Shown here: positions 1 to 50,203 of the stretch, piece after piece | Position numbering within the stretch: the stretch's first letter is position 1 | Layout: each line of letters begins with the position of its first letter | Origin: Arenibacter amylolyticus | GTDB lineage: Bacteria; Bacteroidota; Bacteroidia; Flavobacteriales; Flavobacteriaceae | DNA: 50,203 nt | Reading direction: 5' to 3' | NCBI RefSeq assembly: GCF_002150785.1 | Contig: NZ_MTAZ01000012.1 | Location: 1 to 50,203, forward strand | Made by a program: the position numbers and the translations under genes | The notes under the pieces: model-generated | The model's database searches: none | Told to the model about the DNA's origin: nothing | Seen by the model: the letters and a program-made list of their open reading frames with translations, nothing else

Positions 1-364
1 CTTACCTGATAATTTTGACTACACACAACTTTTGAGCTTGATCCTATTTTAACTAGACTGTGTAAAAATGATTCCCCAGGTGGCTAGATGATATTTGAAA
101 CGTCTTTTCCCCTATATGGATGGTGGTGTGTCGGTTTGTAAGTGTGCGCAGCTGCTTTTATAGGTCCCAGGGGGTGGTTGGTAAGGGTGCGCTTTTTCAA
201 TCAGTTAAGTTTTAGTTATTGGAATAAGGTGCTATTGCTAATAGGTGTTGGGATTAAATATGTTCTATTGAGTAACTAAAATTATAAAGATTAGTTATTT
301 TTGAGGCGAAACCTTTTTGGGGATTGGTTGTAATCTTCCTCTGTCATTAATTTTTTTGAGTACT
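1..364. other. Non-coding left edge upstream of the sulfatase gene
   Basis: No open frame here looks like a real gene, and I see no RNA gene or repeat. The only signal is a TAnnTTTG element at 296-303. Whatever lies to the left of the window cannot be judged. Confidence 0.5.
296..303 (+). promoter_or_regulatory. Putative Bacteroidota -7 element for the sulfatase
   Basis: TATTTTTG matches TAnnTTTG exactly, about 60 bases before the chosen ATG. A TTG at 268-270 lies 25 bases upstream, slightly beyond the usual 17-23 spacing, so the -33 half is weak. Inference from motif and position only. Confidence 0.4.
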
Positions 365-1843
365 ATGCATTTATTATATCGATTTGGATTTTTATTGTTT
401 GTTGTTGTTAGTGTAATCTCTTGTAAAACTAACGGAAAATCGTCTTCTTCCAAGGAGGAGGCCGTTAACCAAGAATCAGTTTCTTCTTTAGGGAAACCCA
501 ATATCATATATATTCTTGCCGATGATTTGGGGTATGGGGATCTCAGTGTTTTGGGGCAGGAAAAATTTACCACTCCCAATATAGATAAGTTGGTTGCGCA
601 AGGGATGTTGTTTACACAGCATTATTCCGGGAGTACGGTTTGTGCTCCTTCCCGCTCTGCATTGATGACTGGTATGCACACAGGGAACACAGTGATTAGA
701 GGTAATTACGAGATTCAGCCAGAGGGGCAGTATCCACTTCCTAAAGGCACAAATACACTTGCAAAATTCCTTAAAGATGCTGGCTATACCACGGGGGCTT
801 TTGGTAAATGGGGACTTGGTTACCCCGGTTCTGAAGGAGATCCCAATTACCAGGGGTTCGATACTTTCTATGGGTATAACTGCCAGCGGGTGGGACATAA
901 TTACTATCCCCAGCATCTATGGGCTAATCAAGATTCTATTGTGTTGGCTGGGAATGCTGAACATCAGAGAGGGGAGTATGCTCCTGATCTTATTCATGAT
1001 AAGACCCTTCAGTTTATAGAGGAAAATAAGGATGGGCCTTTCTTTGCCTATGTGCCTACTATTATCCCTCATGCAGAATTGGTGGTACCCGAAGAAATCC
1101 ATGAGCAATACAGTGGTAAGTTTGAGCCCGAAACTCCCTATAGAGGGGTAGATAGAAGCAAGGCTAAAGGTTATGGGGGGTATGGCTCCCAAGCAGAGCC
1201 ACACGCAGCCTTTGTTGGTATGGTGCGACTCCTAGATCAGCAGGTGGGTGAAATTGTTGAAAAGGTAGAGGAGTTGGGAATAGCAGAAAATACTATAATA
1301 ATATTCACTTCTGATAATGGTCCGCACAAGGAAGGCGGGGCAGACCCAGATTACTTCAATAGCAATGGTCCTTTTAAAGGTTATAAGCGCGATTTGTACG
1401 AAGGTGGTATCCGCGTTCCCATGGCAGTTAAATGGCCTAAGGTTATAGAGGAGGGGGTTGCTACAGATCATGTTTCTGCATTTTGGGACGTTTTTCCTAC
1501 TTTGATAGATATGTTAGGCGGGGAGAAGCTGTCCAATCTGGATGGGATTTCATTTTTACCTACCCTACTGGGAGATGAGGAAAAACAACAAAATCATCCC
1601 TATCTCTACTGGGAGTTTCACGAGTTGGGAGGAAGACAAGCGGTTAGAATGGGGGATTGGAAAAGTGTAAAGTACAACGTTCTAAAAGACCCGAATGCAA
1701 AATTGGAATTGTACAATCTTTCAACCGACATTGGAGAGGAGCATAATATTGCGGAAGACCATCCAGCAATAGTGAAGGAAATGGAGAAGATCTTAAAAGA
1801 GGCTAGAACTCCCTCAGAGGTCTTTACCTTTGGGGCTTCTTAA
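365..1843 (+). CDS. Lipoprotein arylsulfatase, formylglycine (Cys) type
   Basis: A sulfatase that hydrolyses sulfate esters, probably on sulfated polysaccharide or small aryl substrates, from the cell envelope. The frame is open from 317, but the ATG at 365 gives a clean lipoprotein signal (hydrophobic run, then VISC with lipid Cys20), so I start there (492 residues). The N-terminal metal site is seen as LADD (Asp53, Asp54). The S1 signature CAPSR follows at 93-97, with Cys93 as the residue converted to formylglycine. Further family motifs such as FTSDNGPH lie downstream. The length is normal. It stands alone: no SusC/D, glycosidase or maturase gene is next to it, so the substrate cannot be named. 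Maturation needs an FGE or anSME enzyme encoded elsewhere. The family call is firm; arylsulfatase in the strict sense is a guess. Confidence 0.9.
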   Translation: MHLLYRFGFLLFVVVSVISCKTNGKSSSSKEEAVNQESVSSLGKPNIIYILADDLGYGDLSVLGQEKFTTPNIDKLVAQGMLFTQHYSGSTVCAPSRSALMTGMHTGNTVIRGNYEIQPEGQYPLPKGTNTLAKFLKDAGYTTGAFGKWGLGYPGSEGDPNYQGFDTFYGYNCQRVGHNYYPQHLWANQDSIVLAGNAEHQRGEYAPDLIHDKTLQFIEENKDGPFFAYVPTIIPHAELVVPEEIHEQYSGKFEPETPYRGVDRSKAKGYGGYGSQAEPHAAFVGMVRLLDQQVGEIVEKVEELGIAENTIIIFTSDNGPHKEGGADPDYFNSNGPFKGYKRDLYEGGIRVPMAVKWPKVIEEGVATDHVSAFWDVFPTLIDMLGGEKLSNLDGISFLPTLLGDEEKQQNHPYLYWEFHELGGRQAVRMGDWKSVKYNVLKDPNAKLELYNLSTDIGEEHNIAEDHPAIVKEMEKILKEARTPSEVFTFGAS

Positions 1844-1849
1844 AGAAAT

Positions 1850-1887
1850 ATGGCATGTATTGCTAATGAATTTGCAATACATGCCAT
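1850..1887 (+). terminator. Intrinsic terminator after the sulfatase
   Basis: A perfect 14-bp inverted repeat (1850-1863 and 1874-1887) with a 10-base loop starts six bases after the stop codon. An AT-rich tail (TTTAAATTT) follows. Confidence 0.75.
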
Positions 1888-1979
1888 GATTTAAATTTCT
1901 TCATAATTTTGTTGGACTCTTGTGTTAATTTAATGTAAGTTTGTCCAGCTGTTTTTTCACTTGAAGAAAAGGATAAAAC

Positions 1980-2054
1980 GGGGTATTAGCTCAGTTGGTT
2001 TAGAGCGCTGCCTTGACAGGGCAGAGGTCACTGGTTCGAATCCAGTATGTCCCA
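1980..2054 (+). tRNA. tRNA-Val (anticodon GAC)
   Basis: A full cloverleaf can be folded. The acceptor is GGGGTAT with ATGTCCC (one G-U and one U-G pair). The D arm is GCTC/GAGC with a GG-containing loop. The anticodon stem is CTGCC/GGCAG around loop TTGACAG, giving anticodon GAC, which reads GTC and GTT (valine). The T arm is ACTGG-TTCGAAT-CCAGT. The discriminator base is A and the 3' CCA is not encoded, so it must be added after transcription, as is usual in this phylum. The gene is single and lies between the sulfatase terminator and the end of murF. Confidence 0.95.
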
Positions 2055-2066
2055 CAAAACACTTTA

Positions 2067-2086
2067 AAGCGCCGCTTGTAGCGCTT
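2067..2086 (-). terminator. Weak hairpin at the end of murF
   Basis: The 6-bp GC-rich stem AAGCGC/GCGCTT (2067-2072, 2081-2086) overlaps the murF stop codon. Read on the minus strand it is followed by TTTAAAGTGTTTTG. It may end murF transcription and could also slow tRNA read-through; the tail is poor. Confidence 0.4.
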
Positions 2087-3359
2087 AGAGAAGGTCTGTT
2101 AATCTTTCCAAAGCCATTCCTCTAGATCCCTTTATTAGTATTGTAGCTCCCTCCGTGGAAATATTCCCTATGTGTTCTTTAAGTACTTCAAAGGATGAAT
2201 ATTTGTGTAGGGAAGTTGTAGTTTGATGGAAGTTTTCACCAATCAATACTACCGTATCAAAATTCATTTCTGCGGCAAGGTCTGCAATGGCTTGATGCTC
2301 TTTTTTTGCTGAACTACCCAGCTCAAACATATCCCCTAAAAAAGCAATCTTACGCGTTGCTTTTATTGAATGGAGGTTTTCCAAGGCGGCCTTCATGCTA
2401 GTGGGATTGGCATTGTAGGCGTCCAAGATAATCTGAGTGCCGTTTTTTTCTATTACTTGTGAACGATTGTTTTTTGGGTTGTAATTCTCCAAGGCTGACT
2501 TAATTGCTGATAGAGGTACCTTAAAATAGTGGCCCATAAGTATTGCTGCACAACAGTTGGTGAAGTTATAGCTGCCAATTAACCTGCTTTCTATGGTTAC
2601 TTCCTTTACTTTTAAAGTGACATAGGGGTTGCACCCCTGGAATATTATAGGCAGGTGGTTTTGTGGGTGCTGGCTATACCCTAATTTATTGTCGGTATTT
2701 GCAAGTCGTTGAACCTGTATTGGATCATCGGCATTAAAAAAGACAAGATTATTGTTTGTCAGCAGGTAGTCATAGAGTTCGCTCTTGGCTGCAATAACCC
2801 CTTCCTCGCTACCAAATCCCTCTAGATGTGCTTTTCCAAAATTGGTGATATAGCCGTAATCTGGTTGGGCCAATTGGCAAAGGAAACCGATTTCATTAGG
2901 GTGGTTGGCACCCATTTCCACTATGGCGATTTCCGTATCGGACGTTATGGAAAGAAGGGTTAGCGGAACTCCAATATGGTTGTTTAGGTTCCCTTTGGTA
3001 GCAATGGTCTTGTATTTTTCTGAAAGTACTGCTGTGATAAGCTCCTTGGTAGTGGTCTTTCCATTGCTACCGGTTAGCCCTATGATCTTTGCGCTGCAAA
3101 ATTGCCTGTGATATTGCGCTAACTGTTGTAGGGTGTCTAGAACATCATCAACTAAAATGAAGCGCTCCGAACCTGCCAATTCGCGTTTATCTACAAGAGC
3201 ATAGGAGGCCCCTTTTTCCAAGGCTTCCGATGCGTAGTCGTTTCCATCAAAATTATCACCCTTTAGTGCAAAGAATAAGCAGTTTTGGGATACTTTTCTA
3301 GTGTCCGTACATATATCCGGATACTTTAAAAAAAGGCTGTGCAGTTGTTCTATTGTCAT
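2085..3359 (-). CDS. murF: UDP-N-acetylmuramoyl-tripeptide--D-alanyl-D-alanine ligase
   Basis: MurF adds the D-Ala-D-Ala dipeptide to UDP-MurNAc-tripeptide using ATP, the last cytoplasmic step of peptidoglycan precursor synthesis. The protein has 424 residues, normal for Bacteroidota MurF. An N-terminal substrate domain (TDTRKV, then ALKGDNFDGNDY) comes first. The Mur-ligase P-loop GLTGSNGKTTTKE has its Lys at 101. The central domain has VEMGANHPNEIGFL, and the C-terminal domain has LDAYNANPTSM and AFLGDMFELG. It lies downstream of gldJ on the same strand, but a strong hairpin separates the two, so expression may be independent. Confidence 0.96.
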   Translation of the reverse strand: MTIEQLHSLFLKYPDICTDTRKVSQNCLFFALKGDNFDGNDYASEALEKGASYALVDKRELAGSERFILVDDVLDTLQQLAQYHRQFCSAKIIGLTGSNGKTTTKELITAVLSEKYKTIATKGNLNNHIGVPLTLLSITSDTEIAIVEMGANHPNEIGFLCQLAQPDYGYITNFGKAHLEGFGSEEGVIAAKSELYDYLLTNNNLVFFNADDPIQVQRLANTDNKLGYSQHPQNHLPIIFQGCNPYVTLKVKEVTIESRLIGSYNFTNCCAAILMGHYFKVPLSAIKSALENYNPKNNRSQVIEKNGTQIILDAYNANPTSMKAALENLHSIKATRKIAFLGDMFELGSSAKKEHQAIADLAAEMNFDTVVLIGENFHQTTTSLHKYSSFEVLKEHIGNISTEGATILIKGSRGMALERLTDLL

Positions 3360-3370
3360 TGGTCGAAGAT

Positions 3371-3407
3371 AGAAAAAAAGCCCTTTTATGTAAAGGGCTT
3401 TTTTTCT
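3371..3407 (-). terminator. Terminator between gldJ and murF
   Basis: An almost perfect palindrome (AGAAAAAAAGCCCTTT at 3371-3386, complement ending at 3407) with a short loop. Its flanking A and T runs let it work in either direction; by position it ends gldJ. Confidence 0.8.
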
Positions 3408-3432
3408 ATAATTATTTAGGTGGGAGAGTGTC

Positions 3433-5097
3433 TTATTTTCGCACTTTCTTGCTTCTAGGTGTTTTGTTATTTGTTTTGGATTTGGAACCTACCCTAGACA
3501 TGGCACATCTAAATCCAATATAATCCGTTGCCATATATTGAGGTAGGTACCTTCTTTGGGCCGGATCTAGCCAATAGGCTCTGTCTCTCCAAGAACCTCC
3601 TTTATATACCCTAACTTCGTCATTTATCAAAGTAGTTCTGTTGTTAGAGGTATCGTAAGCTCTTACTAACTCCCCATCCTCATTTACCTGAACCTTGCTC
3701 ACTGGGGAATTGTACATTTTCTTTGCATTATTGTCATCTGTATCTCCACTAGTAAATCTGTCGTAGTAGCGGGTAGATCCTGGTTCCCCATCTCTATATC
3801 CGCGGTTGTCGCTAGTAGAGAAATTGGTTCTTAGGAAGGTCTCTTCCTCTCCAACGGGGACCATTTTAATTTCTCCCGGTAGATTTCTAGCTAAGATTTT
3901 CCCATTGGGCATGGTGTCGTAAACAACGGAGTCCCTTATTACTTTCACTTTTCCGTCCTCTCCAATGGCGGTTTTCATAAATACGTTCCCTCTAAAATAG
4001 TTGAAGTCGCTTACTTCATCATCTACGATGGGTCGGTACACATCCGCTACCCATTCGGCCACGTTACCAGCCATATCATACAGACCAAAATCATTGGGCT
4101 TATACGATTTTACTTCCGCAGTAATATCGGCACCGTCATCGGACCATCCTGCAATTCCGCCATAATCTCCTTTCCCTTGTTTAAAGTTGGCCAATTGGTC
4201 CCCTCTTCCTACGCGCTGTCCATTTCTGGTGTAGTTTCCTTCCCATGGATACTTCTTTCGTCCCCTATAGTTATTGTACTCTCTACTACCTATTTGGGCT
4301 TGGGCAGCATATTCCCATTCGGTTTCGGTGGGAAGTCTGTATTCAGGTAAAATTACGCCGCTGCTTCGTTTTGCAAATACAGAAACGGAATCCCTCTTGC
4401 GTTTCCCTTGCAGGGAATCTATCTGTCCATTGTAAACAGATTCTGGTCGGTTAAGATAGGCTTCGGTGCTAAAGCTGCCATCTATTTCTCCTGTGACTAC
4501 TTTGTATTTTGCGTCCTTGGAAAGGTAGCCTTCCCGTTCTAGCATTACTTCATTTACACGGTCTGTTCTCCAAGCGGCAAATTGGGTGGCTTGTATCCAG
4601 TTTACTCCCACCACGGGATATTCTGCATAGGCAGGGTGTCTTAAGTAATTATTGGTCATGGTTTCATTATAGCCCAACCTGTTTCTCCATACCAGAGTAT
4701 CCGGTAGTGCTCCAGTATAAATGTGAACGTATCTTGGGTCTTCTGGAGGATATACGCTTTTAAGGTAGTCTAGGTATTCCAGGTACATCACATTGGTAAC
4801 CTCTGTTTCATCCATATAAAAGGACTGTACGTGTTGGGAGGTTGGCGTATTATTCCAATCCTTCATCACGTCATCTTGAACCTGCCCTTTGGTGAAAGTT
4901 CCCCCTTCTATAAAAACGAGCCCTGGGGCGGTTTCCTGTTCCTTAAAGTCTGAATTATATTGAAATCCTCCCTCCTTGGCGTTAATTTTCCAGCCTGTGG
5001 CTCGCGAGGTGTTTTTGGACGATGCATTTTTGCAACTTGTAAAACCACCCGCTACAATTGCACAGGAGAGTACAACTTTGATGAATTCTTTTTTCAT
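3433..5097 (-). CDS. gldJ: Gliding motility / type IX secretion lipoprotein GldJ
   Basis: GldJ is an outer-membrane-associated lipoprotein of the gliding motor and type IX secretion system; in Flavobacterium johnsoniae it is needed for both and stabilises GldK. The 554-residue protein starts with a lipoprotein signal (MKKEFIKVVL..., lipid Cys22). A formylglycine-generating-enzyme-like fold follows: GGTFTKGQVQ, then MDETEVTNVMYLEYL, a tryptophan-rich core (RLPTETEWEYAAQAQIG) and GLYDMAGNVAEWVADVY, ending in VYKGGSWRDRAYW and GFRCAMSRVG. The C-terminal tail is very basic (SKSKTNNKTPRSKKVRK). GldJ uses the fold structurally and is not regarded as an active sulfatase maturase. It lies divergent from porV, with murF downstream. 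Confidence 0.96.
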   Translation of the reverse strand: MKKEFIKVVLSCAIVAGGFTSCKNASSKNTSRATGWKINAKEGGFQYNSDFKEQETAPGLVFIEGGTFTKGQVQDDVMKDWNNTPTSQHVQSFYMDETEVTNVMYLEYLDYLKSVYPPEDPRYVHIYTGALPDTLVWRNRLGYNETMTNNYLRHPAYAEYPVVGVNWIQATQFAAWRTDRVNEVMLEREGYLSKDAKYKVVTGEIDGSFSTEAYLNRPESVYNGQIDSLQGKRKRDSVSVFAKRSSGVILPEYRLPTETEWEYAAQAQIGSREYNNYRGRKKYPWEGNYTRNGQRVGRGDQLANFKQGKGDYGGIAGWSDDGADITAEVKSYKPNDFGLYDMAGNVAEWVADVYRPIVDDEVSDFNYFRGNVFMKTAIGEDGKVKVIRDSVVYDTMPNGKILARNLPGEIKMVPVGEEETFLRTNFSTSDNRGYRDGEPGSTRYYDRFTSGDTDDNNAKKMYNSPVSKVQVNEDGELVRAYDTSNNRTTLINDEVRVYKGGSWRDRAYWLDPAQRRYLPQYMATDYIGFRCAMSRVGSKSKTNNKTPRSKKVRK

Positions 5098-5532
5098 AAT
5101 TAGGACTTGAGTTCAAAAACAAACCTCCAAATAGAAGTCTGTTATTTTTATTCTTTAATAATTTGTGTCGCTTTTGGCATATAAAACGATGATTGAGGCA
5201 TAATATTTTATAGGGGTCAAAATTAATTTATCCCGAAAATGATTTACGCAGTCAACCATAGTTACATATAAATAACGGCTGATAATTTAATCTAGTATGG
5301 GTGGTGGTTACTTCTTTCGCGAAAAATATAAAAAATATTTTAATCAGGTGCGATTGACACCCAAGGTTGGTCATTAATCGCGAATATTAAACTATTTTGG
5401 CAAAAAAAAAATTAGCTTTCTACAAGATAATATTAAAATAGACGTTTAATATGGTAGTAGGACTATAATTATATTTTATTTAATTATAATTGACCAGTTT
5501 TACGCCAATCGTATTAACTAGACTTTTAAAAA
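5098..5532. other. Divergent gldJ-porV intergenic region
   Basis: This very AT-rich 435-base stretch has no credible gene. It carries one exact -7 motif facing gldJ (5218-5225), near-matches facing porV, and several A or T runs. In F. johnsoniae porU lies in this neighbourhood; here the space is far too short for it. Confidence 0.6.
5218..5225 (-). promoter_or_regulatory. Putative -7 element for gldJ
   Basis: On the minus strand this reads TAATTTTG, an exact TAnnTTTG, about 120 bases before the gldJ ATG. No TTG sits at the right distance upstream, so support is from one half only. Confidence 0.3.
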
Positions 5533-6678
5533 ATGAAAAATTTTGTAATACTATGTCTGTTTTGTGTGGTAATTAAAGTGTCGGCACAAGAAGACAGGGT
5601 TATAACCACTGCTGTCCCTTTCCTGACTATAGCAGCCGATGCTAGGGCTTCTGGTATGGGGGATATGGGCGTGGCAACCTCTATGGATGCTTTTTCACAA
5701 CAGTGGAATCCCGCTAAATTTGCCTTTGCAGATCGAAAAATGGGTTTCGGACTTAGTTATACCCCCTATCTTGAAAGTATAATTACAGATATTTCATTGC
5801 TCAGTGCAAGTTTTCACAATAAAATAAATGATAGGAGTGCGTTTGCTATTGGTATCCGCTATTTTACCTTAGGAGAAATAGAGCTGCGGCAATTTGCTGG
5901 AGATCCAGGGAGATTGGCCAAGCCTAATGAAGTGGCTTTTGATGGATCCTATTCCTTAAAGTTAAGTCAGACTTTTTCCATGTCCGTTGCAGGGCGCTTT
6001 ATAAGCTCCAATCTTAAGCTGCCAGACAACGGGAGTGAAGATTCTAAGGCGGCAAGTTCCTTTGCGGTTGATGTTTCCGGTTATTATAGGTCTAGAGAAA
6101 GGATCTATGAGAATTTTGATGGTCGATGGAGGGCCGGTTTCAATATTTCTAACCTAGGTGGGAAGATGAAATATGATGATGGGGGACAAGAGAATTTCTT
6201 GCCCACAAATTTAAAGGCTGGGGTAGGGTTCGATTTTATTTTAGATCAAGATAACGTAATAGGGCTCACCACGGAATTCAATAAATTGTTGGTGCCTACA
6301 CCTAAAGATTTTAATGATGATGGAGTAATTAATGCTGCCGATAACGATGTGTATCAGCAGATTTCTTTTTTTGAAGGGGTTTTTAAGTCCTTCGGCGATG
6401 CTCCCGGAGGGTTTAATGAGGAGCTTAAAGAGTTAACATGGGCTTTGGGTGCAGAATATGTATATCAGGAGTCCTTTATGTTGCGGACAGGGTATTTTAA
6501 TGAGAACGATCAAAAAGGCTCTAGGAAGTTTTTCACCTTAGGTGCCGGATTCAAATATAGAACGGCTCAGATAGACCTTTCTTATTTGTTCTCTACCTCC
6601 AAGGTGAGAAATCCGCTAGAAAATACCTTGCGGTTCTCCTTGACCTTTAATTTAGGGGATGAATTTTACAATAATTAA
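5533..6678 (+). CDS. porV: Type IX secretion outer-membrane protein PorV
   Basis: PorV (LptO) is a FadL-like beta barrel that shuttles type IX cargo from the SprA translocon to the attachment complex. The 381-residue protein has a signal peptide (about residues 1-18, cleaved after VSA). The family N-terminus follows: AVPFLTIAADARASGMGDMG, then SQQWNPAKFAF. The protein ends in an amphipathic strand with aromatic residues, as barrels do. An EF-hand-like loop is seen at residues 259-270 (DFNDDGVINAAD), probably an extracellular calcium-binding loop. In related flavobacteria porU precedes porV; it is absent here, and porV has its own upstream region and a terminator behind it. Confidence 0.95.
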   Translation: MKNFVILCLFCVVIKVSAQEDRVITTAVPFLTIAADARASGMGDMGVATSMDAFSQQWNPAKFAFADRKMGFGLSYTPYLESIITDISLLSASFHNKINDRSAFAIGIRYFTLGEIELRQFAGDPGRLAKPNEVAFDGSYSLKLSQTFSMSVAGRFISSNLKLPDNGSEDSKAASSFAVDVSGYYRSRERIYENFDGRWRAGFNISNLGGKMKYDDGGQENFLPTNLKAGVGFDFILDQDNVIGLTTEFNKLLVPTPKDFNDDGVINAADNDVYQQISFFEGVFKSFGDAPGGFNEELKELTWALGAEYVYQESFMLRTGYFNENDQKGSRKFFTLGAGFKYRTAQIDLSYLFSTSKVRNPLENTLRFSLTFNLGDEFYNN

Positions 6679-6708
6679 ATAAGCGATACTTTATTTGATA
6701 AGTATCCG

Positions 6709-6730
6709 AAACCTGCCCTTGTGCAGGTTT
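6709..6730 (+). terminator. Terminator after porV
   Basis: Stem AAACCTGC/GCAGGTTT (8 bp, loop of six), followed by TGTTTATTTTTG. Confidence 0.75.
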
Positions 6731-6767
6731 TGTTTATTTTTGTTGGTATTTTATATAGGTATGTATC

Positions 6768-7253
6768 ATGATAAAGAAGAATATAAGTTTTGAGTTGTTG
6801 GTGTATCCATCCAGTGAAGACCTGGGGGAAAAGGACAGGGAATTGCTGAAAATAGCCGTTGAGGCTCGGAAAAAAGCCTACGCTCCCTATTCCAATTTTA
6901 AGGTAGGGGCGGCCATCCTCTTGGCTAACGGTGAGGTAGTTCAGGGAAATAACCAAGAAAATGCCTGCTACCCAGCAGGATTGTGTGCAGAAAGGGTGGC
7001 TATTTATTACGCAGCTGCAAAATATCCCAACGTTCCTATTCTTAGCATTGCCATCAGTGCTACATCTACTACCTATGTAATGGATACCCCCGCTGCACCT
7101 TGTGGAAATTGCCGACAGTCCATTTCGGAATACGAAATCAAACAAAAGACTCCTATTTCACTTATTATGACCGGTGAAACTGGGGAAGTCCTAAAATGTC
7201 ACTCCGTTGCAGATATTCTTCCCCTTCCTTTTAATAGTAGCTTTTTAGGCTAA
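6768..7253 (+). CDS. cdd: Cytidine deaminase
   Basis: Converts cytidine and deoxycytidine to uridine and deoxyuridine in pyrimidine salvage; a small zinc enzyme, normally a tetramer. The 161 residues contain YSNFKVGAAI (substrate loop), the catalytic CAE (Cys73, Glu75 as proton shuttle) and PCGNC (Cys112 and Cys115 as zinc ligands). Length and motif spacing match homotetrameric CDAs. The porV terminator lies just upstream, so it probably starts from a promoter in the short gap. The next gene, pdhA, is unrelated and 187 bases away. Confidence 0.95.
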   Translation: MIKKNISFELLVYPSSEDLGEKDRELLKIAVEARKKAYAPYSNFKVGAAILLANGEVVQGNNQENACYPAGLCAERVAIYYAAAKYPNVPILSIAISATSTTYVMDTPAAPCGNCRQSISEYEIKQKTPISLIMTGETGEVLKCHSVADILPLPFNSSFLG

Positions 7254-7368
7254 AATAGATAGAGGTTTTTTACTATTTAGTGGCTTCCATAGTTCTTAGG
7301 ATGCGGCTTATAGCGGTTCTTTGTCTAAACCTTTTAAATAATATTTTTTTCCTATTGATTTATATATG

Positions 7369-7376
7369 TATTTTTG
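7369..7376 (+). promoter_or_regulatory. Putative -7 element for pdhA-pdhC
   Basis: TATTTTTG fits TAnnTTTG, 65 bases before the pdhA ATG, in a very AT-rich gap. No matching -33 TTG is seen. Confidence 0.4.
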
Positions 7377-7440
7377 TTCTCCGTTTTTATTTTAAGCAGG
7401 ACTTTTAAATAATGCGATATACTTCAAAAATTGATAATTA

Positions 7441-8439
7441 ATGGAAAAAATAACCAAAGAGGTCTACCTTAAGTGGTATGAGGACATGTTGTTCTGGAGG
7501 AAATTTGAGGATAAGCTAGCTGCGGCCTACATTCAACAGAAAGTTCGTGGATTTTTACATCTTTACAATGGGCAGGAAGCGGTCCTGGCCGGTGCATTGC
7601 ACGCCATGGATCTAACAAAGGATAGAATGATTACCGCTTATAGAAATCACGTTCAGCCAATAGGGATGGGCGAGGATCCTAAAAAAGTGATGGCAGAACT
7701 CTATGGTAAGGTTACCGGTACCTCTAAAGGTATGGGTGGGTCTATGCATATTTTCTCTAAAGAGCACCGATTTTACGGAGGTCACGGTATTGTAGGGGGG
7801 CAAATTCCTTTGGGAGCTGGCCTAGCCTTTGCAGACAAGTATTTTAAGCGCGATTCTGTTACCATTTGTTATATGGGAGATGGTGCAGTAAGACAGGGGT
7901 CACTACACGAAAGCTTTAACCTAGCGATGCTGTGGAAATTACCAGTAGTTTTTGTATGTGAAAACAACGGGTATGCCATGGGAACCTCCGTGGAAAGAAC
8001 ATCTCATTCCACCGAAATATGGAAGCTTGGCCTCGGTTACGAAATGCCATGTGGTCCTGTAGATGGAATGGATCCTGTTACCGTAGCTCAAGAAATGAGC
8101 AAAGCAATAGAGCGCGCAAGATCTGGAGAAGGTCCTACCTTTTTGGAAATGAAAACGTACCGTTATAGAGGTCATTCCATGTCCGATGCACAGAGCTATA
8201 GAACCAAGGAAGAGGTGGAAGAGTACAAGAAAATAGATCCTATTACCCAAGTGTTAGAGGTAATCAAGGAGAATAAGTACGCTTCGGATGAGGAAATCAA
8301 GGAAATAGATACGAGAGTTAAGGATTTGGTTAAGGAATGTGAAAAATTCGCCGATGAGTCGGATTATCCTCCAATTAGCCAGATTTATGATATGGTCTAC
8401 GAACAAGAGGATTATCCATTTGTACAACATAAAATTTAA
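7441..8439 (+). CDS. pdhA: Pyruvate dehydrogenase E1 component, alpha subunit
   Basis: The thiamine-diphosphate E1 alpha subunit decarboxylates pyruvate and passes the acetyl group to the lipoyl arm of E2. The 332 residues include MITAYRNHVQPIGMG and the diphosphate/Mg site GDG (146-148) followed after about 27 residues by Asn-Asn (175-176). The phosphorylation-loop region RYRGHSMSDAQSYR follows. It is the alpha2-beta2 type, so an E1 beta partner is required; that gene is not in the window, which is usual in flavobacteria. The stop is four bases before the E2 start, so the two form one operon. Confidence 0.95.
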   Translation: MEKITKEVYLKWYEDMLFWRKFEDKLAAAYIQQKVRGFLHLYNGQEAVLAGALHAMDLTKDRMITAYRNHVQPIGMGEDPKKVMAELYGKVTGTSKGMGGSMHIFSKEHRFYGGHGIVGGQIPLGAGLAFADKYFKRDSVTICYMGDGAVRQGSLHESFNLAMLWKLPVVFVCENNGYAMGTSVERTSHSTEIWKLGLGYEMPCGPVDGMDPVTVAQEMSKAIERARSGEGPTFLEMKTYRYRGHSMSDAQSYRTKEEVEEYKKIDPITQVLEVIKENKYASDEEIKEIDTRVKDLVKECEKFADESDYPPISQIYDMVYEQEDYPFVQHKI

Positions 8440-8443
8440 GTAA

Positions 8444-10087
8444 ATGGCAGAAGTAATAAATATGCCAAGACTTAGCGATACCATGGAAGAGGGGACTGTT
8501 GCTAAGTGGCTAAAACAGGTAGGTGATAAGGTAGAAGAAGGAGATATATTGGCGGAAATAGAAACCGATAAGGCCACTATGGAGTTCGAATCCTTTAACG
8601 AGGGTACCTTATTGTATATCGGTATCGAAGAAGGCGATACGGCTCCTGTAGATTCTCTACTTGCTATTATAGGTGATGAGGGAGAGGATATTTCTTCACT
8701 GATCAATTCTTCTCCAGAAGCTAAGGAAGAAGAGAAAAAGGAAGAAGAAACTGTGGAAGCAGAAGAAAACGCCAATGTAGAGAGCGCTAGTGCAGCTGTG
8801 GAGATACCTGAAGGGGTTGAAGTGGTGAAAATGCCTCGCTTAAGCGATACCATGGAAGAAGGGACCGTAGCCACTTGGTTGAAAAAAGTTGGTGATGAGG
8901 TGGAAGAAGGAGATATCTTGGCCGAAATAGAAACCGATAAGGCAACTATGGAATTCGAATCCTTTTATTCTGGTACGCTCTTGCATATAGGAATCCAGGA
9001 AGGGGAGACGGCGCCAGTTGATGCTGTCCTTGCTGTAATTGGCCCAGAAGGTACGGATGTAGACGCTGTATTGGCCAGTGATGGTAAGCCCGCACCGGTT
9101 AAAGAAGAAGCCTCCAAAGAAGAAGCTAGTCAAACGACTGCTACTTCTTCTTCAGCAACGGAAACAGCCGTAGCTCAGGATGGTCAGCGTATTTTAGCCT
9201 CACCTTTGGCCAAGAAAATGGCAGAGGAGAAAGGGATAGACCTAAGAAATGTAAAAGGTAGTGGTGATCAAGGTAGGATCATTAAAAGAGATATAGAGGA
9301 GTATAAGCCAGTGCAAAAAGCCGCTGAAAAGGCCGCAGCTCCTCAAGAGAAGGCCGGTGTAGCGCAAGCAGCTGCTCCCGCTCCAATTAATTTGCCAGTA
9401 GGGGAAGAGATGGTAGAAGAGGTTAAGAACTCGCAAATGCGCAAGGTTATTGCCAAGCGTCTTGGAGAGTCTAAGTTCTCTGCACCTCATTATTACCTTA
9501 CCATTGAGGTAGATATGGATCATGCCAAAGCGTCTAGAGTACAGATCAATAGTCTTCCAGATACCAAGGTTTCCTTTAATGATATGGTAGTGAAAGCATG
9601 TGCCATGGCATTGAAAAAACATCCGCAGGTAAATACCACTTGGAACAACGATACTACGCTAATAAACCACCATGTGCATATTGGGGTTGCTGTAGCGGTA
9701 GAGGATGGGCTTTTGGTTCCGGTATTAAAATTTGCAGATCAAATGACCTTGACGCAAATTGGAGCTTCTGTAAAAGATCTTGCTGGAAAGGCACGTAATA
9801 AAAAAATCAGTCCGGCGGAAATGGAAGGAAGCACCTTCACCGTTTCCAATCTCGGAATGTTCGGTATATCCGAGTTTACCTCTATCATCAATCAGCCTAA
9901 TTCCGCTATTCTATCGGTAGGGGCTATTGAGGAGAAACCGGTTGTAAAGAATGGGGAGATCGTTGTAGGTAGTACTATGAAAGTTACCTTGGCGTGCGAC
10001 CATAGAACCGTTGACGGGGCTACGGGAGCTCAGTTTTTACAGACCTTAAGGGCTTATCTGGAGAATCCGGTAACCATGCTCGCCTAA
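8444..10087 (+). CDS. pdhC: Pyruvate dehydrogenase E2 (dihydrolipoamide acetyltransferase), two lipoyl domains
   Basis: E2 is the core of the pyruvate dehydrogenase complex and transfers acetyl from lipoamide to CoA. Domain order in 547 residues: lipoyl domain 1 (about 3-78, lipoylated Lys43 in TDKA), an acidic linker, lipoyl domain 2 (about 126-202, Lys166), a Pro/Ala/Glu-rich linker, the E1/E3-binding domain (about 250-287, ILASPLAKKMAEEKGIDL), a second flexible linker, and the catalytic domain from about 325. The active site HRTVDG has His520 and Asp524. The two lipoyl domains differ at only about a dozen positions and their DNA is clearly duplicated (369-base offset). The operon ends in a terminator. 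Confidence 0.96.
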   Translation: MAEVINMPRLSDTMEEGTVAKWLKQVGDKVEEGDILAEIETDKATMEFESFNEGTLLYIGIEEGDTAPVDSLLAIIGDEGEDISSLINSSPEAKEEEKKEEETVEAEENANVESASAAVEIPEGVEVVKMPRLSDTMEEGTVATWLKKVGDEVEEGDILAEIETDKATMEFESFYSGTLLHIGIQEGETAPVDAVLAVIGPEGTDVDAVLASDGKPAPVKEEASKEEASQTTATSSSATETAVAQDGQRILASPLAKKMAEEKGIDLRNVKGSGDQGRIIKRDIEEYKPVQKAAEKAAAPQEKAGVAQAAAPAPINLPVGEEMVEEVKNSQMRKVIAKRLGESKFSAPHYYLTIEVDMDHAKASRVQINSLPDTKVSFNDMVVKACAMALKKHPQVNTTWNNDTTLINHHVHIGVAVAVEDGLLVPVLKFADQMTLTQIGASVKDLAGKARNKKISPAEMEGSTFTVSNLGMFGISEFTSIINQPNSAILSVGAIEEKPVVKNGEIVVGSTMKVTLACDHRTVDGATGAQFLQTLRAYLENPVTMLA

Positions 10088-10167
10088 AAAGGATAATTGG
10101 TCCCGGTTTTCTAGGGCCAGTCCACTCCAATTTGTATATTGGGGACTTTTGAAGGGCAAAAATCAAT

Positions 10168-10201
10168 AAAAAAAGCATCCTGTCTTTCAGGGTGCTTTTT
10201 T
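10168..10201 (+). terminator. Terminator of the pdhA-pdhC operon
   Basis: Stem AGCATCCTG/CAGGGTGCT with one G-U pair, flanked by an A run and a T run. Confidence 0.85.
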
Positions 10202-10290
10202 AGATTTAAACCGTTCGCAATCAAGAAAATTATGCATCCGACAGTTATTTGTGGGATGATTTTTAATCACACCAAAATAAAACCATGGTT

Positions 10291-11310
10291 ATGAAAAAAA
10301 TATTTGTAGTAGGATTTGCAGGCTTAATGATGGCTTGCGGAGGAGCTAAAGTAGATCAGACGGTGCTTCTTGGAAAGGAAGCTCGTACAAAGGAGCGTCA
10401 GAAGCCGAGGCATTCATCCGCATCGGAAACTGCCAATTGGGAGTCCTTCTCCAGTAGTGAGGAAGTAGGAGAAATTATTAATTATCTGGCTTCGGATAAA
10501 CTGATGGGTAGGGATGCAGGTACGGAAGGAATAAACAAGGCGGCTCAGCATTTAGAAAACTTGCTAAAAAGCTATGGTGTTGCTCCCTATTTCACTAGTT
10601 ATAAGGATACGTTGTCTAATTTTGAAGTGCCTACCTATAATATTGTAGGGTATTTAGAAGGGACCGATGAGACCCTTAAAGACGAATTTGTGATTGTTGG
10701 GGCCCATTACGATCACATAGGTATAGTTTCTCCAGTGGCTGGAGATAGTATCGCAAATGGTGCCAATGACAATGCTTCAGGGACCACAACGGTAATGGGA
10801 ATAGCTCGTTATTTTGGGGAAACCAGGGCCAATAAGCGCAGCCTCATTTTTGCCCTGTTCAGCGCAGAGGAGAAAGGACTCTTAGGGTCCAAGCATTTAG
10901 CCCAGAAATTAAAGCAGGAGGAGTTGAATCTATATCTAATGCTTAATTTTGAAATGGTGGGCGTGCCTATGAAAGACAAGGATTATTTAATGTACCTTAC
11001 TGGATACGAAGAGTCTAATTTAGCAGAAGTCAGTAATGCCTATGCCAAGGAGAATTTGGTTGGATTTTTACCTACCGCCAAAGAATATAACTTGTTTATG
11101 CGTTCGGATAATTATCCCTTCCATTTAGAATTTGGAATACCATCACAGACCTTTTGTACGTTCGATTTTACCAATTACGACTATTATCACCACGTGGGGG
11201 ACGAAGCTTATTTGATGGATTTGGATCATATGGCGAACCTAGTAAATAAAACAATTCCGGTTTTGGAGCAAATCGTTAATGCCCCAATGAAGGAAATAAC
11301 ATATCACTAA
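10291..11310 (+). CDS. M28-family zinc metallopeptidase, lipoprotein
   Basis: An envelope aminopeptidase-like enzyme that probably trims peptides outside the inner membrane. I start at the second ATG (10291), giving MKKIFVVGFAGLMMACGG, a short lipoprotein signal; a start two codons earlier (10285) is equally open. M28 metal-site motifs occur in order: GAHYDHIG (His and Asp), GANDNASG (bridging Asp), FSAEEKGLLGS (Glu-Glu, base and ligand), DNYPF, and a final His in YYHHVGD. The length (about 339) fits single-domain M28 enzymes. Its stop overlaps the next start by one base (TAATG), so translation is probably coupled to the SDR. Confidence 0.9.
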   Translation: MKKIFVVGFAGLMMACGGAKVDQTVLLGKEARTKERQKPRHSSASETANWESFSSSEEVGEIINYLASDKLMGRDAGTEGINKAAQHLENLLKSYGVAPYFTSYKDTLSNFEVPTYNIVGYLEGTDETLKDEFVIVGAHYDHIGIVSPVAGDSIANGANDNASGTTTVMGIARYFGETRANKRSLIFALFSAEEKGLLGSKHLAQKLKQEELNLYLMLNFEMVGVPMKDKDYLMYLTGYEESNLAEVSNAYAKENLVGFLPTAKEYNLFMRSDNYPFHLEFGIPSQTFCTFDFTNYDYYHHVGDEAYLMDLDHMANLVNKTIPVLEQIVNAPMKEITYH

Positions 11311-11990
11311 TGGCAAATATTATTATTACAGGAAGTAGTAGGGGAATTGGATTTCAATTGGCGCAATTATTTGCCAATGAAGGGCATCAGGTGCTGGCAC
11401 TTTCTAGAAACGATGCTCCCGTAGCGGCATTGAAACATAAAAATATCAGTAGTTTTTCATTCGATTTGGCCAAGGAGGAAGATTTTGAGAAATTGGATTC
11501 CTTCCTGGAAAAAAATTGGAAGCAAGTGGACATTCTGATAAACAATGCCGGAAAACTGGTGAATAAACCATTTTTGGAAACTTCTATGGAAGAGTTGGAG
11601 GAGGTTTACAGGGTAAATGTTTTTGGAGTGGCAAAATTGACTCAGAGAATAATTCCGCTTATGCCCCCTACGGGGCATGTAGTCTCTATAAGTACCATGG
11701 GTGGAGTACAGGGGAGTGTTAAGTTTCCCGGACTTACCGCCTATAGTTCTAGCAAAGCCGCTGTAATTACCATGACCGAGCTTTGGGCAGAGGAGTTTAA
11801 GGAGAGTGGTCCTATATTTAATGTATTGGCCTTGGGAGCTGTGCAGACAGAAATGCTTCAGGAAGCCTTTCCCGGTTATAAGGTAGATACAACTCCCTTA
11901 GACATGGCTACCTATATCAAGGATTTTTCTCTTAACGGAAGTAAGTTCTTTAACGGAAAGCTGCTTCAGGTTTCTAATTCTACTCCTTAG
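11310..11990 (+). CDS. Short-chain dehydrogenase/reductase, classical type
   Basis: A cytoplasmic NAD(P)-dependent oxidoreductase of unknown substrate. The 226-residue Rossmann protein has the cofactor motif TGSSRGIG (7-14), NNAG (78-81), a Ser in the SISTMGG strand and catalytic YSSSK (Tyr145, Lys149). It is short for the family because the C-terminal substrate loop is trimmed. It begins inside the stop of the M28 peptidase (TAATG), so the two are co-translated, though no shared pathway is evident. It faces the AI-2E gene tail to tail across about 35 bases. Confidence 0.88.
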   Translation: MANIIITGSSRGIGFQLAQLFANEGHQVLALSRNDAPVAALKHKNISSFSFDLAKEEDFEKLDSFLEKNWKQVDILINNAGKLVNKPFLETSMEELEEVYRVNVFGVAKLTQRIIPLMPPTGHVVSISTMGGVQGSVKFPGLTAYSSSKAAVITMTELWAEEFKESGPIFNVLALGAVQTEMLQEAFPGYKVDTTPLDMATYIKDFSLNGSKFFNGKLLQVSNSTP

Positions 11991-12025
11991 ATCAAGACTT
12001 GGGAGACCTTGGAGTAATTCTAATT

Positions 12026-13090
12026 TTATTTGTTCTTGGGTTTGGGCAGCGGTACCGTTGCCCCATTCCCAGATATTAGGTTGGCCACTACCTTGGTCTG
12101 TGGAAATTGTTCTAGGATAATTTTCATGAATACCGTGATAGGTATTGCCATGATCAGTCCTGGAACACCCCAGATATAGCCCCACAGCATTAATACCACC
12201 AATACGGTAATAATGTTTATGGAGAAGGATTTTCCCATGAATACGGGCTCTAAAATAGAGCCAAATAGTACTTGGACTGCCGTTATAGACAGGATGAAGA
12301 AAAGTAGGATACTGGTGGTCTCCAATTCTACAAAGGCAAACAAACTTAAAAGAATAACGGACACAAAGGATCCTACCATCTGTACAAAGTTGATGGCAAA
12401 AGCAAATAAGCCCCAGAATATCGGGAAGCTAACGTCAAAGAATACGCAGGCCAATCCAATTCCAATTCCCGTAAAAAGACTTACTAGAAACTTCACCTTA
12501 ATAAACTTTATAAGGTCCTTTTCAATTTTGAGAAAGGTTTTTACCGAGGTGTGCTTTTGTTTTAAAATGGTATTGTTCATTAACTTTTGAACGTTGATGG
12601 ATTCTGCTAGCCATAAAACCACAAAAAAGACGGTCATTAAGATCATGGTAATCGTATTGCCTAGGAAGTCCAAAGTGGCACCAAAATTTTTCATCATGTT
12701 TTCATGAGGAAAAATATTGTTCAGGATGTTCTTATCCTGGGAATAGGGAAGTCCAAAGTTCTCTTCTAACCCTATAAATAACAATTCTAATTTAGCTTCT
12801 GCTTTTCCTAAGAATTGGTTGTCTGGAGATAGCAATTCCTGACTAGAAAGCTGTATGAGTCCGCCCAAGACCTTTAAGGCCATCAAAATAATCAAGGCCA
12901 CTATGAATATGCTAATAGGTTTGGATACCTTTTTTTTGTTGAGCCATCGCATCAAGGGTAAAAATAACAGGGCGATGAACATGGAAAAAATTAAAGGTAT
13001 AAAGATAAACGATAGTAATTTTAGTAAATAAAATACTAGAGGAATCACTATGATCAGCAGTAATCTATTGGTAGTTCTTAAATCGTTCAT
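12026..13090 (-). CDS. AI-2E / PerM family membrane protein
   Basis: An inner-membrane protein of the AI-2E family exporter/permease group, whose members include proposed AI-2 exporters and ion/H+ antiporters; the actual substrate here is unknown. The 354 residues show the family layout: an N-terminal hydrophobic pair (LLLIIVIPLVFYLLKLLSF), a soluble middle segment (about 85-135), then a hydrophobic C-terminal half with the GSILEPVFMGKSFSI and LWGYIWGVPGLIMAIPI motifs. The C-terminus is Pro/Lys-rich and cytoplasmic. It is a single gene, with an exact -7 motif upstream. Confidence 0.88.
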   Translation of the reverse strand: MNDLRTTNRLLLIIVIPLVFYLLKLLSFIFIPLIFSMFIALLFLPLMRWLNKKKVSKPISIFIVALIILMALKVLGGLIQLSSQELLSPDNQFLGKAEAKLELLFIGLEENFGLPYSQDKNILNNIFPHENMMKNFGATLDFLGNTITMILMTVFFVVLWLAESINVQKLMNNTILKQKHTSVKTFLKIEKDLIKFIKVKFLVSLFTGIGIGLACVFFDVSFPIFWGLFAFAINFVQMVGSFVSVILLSLFAFVELETTSILLFFILSITAVQVLFGSILEPVFMGKSFSINIITVLVVLMLWGYIWGVPGLIMAIPITVFMKIILEQFPQTKVVANLISGNGATVPLPKPKNK

Positions 13091-13141
13091 GTTGTAGATA
13101 ACCGTAAAGTTTTATTGATATTGCTAGGATGTGGGTGCCTT

Positions 13142-13149
13142 CAAATATA
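13142..13149 (-). promoter_or_regulatory. Putative -7 element for the AI-2E family gene
   Basis: The minus strand reads TATATTTG, an exact TAnnTTTG, about 50 bases before the ATG at 13090. No -33 partner at the usual spacing. Confidence 0.38.
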
Positions 13150-13625
13150 GTGGAGCTAATACTTTACCCAGTCTCTAGTTTAATAAACTGCAAAGTTAGG
13201 GCAAAGAGTTGGCTTTTAAGCGTTAATAATAGTGTAAAAATGCATGATTTGCATCATTTGGCTTCAATTTAGACCCCTAAAGTACCTAGTTGGGGTAGAT
13301 TTGCTATTTCCTGTAAGGGTGTAAATTCTGTGATTTACCTGCAAATGGGGATGTTAATTCTTGAGAACCGAATGGATTTGCTTTCTTATTTTTATAAGTT
13401 TCTCCAAAGATTATTAGATCCAGTATCTTATCTTGTGAACCCTTCCATGGAATTAGGACGGTTGTCAATAATATATAGGAGCAAATAAGGAAATGGATGG
13501 TGTAGAAGTGGACTAGCTGCAAAAAAAAACATGTGCCGGTAAGAAGGCCAAGGGAATAGGAGAACTCAAAAAGCTCCAACTACATATAAACTAAGGGGAA
13601 TATGCCCGTACCAGTATAAAATTTC

Positions 13626-13633
13626 TAATTTTG
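13626..13633 (+). promoter_or_regulatory. -7-like element five bases before the sprT-like ATG
   Basis: TAATTTTG ends at 13633 and the ATG is at 13639. If this is a real promoter, the transcript would start at or next to the A of the start codon and be leaderless. No -33 TTG is present, so chance is possible. Confidence 0.3.
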
Positions 13634-13638
13634 CCTGT

Positions 13639-14241
13639 ATGCAGGAAACGTTAGGGAAATATATTCCAGAAAGAGCTGTAGGTTTATGCATGCAGTTGAT
13701 AAAGGAAAATCATATAAATTTAAAAATTGTAAACGAACGGGTTACCCGTCATGGGGATTATCGCAGGCTGGCTAATGGAAAGCATGTGATTACAGTAAAC
13801 GTAAGCCTCAATAAATATCGATTTTTAATTACCTTGGTGCATGAAATTGCGCATCTGATAGCTTTTGAAAAATATGGAAGAACTATAAAGCCACATGGGG
13901 TAGAATGGAAAAGAACATTTCAGCTACTAATGCTGCCATTTCTTAGGCCAGAGGTATTTCCAGCAAAGTTGTTGCCCTTATTGGCCAATCATTTTAAGAA
14001 TCCTAGGGCTAGTAGTGATACCGATGCAAGATTATCCATAGCACTTAAAGAATATGATCAGCGGGAGAAAGGTAAGAATTATGTGTTTGAGCTGCCGCAT
14101 GGAAGTATCTTCCGAATCTATAATGGTAAAATGTTCCAAAAGAAAAATAGAAGGGTAAAGCGGTACGAATGTGTTGAAGTAACAACGGGAAAGGTATATC
14201 TCTTTCAACCAAACGCCGAGGTAGAGTTGATTAAAACTTAA
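13639..14241 (+). CDS. SprT-like zinc metalloprotein
   Basis: A small soluble protein with the SprT-like metallopeptidase core, related in fold to eukaryotic SPRTN; its bacterial role is not established. The active-site helix is HEIAH (68-72), with a third ligand probably His86 in KPHGVEW. The N-terminus (LGKYIPERAVGLCMQLIKEN) is typical of flavobacterial members, supporting this ATG. The basic C-terminal half (FELPHGSIFRIYNGKMFQKKNRRVKRYECV) resembles the beta-hairpin tail of the family but lacks a four-Cys zinc ribbon. It leads an operon: the next gene starts nine bases after its stop. Confidence 0.88.
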   Translation: MQETLGKYIPERAVGLCMQLIKENHINLKIVNERVTRHGDYRRLANGKHVITVNVSLNKYRFLITLVHEIAHLIAFEKYGRTIKPHGVEWKRTFQLLMLPFLRPEVFPAKLLPLLANHFKNPRASSDTDARLSIALKEYDQREKGKNYVFELPHGSIFRIYNGKMFQKKNRRVKRYECVEVTTGKVYLFQPNAEVELIKT

Positions 14242-14250
14242 GAAAGAAGG

Positions 14251-15330
14251 ATGAGCAAAAAGTATTATGCCGTTTTAATGGCTGGAGGGGTAGGATCTAG
14301 ATTTTGGCCTGTAAGTACTTCCGATTATCCCAAACAGTTTCACGATATGTTGGGTACTGGGGATACTCTTATACAAAGGACGTTTAAACGTTTAAATAAA
14401 TTTGTTCCCACAGAGAATATATTGATTCTCACCAATGAGAGGTATAACAGCTTGGTGCTAGAGCAATTACCGGTGGTAGATCAGGAACAGGTGGTATTGG
14501 AGCCTGCCATGAGAAATACAGCGCCCTGTATTCTCTATGCCGCCTTAAAAATACAGAAAATGGATCCCGAGGCGGTAATGATTGTTGCTCCTAGCGACCA
14601 TTGGATAGAAGATGAGGCTGCCTTTTCCAACGATGTGGTGACTTGTTTTGAGAAATGTGAAAAGGAAGAGGTGTTATGTACCTTGGGGGTGAAGCCTAGC
14701 TTTCCCAATACAGGTTTTGGATACATAGAATATGGAAAGGACGATGCGGATCTTTTAAAGAAAGTGGTGCAGTTTAGGGAGAAACCTAACTATGATACTG
14801 CCAAGGAATTTCTTCTTCAAGGAAATTTTTTATGGAATGCAGGTATATTTATGTGGAGCGTGGCCACCATCGTAAAGGCATTTAAAAAGTATTGCCCGGA
14901 TCAGTACCAATTATTTCAAAAAGGCCTACCCTATTACAATACAGCGGAAGAAGGGGCGTTTATCCAAGAGCATTATCCTAAGGCTGGGAATATTTCCATA
15001 GATTACGCCATATTGGAGCCCGCTAATAATATCTTTGTCCTTCCTGCCTCTTTTGATTGGAACGACTTGGGGACTTGGGGTTCCCTCTACGATAAGTTGG
15101 AGAAAGATAAGGATAACAATGCTGTGGTTAATGCATCCGTATTAACTGAGGATGCCAATGGCAATATGATTCGCACCCCCAAAGGCAAAATAGTGGTGGT
15201 AGATGGTTTGTCAGATTATATAATTGTGGATAAGGAAGAAGTATTGTTAATTTACCCCAAATCCAAAGAACAGGACATAAAAAATATACGTGCAAAAGTT
15301 AAAGATCAATATGGTGATCAGTTTGGCTAA
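14251..15330 (+). CDS. Mannose-1-phosphate guanylyltransferase (GDP-mannose pyrophosphorylase)
   Basis: Makes GDP-mannose from mannose-1-phosphate and GTP, feeding polysaccharide and glycan synthesis in the cytoplasm. The 359 residues have the nucleotidyltransferase signature GGVGSRFWP (12-20), ILTNERY, EPAMRNTAPC, APSDHWI, REKPNYDTA, FLWNAGIFMW and FDWNDLGTWGSLY. It is the short, monofunctional form; the fused phosphomannose isomerase domain of ManC/AlgA is absent. It sits between sprT-like and DUF389 genes with gaps of nine and two bases, so the three are co-transcribed although functionally unlike. Confidence 0.94.
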   Translation: MSKKYYAVLMAGGVGSRFWPVSTSDYPKQFHDMLGTGDTLIQRTFKRLNKFVPTENILILTNERYNSLVLEQLPVVDQEQVVLEPAMRNTAPCILYAALKIQKMDPEAVMIVAPSDHWIEDEAAFSNDVVTCFEKCEKEEVLCTLGVKPSFPNTGFGYIEYGKDDADLLKKVVQFREKPNYDTAKEFLLQGNFLWNAGIFMWSVATIVKAFKKYCPDQYQLFQKGLPYYNTAEEGAFIQEHYPKAGNISIDYAILEPANNIFVLPASFDWNDLGTWGSLYDKLEKDKDNNAVVNASVLTEDANGNMIRTPKGKIVVVDGLSDYIIVDKEEVLLIYPKSKEQDIKNIRAKVKDQYGDQFG

Positions 15331-15332
15331 TT

Positions 15333-16793
15333 ATGGAAGAAAAGTTAAAAAATAATGGAGGGCAAGAATTTGCCAATGGGAACCCGGAGAATATAAAGAA
15401 AGATTTTAAGGGGCTCTTGGGAGGAGTGGGTGTATTCCTAAAGGACCTATTGGATATTAGGGACAACACCGATCAAGAGGCCACCAAGGAGTCTATTATC
15501 GCAGATATACCGTTTAAGGGGCATACCTCATGGATTTTGATCTGTTCTATTTTTATAGCATCTATAGGTCTTAATGCCAACTCTACGGCAGTAGTAATCG
15601 GTGCGATGTTAATCTCGCCGCTAATGGGACCCATATTGGGAATGGGGCTTTCCTTGGCGACCAATGATATTGATACCTTAAGGAGATCTTTGAAGAATTT
15701 TGCGGTAATGGTGGTGCTTAGTGTGTTTACCGCTTTCCTGTTTTTTTATTTTTTCCCCTTACGCGATGAATCATCCGAATTATTAGCCCGTACCGCTCCG
15801 GATATTAGGGATGTGCTAATTGCCTTTTTTGGAGGTCTGGCTTTGGTAATTGCAAGGGCAAAAAAGGGGACTATTGCTAGTGTTATCTTTGGGGTGGCTA
15901 TTGCAACCGCTTTAATGCCGCCTTTGTGTACGGTTGGCTTTGGTTTGGCTATTGGTAATTTTGGATATGCCACCGGAGCCATGTATCTCTTTATTATCAA
16001 TACCATTTTTATTGGATTGGCTACATTTTTGGTATTAAAGTTATTGCGCTTTCCCATGGTGCGATATGCCAATTCTCAGCGAAGAAGATTTATCTCTAGA
16101 ATGGCTTCCATAGTGGCAGTATTGGTTATGATTCCGGCTGGAGTCACTTTTTACAATGTCTTCCAAGAATCCCTTTTTAGAAAGGAAGCCAGTCAGTTTA
16201 TAGCCAATAATATTATTCCTTATAAATTGCCAGGGGAAGGACGCTATCTAGATAACCTAACGGAAATAGACTACGGACGTGGAAAAAATGGCCATATAGA
16301 ATTGGTGTTTATGGGAAGTGAGCCTATCCCCGATAATATTATAGCTACCTGGAACGCCCAAAAAGACGATTATGTAAAGTTGCGCAACGTGGATCTGAAA
16401 ATTGTCCAAGGCTCCAAAAACCTGGAGTTGGATCAGATGAAGTATGTAAACGAATTGTACGAATCCAAGAAGGCAGAGCTCCTAAGTAAGGAAGAGCAGA
16501 TACGGGTTTTAAAAGAAGCCGTGGAGAAAATGAGTGACCTTGCAGCCCAGCAGATCCCCTTTAAAGAAATCAGTGCAGAAGCCAAGACCAATTATGAGAA
16601 CTTAAGCAATCTGGGATTTGCCTATATCCTCACTACAGATTTTAATAAACTGGATACCATTCCTATGTTCACTGTAAAGTGGGATAAGGAATTATCTGCC
16701 AATCAAAAGGTGAAAGACACCGAGAAATTGGCCAGTTGGCTGCGGTTGAGGTTGAAAAACCCTAAGATTCAGGTGCGAGAGGATGAAATTTAA
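15333..16793 (+). CDS. DUF389 multi-pass membrane protein
   Basis: An uncharacterised inner-membrane protein of the DUF389 family. The 486 residues comprise a charged cytoplasmic N-terminus (1-65), a core of about six hydrophobic segments (about 68-275) carrying the family signature TAVVIGAMLISPLMGPILGMG, then FGGLALVIARAKKGT and GVAIATALMPPLCTVGFGLA, and a long soluble C-terminus (280-486) with a charged, coiled-coil-prone stretch around 370-410. It ends tail to tail with the ABC ATPase, and the two stop codons share the palindrome TTAA at 16790-16793. Function unknown. Confidence 0.88.
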   Translation: MEEKLKNNGGQEFANGNPENIKKDFKGLLGGVGVFLKDLLDIRDNTDQEATKESIIADIPFKGHTSWILICSIFIASIGLNANSTAVVIGAMLISPLMGPILGMGLSLATNDIDTLRRSLKNFAVMVVLSVFTAFLFFYFFPLRDESSELLARTAPDIRDVLIAFFGGLALVIARAKKGTIASVIFGVAIATALMPPLCTVGFGLAIGNFGYATGAMYLFIINTIFIGLATFLVLKLLRFPMVRYANSQRRRFISRMASIVAVLVMIPAGVTFYNVFQESLFRKEASQFIANNIIPYKLPGEGRYLDNLTEIDYGRGKNGHIELVFMGSEPIPDNIIATWNAQKDDYVKLRNVDLKIVQGSKNLELDQMKYVNELYESKKAELLSKEEQIRVLKEAVEKMSDLAAQQIPFKEISAEAKTNYENLSNLGFAYILTTDFNKLDTIPMFTVKWDKELSANQKVKDTEKLASWLRLRLKNPKIQVREDEI

Positions 16794-17557
16794 TTTCTTT
16801 CCTCTATATACATTTGACGCACCTTTTTGAACAGTTCGGAGGAGTATACAAAATCTGTCACCGCCTCGTTGTCTGTCTTAAAGATTTCCTTATTGCTGCC
16901 TTCCCATTCTTTGTGACCGTTTTTTAGGAAGATGATTTTCTCACCTATTTCCATTACGGAGTTCATATCATGGGTGTTAATGATAGTTGTGATATCGTAC
17001 TCCTGGGTTATTTCATGGATCAGATTATCTATGAGTATTGCCGTTTTGGGATCTAAACCGGAATTGGGCTCATCGCAGAAAAGGTATTTGGGATTCATAA
17101 CAATGGCCCGGGCTATGGCGACCCTTTTTTGCATTCCCCCAGATATTTCGGATGGAAATTTATTATGCGCATCTACTAGGTTTACCCGTTTTAGTACAAA
17201 GTCTACCCGATCTTGCATCTCGGATTTGGATTGTTTGGTAAACATGCCCAGTGGAAACATTACGTTGCCTTCTACGGTCATGGAATCAAAAAGAGCACTT
17301 CCCTGAAATACCATTCCCATTTCCTGCCTCAGGTCTCGCTGTTCTGCTCCAGTGAGTTCGGAATATATTTTACCATCATAGCTAATGGTTCCTTGTTCTG
17401 GTTTAAAGAGGCCTAGGAGACACTTAAGGAATACGGTTTTTCCCGAACCACTTTGACCAATGATGAGGTTGGTTTTTCCCTTTTCAAAATAACAGTCGAT
17501 CCCTTTTAAAACATGGGAGTCACCAAAAGATTTGTGTATGTTTTTAACTTCAATCAT
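16790..17557 (-). CDS. ABC transporter ATPase, MlaF type
   Basis: The cytoplasmic ATPase of a lipid-transport ABC system of the MCE/Mla class, thought to move phospholipid between inner and outer membranes. The frame is open 60 bases further upstream, but the ATG at 17557 gives the standard start MIEVKNIHKSFGD and overlaps the permease stop by one base (TAATG), so I use it (255 residues). Walker A is GQSGSGKT (34-41), the Q-loop is GMVFQGSALFDSM, the signature is ISGGMQKR, Walker B is YLFCDEPNSGLDP, and the switch His lies in INTHDMNSV. MGMVFQGSALFDSMTV and the SGGMQKR signature are typical of MlaF. No MlaD (MCE) gene is nearby. Confidence 0.93.
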   Translation of the reverse strand: MIEVKNIHKSFGDSHVLKGIDCYFEKGKTNLIIGQSGSGKTVFLKCLLGLFKPEQGTISYDGKIYSELTGAEQRDLRQEMGMVFQGSALFDSMTVEGNVMFPLGMFTKQSKSEMQDRVDFVLKRVNLVDAHNKFPSEISGGMQKRVAIARAIVMNPKYLFCDEPNSGLDPKTAILIDNLIHEITQEYDITTIINTHDMNSVMEIGEKIIFLKNGHKEWEGSNKEIFKTDNEAVTDFVYSSELFKKVRQMYIEERN

Positions 17558-18294
17558 TAGCCCAATAGTAATTGTGTTAACACGTAGTTTACAATAATAA
17601 TGACCACACTGGTCCAAACAAAGGAGGTAGTGCTCGCCTTACCAACTTCTAAAGCACCCCCTCGCATATAATACCCGTGGTAAGAAGGGATGGTGGCTAT
17701 GAGTAGCGCAAATACAATCGACTTTATAAAGGAGTAAGTAATATGGAAGGGGATGAAATCTAATTGTAGACCTTCCGAGAAATCGGCGCTGGAACTAAAT
17801 CCGCCAAACACACCGGCTACCCATCCTCCAAAAATCCCTACGTACATGGCAATGGCAATTACAAAGGGGTAGAACAGCATGGCAATAATTTTGGGGAAAA
17901 TTAAATAGTTTAGGGAGTTTACCCCCATGATCTCCAAGGCATCAATCTGCTCCGTAACCCGCATGGTGCCAATACTGGAAGTTATATAGGAACCTACCTT
18001 TCCGGCCATAATAATGGAGGTGAAGGTTGGGGCAAATTCCAGTATTACCGATTGCCTAGTGGCAAAACCGATGAGGTTTCTCGGAATAAGCGGGCTAGTG
18101 ATGTTTAAGGCGGTCTGTATAGCCACAACACCTCCTATAAAAAACGATATGAAGATAATTATGCCGAGAGATCCGTAAATAAGCTCGTCAATTTCCTTTA
18201 AAATAAGCTTCTTCATTATGGACCATTTGGTGGGTTTTTTAAAAACCTCGGTAATCATAATAAAGTAACTGCCTATGGATGCTAAGTAGTTCAT
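17557..18294 (-). CDS. ABC transporter permease, MlaE type
   Basis: The membrane subunit of the Mla-type lipid ABC transporter. The 245 residues have an amphipathic N-terminus, then hydrophobic segments with family motifs: FFIGGVVAIQTALN, FAPTFTSIIMAGKVGSYITSSIGTM, TEQIDALEIMGVNSLNYLIFPKI and a C-terminal TTSFVWTSVVIIIVNYVLT. First gene of a two-gene operon with the ATPase. The MCE-domain substrate-binding partner must be encoded elsewhere. The upstream side faces pafA across 115 bases, which must hold both promoters. Confidence 0.93.
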   Translation of the reverse strand: MNYLASIGSYFIMITEVFKKPTKWSIMKKLILKEIDELIYGSLGIIIFISFFIGGVVAIQTALNITSPLIPRNLIGFATRQSVILEFAPTFTSIIMAGKVGSYITSSIGTMRVTEQIDALEIMGVNSLNYLIFPKIIAMLFYPFVIAIAMYVGIFGGWVAGVFGGFSSSADFSEGLQLDFIPFHITYSFIKSIVFALLIATIPSYHGYYMRGGALEVGKASTTSFVWTSVVIIIVNYVLTQLLLG

Positions 18295-18378
18295 TCAATA
18301 AAAATAAGCTTGAGCGGTAAAAATAACAATATTAAGAATCATTTAACCTTCAATTACGGGATAAAGGTTTTATTTCTA

Positions 18379-18386
18379 TATTTTTG
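18379..18386 (+). promoter_or_regulatory. Putative -7 element for pafA
   Basis: TATTTTTG is an exact TAnnTTTG, 23 bases before the pafA ATG, implying a leader of roughly 17 bases. No -33 TTG at standard spacing. Confidence 0.4.
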
Positions 18387-18409
18387 AGATTGTTTAAACT
18401 GAAAAAAAA

Positions 18410-20092
18410 ATGATAAATAGAAGTGCTTTAGTCTTGTTTTTATTGGTGTTTCTTGGCCATCTTGGTGCTCCTGTGCAGGCACAGCGAAAATCTAAGAAAA
18501 AAATAGAAGTAAAGGAAGCTACAGAGATTGCTGTAAGTCCAAAATTAGTTGTAGGGATCGTAGTAGATCAGATGAGGTACGATTACCTGACCCGATTTTG
18601 GGATCAGTATGGGGAAGGTGGCTTTAAGCGTATGGTAAATGATGGTTTCAATTGTAAAAACAATCATTTTAACTATGCGCCTACCTATACCGGACCCGGT
18701 CATGCGTCGGTTTATACCGGGGCTACGCCTTCCATACACGGAGTGATTGGCAATGACTGGTATGATAAGTATGAAGATAAAAGTGTTTACTGTGCTGGAG
18801 ACGATACCTATCACTCCGTTGGTACAGCGTCTACTTCTGGTCAAATGTCGCCCCACCGAATGCTGTCTACCACCGTTACGGATCAATTGAGGTTGCATAC
18901 CCAAATGCAGGGGAAGGTAATTGCGGTTGCTATTAAAGACAGAGGTGCAGTTCTTCCGGGAGGGCATACCGCCAATGCGGCCTACTGGTTTAAAGGTGGA
19001 GATGAAGGTAACTGGATAACAAGTACCTATTATATGGAAGAATTGCCTAAATGGGTGCAAAAATATAACCGCAAAAAAAGTGTTGATAAGTACAAAAAGA
19101 CGTGGGATACACTAAAGGATATTGATACCTATGTGGAGAGTGGAACGGATGAAAATAATTATGAAGGCTTGTTTAAAGGAAAGTCTACAGCAACTTTTCC
19201 ATACAACTTAAAGGCCTTATGGGACGATAATGGGAAGTATGGTATTCTGGCCTCTACCCCATATGGTAATAGTATGACTACGGATTTTGCCTTGGCTGCA
19301 TTGGAAAATGAGGGCTTGGGAACGGATGATATAACGGACTTTTTAGCAATTAGTTATTCCAGTACGGATTATGTAGGGCACAAATGGGGGGTAAATTCTA
19401 AGGAAGTCCAAGATACCTATATGCGTCTAGATCTAGATTTGGAAAGACTTTTCAATACCTTGGATGAGAAAGTAGGAGAAGGGGAATATACCGTCTTCCT
19501 TACAGCAGATCATGCAGCGGTACATGTGCCTGCGTATTTGAAGGATCAAAGAATCCCTGCAAATTACCTTTCTTTTAGGGAGCACAGAAAAACCTTTGAT
19601 GATTTCTTGGAGTTTTCCTTTGGGTCCAAGGATATTGTTAAGAACGTTAGCAATAATCAAATTTTTCTAGACCATGAGGTTGTTAAGAGCTTGGAGCTTG
19701 ATCCTGTTGCGGTGCAAAATGGCATTGCAAGGGAATTGATGGGCTACAAAGGAATCTATAAAGTATACACTGCAGAGCAAATGTGGAAAAACGATTATAG
19801 CAAAGGAGTTTCCCATATCCTTCAGAACGGCTACAACCAGAAGCGTTCCGGAGATATCCTGATAGTGAATGATCCGGCAACCATTAGTTATGCAAAAACT
19901 GGTTCTACACATGGATCTCCATGGATGTATGACACCCATTCGCCTTTATTGTTTTACGGAAAAGGGATTAAAACGGGGAGTACAGTGATCAGAACAGAAA
20001 TTCCTGATATTGCGCCCACCATCTCTGCTCTTTTAGGGATTGCATTTCCATCTGGGGCTACTGGAGAGCCTATTTCGGAGGTGTTGGAGTAG
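18410..20092 (+). CDS. pafA: PafA-type phosphate-irrepressible alkaline phosphatase
   Basis: A secreted or periplasmic phosphomonoesterase of the alkaline phosphatase superfamily, releasing phosphate from organic esters. The 560 residues start with a signal peptide (cut after about Ala24, VQA-QRK). Comparison with Elizabethkingia PafA, from memory, places metal ligand Asp53 (VVDQMR), nucleophile Thr94 in APTYTGPGHAS, Asn115 (GNDWYD), and the PafA-specific Lys176/Arg178 pair in AIKDRG. Metal ligands follow in STDYVGH and TADHAAVHVP, and near the C-terminus in STHGSPWMYDTHSP. These residues favour a PafA monoesterase over a diesterase or a Ser-type PhoA. PafA enzymes are known to be little inhibited by phosphate. 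Confidence 0.92.
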   Translation: MINRSALVLFLLVFLGHLGAPVQAQRKSKKKIEVKEATEIAVSPKLVVGIVVDQMRYDYLTRFWDQYGEGGFKRMVNDGFNCKNNHFNYAPTYTGPGHASVYTGATPSIHGVIGNDWYDKYEDKSVYCAGDDTYHSVGTASTSGQMSPHRMLSTTVTDQLRLHTQMQGKVIAVAIKDRGAVLPGGHTANAAYWFKGGDEGNWITSTYYMEELPKWVQKYNRKKSVDKYKKTWDTLKDIDTYVESGTDENNYEGLFKGKSTATFPYNLKALWDDNGKYGILASTPYGNSMTTDFALAALENEGLGTDDITDFLAISYSSTDYVGHKWGVNSKEVQDTYMRLDLDLERLFNTLDEKVGEGEYTVFLTADHAAVHVPAYLKDQRIPANYLSFREHRKTFDDFLEFSFGSKDIVKNVSNNQIFLDHEVVKSLELDPVAVQNGIARELMGYKGIYKVYTAEQMWKNDYSKGVSHILQNGYNQKRSGDILIVNDPATISYAKTGSTHGSPWMYDTHSPLLFYGKGIKTGSTVIRTEIPDIAPTISALLGIAFPSGATGEPISEVLE

Positions 20093-20119
20093 CGAATAGT
20101 ACCAACAAGGGTTTTAAAA

Positions 20120-20153
20120 GGGCCAAGCTTTTCTTCTTAGAAAAGTTTGGCCC
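20120..20153. terminator. Bidirectional terminator between pafA and the GT2 gene
   Basis: A 14-bp stem (20120-20133 and 20140-20153, one G-U pair) with loop TTCTTA. The plus side is followed by TTATTTTTTT and the minus side by TTTTAAAAC. The right arm is inside the last codons of the glycosyltransferase, so its C-terminal sequence is tied to the hairpin. Confidence 0.85.
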
Positions 20154-20988
20154 TTATTTTTTTCCATCGCAAATGACGAATAAACCTACCCTCTGACGCA
20201 TTGACTAAGAAGGGCGATTTGCTCTTTTTTGCTAAATAATAACCCCGCATATTATCCCAGAAAACGAGTGGCTTTTTGTGTTTTACAGCCATTTTTATGG
20301 AGGCAATTAAAGTTATTATAAATCCGTAGCGCATGGTATACATCGCTTTTCCCTGCAGCAACCTTGCTTTTTGGTTATACGCCTTTCCCAAGGGGCGTAG
20401 GTGCTTAACGGCCAAGCTCTCCTCGGTGTGAATAGCGAACGCGTGGTACTGTGCTAGCAGCTCATCTACCGTATCCCATCCCATAGCGTTTTTAAGTCCA
20501 CCAATAGCCTTAAAACAGTTTCTGGAGTAGGCCTTGAAGGCTCCGCGAACGTGATCTCGGTCCATAGGGTGGTTCAAGGTCCACGTTCCATCCTGGTCTT
20601 GCTCGTAAATAAAGCCGCCCGCTATGCCCACCTTGGGGTGCTGACGGAAAATCTGGGAGATGGTTTCAAAGTAATTTGGTGGAAGTATGGTATCTGCATC
20701 CAATTTTACCAGAAAATCATAGTCGGGGTCAATTTGCTCCAGACCTTTGTTAAAGGCGTTAATCACTTTGCTGCCAGGCATATGTTCCGTGGAAGAAGTG
20801 GTGTTAAGCTTGGTAATGAAATTGTATTGGGAGGTGAACCGGTCTATGATATCTTCCGTATTGTCTGTAGAATGGTCATTAACAACCACTACCTTTGCCG
20901 GTAGTAAGCTTTGGTCTACCACAGATTGCAAATGGGCAGATAAAAAGTTGCCCTCATTATGGGCGGGAATAATGATTTGATATTTCAT
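20137..20988 (-). CDS. Family 2 glycosyltransferase
   Basis: An inverting GT-A glycosyltransferase that moves a sugar from a nucleotide donor to an unknown acceptor. The 283 residues begin with the GT2 opening YQIIIPAHNEGNFL, followed by VVVVNDHSTDNTEDII and the metal site DAD (97-99, KLDADTILPPNYF). An acceptor-site region follows (GGLKNAMGWDTVDELLAQY). A mildly hydrophobic stretch near 230-245 (FIITLIASIKMAV) could touch the membrane. It is the last gene of a minus-strand run after a KAS III-like enzyme and a methyltransferase, 70 bases below the latter, which suggests modification of a lipid or polyketide-like product. Confidence 0.88.
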   Translation of the reverse strand: MKYQIIIPAHNEGNFLSAHLQSVVDQSLLPAKVVVVNDHSTDNTEDIIDRFTSQYNFITKLNTTSSTEHMPGSKVINAFNKGLEQIDPDYDFLVKLDADTILPPNYFETISQIFRQHPKVGIAGGFIYEQDQDGTWTLNHPMDRDHVRGAFKAYSRNCFKAIGGLKNAMGWDTVDELLAQYHAFAIHTEESLAVKHLRPLGKAYNQKARLLQGKAMYTMRYGFIITLIASIKMAVKHKKPLVFWDNMRGYYLAKKSKSPFLVNASEGRFIRHLRWKKIRAKLF

Positions 20989-21058
20989 GGCTCGACGTAA
21001 ACAGCGACTAAAATACGAAAAGCAACTATGGAATGCCCAGGGCTGTTGATTGCTACTG

Positions 21059-21610
21059 TTAGTTTTCCTTTAGATTGTCCTTAGAAGTGGTAGTGCGTTC
21101 TGCATACACGATGTAATATCGGGGGGTAAAACTTCTTAATAGTGGTCTTATTCCTAACTTATTTACAGGGTTGGTCCATTTGGCCCTGTCTTTTATTTCC
21201 CAACCCGATTTTTCCAATAGCCAATCGAACTGCCAAGGCTCAAATTCGTGGTAATGTCGGTCCCAAGGATCTGTTTTACTGCGATACGCAGGGGAAAACC
21301 ATAGTCGTAAGGGAATGCTTGCCACTAATTTATTGCTTTTAATTTCCCTGAGAATATTATAGGGGGCAACTAAATGTTCAAATATCTCGAAGGCGGTTAC
21401 TACCTCTGCATCGCTTTGCTGTACCGAGGTAAAATCTAAGTCTAGGTCCTCTCCCTTGGTGTTGGATACCGTATATCCGTTCTCTTTCATGATTTTAGAG
21501 AAGGGGTTTTCTACACCAAGATCTAGGATAGGCTGATCCGGAGATACGTGTTTCTGTAGAAAAGCTAAGGTGTTTTTAAATCGTTTGTTCGGAAAAGTTT
21601 TCTCGTACAT
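21059..21610 (-). CDS. Class I SAM-dependent methyltransferase (divergent)
   Basis: A probable small-molecule methyltransferase. The 183 residues show a Rossmann-like N-terminus with motif I in the degenerate form ILDLGVENPF (28-37) in place of the usual glycine-rich loop. Later motifs are VVTAFEIFEHLVAPYNILREI and LVASIPLRLW, and a C-terminal part is rich in Trp and His (DPWDRHYHEFEPWQFDWLLEKSGW), as in ubiquinone/methionine-biosynthesis-like methyltransferases. It begins 13 bases after the KAS III-like gene, so it is almost certainly in the same transcript. The substrate is unknown; reduced SAM binding cannot be excluded. Confidence 0.75.
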   Translation of the reverse strand: MYEKTFPNKRFKNTLAFLQKHVSPDQPILDLGVENPFSKIMKENGYTVSNTKGEDLDLDFTSVQQSDAEVVTAFEIFEHLVAPYNILREIKSNKLVASIPLRLWFSPAYRSKTDPWDRHYHEFEPWQFDWLLEKSGWEIKDRAKWTNPVNKLGIRPLLRSFTPRYYIVYAERTTTSKDNLKEN

Positions 21611-21623
21611 GGGTTAGTGACAG

Positions 21624-22682
21624 TTATACTCTGTAAACTATGGCGTTTATATTCATACCAGCGCCAACGCTCGCAAAGATAACAACATCTCCCTTGGAAA
21701 TGGATTGGTTTTCTACTTTTCCTTTTTTTACCATATCATATAATGTGGGGATGGTAGCAACCGAGCTATTTCCTAACTTCGCAATATTCATGGGCATAAT
21801 GCCTTCTGGCATTTCACGATTGTATTGCTTGTAGAAACGTTTTACAATGGCCTCATCCATTTTTTCGTTTGCTTGGTGGATAAAAATCTTTTTGATCTCA
21901 GAAATATCCACCCCACTCTCGTCCAAGCACTCTTTCATGGCCTTAGGGACATTGGTGACTGCAAATTCATAAATTTTTCGGCCATACATTTTAATGTACC
22001 GATGATCTTCTTCGGTTTCTTGGGAGTACGACTCGCCAAAGAAGAGAAAATAAGCTTCCCCATTGGCAAAGGTGGCGCTATTATGGGCTAATATCTCGCC
22101 ATGGTCTTCCTTAGCTTCCACTATGGCAGCGCCAGCTCCGTCCGAATAGATCATGGAGTCACGGTCGTGCCTATCTACTACCCTGGATAGTGTTTCTGCA
22201 CCAATTACCAGGCACTTTCTTGCAATGCCACTTTTTATAAATGCATTGGCCTGTATTACTCCTTCTACCCAGCCAGGGCAGCCGAACATTAGGTCGTATG
22301 CCACGCATTTGGGATTTTTAATTTGTAGCTGGTGTTTTACCCTTGTGGCTAAACTGGGCAAGGTGTCTCCTTGTGGTTTACCCTTGGATACATCGCCAAA
22401 ATTATGGGCCACAATAATATAATCCAGATCTTCCTTATCAATACCTGCATCGGCGATTGCCTTTTCTGCGGCAAAGAAGGCCAAATTGGAGGTGTTTAAG
22501 TCTTCCGTGGCATAACGGCGCTCTTCTATACCTGTAATGTGCTTAAACTTTTGGATAATGACATCGTTGGGATGCTCAAAAGGAGTTCCATCGTCATTTA
22601 AAAATTCGTGGTTTATGAAATCCGTGTTTTTGGTTACTTCTGTTGGCAAATAAGAGCCAGTGCCTGTAATTCCAATTTTCAT
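21624..22682 (-). CDS. 3-oxoacyl-ACP synthase III-like ketosynthase
   Basis: A thiolase-fold condensing enzyme of the FabH/KAS III group. The Cys-His-Asn triad is complete: Cys135 in LMFGCPGWVEG, His269 in IFIHQANEKM and Asn305 in LGNSSVATIP. The oxyanion-hole glycines near the C-terminus are also present (FASVGAGMNINAIVYRV). At 352 residues it is longer than housekeeping FabH, with a long N-terminal insert (HEFLNDDGTPFEHPNDVI). It leads a minus-strand run with a methyltransferase and a GT2 and lacks the usual fab neighbours, so I infer a specialised acyl condensation, perhaps for a modified lipid, over primary fatty-acid initiation. Confidence 0.88.
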   Translation of the reverse strand: MKIGITGTGSYLPTEVTKNTDFINHEFLNDDGTPFEHPNDVIIQKFKHITGIEERRYATEDLNTSNLAFFAAEKAIADAGIDKEDLDYIIVAHNFGDVSKGKPQGDTLPSLATRVKHQLQIKNPKCVAYDLMFGCPGWVEGVIQANAFIKSGIARKCLVIGAETLSRVVDRHDRDSMIYSDGAGAAIVEAKEDHGEILAHNSATFANGEAYFLFFGESYSQETEEDHRYIKMYGRKIYEFAVTNVPKAMKECLDESGVDISEIKKIFIHQANEKMDEAIVKRFYKQYNREMPEGIMPMNIAKLGNSSVATIPTLYDMVKKGKVENQSISKGDVVIFASVGAGMNINAIVYRV

Positions 22683-22794
22683 AATAAGGTGCTCATTTTA
22701 GTATAAATATATAATAATACATGGTAAGTTTTTACTGTGCAGACAGTTCTTACGATGTTCAATAGCCATTTTTCTGCGCTAGTGCAAAAGAAAA

Positions 22795-22822
22795 CAGCCT
22801 TTCAAATAATGTTGAAGGGCTG
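22795..22822 (-). terminator. Terminator of gcvP
   Basis: An 11-bp stem CAGCCTTTCAA/TTGAAGGGCTG (one G-U pair) with a loop of six. On the minus strand it is followed by TTTTCTTTTG. It separates gcvP from the KAS III-like gene. Confidence 0.8.
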
Positions 22823-22847
22823 CTATCTTGTTGATTGTCTGTCGTTT

Positions 22848-25697
22848 CTATGCTTCCATATAGGCGTCTATAGGAGCGCAGGTACAGATTAAATTACGGT
22901 CTCCATAGGCTTCATCTACTCGCCTAACAGAAGGCCAAAACTTATTTTCCATAATATAAGGTAATGGAAAAGCCGCTTTCTCTCTACTATAAGGAAATTG
23001 CCATTGGTCCGAGGTTATCATTTCCAAGGTGTGTGGAGCGTTTTTAAGCGGATTATTGCTATCCTCCAATGTTGCCTCGTCTATTTCTTCTCTAATAGAA
23101 ATCATCGCGTTACAGAAACGATCTAATTCTGCTAAACTTTCACTTTCCGTGGGCTCAATCATTAAAGTCCCTGCTACGGGGAAGGAAACTGTAGGGGCAT
23201 GAAAACCATAATCCATTAGTCTTTTGGCAATATCGGAAACCTCAATGCCTTTCTCTTTAAAGGGTCTACAGTCTATGATCAATTCATGGGCTGCCCTTCC
23301 CTGTTCTCCTGTGTAAAGTACTTCAAACCTGCCACTTAGCCTATTCTTTATGTAATTGGCATTTAAAATAGCGGTTCTAGTTGCTTGGGTGAGTCCACTT
23401 TCACCTAGCATCTTAATGTAGCCATAGGATATTAGGCATACCAATGAGCTTCCCCATGGGGCAGCAGAGATGGCAGTAATGGCTTTTTCTCCACCAGTGG
23501 TTATTACTGGGTTGCCCGGTAAAAAGGGAACTAATTGCTCTGCTACACAAATTGGGCCCACACCAGGTCCGCCTCCTCCGTGAGGAATAGCAAAGGTTTT
23601 GTGTAGGTTAAGATGACAAACGTCTGCTCCAATCGTTGCTGGGTTGGTAAGTCCTACCTGAGCGTTCATATTGGCACCATCCATATACACCTGTCCTCCA
23701 TTGTCATGGATCACTTGGGTGATTTCCTTAATAGATGATTCAAAAACACCATGGGTAGAAGGGTAGGTAACCATTAAAGCAGCAAGGTTATCCTTGTGTA
23801 AAATTGCTTTTTCGGTTAAATCGGTTACGTCAATATTCCCATTTTCATCGGTTTTTGTCACTACCACTTTCATTCCGGCCATCACTGCAGATGCAGGGTT
23901 GGTTCCGTGGGCAGAAGCGGGAATTAAACATATGTTTCTGTGACCTTCGCCCTGAGATTCGTGATAAGCCCTAATAACCATTAATCCTGCATATTCCCCT
24001 TGTGCACCCGAATTAGGCTGAAGGGAGGTCCCGGCAAAACCTGTAATAATAGTGAGGTATCGCTCTAGTTCTTTAAGGACTATTTGATATCCTTCCGCTT
24101 GGTCTATAGGGGCAAAAGGATGTATGTTGCCCCAACGTGCCATGCTTATGGGGAGCATTTCCGAGGCTGCATTCAGCTTCATGGTGCAAGATCCCAAGGA
24201 AATCATGGAGTGGTTTAGGGCCAAATCTTTTCTTTCCAGTCGTTTGATGTAGCGCATCAACTCTGTTTCAGAATGATAGGAATTAAAGACCTCATTTTCC
24301 AAAAACGGGGAGTTTCTCCTAGCTGCAGGGGTGATGTTACAGTTGGTATCCAATTCTTGGAGAGTGTTTGTTTCTTTGCTCAGCGCCTCTGCAAAAATGT
24401 CTGTAATTTTTTGCAGGTCGTTTAGCGAGGTGGCCTCATTTAGGGAGATTCCTATGGTAGTATCATCAATATAACGGAAGTTCACTTCCTGTCTTTCAGC
24501 AATCGGTTTTACTTTTACGGCATCCGCCTTTACCATTAAGGTGTCAAAATAGGAGGTGTTCAGTTGGGTTGCCCCCAACTTTTCCAAGCTATTTGCCAAG
24601 GTAGTTGCAGAGCTATGTACTTTATTGGCAATGTATTGCAATCCTTTGGGGCCGTGATATACCGCATACATTCCTGCCATAACTGCTAAAAGCACTTGGG
24701 CAGTACAAATGTTAGAGGTGGCTCGGTCTCTTTTTATATGTTGCTCCCTTGTTTGCAAGGCCATTCTAAGTGCATGCTTCCCGTCTACGTCTTTGGTAAC
24801 GCCTATAATTCTTCCTGGGATGCTTCTTTTATAGGCCTCTTTGGTGGCGAAATAGGCGGCATGTGGCCCCCCATAACCCAATGGGATTCCGAAACGCTGT
24901 GTGGTACCTACCACTACATCGGCACCAAACTCACCGGGAGGGGTAAGCATTACCAAGCTCAAGATATCTGCTGCTACAGCGATTTTTATATCCCTTTCTG
25001 CAGCATTAGCAGCAAATGAGGAGAAATCGTGTACTTGACCGTTTTTACCAGGATATTGTAGAAGCACCCCGTAAAAATCATCGCCAAAATCAAAATCCTC
25101 GTGATTCCCGACAACCAATTCAATGTCTAAAGGTGCAGATCTTGTTTTTAGTACGGACAGTGTCTGTGGTAAAATCTCTTCGGAAACAAAGAACTTCTGT
25201 GCTTTGTTCTTCTTTTTAGCTCGGCTACGCACCTCATAGAGCATCGTCATGGCCTCAGCTGCCGCAGTACTTTCGTCCAATAAGGAGGCGTTTGCCAACT
25301 CCATTCCGGTTAAATCTACCAACATAGTCTGGAAGTTTAACAAAGCTTCTAATCGCCCTTGGGCAATTTCTGCTTGGTATGGGGTGTATGCGGTATACCA
25401 ACCCGGGTTTTCCAGAATGTTTCTTTTGATTACCGAAGGGGTTAAGCCTTCATGGTATCCAAGGCCAATGTAGGACTTAAATACTTTGTTCTTTTCGGAA
25501 AGATCTTGAATATGGGATAAATATTCGTGTTCGCTCATAGGCGAATCTAGATCTAAAGGTTGTTTTAACCGGATGTCATCGGGGATAGTCTCTTTGATCA
25601 ACTCGTCTAAAGATGCAACATTAATGGTATTCAACATTTGTTGAAGATCCTTTTCTCCAATGCCGATGTGCCGTAGGGCAAATACATCTGTCCTCAT
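22848..25697 (-). CDS. gcvP: Glycine dehydrogenase (decarboxylating), P protein
   Basis: The PLP enzyme of the glycine cleavage system: it decarboxylates glycine and loads the aminomethyl group on the lipoyl arm of the H protein. The 949 residues form the fused (alpha-beta) single-chain P protein. The N-terminal half has [23 protein letters not shown] and [21 protein letters not shown]. The C-terminal half has [37 protein letters not shown] and the PLP lysine Lys700 in [17 protein letters not shown] and H protein genes are not adjacent. It has its own terminator and probably its own promoter (25730-25737). Confidence 0.97.
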
Positions 25698-25729
25698 ATT
25701 TTGAATATTTTATCTAAAATAATGGTCTG

Positions 25730-25737
25730 CAAAAGTA
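25730..25737 (-). promoter_or_regulatory. Putative -7 element for gcvP
   Basis: The minus strand reads TACTTTTG, exact TAnnTTTG, 33 bases before the gcvP ATG. The leader would be under 30 bases, too short for a glycine riboswitch. Confidence 0.42.
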
Positions 25738-25835
25738 CTCATTATTTACAACTATTTTGTAGGTTTATTATGGATCACTATTAAAGTTTTTAACCAATTG
25801 CACAAGTTGTAAACAGTTGGTTGTTACCTTGCCCT

Positions 25836-26672
25836 ATGTTTTATTTAAGACGCTTGTTCCATTTTTATCTCGATGCCAGTATACATACGGCATGGGCGGT
25901 TTTTGCCCTTATAGAGGTCACGGGAATGCTCTTTGGAATTCCAGGAGGGCGTCATTTTGCCTTATTGATGTTTTTTGGGACCATGGTGTGTTACAATTTT
26001 GTGAAATACGGGGTGCTGGCCAGGAAATATATCAGGGTGGCTACTACCTACCATGTCTACATACAGGTAGTTAGTTTTGTGGCCGGTGCCTTGGCCTTGT
26101 ATCATGCCTCCCATATAACGTTAAGTGCCTGGCTGGGTATTGGTATACTGTTATTATTGACCTTGTTGTATGCCATTCCCTTGCTTCCCAGAGCTAGGAA
26201 CCTTAGGAGTTTGGCCGGATTTAAAATAGTGGTGGTGGCTTTAGTTTGGGCAGGGGTTACCGTAATTTTGCCGGTGATGTCGGCTAGCCTACCCGTTGGC
26301 TGGGATGTGCTAGTTGAAACTATTCAGCGTTTTATATTGGTTATAGTGCTAATGATTCCTTTCGAGATTAGAGATCTGAAGTACGACGATAGGCAGTTGC
26401 AAACCTTGCCACAGCGTTTTGGGCTAATTAATTCTAAAATATTTGGGGCTTTTGGTGCCGTACTGTTTTTTTTAGTAACCTTTTTAAAGGGGAGTTATAC
26501 GGATTTGGAGGTTCTGGGAAAAGGGATTGTGGTATTAATATTATGGTTAATGATCTTTAGAACAACAAGGATACAGTCTAAGTACTTCTCCTCGTTTTGG
26601 GTAGAGGGGATTCCTATTTTATGGTGGTTGATTTACTTGCTGATGGACCGTTTATTGTTGTTTGCCAGATAG
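25836..26672 (+). CDS. UbiA-like multi-pass membrane protein, first Asp motif missing
   Basis: An all-hydrophobic protein of 278 residues with about eight membrane helices. I chose the ATG at 25836 over an upstream TTG. The loop at 175-196 (PFEIRDLKYDDRQLQTLPQRFG) matches the second Asp-rich motif of UbiA prenyltransferases (DxxxD then TLP..G; Asp180, Asp184). The first motif (NxxxDxxxD) would lie near residue 54, but YNFVKYGVLAR holds only the Asn. So the fold is probably UbiA-like while prenyl-diphosphate chemistry is doubtful. It is a single gene after gcvP's divergent promoter, and its last 21 bases overlap the end of the anti-sigma gene on the other strand. Function unknown. Confidence 0.7.
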   Translation: MFYLRRLFHFYLDASIHTAWAVFALIEVTGMLFGIPGGRHFALLMFFGTMVCYNFVKYGVLARKYIRVATTYHVYIQVVSFVAGALALYHASHITLSAWLGIGILLLLTLLYAIPLLPRARNLRSLAGFKIVVVALVWAGVTVILPVMSASLPVGWDVLVETIQRFILVIVLMIPFEIRDLKYDDRQLQTLPQRFGLINSKIFGAFGAVLFFLVTFLKGSYTDLEVLGKGIVVLILWLMIFRTTRIQSKYFSSFWVEGIPILWWLIYLLMDRLLLFAR

Positions 26673-26882
26673 TTTTTTCTTTAGCCTTTCCTTTTCTTCC
26701 AAGCCTAATGTCTTTAAGTTGGCCTTGTCGCAGAGTGCGGTGAGTCTGCTGTTCTTTTTAACAAAAGCTCTGCAAGTTCTACACAGAAGTAAGTGCAATC
26801 GTATCTGTAGTTTTTCTAGAAATGTAGCTTCCTTGTATTGGATTTTTGTGCATATAATTTCAGCTTGTCTGCAATTCCTCAT
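26652..26882 (-). CDS. Small putative zinc-binding anti-sigma factor
   Basis: A 76-residue soluble protein directly after an ECF sigma gene. An earlier in-frame ATG exists at 26894, but the ATG at 26882 overlaps the sigma stop as ATGA, the classic coupled arrangement, so I use it. It carries HLLLCRTC, an exact H-x3-C-x2-C zinc anti-sigma motif (His30, Cys34, Cys37). Cys4 lies 26 residues upstream of the His, the spacing I recall for the zinc ligands of Streptomyces RsrA; Cys11 is an alternative. The rest is helical and basic with no membrane segment, so it would act in the cytoplasm, possibly sensing redox or metal state. The anti-sigma role is inferred from motif and context. Confidence 0.7.
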   Translation of the reverse strand: MRNCRQAEIICTKIQYKEATFLEKLQIRLHLLLCRTCRAFVKKNSRLTALCDKANLKTLGLEEKERLKKKLSGKQQ

Positions 26883-27439
26883 ATTTTGAACCAATTAGTA
26901 TTTAGGCAATCCATTAGAGCGGTCCTAGCCCTATGGATAATAACCCAAAGATTAGACGGGTTTATATTGAGCTCCTTACACACTTCTTCGGTGCTTAAGC
27001 CATTAATTGTTTTTAGCGTAAAAGCCAATGCGTGTTTTTTAGGTAGTTTATTGATGCACTCCTGGATGGCTATGCCTAATTCCTCATTTTCCAAAGCGCT
27101 GTTCTCTAAAAGACTGGTAGGGTCTGCTACTTGTTGCTCCATAAAATCTCCACGCTGCTCAGTGTCCCTAGTTTGGGTTATGCGGACCATGGATTTTGCT
27201 TTTTGGGAGTTTATTTTTCGATAGTGGTCAATTACCTTTCTCTTGAGGATGGAAATAAGCCATGTACGCTCTGCCGCTTCCCCTTTAAAATTTTTGGCCG
27301 ATTTTAACCCCGCAAAAAAGGTTTCTTGGACCAAATCCTTCGCTATTTCAGCATCGTTTACACGGGAAATAGCATAATTAAAGAGGTAGTCCGAATAGCG
27401 ATCTACCCAAGTGTCCGGATTTAATAATTGCTTCGTCAT
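26879..27439 (-). CDS. ECF-type RNA polymerase sigma factor
   Basis: An alternative sigma factor with regions 2 and 4 only. The frame extends to 27502, but the ATG at 27439 gives the usual compact ECF length (186 residues) and avoids overlapping the divergent rhodanese gene. Region 2 spans about 10-85 (YLFNYAISRVNDAEIAKDLVQETFF, then ERTWLISILKRKVIDHYRK). Region 4 spans about 125-180 (INKLPKKHALAFTLKTINGLSTEEVCKELNI, then SNLWVIIHRARTALM), with the DNA-reading helix in the latter. The following gene overlaps by four bases and looks like its anti-sigma partner. Target promoters are unknown; the divergent rhodanese lipoprotein is an obvious candidate. Confidence 0.92.
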   Translation of the reverse strand: MTKQLLNPDTWVDRYSDYLFNYAISRVNDAEIAKDLVQETFFAGLKSAKNFKGEAAERTWLISILKRKVIDHYRKINSQKAKSMVRITQTRDTEQRGDFMEQQVADPTSLLENSALENEELGIAIQECINKLPKKHALAFTLKTINGLSTEEVCKELNINPSNLWVIIHRARTALMDCLNTNWFKI

Positions 27440-27462
27440 ACGCGTTGTATATTCAAAAGTAA

Positions 27463-27495
27463 TTGATTTTTTTTGACTTGGATTGTTTAATTTTG
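27463..27495 (+). promoter_or_regulatory. Complete Bacteroidota-type promoter for the rhodanese gene
   Basis: TTG at 27463-27465, a 22-base spacer, then TAATTTTG at 27488-27495 fits the flavobacterial consensus TTG-N17-23-TAnnTTTG. The ATG is 18 bases further on. This is the best promoter match in the window. Confidence 0.6.
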
Positions 27496-27513
27496 GATTC
27501 AATCTTTTTTATT

Positions 27514-27897
27514 ATGAGAATAGCCTTTTATTGCTTTATGTTGATTCTGCCTCTTATTGCGAGCTGCAAACAGGAGGTAAATGGTGAAATGCCTATAGTA
27601 GAATTTAATCAAAAGTTGCTTGCCGATGCTATTTTGGTGGATGTAAGGACTCCTGCCGAGTTTAATAGTGGGCACCTAGAAAATGCTCAAAATATAAACT
27701 GGTCCGATGCAGATTTTGCCACTAATTTTGAGGGGGTAGATAAAGATAAAACCATTTATCTGTACTGTAAAGTGGGAGGGCGAAGTGCCTTGGCCCAGAA
27801 AAAACTACAGGCAATGGGCTATACTAGAGTGGTGAACCTCACCGGTGGCTTTGACGCATGGAAGAATGAGCAACTAAAAAACCCAGATCAGCAATAG
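27514..27897 (+). CDS. Rhodanese-like lipoprotein
   Basis: A single rhodanese domain on an envelope lipoprotein, probably a sulfur- or redox-handling protein; the substrate is unknown. The frame is open from 27463, but the ATG at 27514 starts a proper lipoprotein signal (MRIAFYCFMLILPLIASC, lipid Cys18) right behind a promoter, giving 127 residues. The domain shows ILVDVRTPAEFNSGHLENAQNI and the catalytic loop CKVGGRS with Cys85, then GGFDAW at the end. All active-site features are present. It is divergent from the ECF sigma/anti-sigma pair, with 74 bases between start codons. Confidence 0.92.
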   Translation: MRIAFYCFMLILPLIASCKQEVNGEMPIVEFNQKLLADAILVDVRTPAEFNSGHLENAQNINWSDADFATNFEGVDKDKTIYLYCKVGGRSALAQKKLQAMGYTRVVNLTGGFDAWKNEQLKNPDQQ

Positions 27898-27968
27898 GGG
27901 GTGTCCGTATTACCAATCTGGGTGTAGATGGTTTACATTAAACTAAACTAGTCTAGTTGCTGTTTGGT

Positions 27969-29993
27969 CTATTTCGCTAATAATCCAGCTCGTTCCAAAA
28001 GTGGTTCCAATTTTGGCTCCCTACCCCTAAACCTCTTGTATAATTCCATAGGGTTTTCTGTGCCCCCTAGGGAAAGGATGTTGTCTTTAAATTTATTGGC
28101 AATTTCCTGGTTAAAAATCCCATGCTCTTTAAAATACGCAAAGGCATCGGCGTCCAAAACTTCTGCCCATTTATAACTGTAATAGCCCGAGGAGTATCCC
28201 CCTTGAAAAATATGGGAGAAAGAGGTGCTCATGCAGGTTTGTGCTACGTCTGGGAAAAGATCCGTTTCCTTAAAAGCTTTTTGCTCTTGAGCCTTTACAT
28301 CGGTAATGCCGGTGGGGTCTGCAGCGTGCCATGACATGTCTAGTAGGCCAAAGCTCAATTGCCTTAGGGTAGCCATTCCCTCTTGGAAGGTTGCTGACTC
28401 CTTAATTTTGGATACATATTCCATAGGAATAGGTTCGCCGGTTTTGTAGTGAGTAGCGAATAATTCCAAGGCTTCTTTTTCATAACACCAGTTTTCCATA
28501 ACCTGACTTGGTAGCTCTACAAAATCCCAATAAACGGATGTCCCGGAAAGTCCTGGGTAAACCGTATTGGCCAGCATCCCGTGCAAGCCATGTCCAAATT
28601 CATGGAATAGGGTGGTTACCTCATTAAAAGTTAGGAGGGAGGGTTTAGAAGCCGTGGGTTTGGTGAAATTGCATACATTGGAGATATGTGGACGTATATT
28701 TTCTCCATTTCGTATGTATTGGGGTTTATAGGAAGTCATCCAAGCACCGCCTCTTTTACCGGCCCTGGGATGGAAATCGGCATAGAATAAAGAGATCAAA
28801 TTGTTGTCTCTGTCATATATGTGATAGGTTTTTACATCTGGATGGTACTTATCAACATCAAATACTTCCTTAAATCGCAAGCCAAATAATTTTTCGGAAA
28901 TTTTAAAGACCCCGTCAATTACATTCTCTAGTTTAAAATAGGGCTTTAACTTTTCATCGTCCAGATCAAAAAGTTTTTGCTTTAACTTCTCCGAGTAATA
29001 GGCGCTGTCCCATTTTTCCAAACGGTCTATATTGTCTAGTTCTTTTGCAAACGCTTCCAATTGTTTGTATTCTCGTATAGCGGCAGGTTTAGCCATGGCC
29101 AGGAGCTCATTGAGGAATTCCTCTACCTTTTGCGGGGTTTGGGCCATGCGTTCTTCCAGCACAAAATGGGCATGTGTTTTGTACCCCAACAGGGTGGCCC
29201 GTTCATGTCTTAGCCTGGTGATGTTGAGGATGTTTTCCTGGTTGTCTAGTTCGTCCTTGTGAAAACCCTTGCTGCCGAAGGCGATGGAAAGCTCCTTGCG
29301 TAGTTCTCTGTTGGAAGCATATTTCATAAAAGGTATGTAGCTGGGATAATCTAAAGTGATTAGCCAGCCGGTTTTGCCTCTAGATTCCGCTAAATCTGCC
29401 GCGGCCTCCTTTTCTCCTTCTGGGAGTCCGTCCAAATCGGATTCCTTGGTGAGGTGCATTTCATATCGGTTGGTCTCTGCCAGTACATTTTCTCCAAATT
29501 TCAATGTTAGTTTGGAAAGTTCCGCATCTATTTCCCGTAAGCGTTTCTTTTTTTCTTCGGGTAAATTAGCTCCGTTTCGGCTAAAGCCCTTATATTTCTT
29601 TTCTAATAAGGTTTGTTCTTCTGGGGTTAATGAGAGCTGATCTTTTTGATTAAAAACCGCCTTAACCCTTTTGAATAAGGTTTCGTTTAAAGTAATATCA
29701 TTGCTGAACTCGGAAAGTAAAGGCGAAACCTCTTGCGCAATCTTCTGGATCTCTTCGTTGGTCTCTGCCGAATTGAGATTGAAGAAAACACTGGTGACTC
29801 TATCTAATTGCTGTCCAGAGAAATCCAGAGCGGCAATGGTATTCTCAAAGGTGGGCTCCTCTGTATTTTGGGCAATGGCGTCAATCTCCTTTTTGGCATC
29901 TTCAATAGCCTGCAAGATGGCAGGTTTAAAGTGCTCGTTTTTTATTTTGGAAAACGGAGCCGTATCAAAGGGGGTTAATAATGGATTGTTCAT
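27969..29993 (-). CDS. M3-family oligopeptidase (PrlC/Dcp type)
   Basis: A zinc metallopeptidase that degrades short peptides. The 674 residues have no signal peptide, so it is cytoplasmic like oligopeptidase A. The active site is LFHEFGHGLH with His464, Glu465, His468; the third ligand Glu follows in the ELPSQVMENW segment. The family C-terminal block FSHIFQGGYSSGYYSYKWAEVLDADAFAYF, with its substrate-binding Tyr and Gly residues, is intact. Length matches the Dcp/OpdA family (about 680). It is a single gene, convergent with the rhodanese gene (71-base gap). PrlC-like versus Dcp-like specificity cannot be decided from sequence alone. Confidence 0.93.
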   Translation of the reverse strand: MNNPLLTPFDTAPFSKIKNEHFKPAILQAIEDAKKEIDAIAQNTEEPTFENTIAALDFSGQQLDRVTSVFFNLNSAETNEEIQKIAQEVSPLLSEFSNDITLNETLFKRVKAVFNQKDQLSLTPEEQTLLEKKYKGFSRNGANLPEEKKKRLREIDAELSKLTLKFGENVLAETNRYEMHLTKESDLDGLPEGEKEAAADLAESRGKTGWLITLDYPSYIPFMKYASNRELRKELSIAFGSKGFHKDELDNQENILNITRLRHERATLLGYKTHAHFVLEERMAQTPQKVEEFLNELLAMAKPAAIREYKQLEAFAKELDNIDRLEKWDSAYYSEKLKQKLFDLDDEKLKPYFKLENVIDGVFKISEKLFGLRFKEVFDVDKYHPDVKTYHIYDRDNNLISLFYADFHPRAGKRGGAWMTSYKPQYIRNGENIRPHISNVCNFTKPTASKPSLLTFNEVTTLFHEFGHGLHGMLANTVYPGLSGTSVYWDFVELPSQVMENWCYEKEALELFATHYKTGEPIPMEYVSKIKESATFQEGMATLRQLSFGLLDMSWHAADPTGITDVKAQEQKAFKETDLFPDVAQTCMSTSFSHIFQGGYSSGYYSYKWAEVLDADAFAYFKEHGIFNQEIANKFKDNILSLGGTENPMELYKRFRGREPKLEPLLERAGLLAK

Positions 29994-30181
29994 GCGTTAT
30001 TTTTTTGAAGTTGTAAAAAATAATGGTTTTTAACGTGGACCATAGGGATAGTCCCAAAGATAGCAGAAGGGGACCCTAGTAGGCTTGGCCTCTATTTTGG
30101 TTAGCAACCATCACTTGACTTCCCAAGACTAACAGGTAAAAATAGTTGAATTACCTAATCCTGGGAAGAGCTACCTTAGTA

Positions 30182-30673
30182 TTACTGTTTTTCGTGGACC
30201 GATTTTGCGCCCTCGATTACCTTTTGCTTCAAACCTTCCTTGTAAAGGATAATCTTGTCCAGAACACATTTGTCTGAAGCTCCAATTATTTGGGCGGCCA
30301 AAATTCCCGCATTTTTGGCCCCATCTAGGGCTACGGTGGCCACTGGAACTCCGCCCGGCATTTGTAGTATGGAGAGTACGGAATCCCAGCCGTCTATAGA
30401 ATTTCGACTCTTAACCGGAACCCCAATTACGGGTAGGGGAGACATAGACGCCACCATTCCCGGTAGGTGGGCGGCTCCTCCTGCACCTGCAATGATTACT
30501 GAAATTCCTTTAAGATGGGCATTTTTGCTAAAATCGAATAGCTTTTCCGGGGTGCGATGGGCAGATACGATGTCTACCTCAACTTCAATGTCAAAGCCTT
30601 TTAATATGTCAATGGCTTCCTGCATTATTGGGAGGTCGCTGGTACTTCCCATTACTACCGCTACTTTACTCAT
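30182..30673 (-). CDS. purE: 5-(carboxyamino)imidazole ribonucleotide mutase (class I PurE)
   Basis: Moves the carboxyl group of N5-CAIR to C4 to give CAIR in purine synthesis. The 163-residue protein contains MGSTSDLPIMQEA, SAHRTPEKLFDF, IIAGAGGAAHLPGMVASM and PVIGVPVKS, with GVPVATVALDGAKNAGILAAQI near the end, matching bacterial class I PurE, which acts with PurK. It begins 30 bases after purK's stop and is the second gene of a purK-purE operon. The shared pathway and order are as expected. Confidence 0.96.
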   Translation of the reverse strand: MSKVAVVMGSTSDLPIMQEAIDILKGFDIEVEVDIVSAHRTPEKLFDFSKNAHLKGISVIIAGAGGAAHLPGMVASMSPLPVIGVPVKSRNSIDGWDSVLSILQMPGGVPVATVALDGAKNAGILAAQIIGASDKCVLDKIILYKEGLKQKVIEGAKSVHEKQ

Positions 30674-30703
30674 AATATATTGTAAATTTCTTTATTGCAA
30701 ATA

Positions 30704-31858
30704 TTATTTACTAATCACTTTAATGGTGTTTTTTACCAGTTCCGCTGTTTTCCTGGCTTCACTAATATCTGGGTTAACAATGGTAACGTGTCCCATTTTT
30801 CGGAAAGGTCTGGTCTGTCTTTTCCCGTAGATGTGGGGGGTAACCCCTTCCAGCTTCATTATATCTTCAATGTGCTGGTATACCACATCGCCGGTGTGTC
30901 CTTCTGCTCCCACCAGGTTTACCATTATACCAGCCACCTTGCTTTCCGTACTGCCCAAAGGCAGGTCTAAAATAGCGCGGATATGCTGCTCAAATTGATT
31001 GGTATAACTGGCCTCTATACTATAATGTCCACTGTTGTGTGGTCTTGGGGCCACCTCGTTAACCAAGATTTGATCATCTTCGGTCTGAAACATTTCTACA
31101 GCCAAAATCCCCACCTGCTTTAGTTTGTCGGAGACTTTTAGGGCAATTTCATTGGCTTTTTTGGCCACAGATTCTGAAATTCGAGCCGGACAAAGGACGT
31201 ATTCTACCTGATTGGCCTCTGGGTGAAACTCCATTTCTACCACCGGATAGGTCTTTACCTCCCCACTGGCACTGCGGGCAACAATCACAGCAAGTTCATT
31301 CTTAAAGGGGACTAGCTCTTCGGTAATACATTCCCCCGCTGGCAAGTCTTCCAAGTCTTGAAGCTTTCGGACTACCTTAACCCCTTGACCGTCATACCCA
31401 AATAGGGTGGCTTTCCATATAAAAGGGAATTTTAATCCTCCATTTGCGATGCTGTCCTCAATTTCACTTTTATAGGCAAAACGCTGAAAATCTGCAGTGG
31501 GAATGCCATTGTCCACATAAAATAACTTCTGTTTGGCCTTGTTCTGAATAATGCGTAAGGCCTGGGTGGGAGGGTATACTTTTACTCCCTCTTCCTCTAG
31601 TTTGGCAAGGGCGTCTAAGTTTACATTTTCAATTTCTATAGTAAGGATATCTACCTTCTTTCCTAGGTTGTAAACAGCATCGTAATCCATTAAGTCCCCA
31701 TGGATAAACTCGTTGCAAGCGATTCTGGAGGGTGCATCGGACGATGGGTCCATTACCTTGGTGTGGATATCGTATTTTCGGGTCTCGTACAACATCATTT
31801 TTCCCAATTGTCCGCCGCCGAGAATTCCCAATTTAAAATCAGAAGAAAAATAGTTCAT
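30704..31858 (-). CDS. purK: 5-(carboxyamino)imidazole ribonucleotide synthase
   Basis: An ATP-grasp enzyme that carboxylates AIR with bicarbonate and ATP to N5-CAIR, the substrate of PurE. The 384 residues start with LGILGGGQLGKMMLYETRKY and include PIPTADFQRF-like and PFIWKATLFGYDGQGVKVV ATP-grasp segments, then ELVPFKNELAVIVARS, VNEVAPRPHNSGHYSIEA and the C-terminal GAEGHTGDVVY, then GKRQTRPFRKMGHVTI. Complete and normal in length. It is divergent from hpt-adk, so the 143 bases between the two genes hold both promoters of a purine locus. Confidence 0.95.
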   Translation of the reverse strand: MNYFSSDFKLGILGGGQLGKMMLYETRKYDIHTKVMDPSSDAPSRIACNEFIHGDLMDYDAVYNLGKKVDILTIEIENVNLDALAKLEEEGVKVYPPTQALRIIQNKAKQKLFYVDNGIPTADFQRFAYKSEIEDSIANGGLKFPFIWKATLFGYDGQGVKVVRKLQDLEDLPAGECITEELVPFKNELAVIVARSASGEVKTYPVVEMEFHPEANQVEYVLCPARISESVAKKANEIALKVSDKLKQVGILAVEMFQTEDDQILVNEVAPRPHNSGHYSIEASYTNQFEQHIRAILDLPLGSTESKVAGIMVNLVGAEGHTGDVVYQHIEDIMKLEGVTPHIYGKRQTRPFRKMGHVTIVNPDISEARKTAELVKNTIKVISK

Positions 31859-31905
31859 TAGAAATGATTGCTATTAAATATTTATGAAATGTGGTGTTTT
31901 AAGCA

Positions 31906-31913
31906 CAAAAATA
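31906..31913 (-). promoter_or_regulatory. Putative -7 element for purK-purE
   Basis: The minus strand reads TATTTTTG, exact TAnnTTTG, 47 bases before the purK ATG. It lies back to back with the hpt-adk element. Confidence 0.4.
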
Positions 31914-31967
31914 CGCTTAAATCTTAGAAACTGGACCCGATCGGGTAAAAAAGAGAAATCAAAGTGC

Positions 31968-31975
31968 TATATTTG
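31968..31975 (+). promoter_or_regulatory. Putative -7 element for hpt-adk
   Basis: TATATTTG, exact TAnnTTTG, 26 bases before the GTG start. No clear -33 element. Confidence 0.42.
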
Positions 31976-32001
31976 CCAACTTGAATTTGTTATAAAAATC
32001 A

Positions 32002-33123
32002 GTGGCATTGATAAAGCTTCACGACAAATACTTTAAGCCATTTATAAGCGAGGGCGAAATTTTGGCCGCGGTAAAAAAGATGGCAGACACCATTGCAGAA
32101 GACTATAAAGGGGAAGTTCCCATCTTTGTAGGTGTGCTAAATGGGTCATTTATGTTTGTGTCCGATTTTCTGAAAGCGTATCAGCATCCATGTGAGGTTT
32201 CTTTTGTGCGATTGAGTTCTTACCAAGGGCTCACCTCCACGGGAATTGTGGAAACCCTATTGGACGTCCCGGAAAATATTGAGGGGCGTAGTGTAATTAT
32301 TTTGGAAGACATTATCGATACGGGGCGGACAGTGAGGAAATTGATCGATATATTTTCGGAAACCAACGTAAAGGACTTCAAAATTGCTACCATGTTTTAC
32401 AAATCCGACGTCTACAGTGGGGAGTATGATATTGATTATTTCGGGATGAAGATTGAGGATAAGTTTATTGTGGGCTACGGATTGGATTATAATGAATTGG
32501 GAAGAAATTTAAAGGAAGTTTATCAAATTAACCAAAGACACATGATTAATCTCGTTTTGTTCGGGAAACCGGGAGCAGGTAAGGGTACGCAGGCCTCGTT
32601 TTTAAAAGAAAAATATAACCTTAAACACATTTCCACCGGGGATGTTTTTAGGTTCAACATAAAGAATGGTACCGAATTAGGTAAACTTGCCAAGTCTTAT
32701 ATAGACAAAGGAGAACTGGTCCCAGATGAGGTAACCATAAATATGTTGCAAGACGAGGTGGAGAAAAATGCCGATGCCAGTGGCTTTATTTTTGATGGTT
32801 TTCCAAGAACTACTGCACAGGCAAAAGCCTTGGATGATTTCTTGGTATCCAAACAAATGAAAATTGATGCTACTATTGCTTTGGAGGCAAATGATGAGGT
32901 GTTAATCCAGCGATTGCTAGAACGTGGCAAGGTAAGCGGAAGGTCTGATGACCAGGATGAGGATAAAATCCGTTACAGATTTGAGGAATATAACGAGAAA
33001 ACTGCACCCTTAAAAGATTACTACGACGCTCAAGGGAAGTTTCATAGTGTAAACGGGATAGGCTCCATAGAGGATATAACCAGCCGTTTGGCCAAAGTAA
33101 TTGAAGAATTACAGGAGGCCTAA
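32002..33123 (+). CDS. Hypoxanthine phosphoribosyltransferase - adenylate kinase fusion
   Basis: A two-enzyme polypeptide of 373 residues. Residues 1-180 are a hypoxanthine/guanine phosphoribosyltransferase (purine base + PRPP to IMP/GMP), with LNGSFMFVSDF and the PRPP loop EDIIDTGRT (102-110). Residues 181-373 are a complete adenylate kinase (ATP + AMP to 2 ADP): P-loop GKPGAGKGT (188-196), ISTGDVFR, FDGFPRT and GRSDD.., with the short LID and no zinc site. The start is GTG at 32002, giving MALIKLHDKYFKPFIS; no ATG fits a full HPRT domain. Met181 (ATG at 32542) is exactly where a free adenylate kinase would begin, so an internal start is possible. It is divergent from purK-purE. Such fusions occur in flavobacteria, as far as I recall. 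Confidence 0.93.
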   Translation: MALIKLHDKYFKPFISEGEILAAVKKMADTIAEDYKGEVPIFVGVLNGSFMFVSDFLKAYQHPCEVSFVRLSSYQGLTSTGIVETLLDVPENIEGRSVIILEDIIDTGRTVRKLIDIFSETNVKDFKIATMFYKSDVYSGEYDIDYFGMKIEDKFIVGYGLDYNELGRNLKEVYQINQRHMINLVLFGKPGAGKGTQASFLKEKYNLKHISTGDVFRFNIKNGTELGKLAKSYIDKGELVPDEVTINMLQDEVEKNADASGFIFDGFPRTTAQAKALDDFLVSKQMKIDATIALEANDEVLIQRLLERGKVSGRSDDQDEDKIRYRFEEYNEKTAPLKDYYDAQGKFHSVNGIGSIEDITSRLAKVIEELQEA

Positions 33124-33271
33124 ACTTCCATAAACAAGGCCCAATGCATTGTTAACGCCTGTAATTATGGGTGATATGACCTTTGTTCGTGGCAGACTAA
33201 TCTCTAGGAGGTCGTAAAGTTTATTAAAGTGCTTTTTTCTAGCTTGTGATTTGAAATATTAAACTAATTAA

Positions 33272-34273
33272 ATGACTGAGGGAAATTTTGTTGATTATGT
33301 AAAAGTACACCTAGAATCTGGTAAAGGGGGAAAGGGATCTGTACACTTACATAGGGAAAAGTTTATTACTAAAGGTGGTCCCGATGGGGGCGATGGAGGT
33401 AGAGGTGGACATGTAATTGTTCGTGGAAACAAAAACCTTTGGACCTTATTGAGCTTTAAATATACCCGTACTTTTAGGGCCGGACATGGTGAGCATGGAA
33501 GCAAGAATAGGAGTACTGGTGCAGATGGGAAAGATGTATATATAGAAGTGCCCTTGGGAACGGTGATAAAAGATGCAGAATCCCAAGAAGTATTGCTGGA
33601 AATCACCGAGGACCAAGAGGAGGTAATTCTGGCCAAAGGTGGATTGGGAGGTCGTGGTAACTGGCATTTTAAAACCTCTACCAATCAAACTCCAAGATAT
33701 GCTCAGCCAGGAATGGAAGGGGAGGAGTTAGATGTTATCATGGAATTGAAAGTGCTTGCCGATGTTGGGCTTGTAGGGTTTCCCAATGCTGGAAAATCTA
33801 CCTTGCTATCCGTACTTACTTCCGCAAAACCAAAAATTGCCGATTACGAATTTACCACCCTCAAGCCTAACTTGGGGATTGTGGAGTACAGGGACTTTAA
33901 AAGTTTTGTTATAGCCGATATTCCAGGAATTATAGAAGGTGCTGCTGAAGGAAGGGGACTTGGTCATTACTTTTTACGGCATATTGAACGAAATTCTACC
34001 TTGTTGTTTTTGATCCCTGCAGACAGTAAGGATATATCCAAGGAATACGAAATTTTATTGGATGAACTCCGAAGGTATAACCCAGACCTTTTAGAAAAAT
34101 CACGACTTTTGGTCATTTCAAAATCCGATATGTTGGATGACGAACTCATGGCCGAAATGAAAACGGAGCTAGATAAGGACTTTAAGGATATACCCTATAT
34201 GTTTATATCTTCCGTGGCGCAGTTAGGTCTAGTAGAGCTTAAAGATAAGCTCTGGGCCATGCTGAACGATTAA
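33272..34273 (+). CDS. obg: GTPase Obg/CgtA
   Basis: An essential GTPase that binds the large ribosomal subunit and couples ribosome assembly to growth state. The 333 residues begin with the glycine-rich Obg fold (1-158; [15 protein letters not shown] and [22 protein letters not shown]). The G domain follows: G1 GFPNAGKS near 169, the switch I Thr in [12 protein letters not shown]3 DIPG, G4 SKSD and a G5-like ISSV. The C-terminal OCT domain of some Obg proteins is absent, which is usual in this phylum. It stands downstream of hpt-adk in the same direction after a 148-base gap without a visible terminator. Confidence 0.96.
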
Positions 34274-34393
34274 TTCCAAACCGAGCAATTAGGATTTTTT
34301 TGTACGGATATGCCTGGTCTTGGGTTGGTTAATTTTCCATGCATTATAAAATAGGGAAGTGTAATTTTCACTATTTTTATAAAAACGTCTTCC

Positions 34394-34918
34394 ATGAAAA
34401 CGGTATTATCCATTTTTATCCTTGTTTCGATAGTTTCCTGTAGTGCTATTAATGTACAATACGACTACGATAAGGCAACTGTTTTTTCTGCCTATACCAC
34501 CTATAACTACTATCCGGATATGGAGACCGGTCTAAGTGAGCTGGATACCCGTAGGCTTATGAGAGCCATCGATTCTACCTTGAGGAACAAAGGATTTCTA
34601 TTGTCTGAGGAGCCAGATTTTTATGTGGCTATCTTAGGGCGCACCCTTCATGCCACTCCACGAAATACCGTAGGTGTTGGTGTTGGTGGTACAGGGAGAA
34701 GTGTAGGGGGCGGATTGTCTGTTGGCATTCCTGTAGGTGCTTCTAAGATGGAATGGGAAATACAATTTGATTTTGTAGATAGGTATAAAGATGAGCTATT
34801 TTGGCAAGCTGTTGCCACGCGTTCTTTTAATCCAAACAGTGGTCCGCAAAAAAGAGAGGAGATACTGAGGGCTATGGTAGAGAAAGCATTTGTAAAATAC
34901 CCGCCCAAAGAAAAGTAA
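34394..34918 (+). CDS. DUF4136 lipoprotein
   Basis: A small envelope lipoprotein of unknown function. The 174 residues start with MKTVLSIFILVSIVSC (lipid Cys16), followed by the DUF4136 pattern: NVQYDYDKATVFSAYTTYNYYP near the N-terminus, LMRAIDSTLRNKGFLLSEEPDFYVAI in the middle, a Gly-rich segment (VGVGVGGTGRSVGGGLSVGIPVG), and LFWQAVATRSF plus the final AMVEKAFVKYPPK helix. It is a single gene between obg and doxX. The family is common in Bacteroidota but uncharacterised. Confidence 0.88.
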   Translation: MKTVLSIFILVSIVSCSAINVQYDYDKATVFSAYTTYNYYPDMETGLSELDTRRLMRAIDSTLRNKGFLLSEEPDFYVAILGRTLHATPRNTVGVGVGGTGRSVGGGLSVGIPVGASKMEWEIQFDFVDRYKDELFWQAVATRSFNPNSGPQKREEILRAMVEKAFVKYPPKEK

Positions 34919-34973
34919 GTCGCAAGCATTCCTGTTTAACTTTCATTAGACCTTTTTGGTTTTAAAAAAAAAT

Positions 34974-34997
34974 AGCAGCTGGTATTGGCCAGCTGCT
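34974..34997 (-). terminator. Terminator for the doxX side
   Basis: A perfect 9-bp stem AGCAGCTGG/CCAGCTGCT with a loop of six. Its run of T residues is on the minus strand (ATTTTTTTTT), so it serves doxX and perhaps the whole A2M-doxX transcript; it may also block the DUF4136 transcript. Confidence 0.75.
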
Positions 34998-35026
34998 GTT
35001 TATGGTCATATTCAATCCTTATTGTT

Positions 35027-35401
35027 TTAGGGTCTTAAAATATCTTTGTATCTCTCCTTATAAGCATAGAGCATAACGATATTCAATATTATAAGGACTA
35101 GGGCTCCTCCTATGGAACTTGGCTCTAGAAAAGCGTGAAATAACATTGCATTTACAGAGATTATCATCAGAATAAGCATCATTAATGGTGCAAACTTGTC
35201 GAGCAACAAAGAAACTCCTGCAAGTATTTCAACAATGGCAACAATGTATAGGGTGTTGGTGCTCATTAAGGCCGAAAAATAGTTCATGGCGGCCTCTGAC
35301 ATTTCACCGGCTGGCATAAAATGTAGAAATTTATTAGCCCCAAAAACAATGAGAAAAAGTCCGAAGACTATTCTTAGTCCTATGAAAAATGTAGAGTTCA
35401 T
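35027..35401 (-). CDS. DoxX-family membrane protein
   Basis: A four-helix inner-membrane protein of the DoxX/DoxD group. The 124 residues open with FFIGLRIVFGLFLIVFGANKFLHFMP, the family start, and contain VAIVEILAGVSLLL and two further hydrophobic helices ending in LILNIVMLYAYKERY. Members have been linked loosely to quinone-dependent redox reactions, but this subgroup has no assigned function. It is 75 bases downstream of the macroglobulin gene on the same strand with no terminator between, so it may be co-transcribed. Confidence 0.88.
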   Translation of the reverse strand: MNSTFFIGLRIVFGLFLIVFGANKFLHFMPAGEMSEAAMNYFSALMSTNTLYIVAIVEILAGVSLLLDKFAPLMMLILMIISVNAMLFHAFLEPSSIGGALVLIILNIVMLYAYKERYKDILRP

Positions 35402-35476
35402 GATTATGGATTTTATATTGGTTATGTTAAATTAATAAAAAATTCCATGTTATCCAGATATTTACTAAGGTTTTTG

Positions 35477-38400
35477 TTAATCTACCTGTAGTCTAAGGCC
35501 TTCAGTGTGACTGCTAAATTCTGGTGCATACATACTTTGTATAGTTGTGATGCCATTGCTAAAATCGCCAGAATGGTTTACCCTAAGGTCGTATTCAAAA
35601 ATATAAACTCCTTTGGGTAGGTAGTCGAAGAAGAAATTAACGCTTGCATCTTTTACGCTTTGGTAATAACCAAGTCCATCTTGCCATTGGTAACTAGAAA
35701 GTACTGTTGTGGGTTCTAATCCAGAAGCCCTCATATCTTTCATGTGTACAAATTCCATTCCTCTATCTACCTGTAATTCTATCCGTATCCGTACAAGATC
35801 TCCTATCTTAAGTGGTTTGGTGTCCGAAACTTCGCTTAGTTCCTCTCCAGTTGGGATGTGGTTCCTAAGAAAAACCTTTTTCCTTAGCTTTAATGGGGTG
35901 TCTGCGAAGGATATCTTGTCCAAGTCTTCAAAATATTGCCAGGTTAAAGTGCCCCAAGCACTCCCCTCCAATTTTTTGTTGAGTTGTACAGTAGCCATAG
36001 CAGGTTTAATTTCGGACCTATCCCAAGAGGTTTTGTAATAGCCCGTTCCAGCTTCAATCTTTACATTGTCTAAGGTTGCTGGATTGATATGTTGATCCCC
36101 AATTTGGACTTCTATAGCTTCAGAGTCTACTAGCCAATCACTTCCCTGTAAAAGAAGTGAGTAAATTGCCTTGGTGGTCGCTTTGGTAGTAGTCCAATGA
36201 TGGGTCTGTTTGTTTTTTAATAACCATAACTTTAACAAGTCTATCTGCTTGGGGTTGTTGTTAATTTCGGAGAAGGCTTCTATTAATAGGGATTGAGTTT
36301 CTACAGGAGCCTGGTTCCAATCCCATGAAGCCGTATTCTGTTTCCAATACATTCCCATTTCTTCGCTAATGATGCTATTTTCATCAAGTGACTTGATAAT
36401 TTTTTTAGCGGCCTCCTTATGGTTGTTCCTATAGAGGATTAGCGACAGTAGTCCTTTGCTATAGAGGCTTTTATTTGTCCAATATTGTAGAGCCTGTTTT
36501 AGATAGTATTCCTTGATGCTAGCTACTTCTTCACTCATGGCATGGTTAGGGAATAAACTACGCAAATAGAGGTAGTGCAATTGGGTTGTGCTTAGGTGGT
36601 CTTTGCTGAGGTCCGTATGGTATTTTTTCAACCGCTCGTATTCCGAAAGAAATTGGGCGTCCAAATATTCAAAGGCTTTGGTAATCAGTGGTCGCTGCTC
36701 CTCGTTCTCAGGATTAGGCGATGTTATACCGGAAGGGGAAGCTGAGGTGAGTTTTTGAAGATGACCAAGACCTATAAGTATATGTTGGGTTATAAACCTG
36801 TTTTCTGGTCCTCCGTTAAACCAAGCCCATCCACCGGAGGGCATTTGGTTTTGTTGTAGCCTTTGCCAGCTGTTGTTTTGCTCATTTTTTAATTTGTTTA
36901 GGTTGAACAACAGGGCGATTCGCTTCTTTTGTTCGCTTTCGGACTGGGCGTCCCTAAGCCAAGGGGTTTCCGCTATTAGAATTGATTTTAGTTCTTGATT
37001 TTTCTCCAAGTTGCTCAATAATGCATCAGAATTGGCCCATTGGCTAAAGACCTCCTGAATTCTTGCATTGGATTGCGCGATATGTGCTCCAAGCGTATTG
37101 GCATAATATCTGGAGAAAACCTGTTCGTTGTTTTCGGAGGGGTATTCCATTAAATAGGGCAAGGCCTGTACGGCATACCAAACCGGATTGGAGGTGATTT
37201 CCAAGCTTAACCGATGGTGTCTTAAGGTGGGGGAGAGGGGATTCTTGAGTTTCTCCATGGTGAAACTTTTGGTCTGATTGCCATTTATCCACATGGGGAG
37301 GGTTTCGGTTACTAAGGTGCGATTGCTAAGTACTGGTAGGATGTTTTGCTCGCCATCGCTATAGTTATTAGCCGTAGCCATCACTTTGTATTGTATCGCC
37401 TGGATTCCCTTTGGAATGGTTAAGACCCAAGAGACCTCGGTATTCCCATTGCCATCTACCTTAAATTCTCGTGTGCTTAAGGCTGCAGAGGAATCGGAAT
37501 AGGCAATAAGTAGCTCCTTCCCAATATCTTTTCCAGTGACAGCATCAATCAATTCTAGCTTTGCTTTCCCCGCTAGTAGCAGGTCTGTTTGGTTCGAAAT
37601 TTTACTGCTAAAGGTAACCTGATCGCCCTCCCGTAAGAATCGAGGTGCATTGGGAGTTACCATTAATTCTTTTTGAGTGACAGTGGTAAGGGTAGAAATG
37701 GCACTTTTTAGGGATTTAGTGTGTGCCAATAACTGTACCTTCCACTGGGTAAGTGCTTCTGGGGTGGTGAAAGAAAAAGAAACATTCCCATCTTTATCCG
37801 TGTGGAGCTGAGGGAGGAAAAAAGCAGTTTCTTGAAGGTTTTTCCGAATCTGGATGTTTTCAAATCCAATTATGTTTTTGTCTTCCTCCATAGCTACTGG
37901 TGTATCTCCTGTCTTTTCACCAGGTGTCTGGGCTTCATTGGCCATGGTGAGAACTTGGTCCGAAGATTCCACTGCTTCTTCCATCAATTCACTTGGGGCG
38001 GCGCCCTTTATCATGATACGGTTCCGCTGAAGGTGGCCGTTTCCAAAATGTAATCCAAACCAATTAAAACTATCGTAGCGTTGTGGGATATAACCATCTC
38101 CTGGTGCATAATCGGTAATTGTCCTAAAGGAAGTTATTTGGAAGCTTTTGGAAGCGCTAAGGTGAATGTTGGAATAGTAGTCTCCATGTGAATTGGGATT
38201 AAAATACCAAGCATGGGGTTTAAAGGCATCTAGGGAAGCGTCGTACATATTGGCCATTATTTCAGCGTTTAATCCGTTTCCCTTTGGTCCTGTTACTTTA
38301 AATGACCAAGTTTCCTCCGTGCCAGGTTCAATTTTATCTCGGAAACTTACTGTTTCAATTTGGATGTCCCTATCTGGGTGGGGTACGGGAATGGACAGCT

Positions 38401-41400
38401 TATCTGTATGAAAAGCATTATGGAAGGAAAAGGAGTAATGAATTACAAATCCTCCCAAATCGCCTGGTGTAACTGGAATTCTTAAGGTTTTAGTGGTGTT
38501 GTTAAGTTTTAACAGGTGGGTTGCAACAATCTTTCGCTCTTTTTCTACTAACAGGGTAACCGATAGGTCCTTGGCAGCAGAGCTCACCTTTAGTGTAACC
38601 TGGTCTTCAATAGTGTAGGAGGGTTTATCGTATTTTATCTGAAAAAGTTGCTGGTCCGCTAGGGTTTTATCGGAAGGGTTATAGAGGGTGGTGTAAGCAA
38701 TATCCTTTACGTCCTGACCAAAAATATCGGAGGTGCTTAACTCCAAGCGATATTTGCCAGAGGCCCATTTCTTAGAGAGATTCAATTCAATGGTCTTGCC
38801 GTTTTCAGTATTAAAAGGAGCTTCCCAAACCAATTCTCCATTTGGCCATTGGGAAGGATCGGACTCATCTTCAAAGGAATCGTGGGGAAAGCGTTTTTTA
38901 AACTCTTTTTTGTCAAAACCAGGATAATCCGGTGCGGCCCAGGGTCGTGGTCGCAGTACGCGGTCTGGACCCTTTAGTTTATACATTTTTATAGTTCCTT
39001 GGGTAGGAGTTGCTTGTCCGTTAAGGTTTTGGGTGCTAATTGTAATTTTATGCTTTTTATTCTTCTGGTTAATGAGTTCTGCAATTTCAATATTAGCGGT
39101 AAGGGCATGGTATCCTACTTTTATGTTTGTGGTGGCGCTCCTTGTTTCACCGTTCAAATCCGTTACATCTGCAGTGACCTCGTAGTTAAAAACCGGTAAC
39201 TGCTCTTTGGGAACCGTTAGGTCTGGTATGGCCATAAAGTTTATGCCGAACTGCCCCTTGGCATCCGTGGTAGTGGTGCCCTGTGCAATGATTTGTGGAG
39301 TTGCCTGGTAATATGGAAGGTGTTGGCCGTGCCAAATTATGGATCTTACTATTCTTTTTACGGTGTATTTTACAGGGGCATGTGTTATAGTACTCCCCGC
39401 ATATGCCACGGCCTTTCCTTGGACCAAAACACTGTCGTTGAGCGGATAAGTTTCTGTGATGGGCTGAAACGTAGTTTCAAATCGTGGGCGTTTATATTCT
39501 TCCACAGAAATAGTTTGATATCCGTGGAGGTTAAATTCCGTAGAGGTGGCCTCTAAGGAGAAGTTGCCTGTAAGGGTATTGTTTGGAATGGTAAATTCCC
39601 CAGAAAAGGAGCCGTAATTATTGGTTTTAAATTCCTGAACCGATACCACTTGTTGGTTGCCATCCTTTAAGGTCACTTCAATTTCTGTCTCGGTTAATAT
39701 CTCAGAGGTGTTTTCTGTTCTTTGCAAGGCAATTCCCTTAAAAAATAAGGTTTGACCTGGTCTGTAGATACTGCGATCCGTAAAAAGAAAACAGGGATAG
39801 CTGGTGTCCTTTCCCTCTAACATTGTTTTTTTAGGAACATAGATGTCTTTAAAATAGGCTATTTGTCCCTCGTGGCTGACCTCTGCGGTGATGTTATTTG
39901 GAGATTTTGCATTTAGGGGTAAGGAAACCCTCCCCAATTTATCGGATGTAAATACCTTAGTTTCTGTAGGACTTTGGTAGCTGGGCCGATACGAGATCTT
40001 AAGCTTAGCACCTATCTTAGGTGCCCCGTTAGTTCTATTTATTATTTGGAAGTTGAGCAGTTCATTTGTTCTAGATTCCACGAGGGCCAGGTCTGTGACC
40101 TGGATAGGGGTGAACGAGGAGCTGGTGTAGGTGGCGTCTTTTGGAGTGGCCAAAAGGATGTAATTGCCATTTGGGAGTTCTGGCAACAGCACTTCTGTTT
40201 GGTGTTCTTGATGGTCGTTTTCATTTTTTAAAGTGGATTCCCATTGCTTTTCCAAAGCTAGCTTTTTTATGAAAGCGAGTTTTTTCTCCTGAGGATATAG
40301 TGTGTTTAATGTTTTAAGTTCACTGGCTGAAATTTGGTGGGCGGCCAGTTGTAAGTGTGAAAGATTCTTATACGTAACCAGAATCTTGGAAGGGGTGTGT
40401 ACCGGGATATGTTGTTCTGTGGTGAGACGTAGGTTGCTAGTGAGAATTTGAGATTTTAGGGAGGTACATCGTTCAGCTGCACGGCTACTCGGGAATTGTT
40501 CAATTATAGAATCGCAGATATCCAAGGCTTCCTTGTGTTTCCATCTTGGGGTTGGATTAATGGTAGGGTGATAGGTGTTTCCGCTCTGATGATGTGCATA
40601 TGCAATTTCATAGCGATACAGCGCACTGTGTTCGTTCTCTTTAAAAGTTTCGGCAGAATTTTGGAGTACCTCAATATATTGCTGATCCTTATTGGGGAAC
40701 ACGGCATTTTCCCAGATGAATTTCAATCGGGCTATATCCACGTCAACCAAGGCTTCAAGAGAAGGATCGGATAGATGGAACAACACTAATTGTTGATAGA
40801 GTTGAAGTGCTTTAAAGTGTGATGATGTTTTATCGTTAGTAGTAATATTTTGCTGAACAAACTCCTTTGCATTGCAAAATATACTTGGGTTGTTTAGTTC
40901 AAATTTATCGGCTGGACGGGTGATGCTATTTTCGGAACTGGTATAAAAGTCCAAAGCGTTATGTGCCAAAAGATCAAATAGAGTAGGTCTGTAAATTTCC
41001 GAATCGTCTTGTTTTACCAGAATTTCATTATAGTGATCAACCGGTGTTTGTTGCAAGTGGGACTTATTATTTAGAGATGCATCAAAATGTTTTCCTACCT
41101 CATAAAACAAGGTGGTTAAATCCCAAGTCCTGAAATCGGCGCTATCTATTTTTGTTTCCGTTTTGGTTCGATCGTAAAATCGATATCTATTTTGTTGAAA
41201 ATACTGCCAATATAAGTTGGCCAAATACCCTTCCAGAATATTTTTTACAGGCACCTGGTTTTCTGCTATCTTATCTTTAAAATCCTCAATAATTTCCAAT
41301 TGCGCGTCCTCTTCCAGGACCATACTATATTTGGAAGCGTATAAGAGGGATTTAATAACCTGGGGCTCCTGATGGTCCTTTTTTGCTTTAGCGGAAATTT

Positions 41401-41551
41401 GGGCAACCAACTCCATGGCCGATTTGGTCATGGATTCTTTTTCCAATTGCTGCACCCGTTTCCACATGCTGTCATAATAAGCTGGGGTTGCTTGGGATTG
41501 AGCAAGCTGTATGGAAAGAAATATGATAACTAAGGCGGTTATTTTTTTCAT
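35477..41551 (-). CDS. Alpha-2-macroglobulin family protein without thioester cysteine
   Basis: A 2024-residue envelope protein of the bacterial A2M group, thought to trap or inhibit proteases. It has a signal peptide (cut near residue 19, AQSQA) and no lipobox. The first 400 residues are helical and repeat-like. MG domains follow, with the MG2 signature YRPGQTLFFKG near 590-605. The A2M core PEALTQWKVQLLAHTKSL lies near 1265. The alpha-helical thioester domain comes next, with SGGWAWFNGGPENRFITQHIL. At the thioester site (around 1475) the sequence is PSENNEQVFSRYYA: Glu-Gln remain but the Cys of CxEQ is Asn, so no covalent thioester trap can form. No PBP1C gene, the usual partner of thioester-type YfhM, is adjacent. 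Confidence 0.9.
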   Translation of the reverse strand: MKKITALVIIFLSIQLAQSQATPAYYDSMWKRVQQLEKESMTKSAMELVAQISAKAKKDHQEPQVIKSLLYASKYSMVLEEDAQLEIIEDFKDKIAENQVPVKNILEGYLANLYWQYFQQNRYRFYDRTKTETKIDSADFRTWDLTTLFYEVGKHFDASLNNKSHLQQTPVDHYNEILVKQDDSEIYRPTLFDLLAHNALDFYTSSENSITRPADKFELNNPSIFCNAKEFVQQNITTNDKTSSHFKALQLYQQLVLFHLSDPSLEALVDVDIARLKFIWENAVFPNKDQQYIEVLQNSAETFKENEHSALYRYEIAYAHHQSGNTYHPTINPTPRWKHKEALDICDSIIEQFPSSRAAERCTSLKSQILTSNLRLTTEQHIPVHTPSKILVTYKNLSHLQLAAHQISASELKTLNTLYPQEKKLAFIKKLALEKQWESTLKNENDHQEHQTEVLLPELPNGNYILLATPKDATYTSSSFTPIQVTDLALVESRTNELLNFQIINRTNGAPKIGAKLKISYRPSYQSPTETKVFTSDKLGRVSLPLNAKSPNNITAEVSHEGQIAYFKDIYVPKKTMLEGKDTSYPCFLFTDRSIYRPGQTLFFKGIALQRTENTSEILTETEIEVTLKDGNQQVVSVQEFKTNNYGSFSGEFTIPNNTLTGNFSLEATSTEFNLHGYQTISVEEYKRPRFETTFQPITETYPLNDSVLVQGKAVAYAGSTITHAPVKYTVKRIVRSIIWHGQHLPYYQATPQIIAQGTTTTDAKGQFGINFMAIPDLTVPKEQLPVFNYEVTADVTDLNGETRSATTNIKVGYHALTANIEIAELINQKNKKHKITISTQNLNGQATPTQGTIKMYKLKGPDRVLRPRPWAAPDYPGFDKKEFKKRFPHDSFEDESDPSQWPNGELVWEAPFNTENGKTIELNLSKKWASGKYRLELSTSDIFGQDVKDIAYTTLYNPSDKTLADQQLFQIKYDKPSYTIEDQVTLKVSSAAKDLSVTLLVEKERKIVATHLLKLNNTTKTLRIPVTPGDLGGFVIHYSFSFHNAFHTDKLSIPVPHPDRDIQIETVSFRDKIEPGTEETWSFKVTGPKGNGLNAEIMANMYDASLDAFKPHAWYFNPNSHGDYYSNIHLSASKSFQITSFRTITDYAPGDGYIPQRYDSFNWFGLHFGNGHLQRNRIMIKGAAPSELMEEAVESSDQVLTMANEAQTPGEKTGDTPVAMEEDKNIIGFENIQIRKNLQETAFFLPQLHTDKDGNVSFSFTTPEALTQWKVQLLAHTKSLKSAISTLTTVTQKELMVTPNAPRFLREGDQVTFSSKISNQTDLLLAGKAKLELIDAVTGKDIGKELLIAYSDSSAALSTREFKVDGNGNTEVSWVLTIPKGIQAIQYKVMATANNYSDGEQNILPVLSNRTLVTETLPMWINGNQTKSFTMEKLKNPLSPTLRHHRLSLEITSNPVWYAVQALPYLMEYPSENNEQVFSRYYANTLGAHIAQSNARIQEVFSQWANSDALLSNLEKNQELKSILIAETPWLRDAQSESEQKKRIALLFNLNKLKNEQNNSWQRLQQNQMPSGGWAWFNGGPENRFITQHILIGLGHLQKLTSASPSGITSPNPENEEQRPLITKAFEYLDAQFLSEYERLKKYHTDLSKDHLSTTQLHYLYLRSLFPNHAMSEEVASIKEYYLKQALQYWTNKSLYSKGLLSLILYRNNHKEAAKKIIKSLDENSIISEEMGMYWKQNTASWDWNQAPVETQSLLIEAFSEINNNPKQIDLLKLWLLKNKQTHHWTTTKATTKAIYSLLLQGSDWLVDSEAIEVQIGDQHINPATLDNVKIEAGTGYYKTSWDRSEIKPAMATVQLNKKLEGSAWGTLTWQYFEDLDKISFADTPLKLRKKVFLRNHIPTGEELSEVSDTKPLKIGDLVRIRIELQVDRGMEFVHMKDMRASGLEPTTVLSSYQWQDGLGYYQSVKDASVNFFFDYLPKGVYIFEYDLRVNHSGDFSNGITTIQSMYAPEFSSHTEGLRLQVD

Positions 41552-41807
41552 AGGAGGTCTTTATTGAATATTGGTTGATTTTCATTTGAAGAAAAACGAA
41601 CTATAATCCTTAGATGCAAAAAAGATACCACTGTTGCCTAGGAGTGGGGAAATTAATCTAAAAAGGCTTCAGATACCTACCGTACAACGATGCTTAGAAC
41701 CCTTGCTTTTTATTATTGGTTGAGAAATAGGAGGACTTTCTCGCTTCTGGTCGTAATTGTAATATTACACCTAAAAAAATGAACAATAACCTTAGTGTAC
41801 GCTATTC

Positions 41808-42593
41808 TTATATAGATTTAAGCATTCCGCCGTCTATGGGGATATTAGCCCCTGTTATAAAAGAAGCTTGCTCCGAAGCTAAGAAGGTTACCAAAAATCC
41901 ATACTCCTCTGGATGGCCAATTCTACCCATTGGGACATGGGAAATCATATCTTCTTCCACTTCTTCCAACGGAATATTTATTGATTTTGCCTTGTTTTCA
42001 TTTAGGCTTTTTAGTCGTTCTGTGTTAAAAAATCCTGTCAATGTATTGTTGACGGTAATGTTGAATTTACCCACTTCAATGGCCAAAGATTTGCCCCAGG
42101 TAACTACGGCTGCCCTTATAGAGTTGGAAAGTACTAGGTTAGAAATTGGTTCTTTCACGGTTACGGAGGCAATATTTATAATGCGTCCATAGTTTTTAGC
42201 CTTCATACCTTTAAGGGCTAGCTGCGTAGTAAATACGGTTGTTTTGAACAAGAGATCAAAGGCGTTTTGGTAATCAGGTACATCCTTCTCTAGTGCATTT
42301 CCTGCGGACGGGCCTTGGGTGTTGTTAACTAAAATGTCCACCGAATTTTGGGTGAAATACGTCTCTATAATTTTTTTATAGCTGTCATAGTTGGTATAGT
42401 CCACCACTAAATATTGATGGGTTTGCCCTTGATTGGTAGGGAGTTGGGAAATAATGGATTTTAGTTTGTCTTCACTCCTCGCCATTATGGTTACGCTGGC
42501 ACCGCTTTTAGCCAATTGTTGTGCAATGGCCTTGCCAATTCCCTGGCTGCTTCCTCCTATAAGGGCCTTTTTGTTTTTAAGTGATATTTCCAT
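41808..42593 (-). CDS. SDR-family protein with non-standard active site
   Basis: A Rossmann-fold oxidoreductase-like protein of 261 residues. The cofactor loop is GGSSQGIG (13-20), intact enough for NAD(P). The usual NNAG is NNTQG (90-94), and where YxxxK should be, after a normal GRIINIASV strand, the sequence is SNSIR (156-160), so catalytic Tyr and Lys are replaced by Ser and Arg. The C-terminus has the classical end of FabG-like SDRs (GHPEEYGFLVTFLASEQASFITGANIPIDGGM). I recall a subgroup of FabG-like SDRs with this SNxxR pattern. Its reaction is unknown. It lies 40 bases after the cupin gene and is probably co-transcribed with it. Confidence 0.88.
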   Translation of the reverse strand: MEISLKNKKALIGGSSQGIGKAIAQQLAKSGASVTIMARSEDKLKSIISQLPTNQGQTHQYLVVDYTNYDSYKKIIETYFTQNSVDILVNNTQGPSAGNALEKDVPDYQNAFDLLFKTTVFTTQLALKGMKAKNYGRIINIASVTVKEPISNLVLSNSIRAAVVTWGKSLAIEVGKFNITVNNTLTGFFNTERLKSLNENKAKSINIPLEEVEEDMISHVPMGRIGHPEEYGFLVTFLASEQASFITGANIPIDGGMLKSI

Positions 42594-42633
42594 AGTTCCA
42601 GTGGTGTGATTTCTCTAAGTATAAGGGATTAAT

Positions 42634-42951
42634 TTAGCGATATTCTTCTCTGGTGGGACTAAAAACGTCCATCAGTTTACAAGCTGTTAGGGCCTTGCCG
42701 CTGTGAGGGACCATAGGAGGGATTACAACTAAATCTCCCGGAATATAGGTGTTGGTTGCTCCATTAAGTGTAAATTGGAATTCTCCTTCTAGTACCTGCA
42801 TTACCTGCTCGTTTTTATGGCTGTGTTCTGGAACAATGGCATTTTTTTCTACCTCCCAAAAAGCAAGACTCATATGTTGCGTATGGATTAATTTACCGTG
42901 ATATCCCGGCATAATTTCTTTGGAGGTAAGTTCGGATAGTTTAATGTTCAT
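42634..42951 (-). CDS. Single-domain cupin protein
   Basis: A 105-residue beta-barrel cupin of unknown substrate. Cupin motif 1 is PEHSHKNEQVMQVLEG (metal ligands His43, His45 and Glu48 or Gln49). Motif 2 is IPGDLVVIPPMVPHSG (His83). All ligands needed for one metal are present. Small cupins of this kind serve as isomerases, dioxygenases or ligand sensors, and sequence does not choose among them. It lies upstream of the atypical SDR on the same strand, suggesting joint action on a small metabolite. Confidence 0.88.
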   Translation of the reverse strand: MNIKLSELTSKEIMPGYHGKLIHTQHMSLAFWEVEKNAIVPEHSHKNEQVMQVLEGEFQFTLNGATNTYIPGDLVVIPPMVPHSGKALTACKLMDVFSPTREEYR

Positions 42952-43136
42952 TTTTAATGGATTTTAGTGCTAAGATAAGGAAATGAAGGAAGTGGCAGGT
43001 GGCCGAATTAGTCTTGATGTTTTTCACATAGCGTGGGGATGAATATTTCGTAGCTATTATGATTGCAAAATTTTATTTGGAAGGTGAATAAGGCTATTAC
43101 AATTCATATCTTTACGGTTTTTAAAGTTCGATTTTA

Positions 43137-44498
43137 ATGCAAATTCATTTTATAGCAATAGGTGGGAGCGTTATGCACAATTTGGCGCTAGCCCTACAGG
43201 ATAAAGGACATACGGTTACCGGTAGTGATGACATAATTTACGAGCCATCCAAAACCAGGTTGAAGGCAAAGGGGTTGCTGCCAGCTTCTTATGGCTGGTT
43301 TCCAGAGAAGGTGCATTCATCTTTGGATGCAGTTATATTGGGTATGCATGCCAAAGCGGATAATCCCGAGCTATTGCGAGCACAGGAATTAGGGCTTAAA
43401 ATCTATTCGTATCCAGAATTTATATATGAACAATCCAAGTATAAAACTAGAGTGGTCATTGGTGGGAGTCATGGGAAAACGACTATTACGGCAATGGTAC
43501 TTCATGTTATGAATTATCATGATCGTCCTGTTGATTATTTAATAGGCGCCCAATTAGATGGTTTTGATCAAATGGTATCCCTTAGTGAGGAGAATGACTT
43601 TATCGTATTGGAAGGGGATGAATATCTATCCTCTGCCTTGGACAGACGACCTAAATTTCACTTGTATCGTCCTAATATAGCGTTGCTAAGTGGCATTTCA
43701 TGGGACCATGTTAACGTGTTTCCTACCTATGAATACTATTTGGAGCAATTTAAAGGTTTTGTAGATAGTATTGTAAAAGGCGGGAGTATCACTTATAATG
43801 AGGAAGACGAGAATGTTGTTAAAATAGTGGAGGCTTCGGAAAATACTATTAGAAAACTCGCTTATCGTACTCCAGAATATTCCGTGGAAAATGGGGAGAC
43901 TATTCTAGAAACGCCAGATGGCCCTATGCCAATTCCCATCTTCGGAAAACACAATTTAAGCAATTTGGCAGGTGCTAAGTGGATTTGCCAAAACATGGGC
44001 TTGGATGAGGAAGATTTTTATGAGGCTATAGCTACATTTACGGGGGCTTCAAAACGGCTAGAAAAGATGGCTGAGGGGAAATTAAGCGTTGCTTTTAAAG
44101 ATTTTGCCCATGCGCCTAGTAAGGTAAAGGCAAGTACTGCAGCGGTGCGCGAGCAATACCCGAATAGGAATCTGATAGCATGTTTGGAACTGCATACCTA
44201 CAGTAGTTTTAATCCAGAGTTTTTAAAAGGTTATAAAGGGGCGTTGGAAGATGCTACCACTGCAGCGGTTTTCTATTTGCCAGAATCGGTGAAAATTAAA
44301 GGTCTTCAAGAAGTTACCCCAGAACAAATTAAAGAAGCTTTTGGGCGTGAAGATTTACAGGTGTTCACCAATGCAGAAGCTTTTAGGGAGTTTGTATTTA
44401 AACAGCAGTACGCCAACTCGGCCCTCCTCCTGATGAGCTCTGGCAATTACGGGGGATTAGACCTGGAAGAAGTTAAGGAGGAAGTAGAAGGGGTATAG
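43137..44498 (+). CDS. mpl: UDP-N-acetylmuramate:tripeptide ligase (Mpl-like Mur ligase)
   Basis: A Mur ligase that recycles cell-wall peptides by joining L-Ala-gamma-D-Glu-meso-Dap to UDP-MurNAc. The 453 residues begin with the MurC/Mpl Rossmann motif IHFIAIGGSVMHNLAL; MurC usually has Gly-x-Gly-Gly-Ile/Met-Gly-Ser here, whereas Mpl shows this GGS.M.NLA form. The P-loop GGSHGKTTITAMV spans 109-121. Central motifs are LEGDEYLSSALDRRPKF and SGISWDHVNVFPTYEYY, then FGKHNLSNLAGA and the C-terminal FKDFAHAPSKVKAS. The DEYxxxxxDRRPKF motif and the HAPSK motif favour Mpl over MurC. It is a single gene; murF is about 40 kb away. Confidence 0.9.
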   Translation: MQIHFIAIGGSVMHNLALALQDKGHTVTGSDDIIYEPSKTRLKAKGLLPASYGWFPEKVHSSLDAVILGMHAKADNPELLRAQELGLKIYSYPEFIYEQSKYKTRVVIGGSHGKTTITAMVLHVMNYHDRPVDYLIGAQLDGFDQMVSLSEENDFIVLEGDEYLSSALDRRPKFHLYRPNIALLSGISWDHVNVFPTYEYYLEQFKGFVDSIVKGGSITYNEEDENVVKIVEASENTIRKLAYRTPEYSVENGETILETPDGPMPIPIFGKHNLSNLAGAKWICQNMGLDEEDFYEAIATFTGASKRLEKMAEGKLSVAFKDFAHAPSKVKASTAAVREQYPNRNLIACLELHTYSSFNPEFLKGYKGALEDATTAAVFYLPESVKIKGLQEVTPEQIKEAFGREDLQVFTNAEAFREFVFKQQYANSALLLMSSGNYGGLDLEEVKEEVEGV

Positions 44499-44577
44499 CC
44501 ATATTAGTGGAGATGCTTTTTATCTTTTTCTAGTTTAGATTATTTTTCATATAAGTGTGCGGCAAATTGTTCGTCAC

Positions 44578-44606
44578 AGTCGAGCCTGGTTTTACCAAGC
44601 TCGACT
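44578..44606 (+). terminator. Hairpin after mpl
   Basis: Stem AGTCGAGC/GCTCGACT with one internal C/A mismatch and three further pairs, loop TTTTA. The tail (TACATTTATAG) has few T residues, so this may be a terminator or a 3' stabiliser. Confidence 0.55.
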
Positions 44607-44893
44607 TACATTTATAGATTTTATTCCTATTTTTAAACCCGTATCTTCGCATAAACTAGAGCCTGTCGTAAACATACTTTTAAAGTTAACCTTGTAAGGG
44701 ATTCATAAGGTGATCTTTGGTGTCTGCTGTGACTGCTTTTGTGTAGGAGGAATTCAAATTTTAAATTACCCTTACTTTACGGTGATGATTGTTTTGCCTG
44801 CTGATTAATAGTAAATTAGGTGGGTGTTTTATGCTTGTTGTATTTTAGACGATCGTCGCATAAGCTACGTTTATATTGCATAATTGGGTGTTC

Positions 44894-44923
44894 TTGTAAA
44901 TTTTAAAGTTTTGTTAATATTTG
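44894..44923 (+). promoter_or_regulatory. Putative promoter of susC-susD
   Basis: TTG at 44894-44896, 18 bases, then TAATATTTG at 44915-44923, which is TAnnTTTG with one extra base. The ATG is 84 bases further on, leaving a leader of about 75 bases. Confidence 0.35.
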
Positions 44924-45006
44924 TATATTGGTGGTCGCACAAAAAAAAATAGGATTATTCCTATTGAATGGTCGACAATAAATTACTTAACTAAACTATT
45001 TAAATT

Positions 45007-48000
45007 ATGATTAAAAGAACACTATTGTTTTTTAAGCTCTGGCAGAAATTTTTTCCCTATTGGGCAGGTTTTATCCTTGTAGTGCTCGGGCTTGTTCTTC
45101 CAAATTCTTTATGGGCGAACAATTATGAATCCAACGAAATAATCGGTGAATATCAAAGCACCGTAAAAGGGGTTGTGTTAGATGAAACTGGAATGCCCAT
45201 TCCTGGCGCCAATGTCTTGGAAAAGGGAACTACTAACGGAACCGTAACTGATTTTGATGGTAATTATAGTATAAATGTTGCTTCGGATGCAGTTTTAGTA
45301 TTTTCCTACATTGGTTATAGTAATGTAGAGGTTGCTGTAAATGGGCAAAACACTATTGATGTTAGTATGGAAACCGATGTTACTGCCTTGGAGGAAATTG
45401 TGGTAGTTGGGTATGGAACCCAGCGGAAACAAGATCTTACAGGGGCAGTATCAGTGGTAAAAACTGATGATCTGCAAAAGCAACCCTCGGGACAGGTGAC
45501 CAATCAATTGCAAGGAAGGGCTTCTGGAGTTACCATTACAGGAGGAGGACAGCCTGGCGAGGCACCTCAAGTAAAAATTAGGGGGTCTAACACTTTTGGA
45601 AACAACAATCCACTATACGTGGTAGATGGTATTCCAACCGATAATATTAGCGATCTAAACCCTAACGATGTGGCATCCATGCAGGTTTTAAAGGATGCTG
45701 GTTCTGCTTCCATTTATGGATCTAGAGCTGCTAATGGTGTAGTTGTTATTACAACCAAAAAAGGAAAGGGAAAAATGAGGGTGACTTATGACGCGTATTA
45801 TGGTACCCAGATGGTACAGAGCGGTAACCCATGGAATATTCTTTCTTCACAAGAAATGGCCGACTTAACATTTATGGCCTTGAGGAATACCAATCCAGGG
45901 GATCCCATTAACCATAGCCAATACGGTAATGGAGCCACTCCGGTACTTCCAAATTATATTGCTCCTGTTGGTGCAGATACCGTTGATGAGTCGTTGTACA
46001 ACGTAAATCCTAATTATACCAGTAGTTCAGATTTGGATAATTTCTATAGGATTGTAAAGGCTAATAAGCAAGGAACTAATTGGTTCCAAGAAATCTTTAG
46101 TCCGGCTAGTATAACCAGTCATAACTTGTCCGTTAGTAATGGAAATGAAAAAGGAAGTTATTTATTCTCGTTAAACTATTTTGACCAAGAGGGAACTCTG
46201 AAAAACACTTATTTAAAGCGCTATACAATGCGATCTAATACGGTATTCAATATTTCTGACAATATTAGGATAGGACAGAATCTTAGCTTCAGTATTAGAG
46301 AAAATCCTCAAATTAGCGCGTTGAGCGAGGGTAGTGCCATTGGAATGGCCATCAGACAGCAACCAATTATACCTGTTAGGGATATTAAAGGGAATTATGC
46401 TGGATCGTTTGGTTCCGATTTAGGAAACGCGAGGAATCCAGTTGCTATAATGGATCGTACTAGAAATAACAGGGGAGTGTCTAACCGAATTTTCGGAAAC
46501 ATGTTTGCTGAAGTTGACTTTATGGAGAACTTTACGTTTAGAACAAGTTTTGGAGGGCAGTATTACTCTAATAGCTTTAACTCGTTCTCTTTCCCAGAAT
46601 ATGAAAATGCCGAAAATAGTTCGGTAAACACCTATAGGGAAGCCGCACATACGAGCTTCAATTATACTTGGACGAATACCCTTCAGTATCAAAACACTTT
46701 TAATGATGTTCATAACCTGAATGTTTTGGTGGGGACGGAAGCCTATAAGAACAGAGCGAGAGAAGTAGGTGGGTCTATGCAAAGTTATTTCTCTTTTGAT
46801 CCAGATTATGTAACCTTGGAGACTGGTTCGGGAACACAGACCAATTACAGCTGGAAAAGACAAGATGCATTATCTTCCTTGATAGGTAGATTAGATTATA
46901 ACTATGATGACAAATATTTATTGAGTGCTACTATTCGCCGCGATGGGTCCTCTAGGTTTTTAAATAATCAGTATGGATGGTTTCCGGCAGTCAGTGCAGG
47001 GTGGAACATTAGCAATGAAGCTTTTATGCCAGAAATGGATTGGTTAAATGATCTTAAAATCCGTGGTGGTTATGGAGTAATGGGGAATCAATTGAACGTA
47101 GATCCTGCAAACTCGTTTACCACCTTTGGTGGAAATCAGCAGAATTCATACTATGCGATTTCAGGAAGTAATCAAACAATTTCAGAAGGTTTCCAACAAC
47201 AACGAATTGGAAACCCAGATGCAACTTGGGAAAAGAATATCAATTCTAACATAGGATTGGATGCAAGTTTGTTTAATAGCAGTGTACAGTTAAGTTTAGA
47301 TTACTACAAAAAGGAGATTAAAGACTTACTTTTTAATCCTAGCTTACCGGCCACTGTTGGGAATGCTACTGTTCCCTTCGTAAACGTTGCGGAAATGGCA
47401 AACAATGGGTTGGATATGGATGTATCTACCTTTTTTAACCTAACTGACGATTTGCGTTTAAACACTACGCTAACCTTAACTACTTACAATAACGAAATTA
47501 AAAAGATTGCCGATGGTTATAGCTACTTTGACCGGGAAGGCAGACGATTTAACGGTAGTACAATTATTAGAAATGCGGTGGGGCGATCTGTGAGTGAGTT
47601 TTATGGATACAAAATTGTAGGATTTTGGAATTCAGAAGATGAGATTGCCGATGCTAATGCGGAAGCAATTGCAGTAACTGGCGATCCGAATGCTACTTAT
47701 CAACCAGATGTTGCCGTAGGTAGATTTAGGTATGCAGACAGTGATGGTGACGGCAGAATAACCGCTGATGATCGGGTTTTCCTAGGAAATCCAAATCCCG
47801 ACTTCACTTATGGGTTAAACTTAGAATTGATATACAAAAATTGGGATTTGAGCATGTTTCTATATGGATCCCAAGGAAACGATATTTGGAATAATGTGAA
47901 ATGGTGGACAGATTTTTATAGTTCATTTACAGGGGCTAAGAGTCATACAGCACTCTACAACTCCTGGACTCCGCAAAATATGGATGCTAAAGCCCCCATT

Positions 48001-48297
48001 CAGGAAACTACGGGATCGTTTAGTGTAGCAGATGTTCCTAACTCCTATTTTGTTGAGGACGGTTCCTACCTAAGGGCAAAACACATTCAGTTAGGGTACA
48101 CCTTCCCTACAGAATTAATGAACAGAGCCAATATTTCCAAGTTGAGGTTGTATGCTCAAATGGTAAATGCCTTTACAATTACCTCCTATTCAGGAATAGA
48201 TCCGGAAATTTCTGGTGGTACCGTTAATTTTGGAATAGATGAAGGTGCTTATCCCAATCAGAGACAACTTCTATTTGGGGTAAACGTAATTTTTTAA
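45007..48297 (+). CDS. SusC/RagA-type TonB-dependent outer-membrane transporter
   Basis: The barrel half of a SusCD importer that takes up an oligosaccharide, peptide or similar nutrient with energy from TonB. The 1096 residues have a long signal peptide (to about Ala38). A carboxypeptidase-like regulatory domain follows (about 50-130; VKGVVLDETGMPIPGANVLEKG, then TDFDGNYSI), then the SusC signature EEIVVVGYGTQRKQDLTGAV and the plug (PLYVVDGIP, ASIYGSRAANGVVVITTKKG), then a 22-strand barrel ending in LLFGVNVIF. No N-terminal STN/anti-sigma-signalling domain is present. A calcium loop DSDGDGRITADD lies at 911-922. Its stop overlaps the susD start by one base (TAATG). The substrate cannot be told; no CAZyme or sensor gene is in view. 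Confidence 0.96.
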   Translation: MIKRTLLFFKLWQKFFPYWAGFILVVLGLVLPNSLWANNYESNEIIGEYQSTVKGVVLDETGMPIPGANVLEKGTTNGTVTDFDGNYSINVASDAVLVFSYIGYSNVEVAVNGQNTIDVSMETDVTALEEIVVVGYGTQRKQDLTGAVSVVKTDDLQKQPSGQVTNQLQGRASGVTITGGGQPGEAPQVKIRGSNTFGNNNPLYVVDGIPTDNISDLNPNDVASMQVLKDAGSASIYGSRAANGVVVITTKKGKGKMRVTYDAYYGTQMVQSGNPWNILSSQEMADLTFMALRNTNPGDPINHSQYGNGATPVLPNYIAPVGADTVDESLYNVNPNYTSSSDLDNFYRIVKANKQGTNWFQEIFSPASITSHNLSVSNGNEKGSYLFSLNYFDQEGTLKNTYLKRYTMRSNTVFNISDNIRIGQNLSFSIRENPQISALSEGSAIGMAIRQQPIIPVRDIKGNYAGSFGSDLGNARNPVAIMDRTRNNRGVSNRIFGNMFAEVDFMENFTFRTSFGGQYYSNSFNSFSFPEYENAENSSVNTYREAAHTSFNYTWTNTLQYQNTFNDVHNLNVLVGTEAYKNRAREVGGSMQSYFSFDPDYVTLETGSGTQTNYSWKRQDALSSLIGRLDYNYDDKYLLSATIRRDGSSRFLNNQYGWFPAVSAGWNISNEAFMPEMDWLNDLKIRGGYGVMGNQLNVDPANSFTTFGGNQQNSYYAISGSNQTISEGFQQQRIGNPDATWEKNINSNIGLDASLFNSSVQLSLDYYKKEIKDLLFNPSLPATVGNATVPFVNVAEMANNGLDMDVSTFFNLTDDLRLNTTLTLTTYNNEIKKIADGYSYFDREGRRFNGSTIIRNAVGRSVSEFYGYKIVGFWNSEDEIADANAEAIAVTGDPNATYQPDVAVGRFRYADSDGDGRITADDRVFLGNPNPDFTYGLNLELIYKNWDLSMFLYGSQGNDIWNNVKWWTDFYSSFTGAKSHTALYNSWTPQNMDAKAPIQETTGSFSVADVPNSYFVEDGSYLRAKHIQLGYTFPTELMNRANISKLRLYAQMVNAFTITSYSGIDPEISGGTVNFGIDEGAYPNQRQLLFGVNVIF

Positions 48298-50093
48298 TGA
48301 GGATGAACGATAAAATAAAGTATATGAAAATTATAAAACAACTAAGTAGACTATATATACCTATACTAACATCGCTGTTAATTGTAGGTTGTAGTGATAA
48401 TTTCCTAGAGCAACCTGCCTTAGGAGCTTTAAGTGAGGATGTAATTGCCAATAAGGATGGTGTAGATAATTTGCTGACCGGTGCTTACGCGGCCCTGGAT
48501 GGGGTTGGATTTGGAGGTGCAGCTTGGGAAGCAGCGCCTGATAATTGGGTTTACGGTACTGTAGCGGGTGGTGAAGCAAGTAAAGGAAGTTTCGGAGGTG
48601 ACCAACCTGCTATTGATCAAATTGTAAAGTTTATTTCCAATCCATCCAACGGTTATTACAATAGCAAATGGAGAGCGCTATATGGAGGAGTTACCCGAGC
48701 GAATAACACCTTGAAATTATTAGCTAAGGCCACAGATATCTCAGAGGAGGACAGCAAAAATATTGCTGCTCAAGCTCGATTCTTAAGAGGGCACTTTTAT
48801 TTTGAGCTGAAGAAAATGTGGAATATGGTTCCTTGGATCGATGAAACAACTGAAGATCCCAAGCAGCCAAATGATGTAGATATATGGCCTAACATTGAAG
48901 CAGATTTCCAATTTGCATTTGATAACTTACCTGCAGCACAGGACGATTTTGGAAGAGCAAATAAATGGGCAGCAGCGGCCTATTTAGGAAAGACATATTT
49001 ATATCAAAAGAAGTTTAACGAAGCTAAAACTGTCTTTACCGATGTGATCAATAATGGCGTTAATTCAGGAGGAGTTAAGTATGCTTTGGTTGAACGATTC
49101 AGGGATAATTTTGATGCAGCTACTGAAAATAATTCTGAAACAGTTTTCGATATTCAAATGGTAGCTAACGATGGGACCGGTTCCATTGCCAATGCTAATC
49201 AAGGTGGCATGCTAAACTTCCCTTATAATAGTCCATTCAGATGTTGTGGATTCTTTCAGCCTTCACAGGATTTGGTTAATTCCTATAAGACGGATCCGGT
49301 AACCGGACTTCCCGATATTTCAAATTACAACTCAGATCCAGTGAAAAGCGATATGGGGATTACCAGTAGCGAGCCCTTTAGTCCCGATACGAGGACATTG
49401 GATCCAAGGCTAGACTGGACAGTAGGAAGAAGAGGTATACCTTTTCATGATTGGGGCAAGCATCCTGGTATGGCTTGGATAAGGGAGCAGACCTATGGAG
49501 GTCCTTATGCGCCAAAAAAGAATATCTATTGGCAGGCTACGCAAGATCAGTATGCGGATCAAAGCTCTTGGGCGCCGGGTACAGCTATTAATGTTCGTGT
49601 GATCCGATTTGCAGATGTCTTGCTGATGGCAGCTGAGGCAGAAGCACAGGCTGGTAGTTTGGATGTAGCTTTAGATTATGTAAATCGAGTTCGTCAAAGA
49701 GCCGCAAATCCAGATGGCTATTTAAAGCAGTATGTGGATGAAGATGACCCAATGGCTGGATTTGACGAGAACAGTAATGCAGCCAATTACGTGATAGCAG
49801 ATTATACCTTGGCCGACTTTGCATCTAAAGAAATGGCGTTGGAGAGAATCTATTTCGAAAGAAAATTGGAGCTTGCTATGGAAGGGCACCGATTCTTCGA
49901 CTTGGTTAGATGGGGTATTGCAGAAGAAACCCTTAACACCTATTTTGATTATCAGGGAAATATAACCACTGATGTGAGAGGTGGAAGATTTATTCCTGGA
50001 AAAAGTGAATATTATCCCATTCCACAAGCTCAAATAGACTTGAGTGTAGGTGCAGATGGGGAGCCTACCCTAAAACAAAATCCTGGGTACTAA
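48297..50093 (+). CDS. SusD/RagB-type outer-membrane lipoprotein
   Basis: The surface lid that captures substrate for the SusC barrel. It is a helical TPR-like protein of 598 residues. The ATG at 48297 overlaps the susC stop (TAATG), implying coupled translation; the ATG at 48324 would give a tidier signal peptide (MKIIKQLSRLYIPILTSLLIVGC) and is the main alternative. The lipid Cys is in LLIVGCSDNFLEQPALG, the standard SusD start. Family features include ARFLRGHFYFELKKMW, IEADFQFAFDNLPA, GKTYLYQKKFNEAKTVF, VIRFADVLLMAAEAEAQAG, YVNRVRQRA, ERKLELAMEGHRFFDLVRWG and the end YYPIPQAQIDL. Complete. Confidence 0.95.
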   Translation: MRMNDKIKYMKIIKQLSRLYIPILTSLLIVGCSDNFLEQPALGALSEDVIANKDGVDNLLTGAYAALDGVGFGGAAWEAAPDNWVYGTVAGGEASKGSFGGDQPAIDQIVKFISNPSNGYYNSKWRALYGGVTRANNTLKLLAKATDISEEDSKNIAAQARFLRGHFYFELKKMWNMVPWIDETTEDPKQPNDVDIWPNIEADFQFAFDNLPAAQDDFGRANKWAAAAYLGKTYLYQKKFNEAKTVFTDVINNGVNSGGVKYALVERFRDNFDAATENNSETVFDIQMVANDGTGSIANANQGGMLNFPYNSPFRCCGFFQPSQDLVNSYKTDPVTGLPDISNYNSDPVKSDMGITSSEPFSPDTRTLDPRLDWTVGRRGIPFHDWGKHPGMAWIREQTYGGPYAPKKNIYWQATQDQYADQSSWAPGTAINVRVIRFADVLLMAAEAEAQAGSLDVALDYVNRVRQRAANPDGYLKQYVDEDDPMAGFDENSNAANYVIADYTLADFASKEMALERIYFERKLELAMEGHRFFDLVRWGIAEETLNTYFDYQGNITTDVRGGRFIPGKSEYYPIPQAQIDLSVGADGEPTLKQNPGY

Positions 50094-50123
50094 TTCCCTG
50101 CAGAGCAGTAAAGTCTTTAAATG

Positions 50124-50161
50124 AAAGAAGCCATTCCAACAATTGGAATGGCTTCTTTTTT
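50124..50161 (+). terminator. Strong terminator of the susC-susD operon
   Basis: A perfect 16-bp stem (50124-50139 and 50143-50158) with a CAA loop, and a T run reaching 50161. The group II intron begins at the very next base. Confidence 0.92.
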
Positions 50162-50203
50162 GTGTGCCGTGCATGGTAATTCGCTAGGTGGTGAAAGTCC
50201 ACT
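50162..50203 (+). mobile_element. 5' end of a group II intron (probably class IIC), cut by the window edge
   Basis: The sequence opens with GTGTG, the conserved 5' splice-site consensus of group II introns (GUGYG). It continues GTGTGCC-GTGCAT-GGTA (short stem TGCC/GGTA), then CTAGGTGGTGAAAGTCCACT, in which GTGG (50188-50191) pairs with CCAC (50199-50202) around TGAAAGT. This layout, including the GTGAAAGTCC box, is that of the start of domain I in bacterial introns such as B.h.I1 of Bacillus halodurans (recalled, not aligned). The junction lies immediately after the T-run of a terminator hairpin, the preferred target of class IIC introns. Only 42 bases are visible; the reverse transcriptase/maturase and domains V-VI would lie to the right. 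Confidence 0.75.

Follow-up and report, generated by a model that had tools for sequence, protein, structure and literature searches.

Insertion behind transcription terminators is a textbook property of group IIC introns. Published work describes IIC introns as inserting at intrinsic terminator motifs (PMC4424553) and as recognising a stem-loop located at their 5′ splice site (PMC7161350). The former source also describes the class C-attC integron introns, which are likewise IIC introns and take a DNA stem-loop as target (PMC4424553). The element described here belongs to a known kind of intron, whose terminator targeting is already established. Its added value is a nine-fold set of insertions, one of them with an exact empty site. 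Among the literature matches listed, none dealt with this case.

The window, by which we mean the whole stretch of DNA that was analysed (50,203 nucleotides), is the entire contig C7 of the 3.99-Mb draft genome of Arenibacter amylolyticus, which comprises 101 contigs. Its last 42 bases almost certainly represent the 5′ end of a group IIC intron that is present in at least nine copies, inserted behind intrinsic terminators. The position of the intron, its copy number, both of its ends, its association with terminators, one base-exact empty site and its kinship to group II introns with scored domains were all observed. Assignment to group IIC is supported by the ends, the target and the relatives, and the intron body, with a presumed reverse transcriptase (RT) and domain V, would lie beyond the contig end. 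The sequence-only reading had proposed a terminator-targeting intron of class IIC, and this proposal is likewise supported, by the terminators that precede 9/9 copies and by a IIC-like RT in the congener G011.

The likeness to the terminator-targeting group IIC introns (bacterial class C) extends to the GTGTG 5′ end, the domain-VI-like 3′ end with a bulged A and a terminal AY, the site right behind a hairpin and T-run, the precise insertion at one readable site, and the IIC-like RT of a congener. No difference from these introns was seen in the ends, from which alone the A. amylolyticus intron is known. With regard to the class C-attC introns, nine of the nine sites here are terminators in a search directed at terminator stems.

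The gene, the terminator and the intron start

The right end of the window carries a SusC-type TonB-dependent receptor gene (45007..48297, plus strand; PF07715, PF13715 and PF00593), followed on the same strand by a SusD-family gene (48297..50093; PF07980, 164.8 bits). The SusD orthologues used for comparison are 83–87% identical and come from four congeners; other matches in the genus, at 37–47%, were not used. Behind the SusD-family gene lies an intrinsic terminator (50123..50161, plus strand), which forms the 5′ exon and target of the intron. Its hairpin (50123-50159) was folded with 17 pairs and a CAA loop at −24.2 kcal/mol (z −7.55), the T-run reaches 50161, and a like terminator is found in the four congeners. 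A simple terminator scan of the window did not list this hairpin: the scan requires the T residues to follow the stem, whereas here the stem extends into them. From 50162 the letters read GTGTGCCGTGCATGGTAATTCGCTAGGTGGTGAAAGTCCACT, and the intron starts GTGTGCCGTG.

The 42 nucleotides at 50162..50203 (plus strand) would be the first of domain I. They have the same 5′ end as is found at nine contig ends and align with introns that bear RF02001. The intron is cut at 50203 because contig C7 stops there. A small putative domain-I hairpin (50187..50203, plus strand) was found by folding, with the stem GGTGG/CCACT and the loop TGAAAGT, and GGTG.AAGTCC is conserved in 8/8 aligned 5′ ends. The sequence-only reading was correct in these particulars: it had placed the end of the T-run at 50161, GTGTGCC at 50162, a GTGG/CCAC hairpin with a TGAAAGT loop next, and the insertion directly behind the terminator of a susD gene.

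No Rfam match at the gathering threshold covers 50162-50203. A covariance model of the 5′ end, R1, was built from 12/16 related intron 5′ regions; four (L073, L087, L089 and L090) were excluded for an unclear or missing GTGTGCC start. R1 gave the 42 nucleotides alone 8.5 bits (E 0.69), and a chance match at 39462 scored higher (11 bits). The same model matched none of the other eight cut copies of the genome at E ≤1; in five related loci it recovered a total of seven full 5′ ends, with scores of 42–63 bits. The 42 nucleotides are without significance by themselves, and the proof is comparative.

Pfam profiles were run on 34/37 window ORFs with a length of 150 aa or more and on three that are shorter; the three left out overlap other ORFs. 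No transposase, integrase or RT family matched, in agreement with the earlier claim that the intron is the only mobile element in the window. Three of the scanned ORFs matched no family at all. Elsewhere in the window, at 32002-33123, a phosphoribosyltransferase domain and an adenylate kinase domain are fused in one frame.

Nine copies, their terminators and their empty sites

Searching the genome with the last 160 bases of the window found the same 5′ end at eight further contig ends. A 21-nt pattern with at most 2 mismatches occurs at nine places, on C2, C7, C12, C19, C38, C46, C52, C82 and C84, all of them facing outward. The common 5′ stretch is 34–42 nt long and identical in 9/9 copies, and the 5′ boundary consensus GTGYG is GTGTG in all nine. 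The group II 3′-end pattern CCTACTCGA was found at 13 places in the genome. Nine of these are contig ends with one common 3′ end, located on C9, C13, C25, C26, C47, C50, C52 (the other end), C71 and C72. Of the remaining four, two are accounted for by a second intron, on C85, and the other two fall within contigs and appear to be chance matches. A longer 3′-end pattern returned the identical nine places and no others.

The nine 3′ ends are identical over 41–44 nt and terminate in the letters CTACTCGAT. The C71 end, the only copy folded, forms a domain-VI-like hairpin in which an A, the seventh base from the end, is bulged in CCT-A-CTC; one C is also unpaired on the other strand, and the terminal dinucleotide is AT. 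That the common 5′ and 3′ ends belong to one element rests on their equal counts (nine each) and on three pairings by synteny. The genome holds at least nine insertions of this intron. The nine 5′ and nine 3′ ends make up 18 of the 202 contig ends of the draft, so the assembly broke at a multi-copy element.

A stem of 11–17 pairs directly precedes the intron in 9/9 copies. It ends 2–7 nt from the junction and differs in sequence each time. As a control, every seventh base of the window was examined on both strands, and a stem of at least 11 pairs was found at 44/14,298 positions. The association with terminators exceeds chance. Eight of the nine copies, the exception being C46, lie 58–77 nt beyond the final sense codon of a same-strand ORF; these upstream ORFs include valyl-tRNA synthetase-, aconitase- and PEP carboxylase-like genes, as judged by eye from their translations. 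The majority consensus just upstream of the intron is TTTTTGTT, with G at −3 in 8/9, T at −2 in 9/9 and T at −1 in 7/9 copies, and the base after the intron is T in 8/9.

The 5′ and 3′ flanks adjoin in congeners at three sites, those of susD, aconitase and valS. The aconitase site is the exact one. Its flanks, C82 and C72, are contiguous in 5/5 relatives examined (G008, G001, G004, G009 and G012, of 17 found), and the alignment reads uninterrupted through AGTT|TTG in all five. Insertion at this site was therefore precise and made no target duplication. At the susD site, the intron is missing from G001, G008, G004 and G009, in which the like terminator is followed by the spacer and the next gene. 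This next gene starts the 3′ contig C47 and encodes a RadC-like protein, named by eye. From the junction to its ATG there are 44 nt here versus 111–131 nt in the four relatives. The spacer varies among the relatives, so this junction is not base-exact on the 3′ side, and base loss at insertion cannot be told apart from ordinary drift. At the valS site, the next gene of C13 adjoins in G001 and G004, with a spacer that could not be aligned; of six relatives tested (17 found), two gave strong matches to the next gene, two gave weaker ones and two gave none.

C46 and C71 form a possible fourth pair, which was not counted. The first bases of C71 equal the 3′ flank of the intron in the congener G011 at 25/25 nt, and the C46 flank is 87% identical to the 5′ flank of that intron over 55 nt. 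Judging from these flanks, the same terminator region may have been invaded by two IIC lineages, one in each species (C46/C71 here, locus L074 in G011). ARAGORN found no tRNA at the C46/C71 site.

Related introns in other genomes

The first 39 nt of the intron, with at most 3 mismatches, were found in 2/198 genomes, namely A. amylolyticus itself and a Flavobacteriaceae MAG contig (G033). The G033 copy differs at 3/39 positions, stands behind a terminator and runs into a match to RF02001 (group-II-D1D4-3) at 117.3 bits. The sequence-only reading had raised the possibility that the 42 bases are ordinary flanking sequence in relatives. They are absent at the four susD orthologue loci, and the 39-nt search found them in 0/17 other genomes of the genus, of which G004 is a single contig. 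The pattern recovers only 3/9 copies of the A. amylolyticus genome because the others are cut shorter; hence cut copies at the contig ends of draft congeners could be missed by it. With the scored domain I of related introns, the multiple 5′ and 3′ ends and the empty sites, the earlier identification of a group II intron 5′ start stands.

The exact 39-nt pattern was absent from the genome_contigs set, and the 42 nt had no match in a plasmid search. A degenerate 5′ pattern identified 16 stretches in genome_contigs and one in viral_contigs. Eleven of the 16 come from Sporosarcina limicola, and one each from Arthrobacter, a Hymenobacteraceae MAG, a Chitinophagales MAG, Flavobacterium BFFFF2 and the G033 contig. 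These 17 stretches were selected by their 5′ pattern, independently of any terminator, and in 15/17 a stem detector found 10 or more pairs ahead of the junction. The two that the detector missed, L067 and L072, share the same 60 bases and still fold at −17.9 kcal/mol.

The 11 Sporosarcina limicola loci (L056, L058, L059, L061, L063, L065-L067 and L069-L071) share the start GTGTGCC..GCATGG..A...GC.AGGTGGTG.AAGTCC, the pattern by which they were fetched. They also resemble the A. amylolyticus copies in that 9/11 lie no more than 60 nt from an end of the available DNA and 10/11 stand behind a stem of at least 10 pairs (detector). They differ in their Firmicute host and in CG replacing GT at positions 8-9. 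One of these loci, L070 (1-5206), holds two IIC-like introns on the minus strand. Their RT frames (4051-4692 and 2-673) both reach APQGG and then LCEALHK, as if broken at one codon by another group II element (RF01999 at 3498-3617); on the plus strand, RF02001/R1 match once more around 3224-3389.

RF02001 is present in 25/198 genomes, including 14/17 other congeners. In many of these introns the 5′ region is longer, and neither a T-run nor a hairpin was visible upstream, so not all of them are terminator-seeking. Full-length introns of 1898 nt (G011) and 1900 nt (G001) stand behind terminators, as seen by eye, and their domain I scored 147.6 and 146.3 bits, respectively. These two introns share the genus, the position behind terminators, the GTGTGCC start and an RF02001 domain I with the A. 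amylolyticus intron. They belong to another lineage, differing in the internal 5′ sequence (TAGCATGGGCGAT...) and in the 3′ end, which is CCTATCCGAT there versus CCTACTCGAT here. A D5-like hairpin follows the RT in both by eye, and Rfam Intron_gpII gave no score there even at E 10.

The G011 RT matched only RVT_1 and GIIM in Pfam. Against solved structures it scored 401 and 397 bits to the IIC RTs versus 151 to LtrA and 129 to the maturase RT of 6me0, and by these bit scores it appears closest to the IIC enzymes. The IIC RT structure 6ar1 carries the name GsI-IIC, while we take 7uim to be a IIC enzyme and 6me0 a IIB enzyme.

Two further loci were observed. In the Flavobacterium BFFFF2 MAG (L068:1497-1777), a seemingly 281-nt intron stands behind a terminator. 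Its intact domain I (136 bits) is joined directly to a TTCCTACTCGAT 3′ end and domains II-V are missing, which may represent a deletion derivative or an assembly error. In G009 (L079, 2008-2462), an RF01999 domain I follows an RF02001 domain I after 160 nt, a possible mosaic or nested intron.

The intron body, alternative readings and the likely mode of insertion

RF02001 had no match over the cut-off in the A. amylolyticus genome, in which the short contigs examined read as N. Under the same reading of the short contigs, RVT_1 and Intron_gpII found only a different group II intron, on C85 (L011, 1-4911), with an RF01999 domain I (109.7 bits), an RT and a domain V. The C85 intron stands after a C-5 cytosine methyltransferase gene. 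The left end of C85 has the same 41 nt (to CTCGA) as the 3′ end of this intron, so that an HTH regulator, a 314-aa protein and the methyltransferase seem to lie between two direct copies. The C85 RT scored 159 and 155 bits to the IIC RTs versus 119 to LtrA. It was left unclassed because it is only mildly closer to the IIC RTs.

The nine copies could instead be short ORF-less IIC derivatives, consisting of domain I joined to the 3′ end or of a ribozyme that lacks an ORF, and moved in trans by another RT. The sole RT in the readable genome does belong to a different intron, the L068 copy seems to have just such a short form, and the four Bacteroidota loci with the 5′ signature in genome_contigs have no RT frame by eye, a check made on ORFs of at least 80 aa in L025/L062, at least 200 aa in L060 and at least 150 aa in L068 and on a sequence stretch only in L057. 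Against this, congeners have full-length IIC introns with an RT, and the short contigs that read as N could conceal a normal 1.9-kb body. For the latter reason, an early deduction of a short ORF-less intron from the missing body, which drew on the retention of short contigs in the assembly, was dropped. We regard derivatives of this type as unlikely. More improbable still is the specific case in which ORF-less IIC RNAs, perhaps built like L068, would be mobilised in trans by the unrelated C85 RT as a MITE-like family of terminator-seeking ribozymes that spreads with no reverse transcriptase of its own.

It is highly improbable that the repeat is some other mobile element (IS, MITE or integron-related) with a group II-like end. 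The window itself offers 42 nt only, insignificant alone even with a separately built model, but the exact empty site has no target duplication, the targeting is specific for terminators, the 3′ end is domain-VI-like with a bulged A, and in G033 the near-identical 5′ end runs on into an RF02001 match. Finally, although the 42 bases and the other eight copies all stand at extreme contig ends, an assembly artefact or adapter is extremely improbable, since like 5′ ends occur inside contigs of other genomes with a group II domain I next to them, and the nine 5′ ends have their counterparts in nine 3′ ends.

The group IIC intron would be a retroelement whose RNA reverse-splices into DNA just downstream of an intrinsic terminator hairpin. 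Its target would consist of the upstream hairpin and a short T-rich stretch, with TTTTTGTT before the intron and T after it, and the intron-encoded reverse transcriptase would then copy the inserted RNA. By analogy with the family, the active form would be a lariat RNP, the target would pair through EBS1-IBS1 and EBS3-IBS3, and priming would take place at the replication fork. As the terminator is left whole and the site lies between genes, such an insertion would be nearly neutral to the host.

The element explains 18/202 contig ends of this draft genome, and the sequence-only reading recognised it from 42 bases on which Rfam has no match at the gathering threshold. With nine insertions behind nine different terminators, it provides a clean natural example of IIC terminator targeting in the Flavobacteriaceae.
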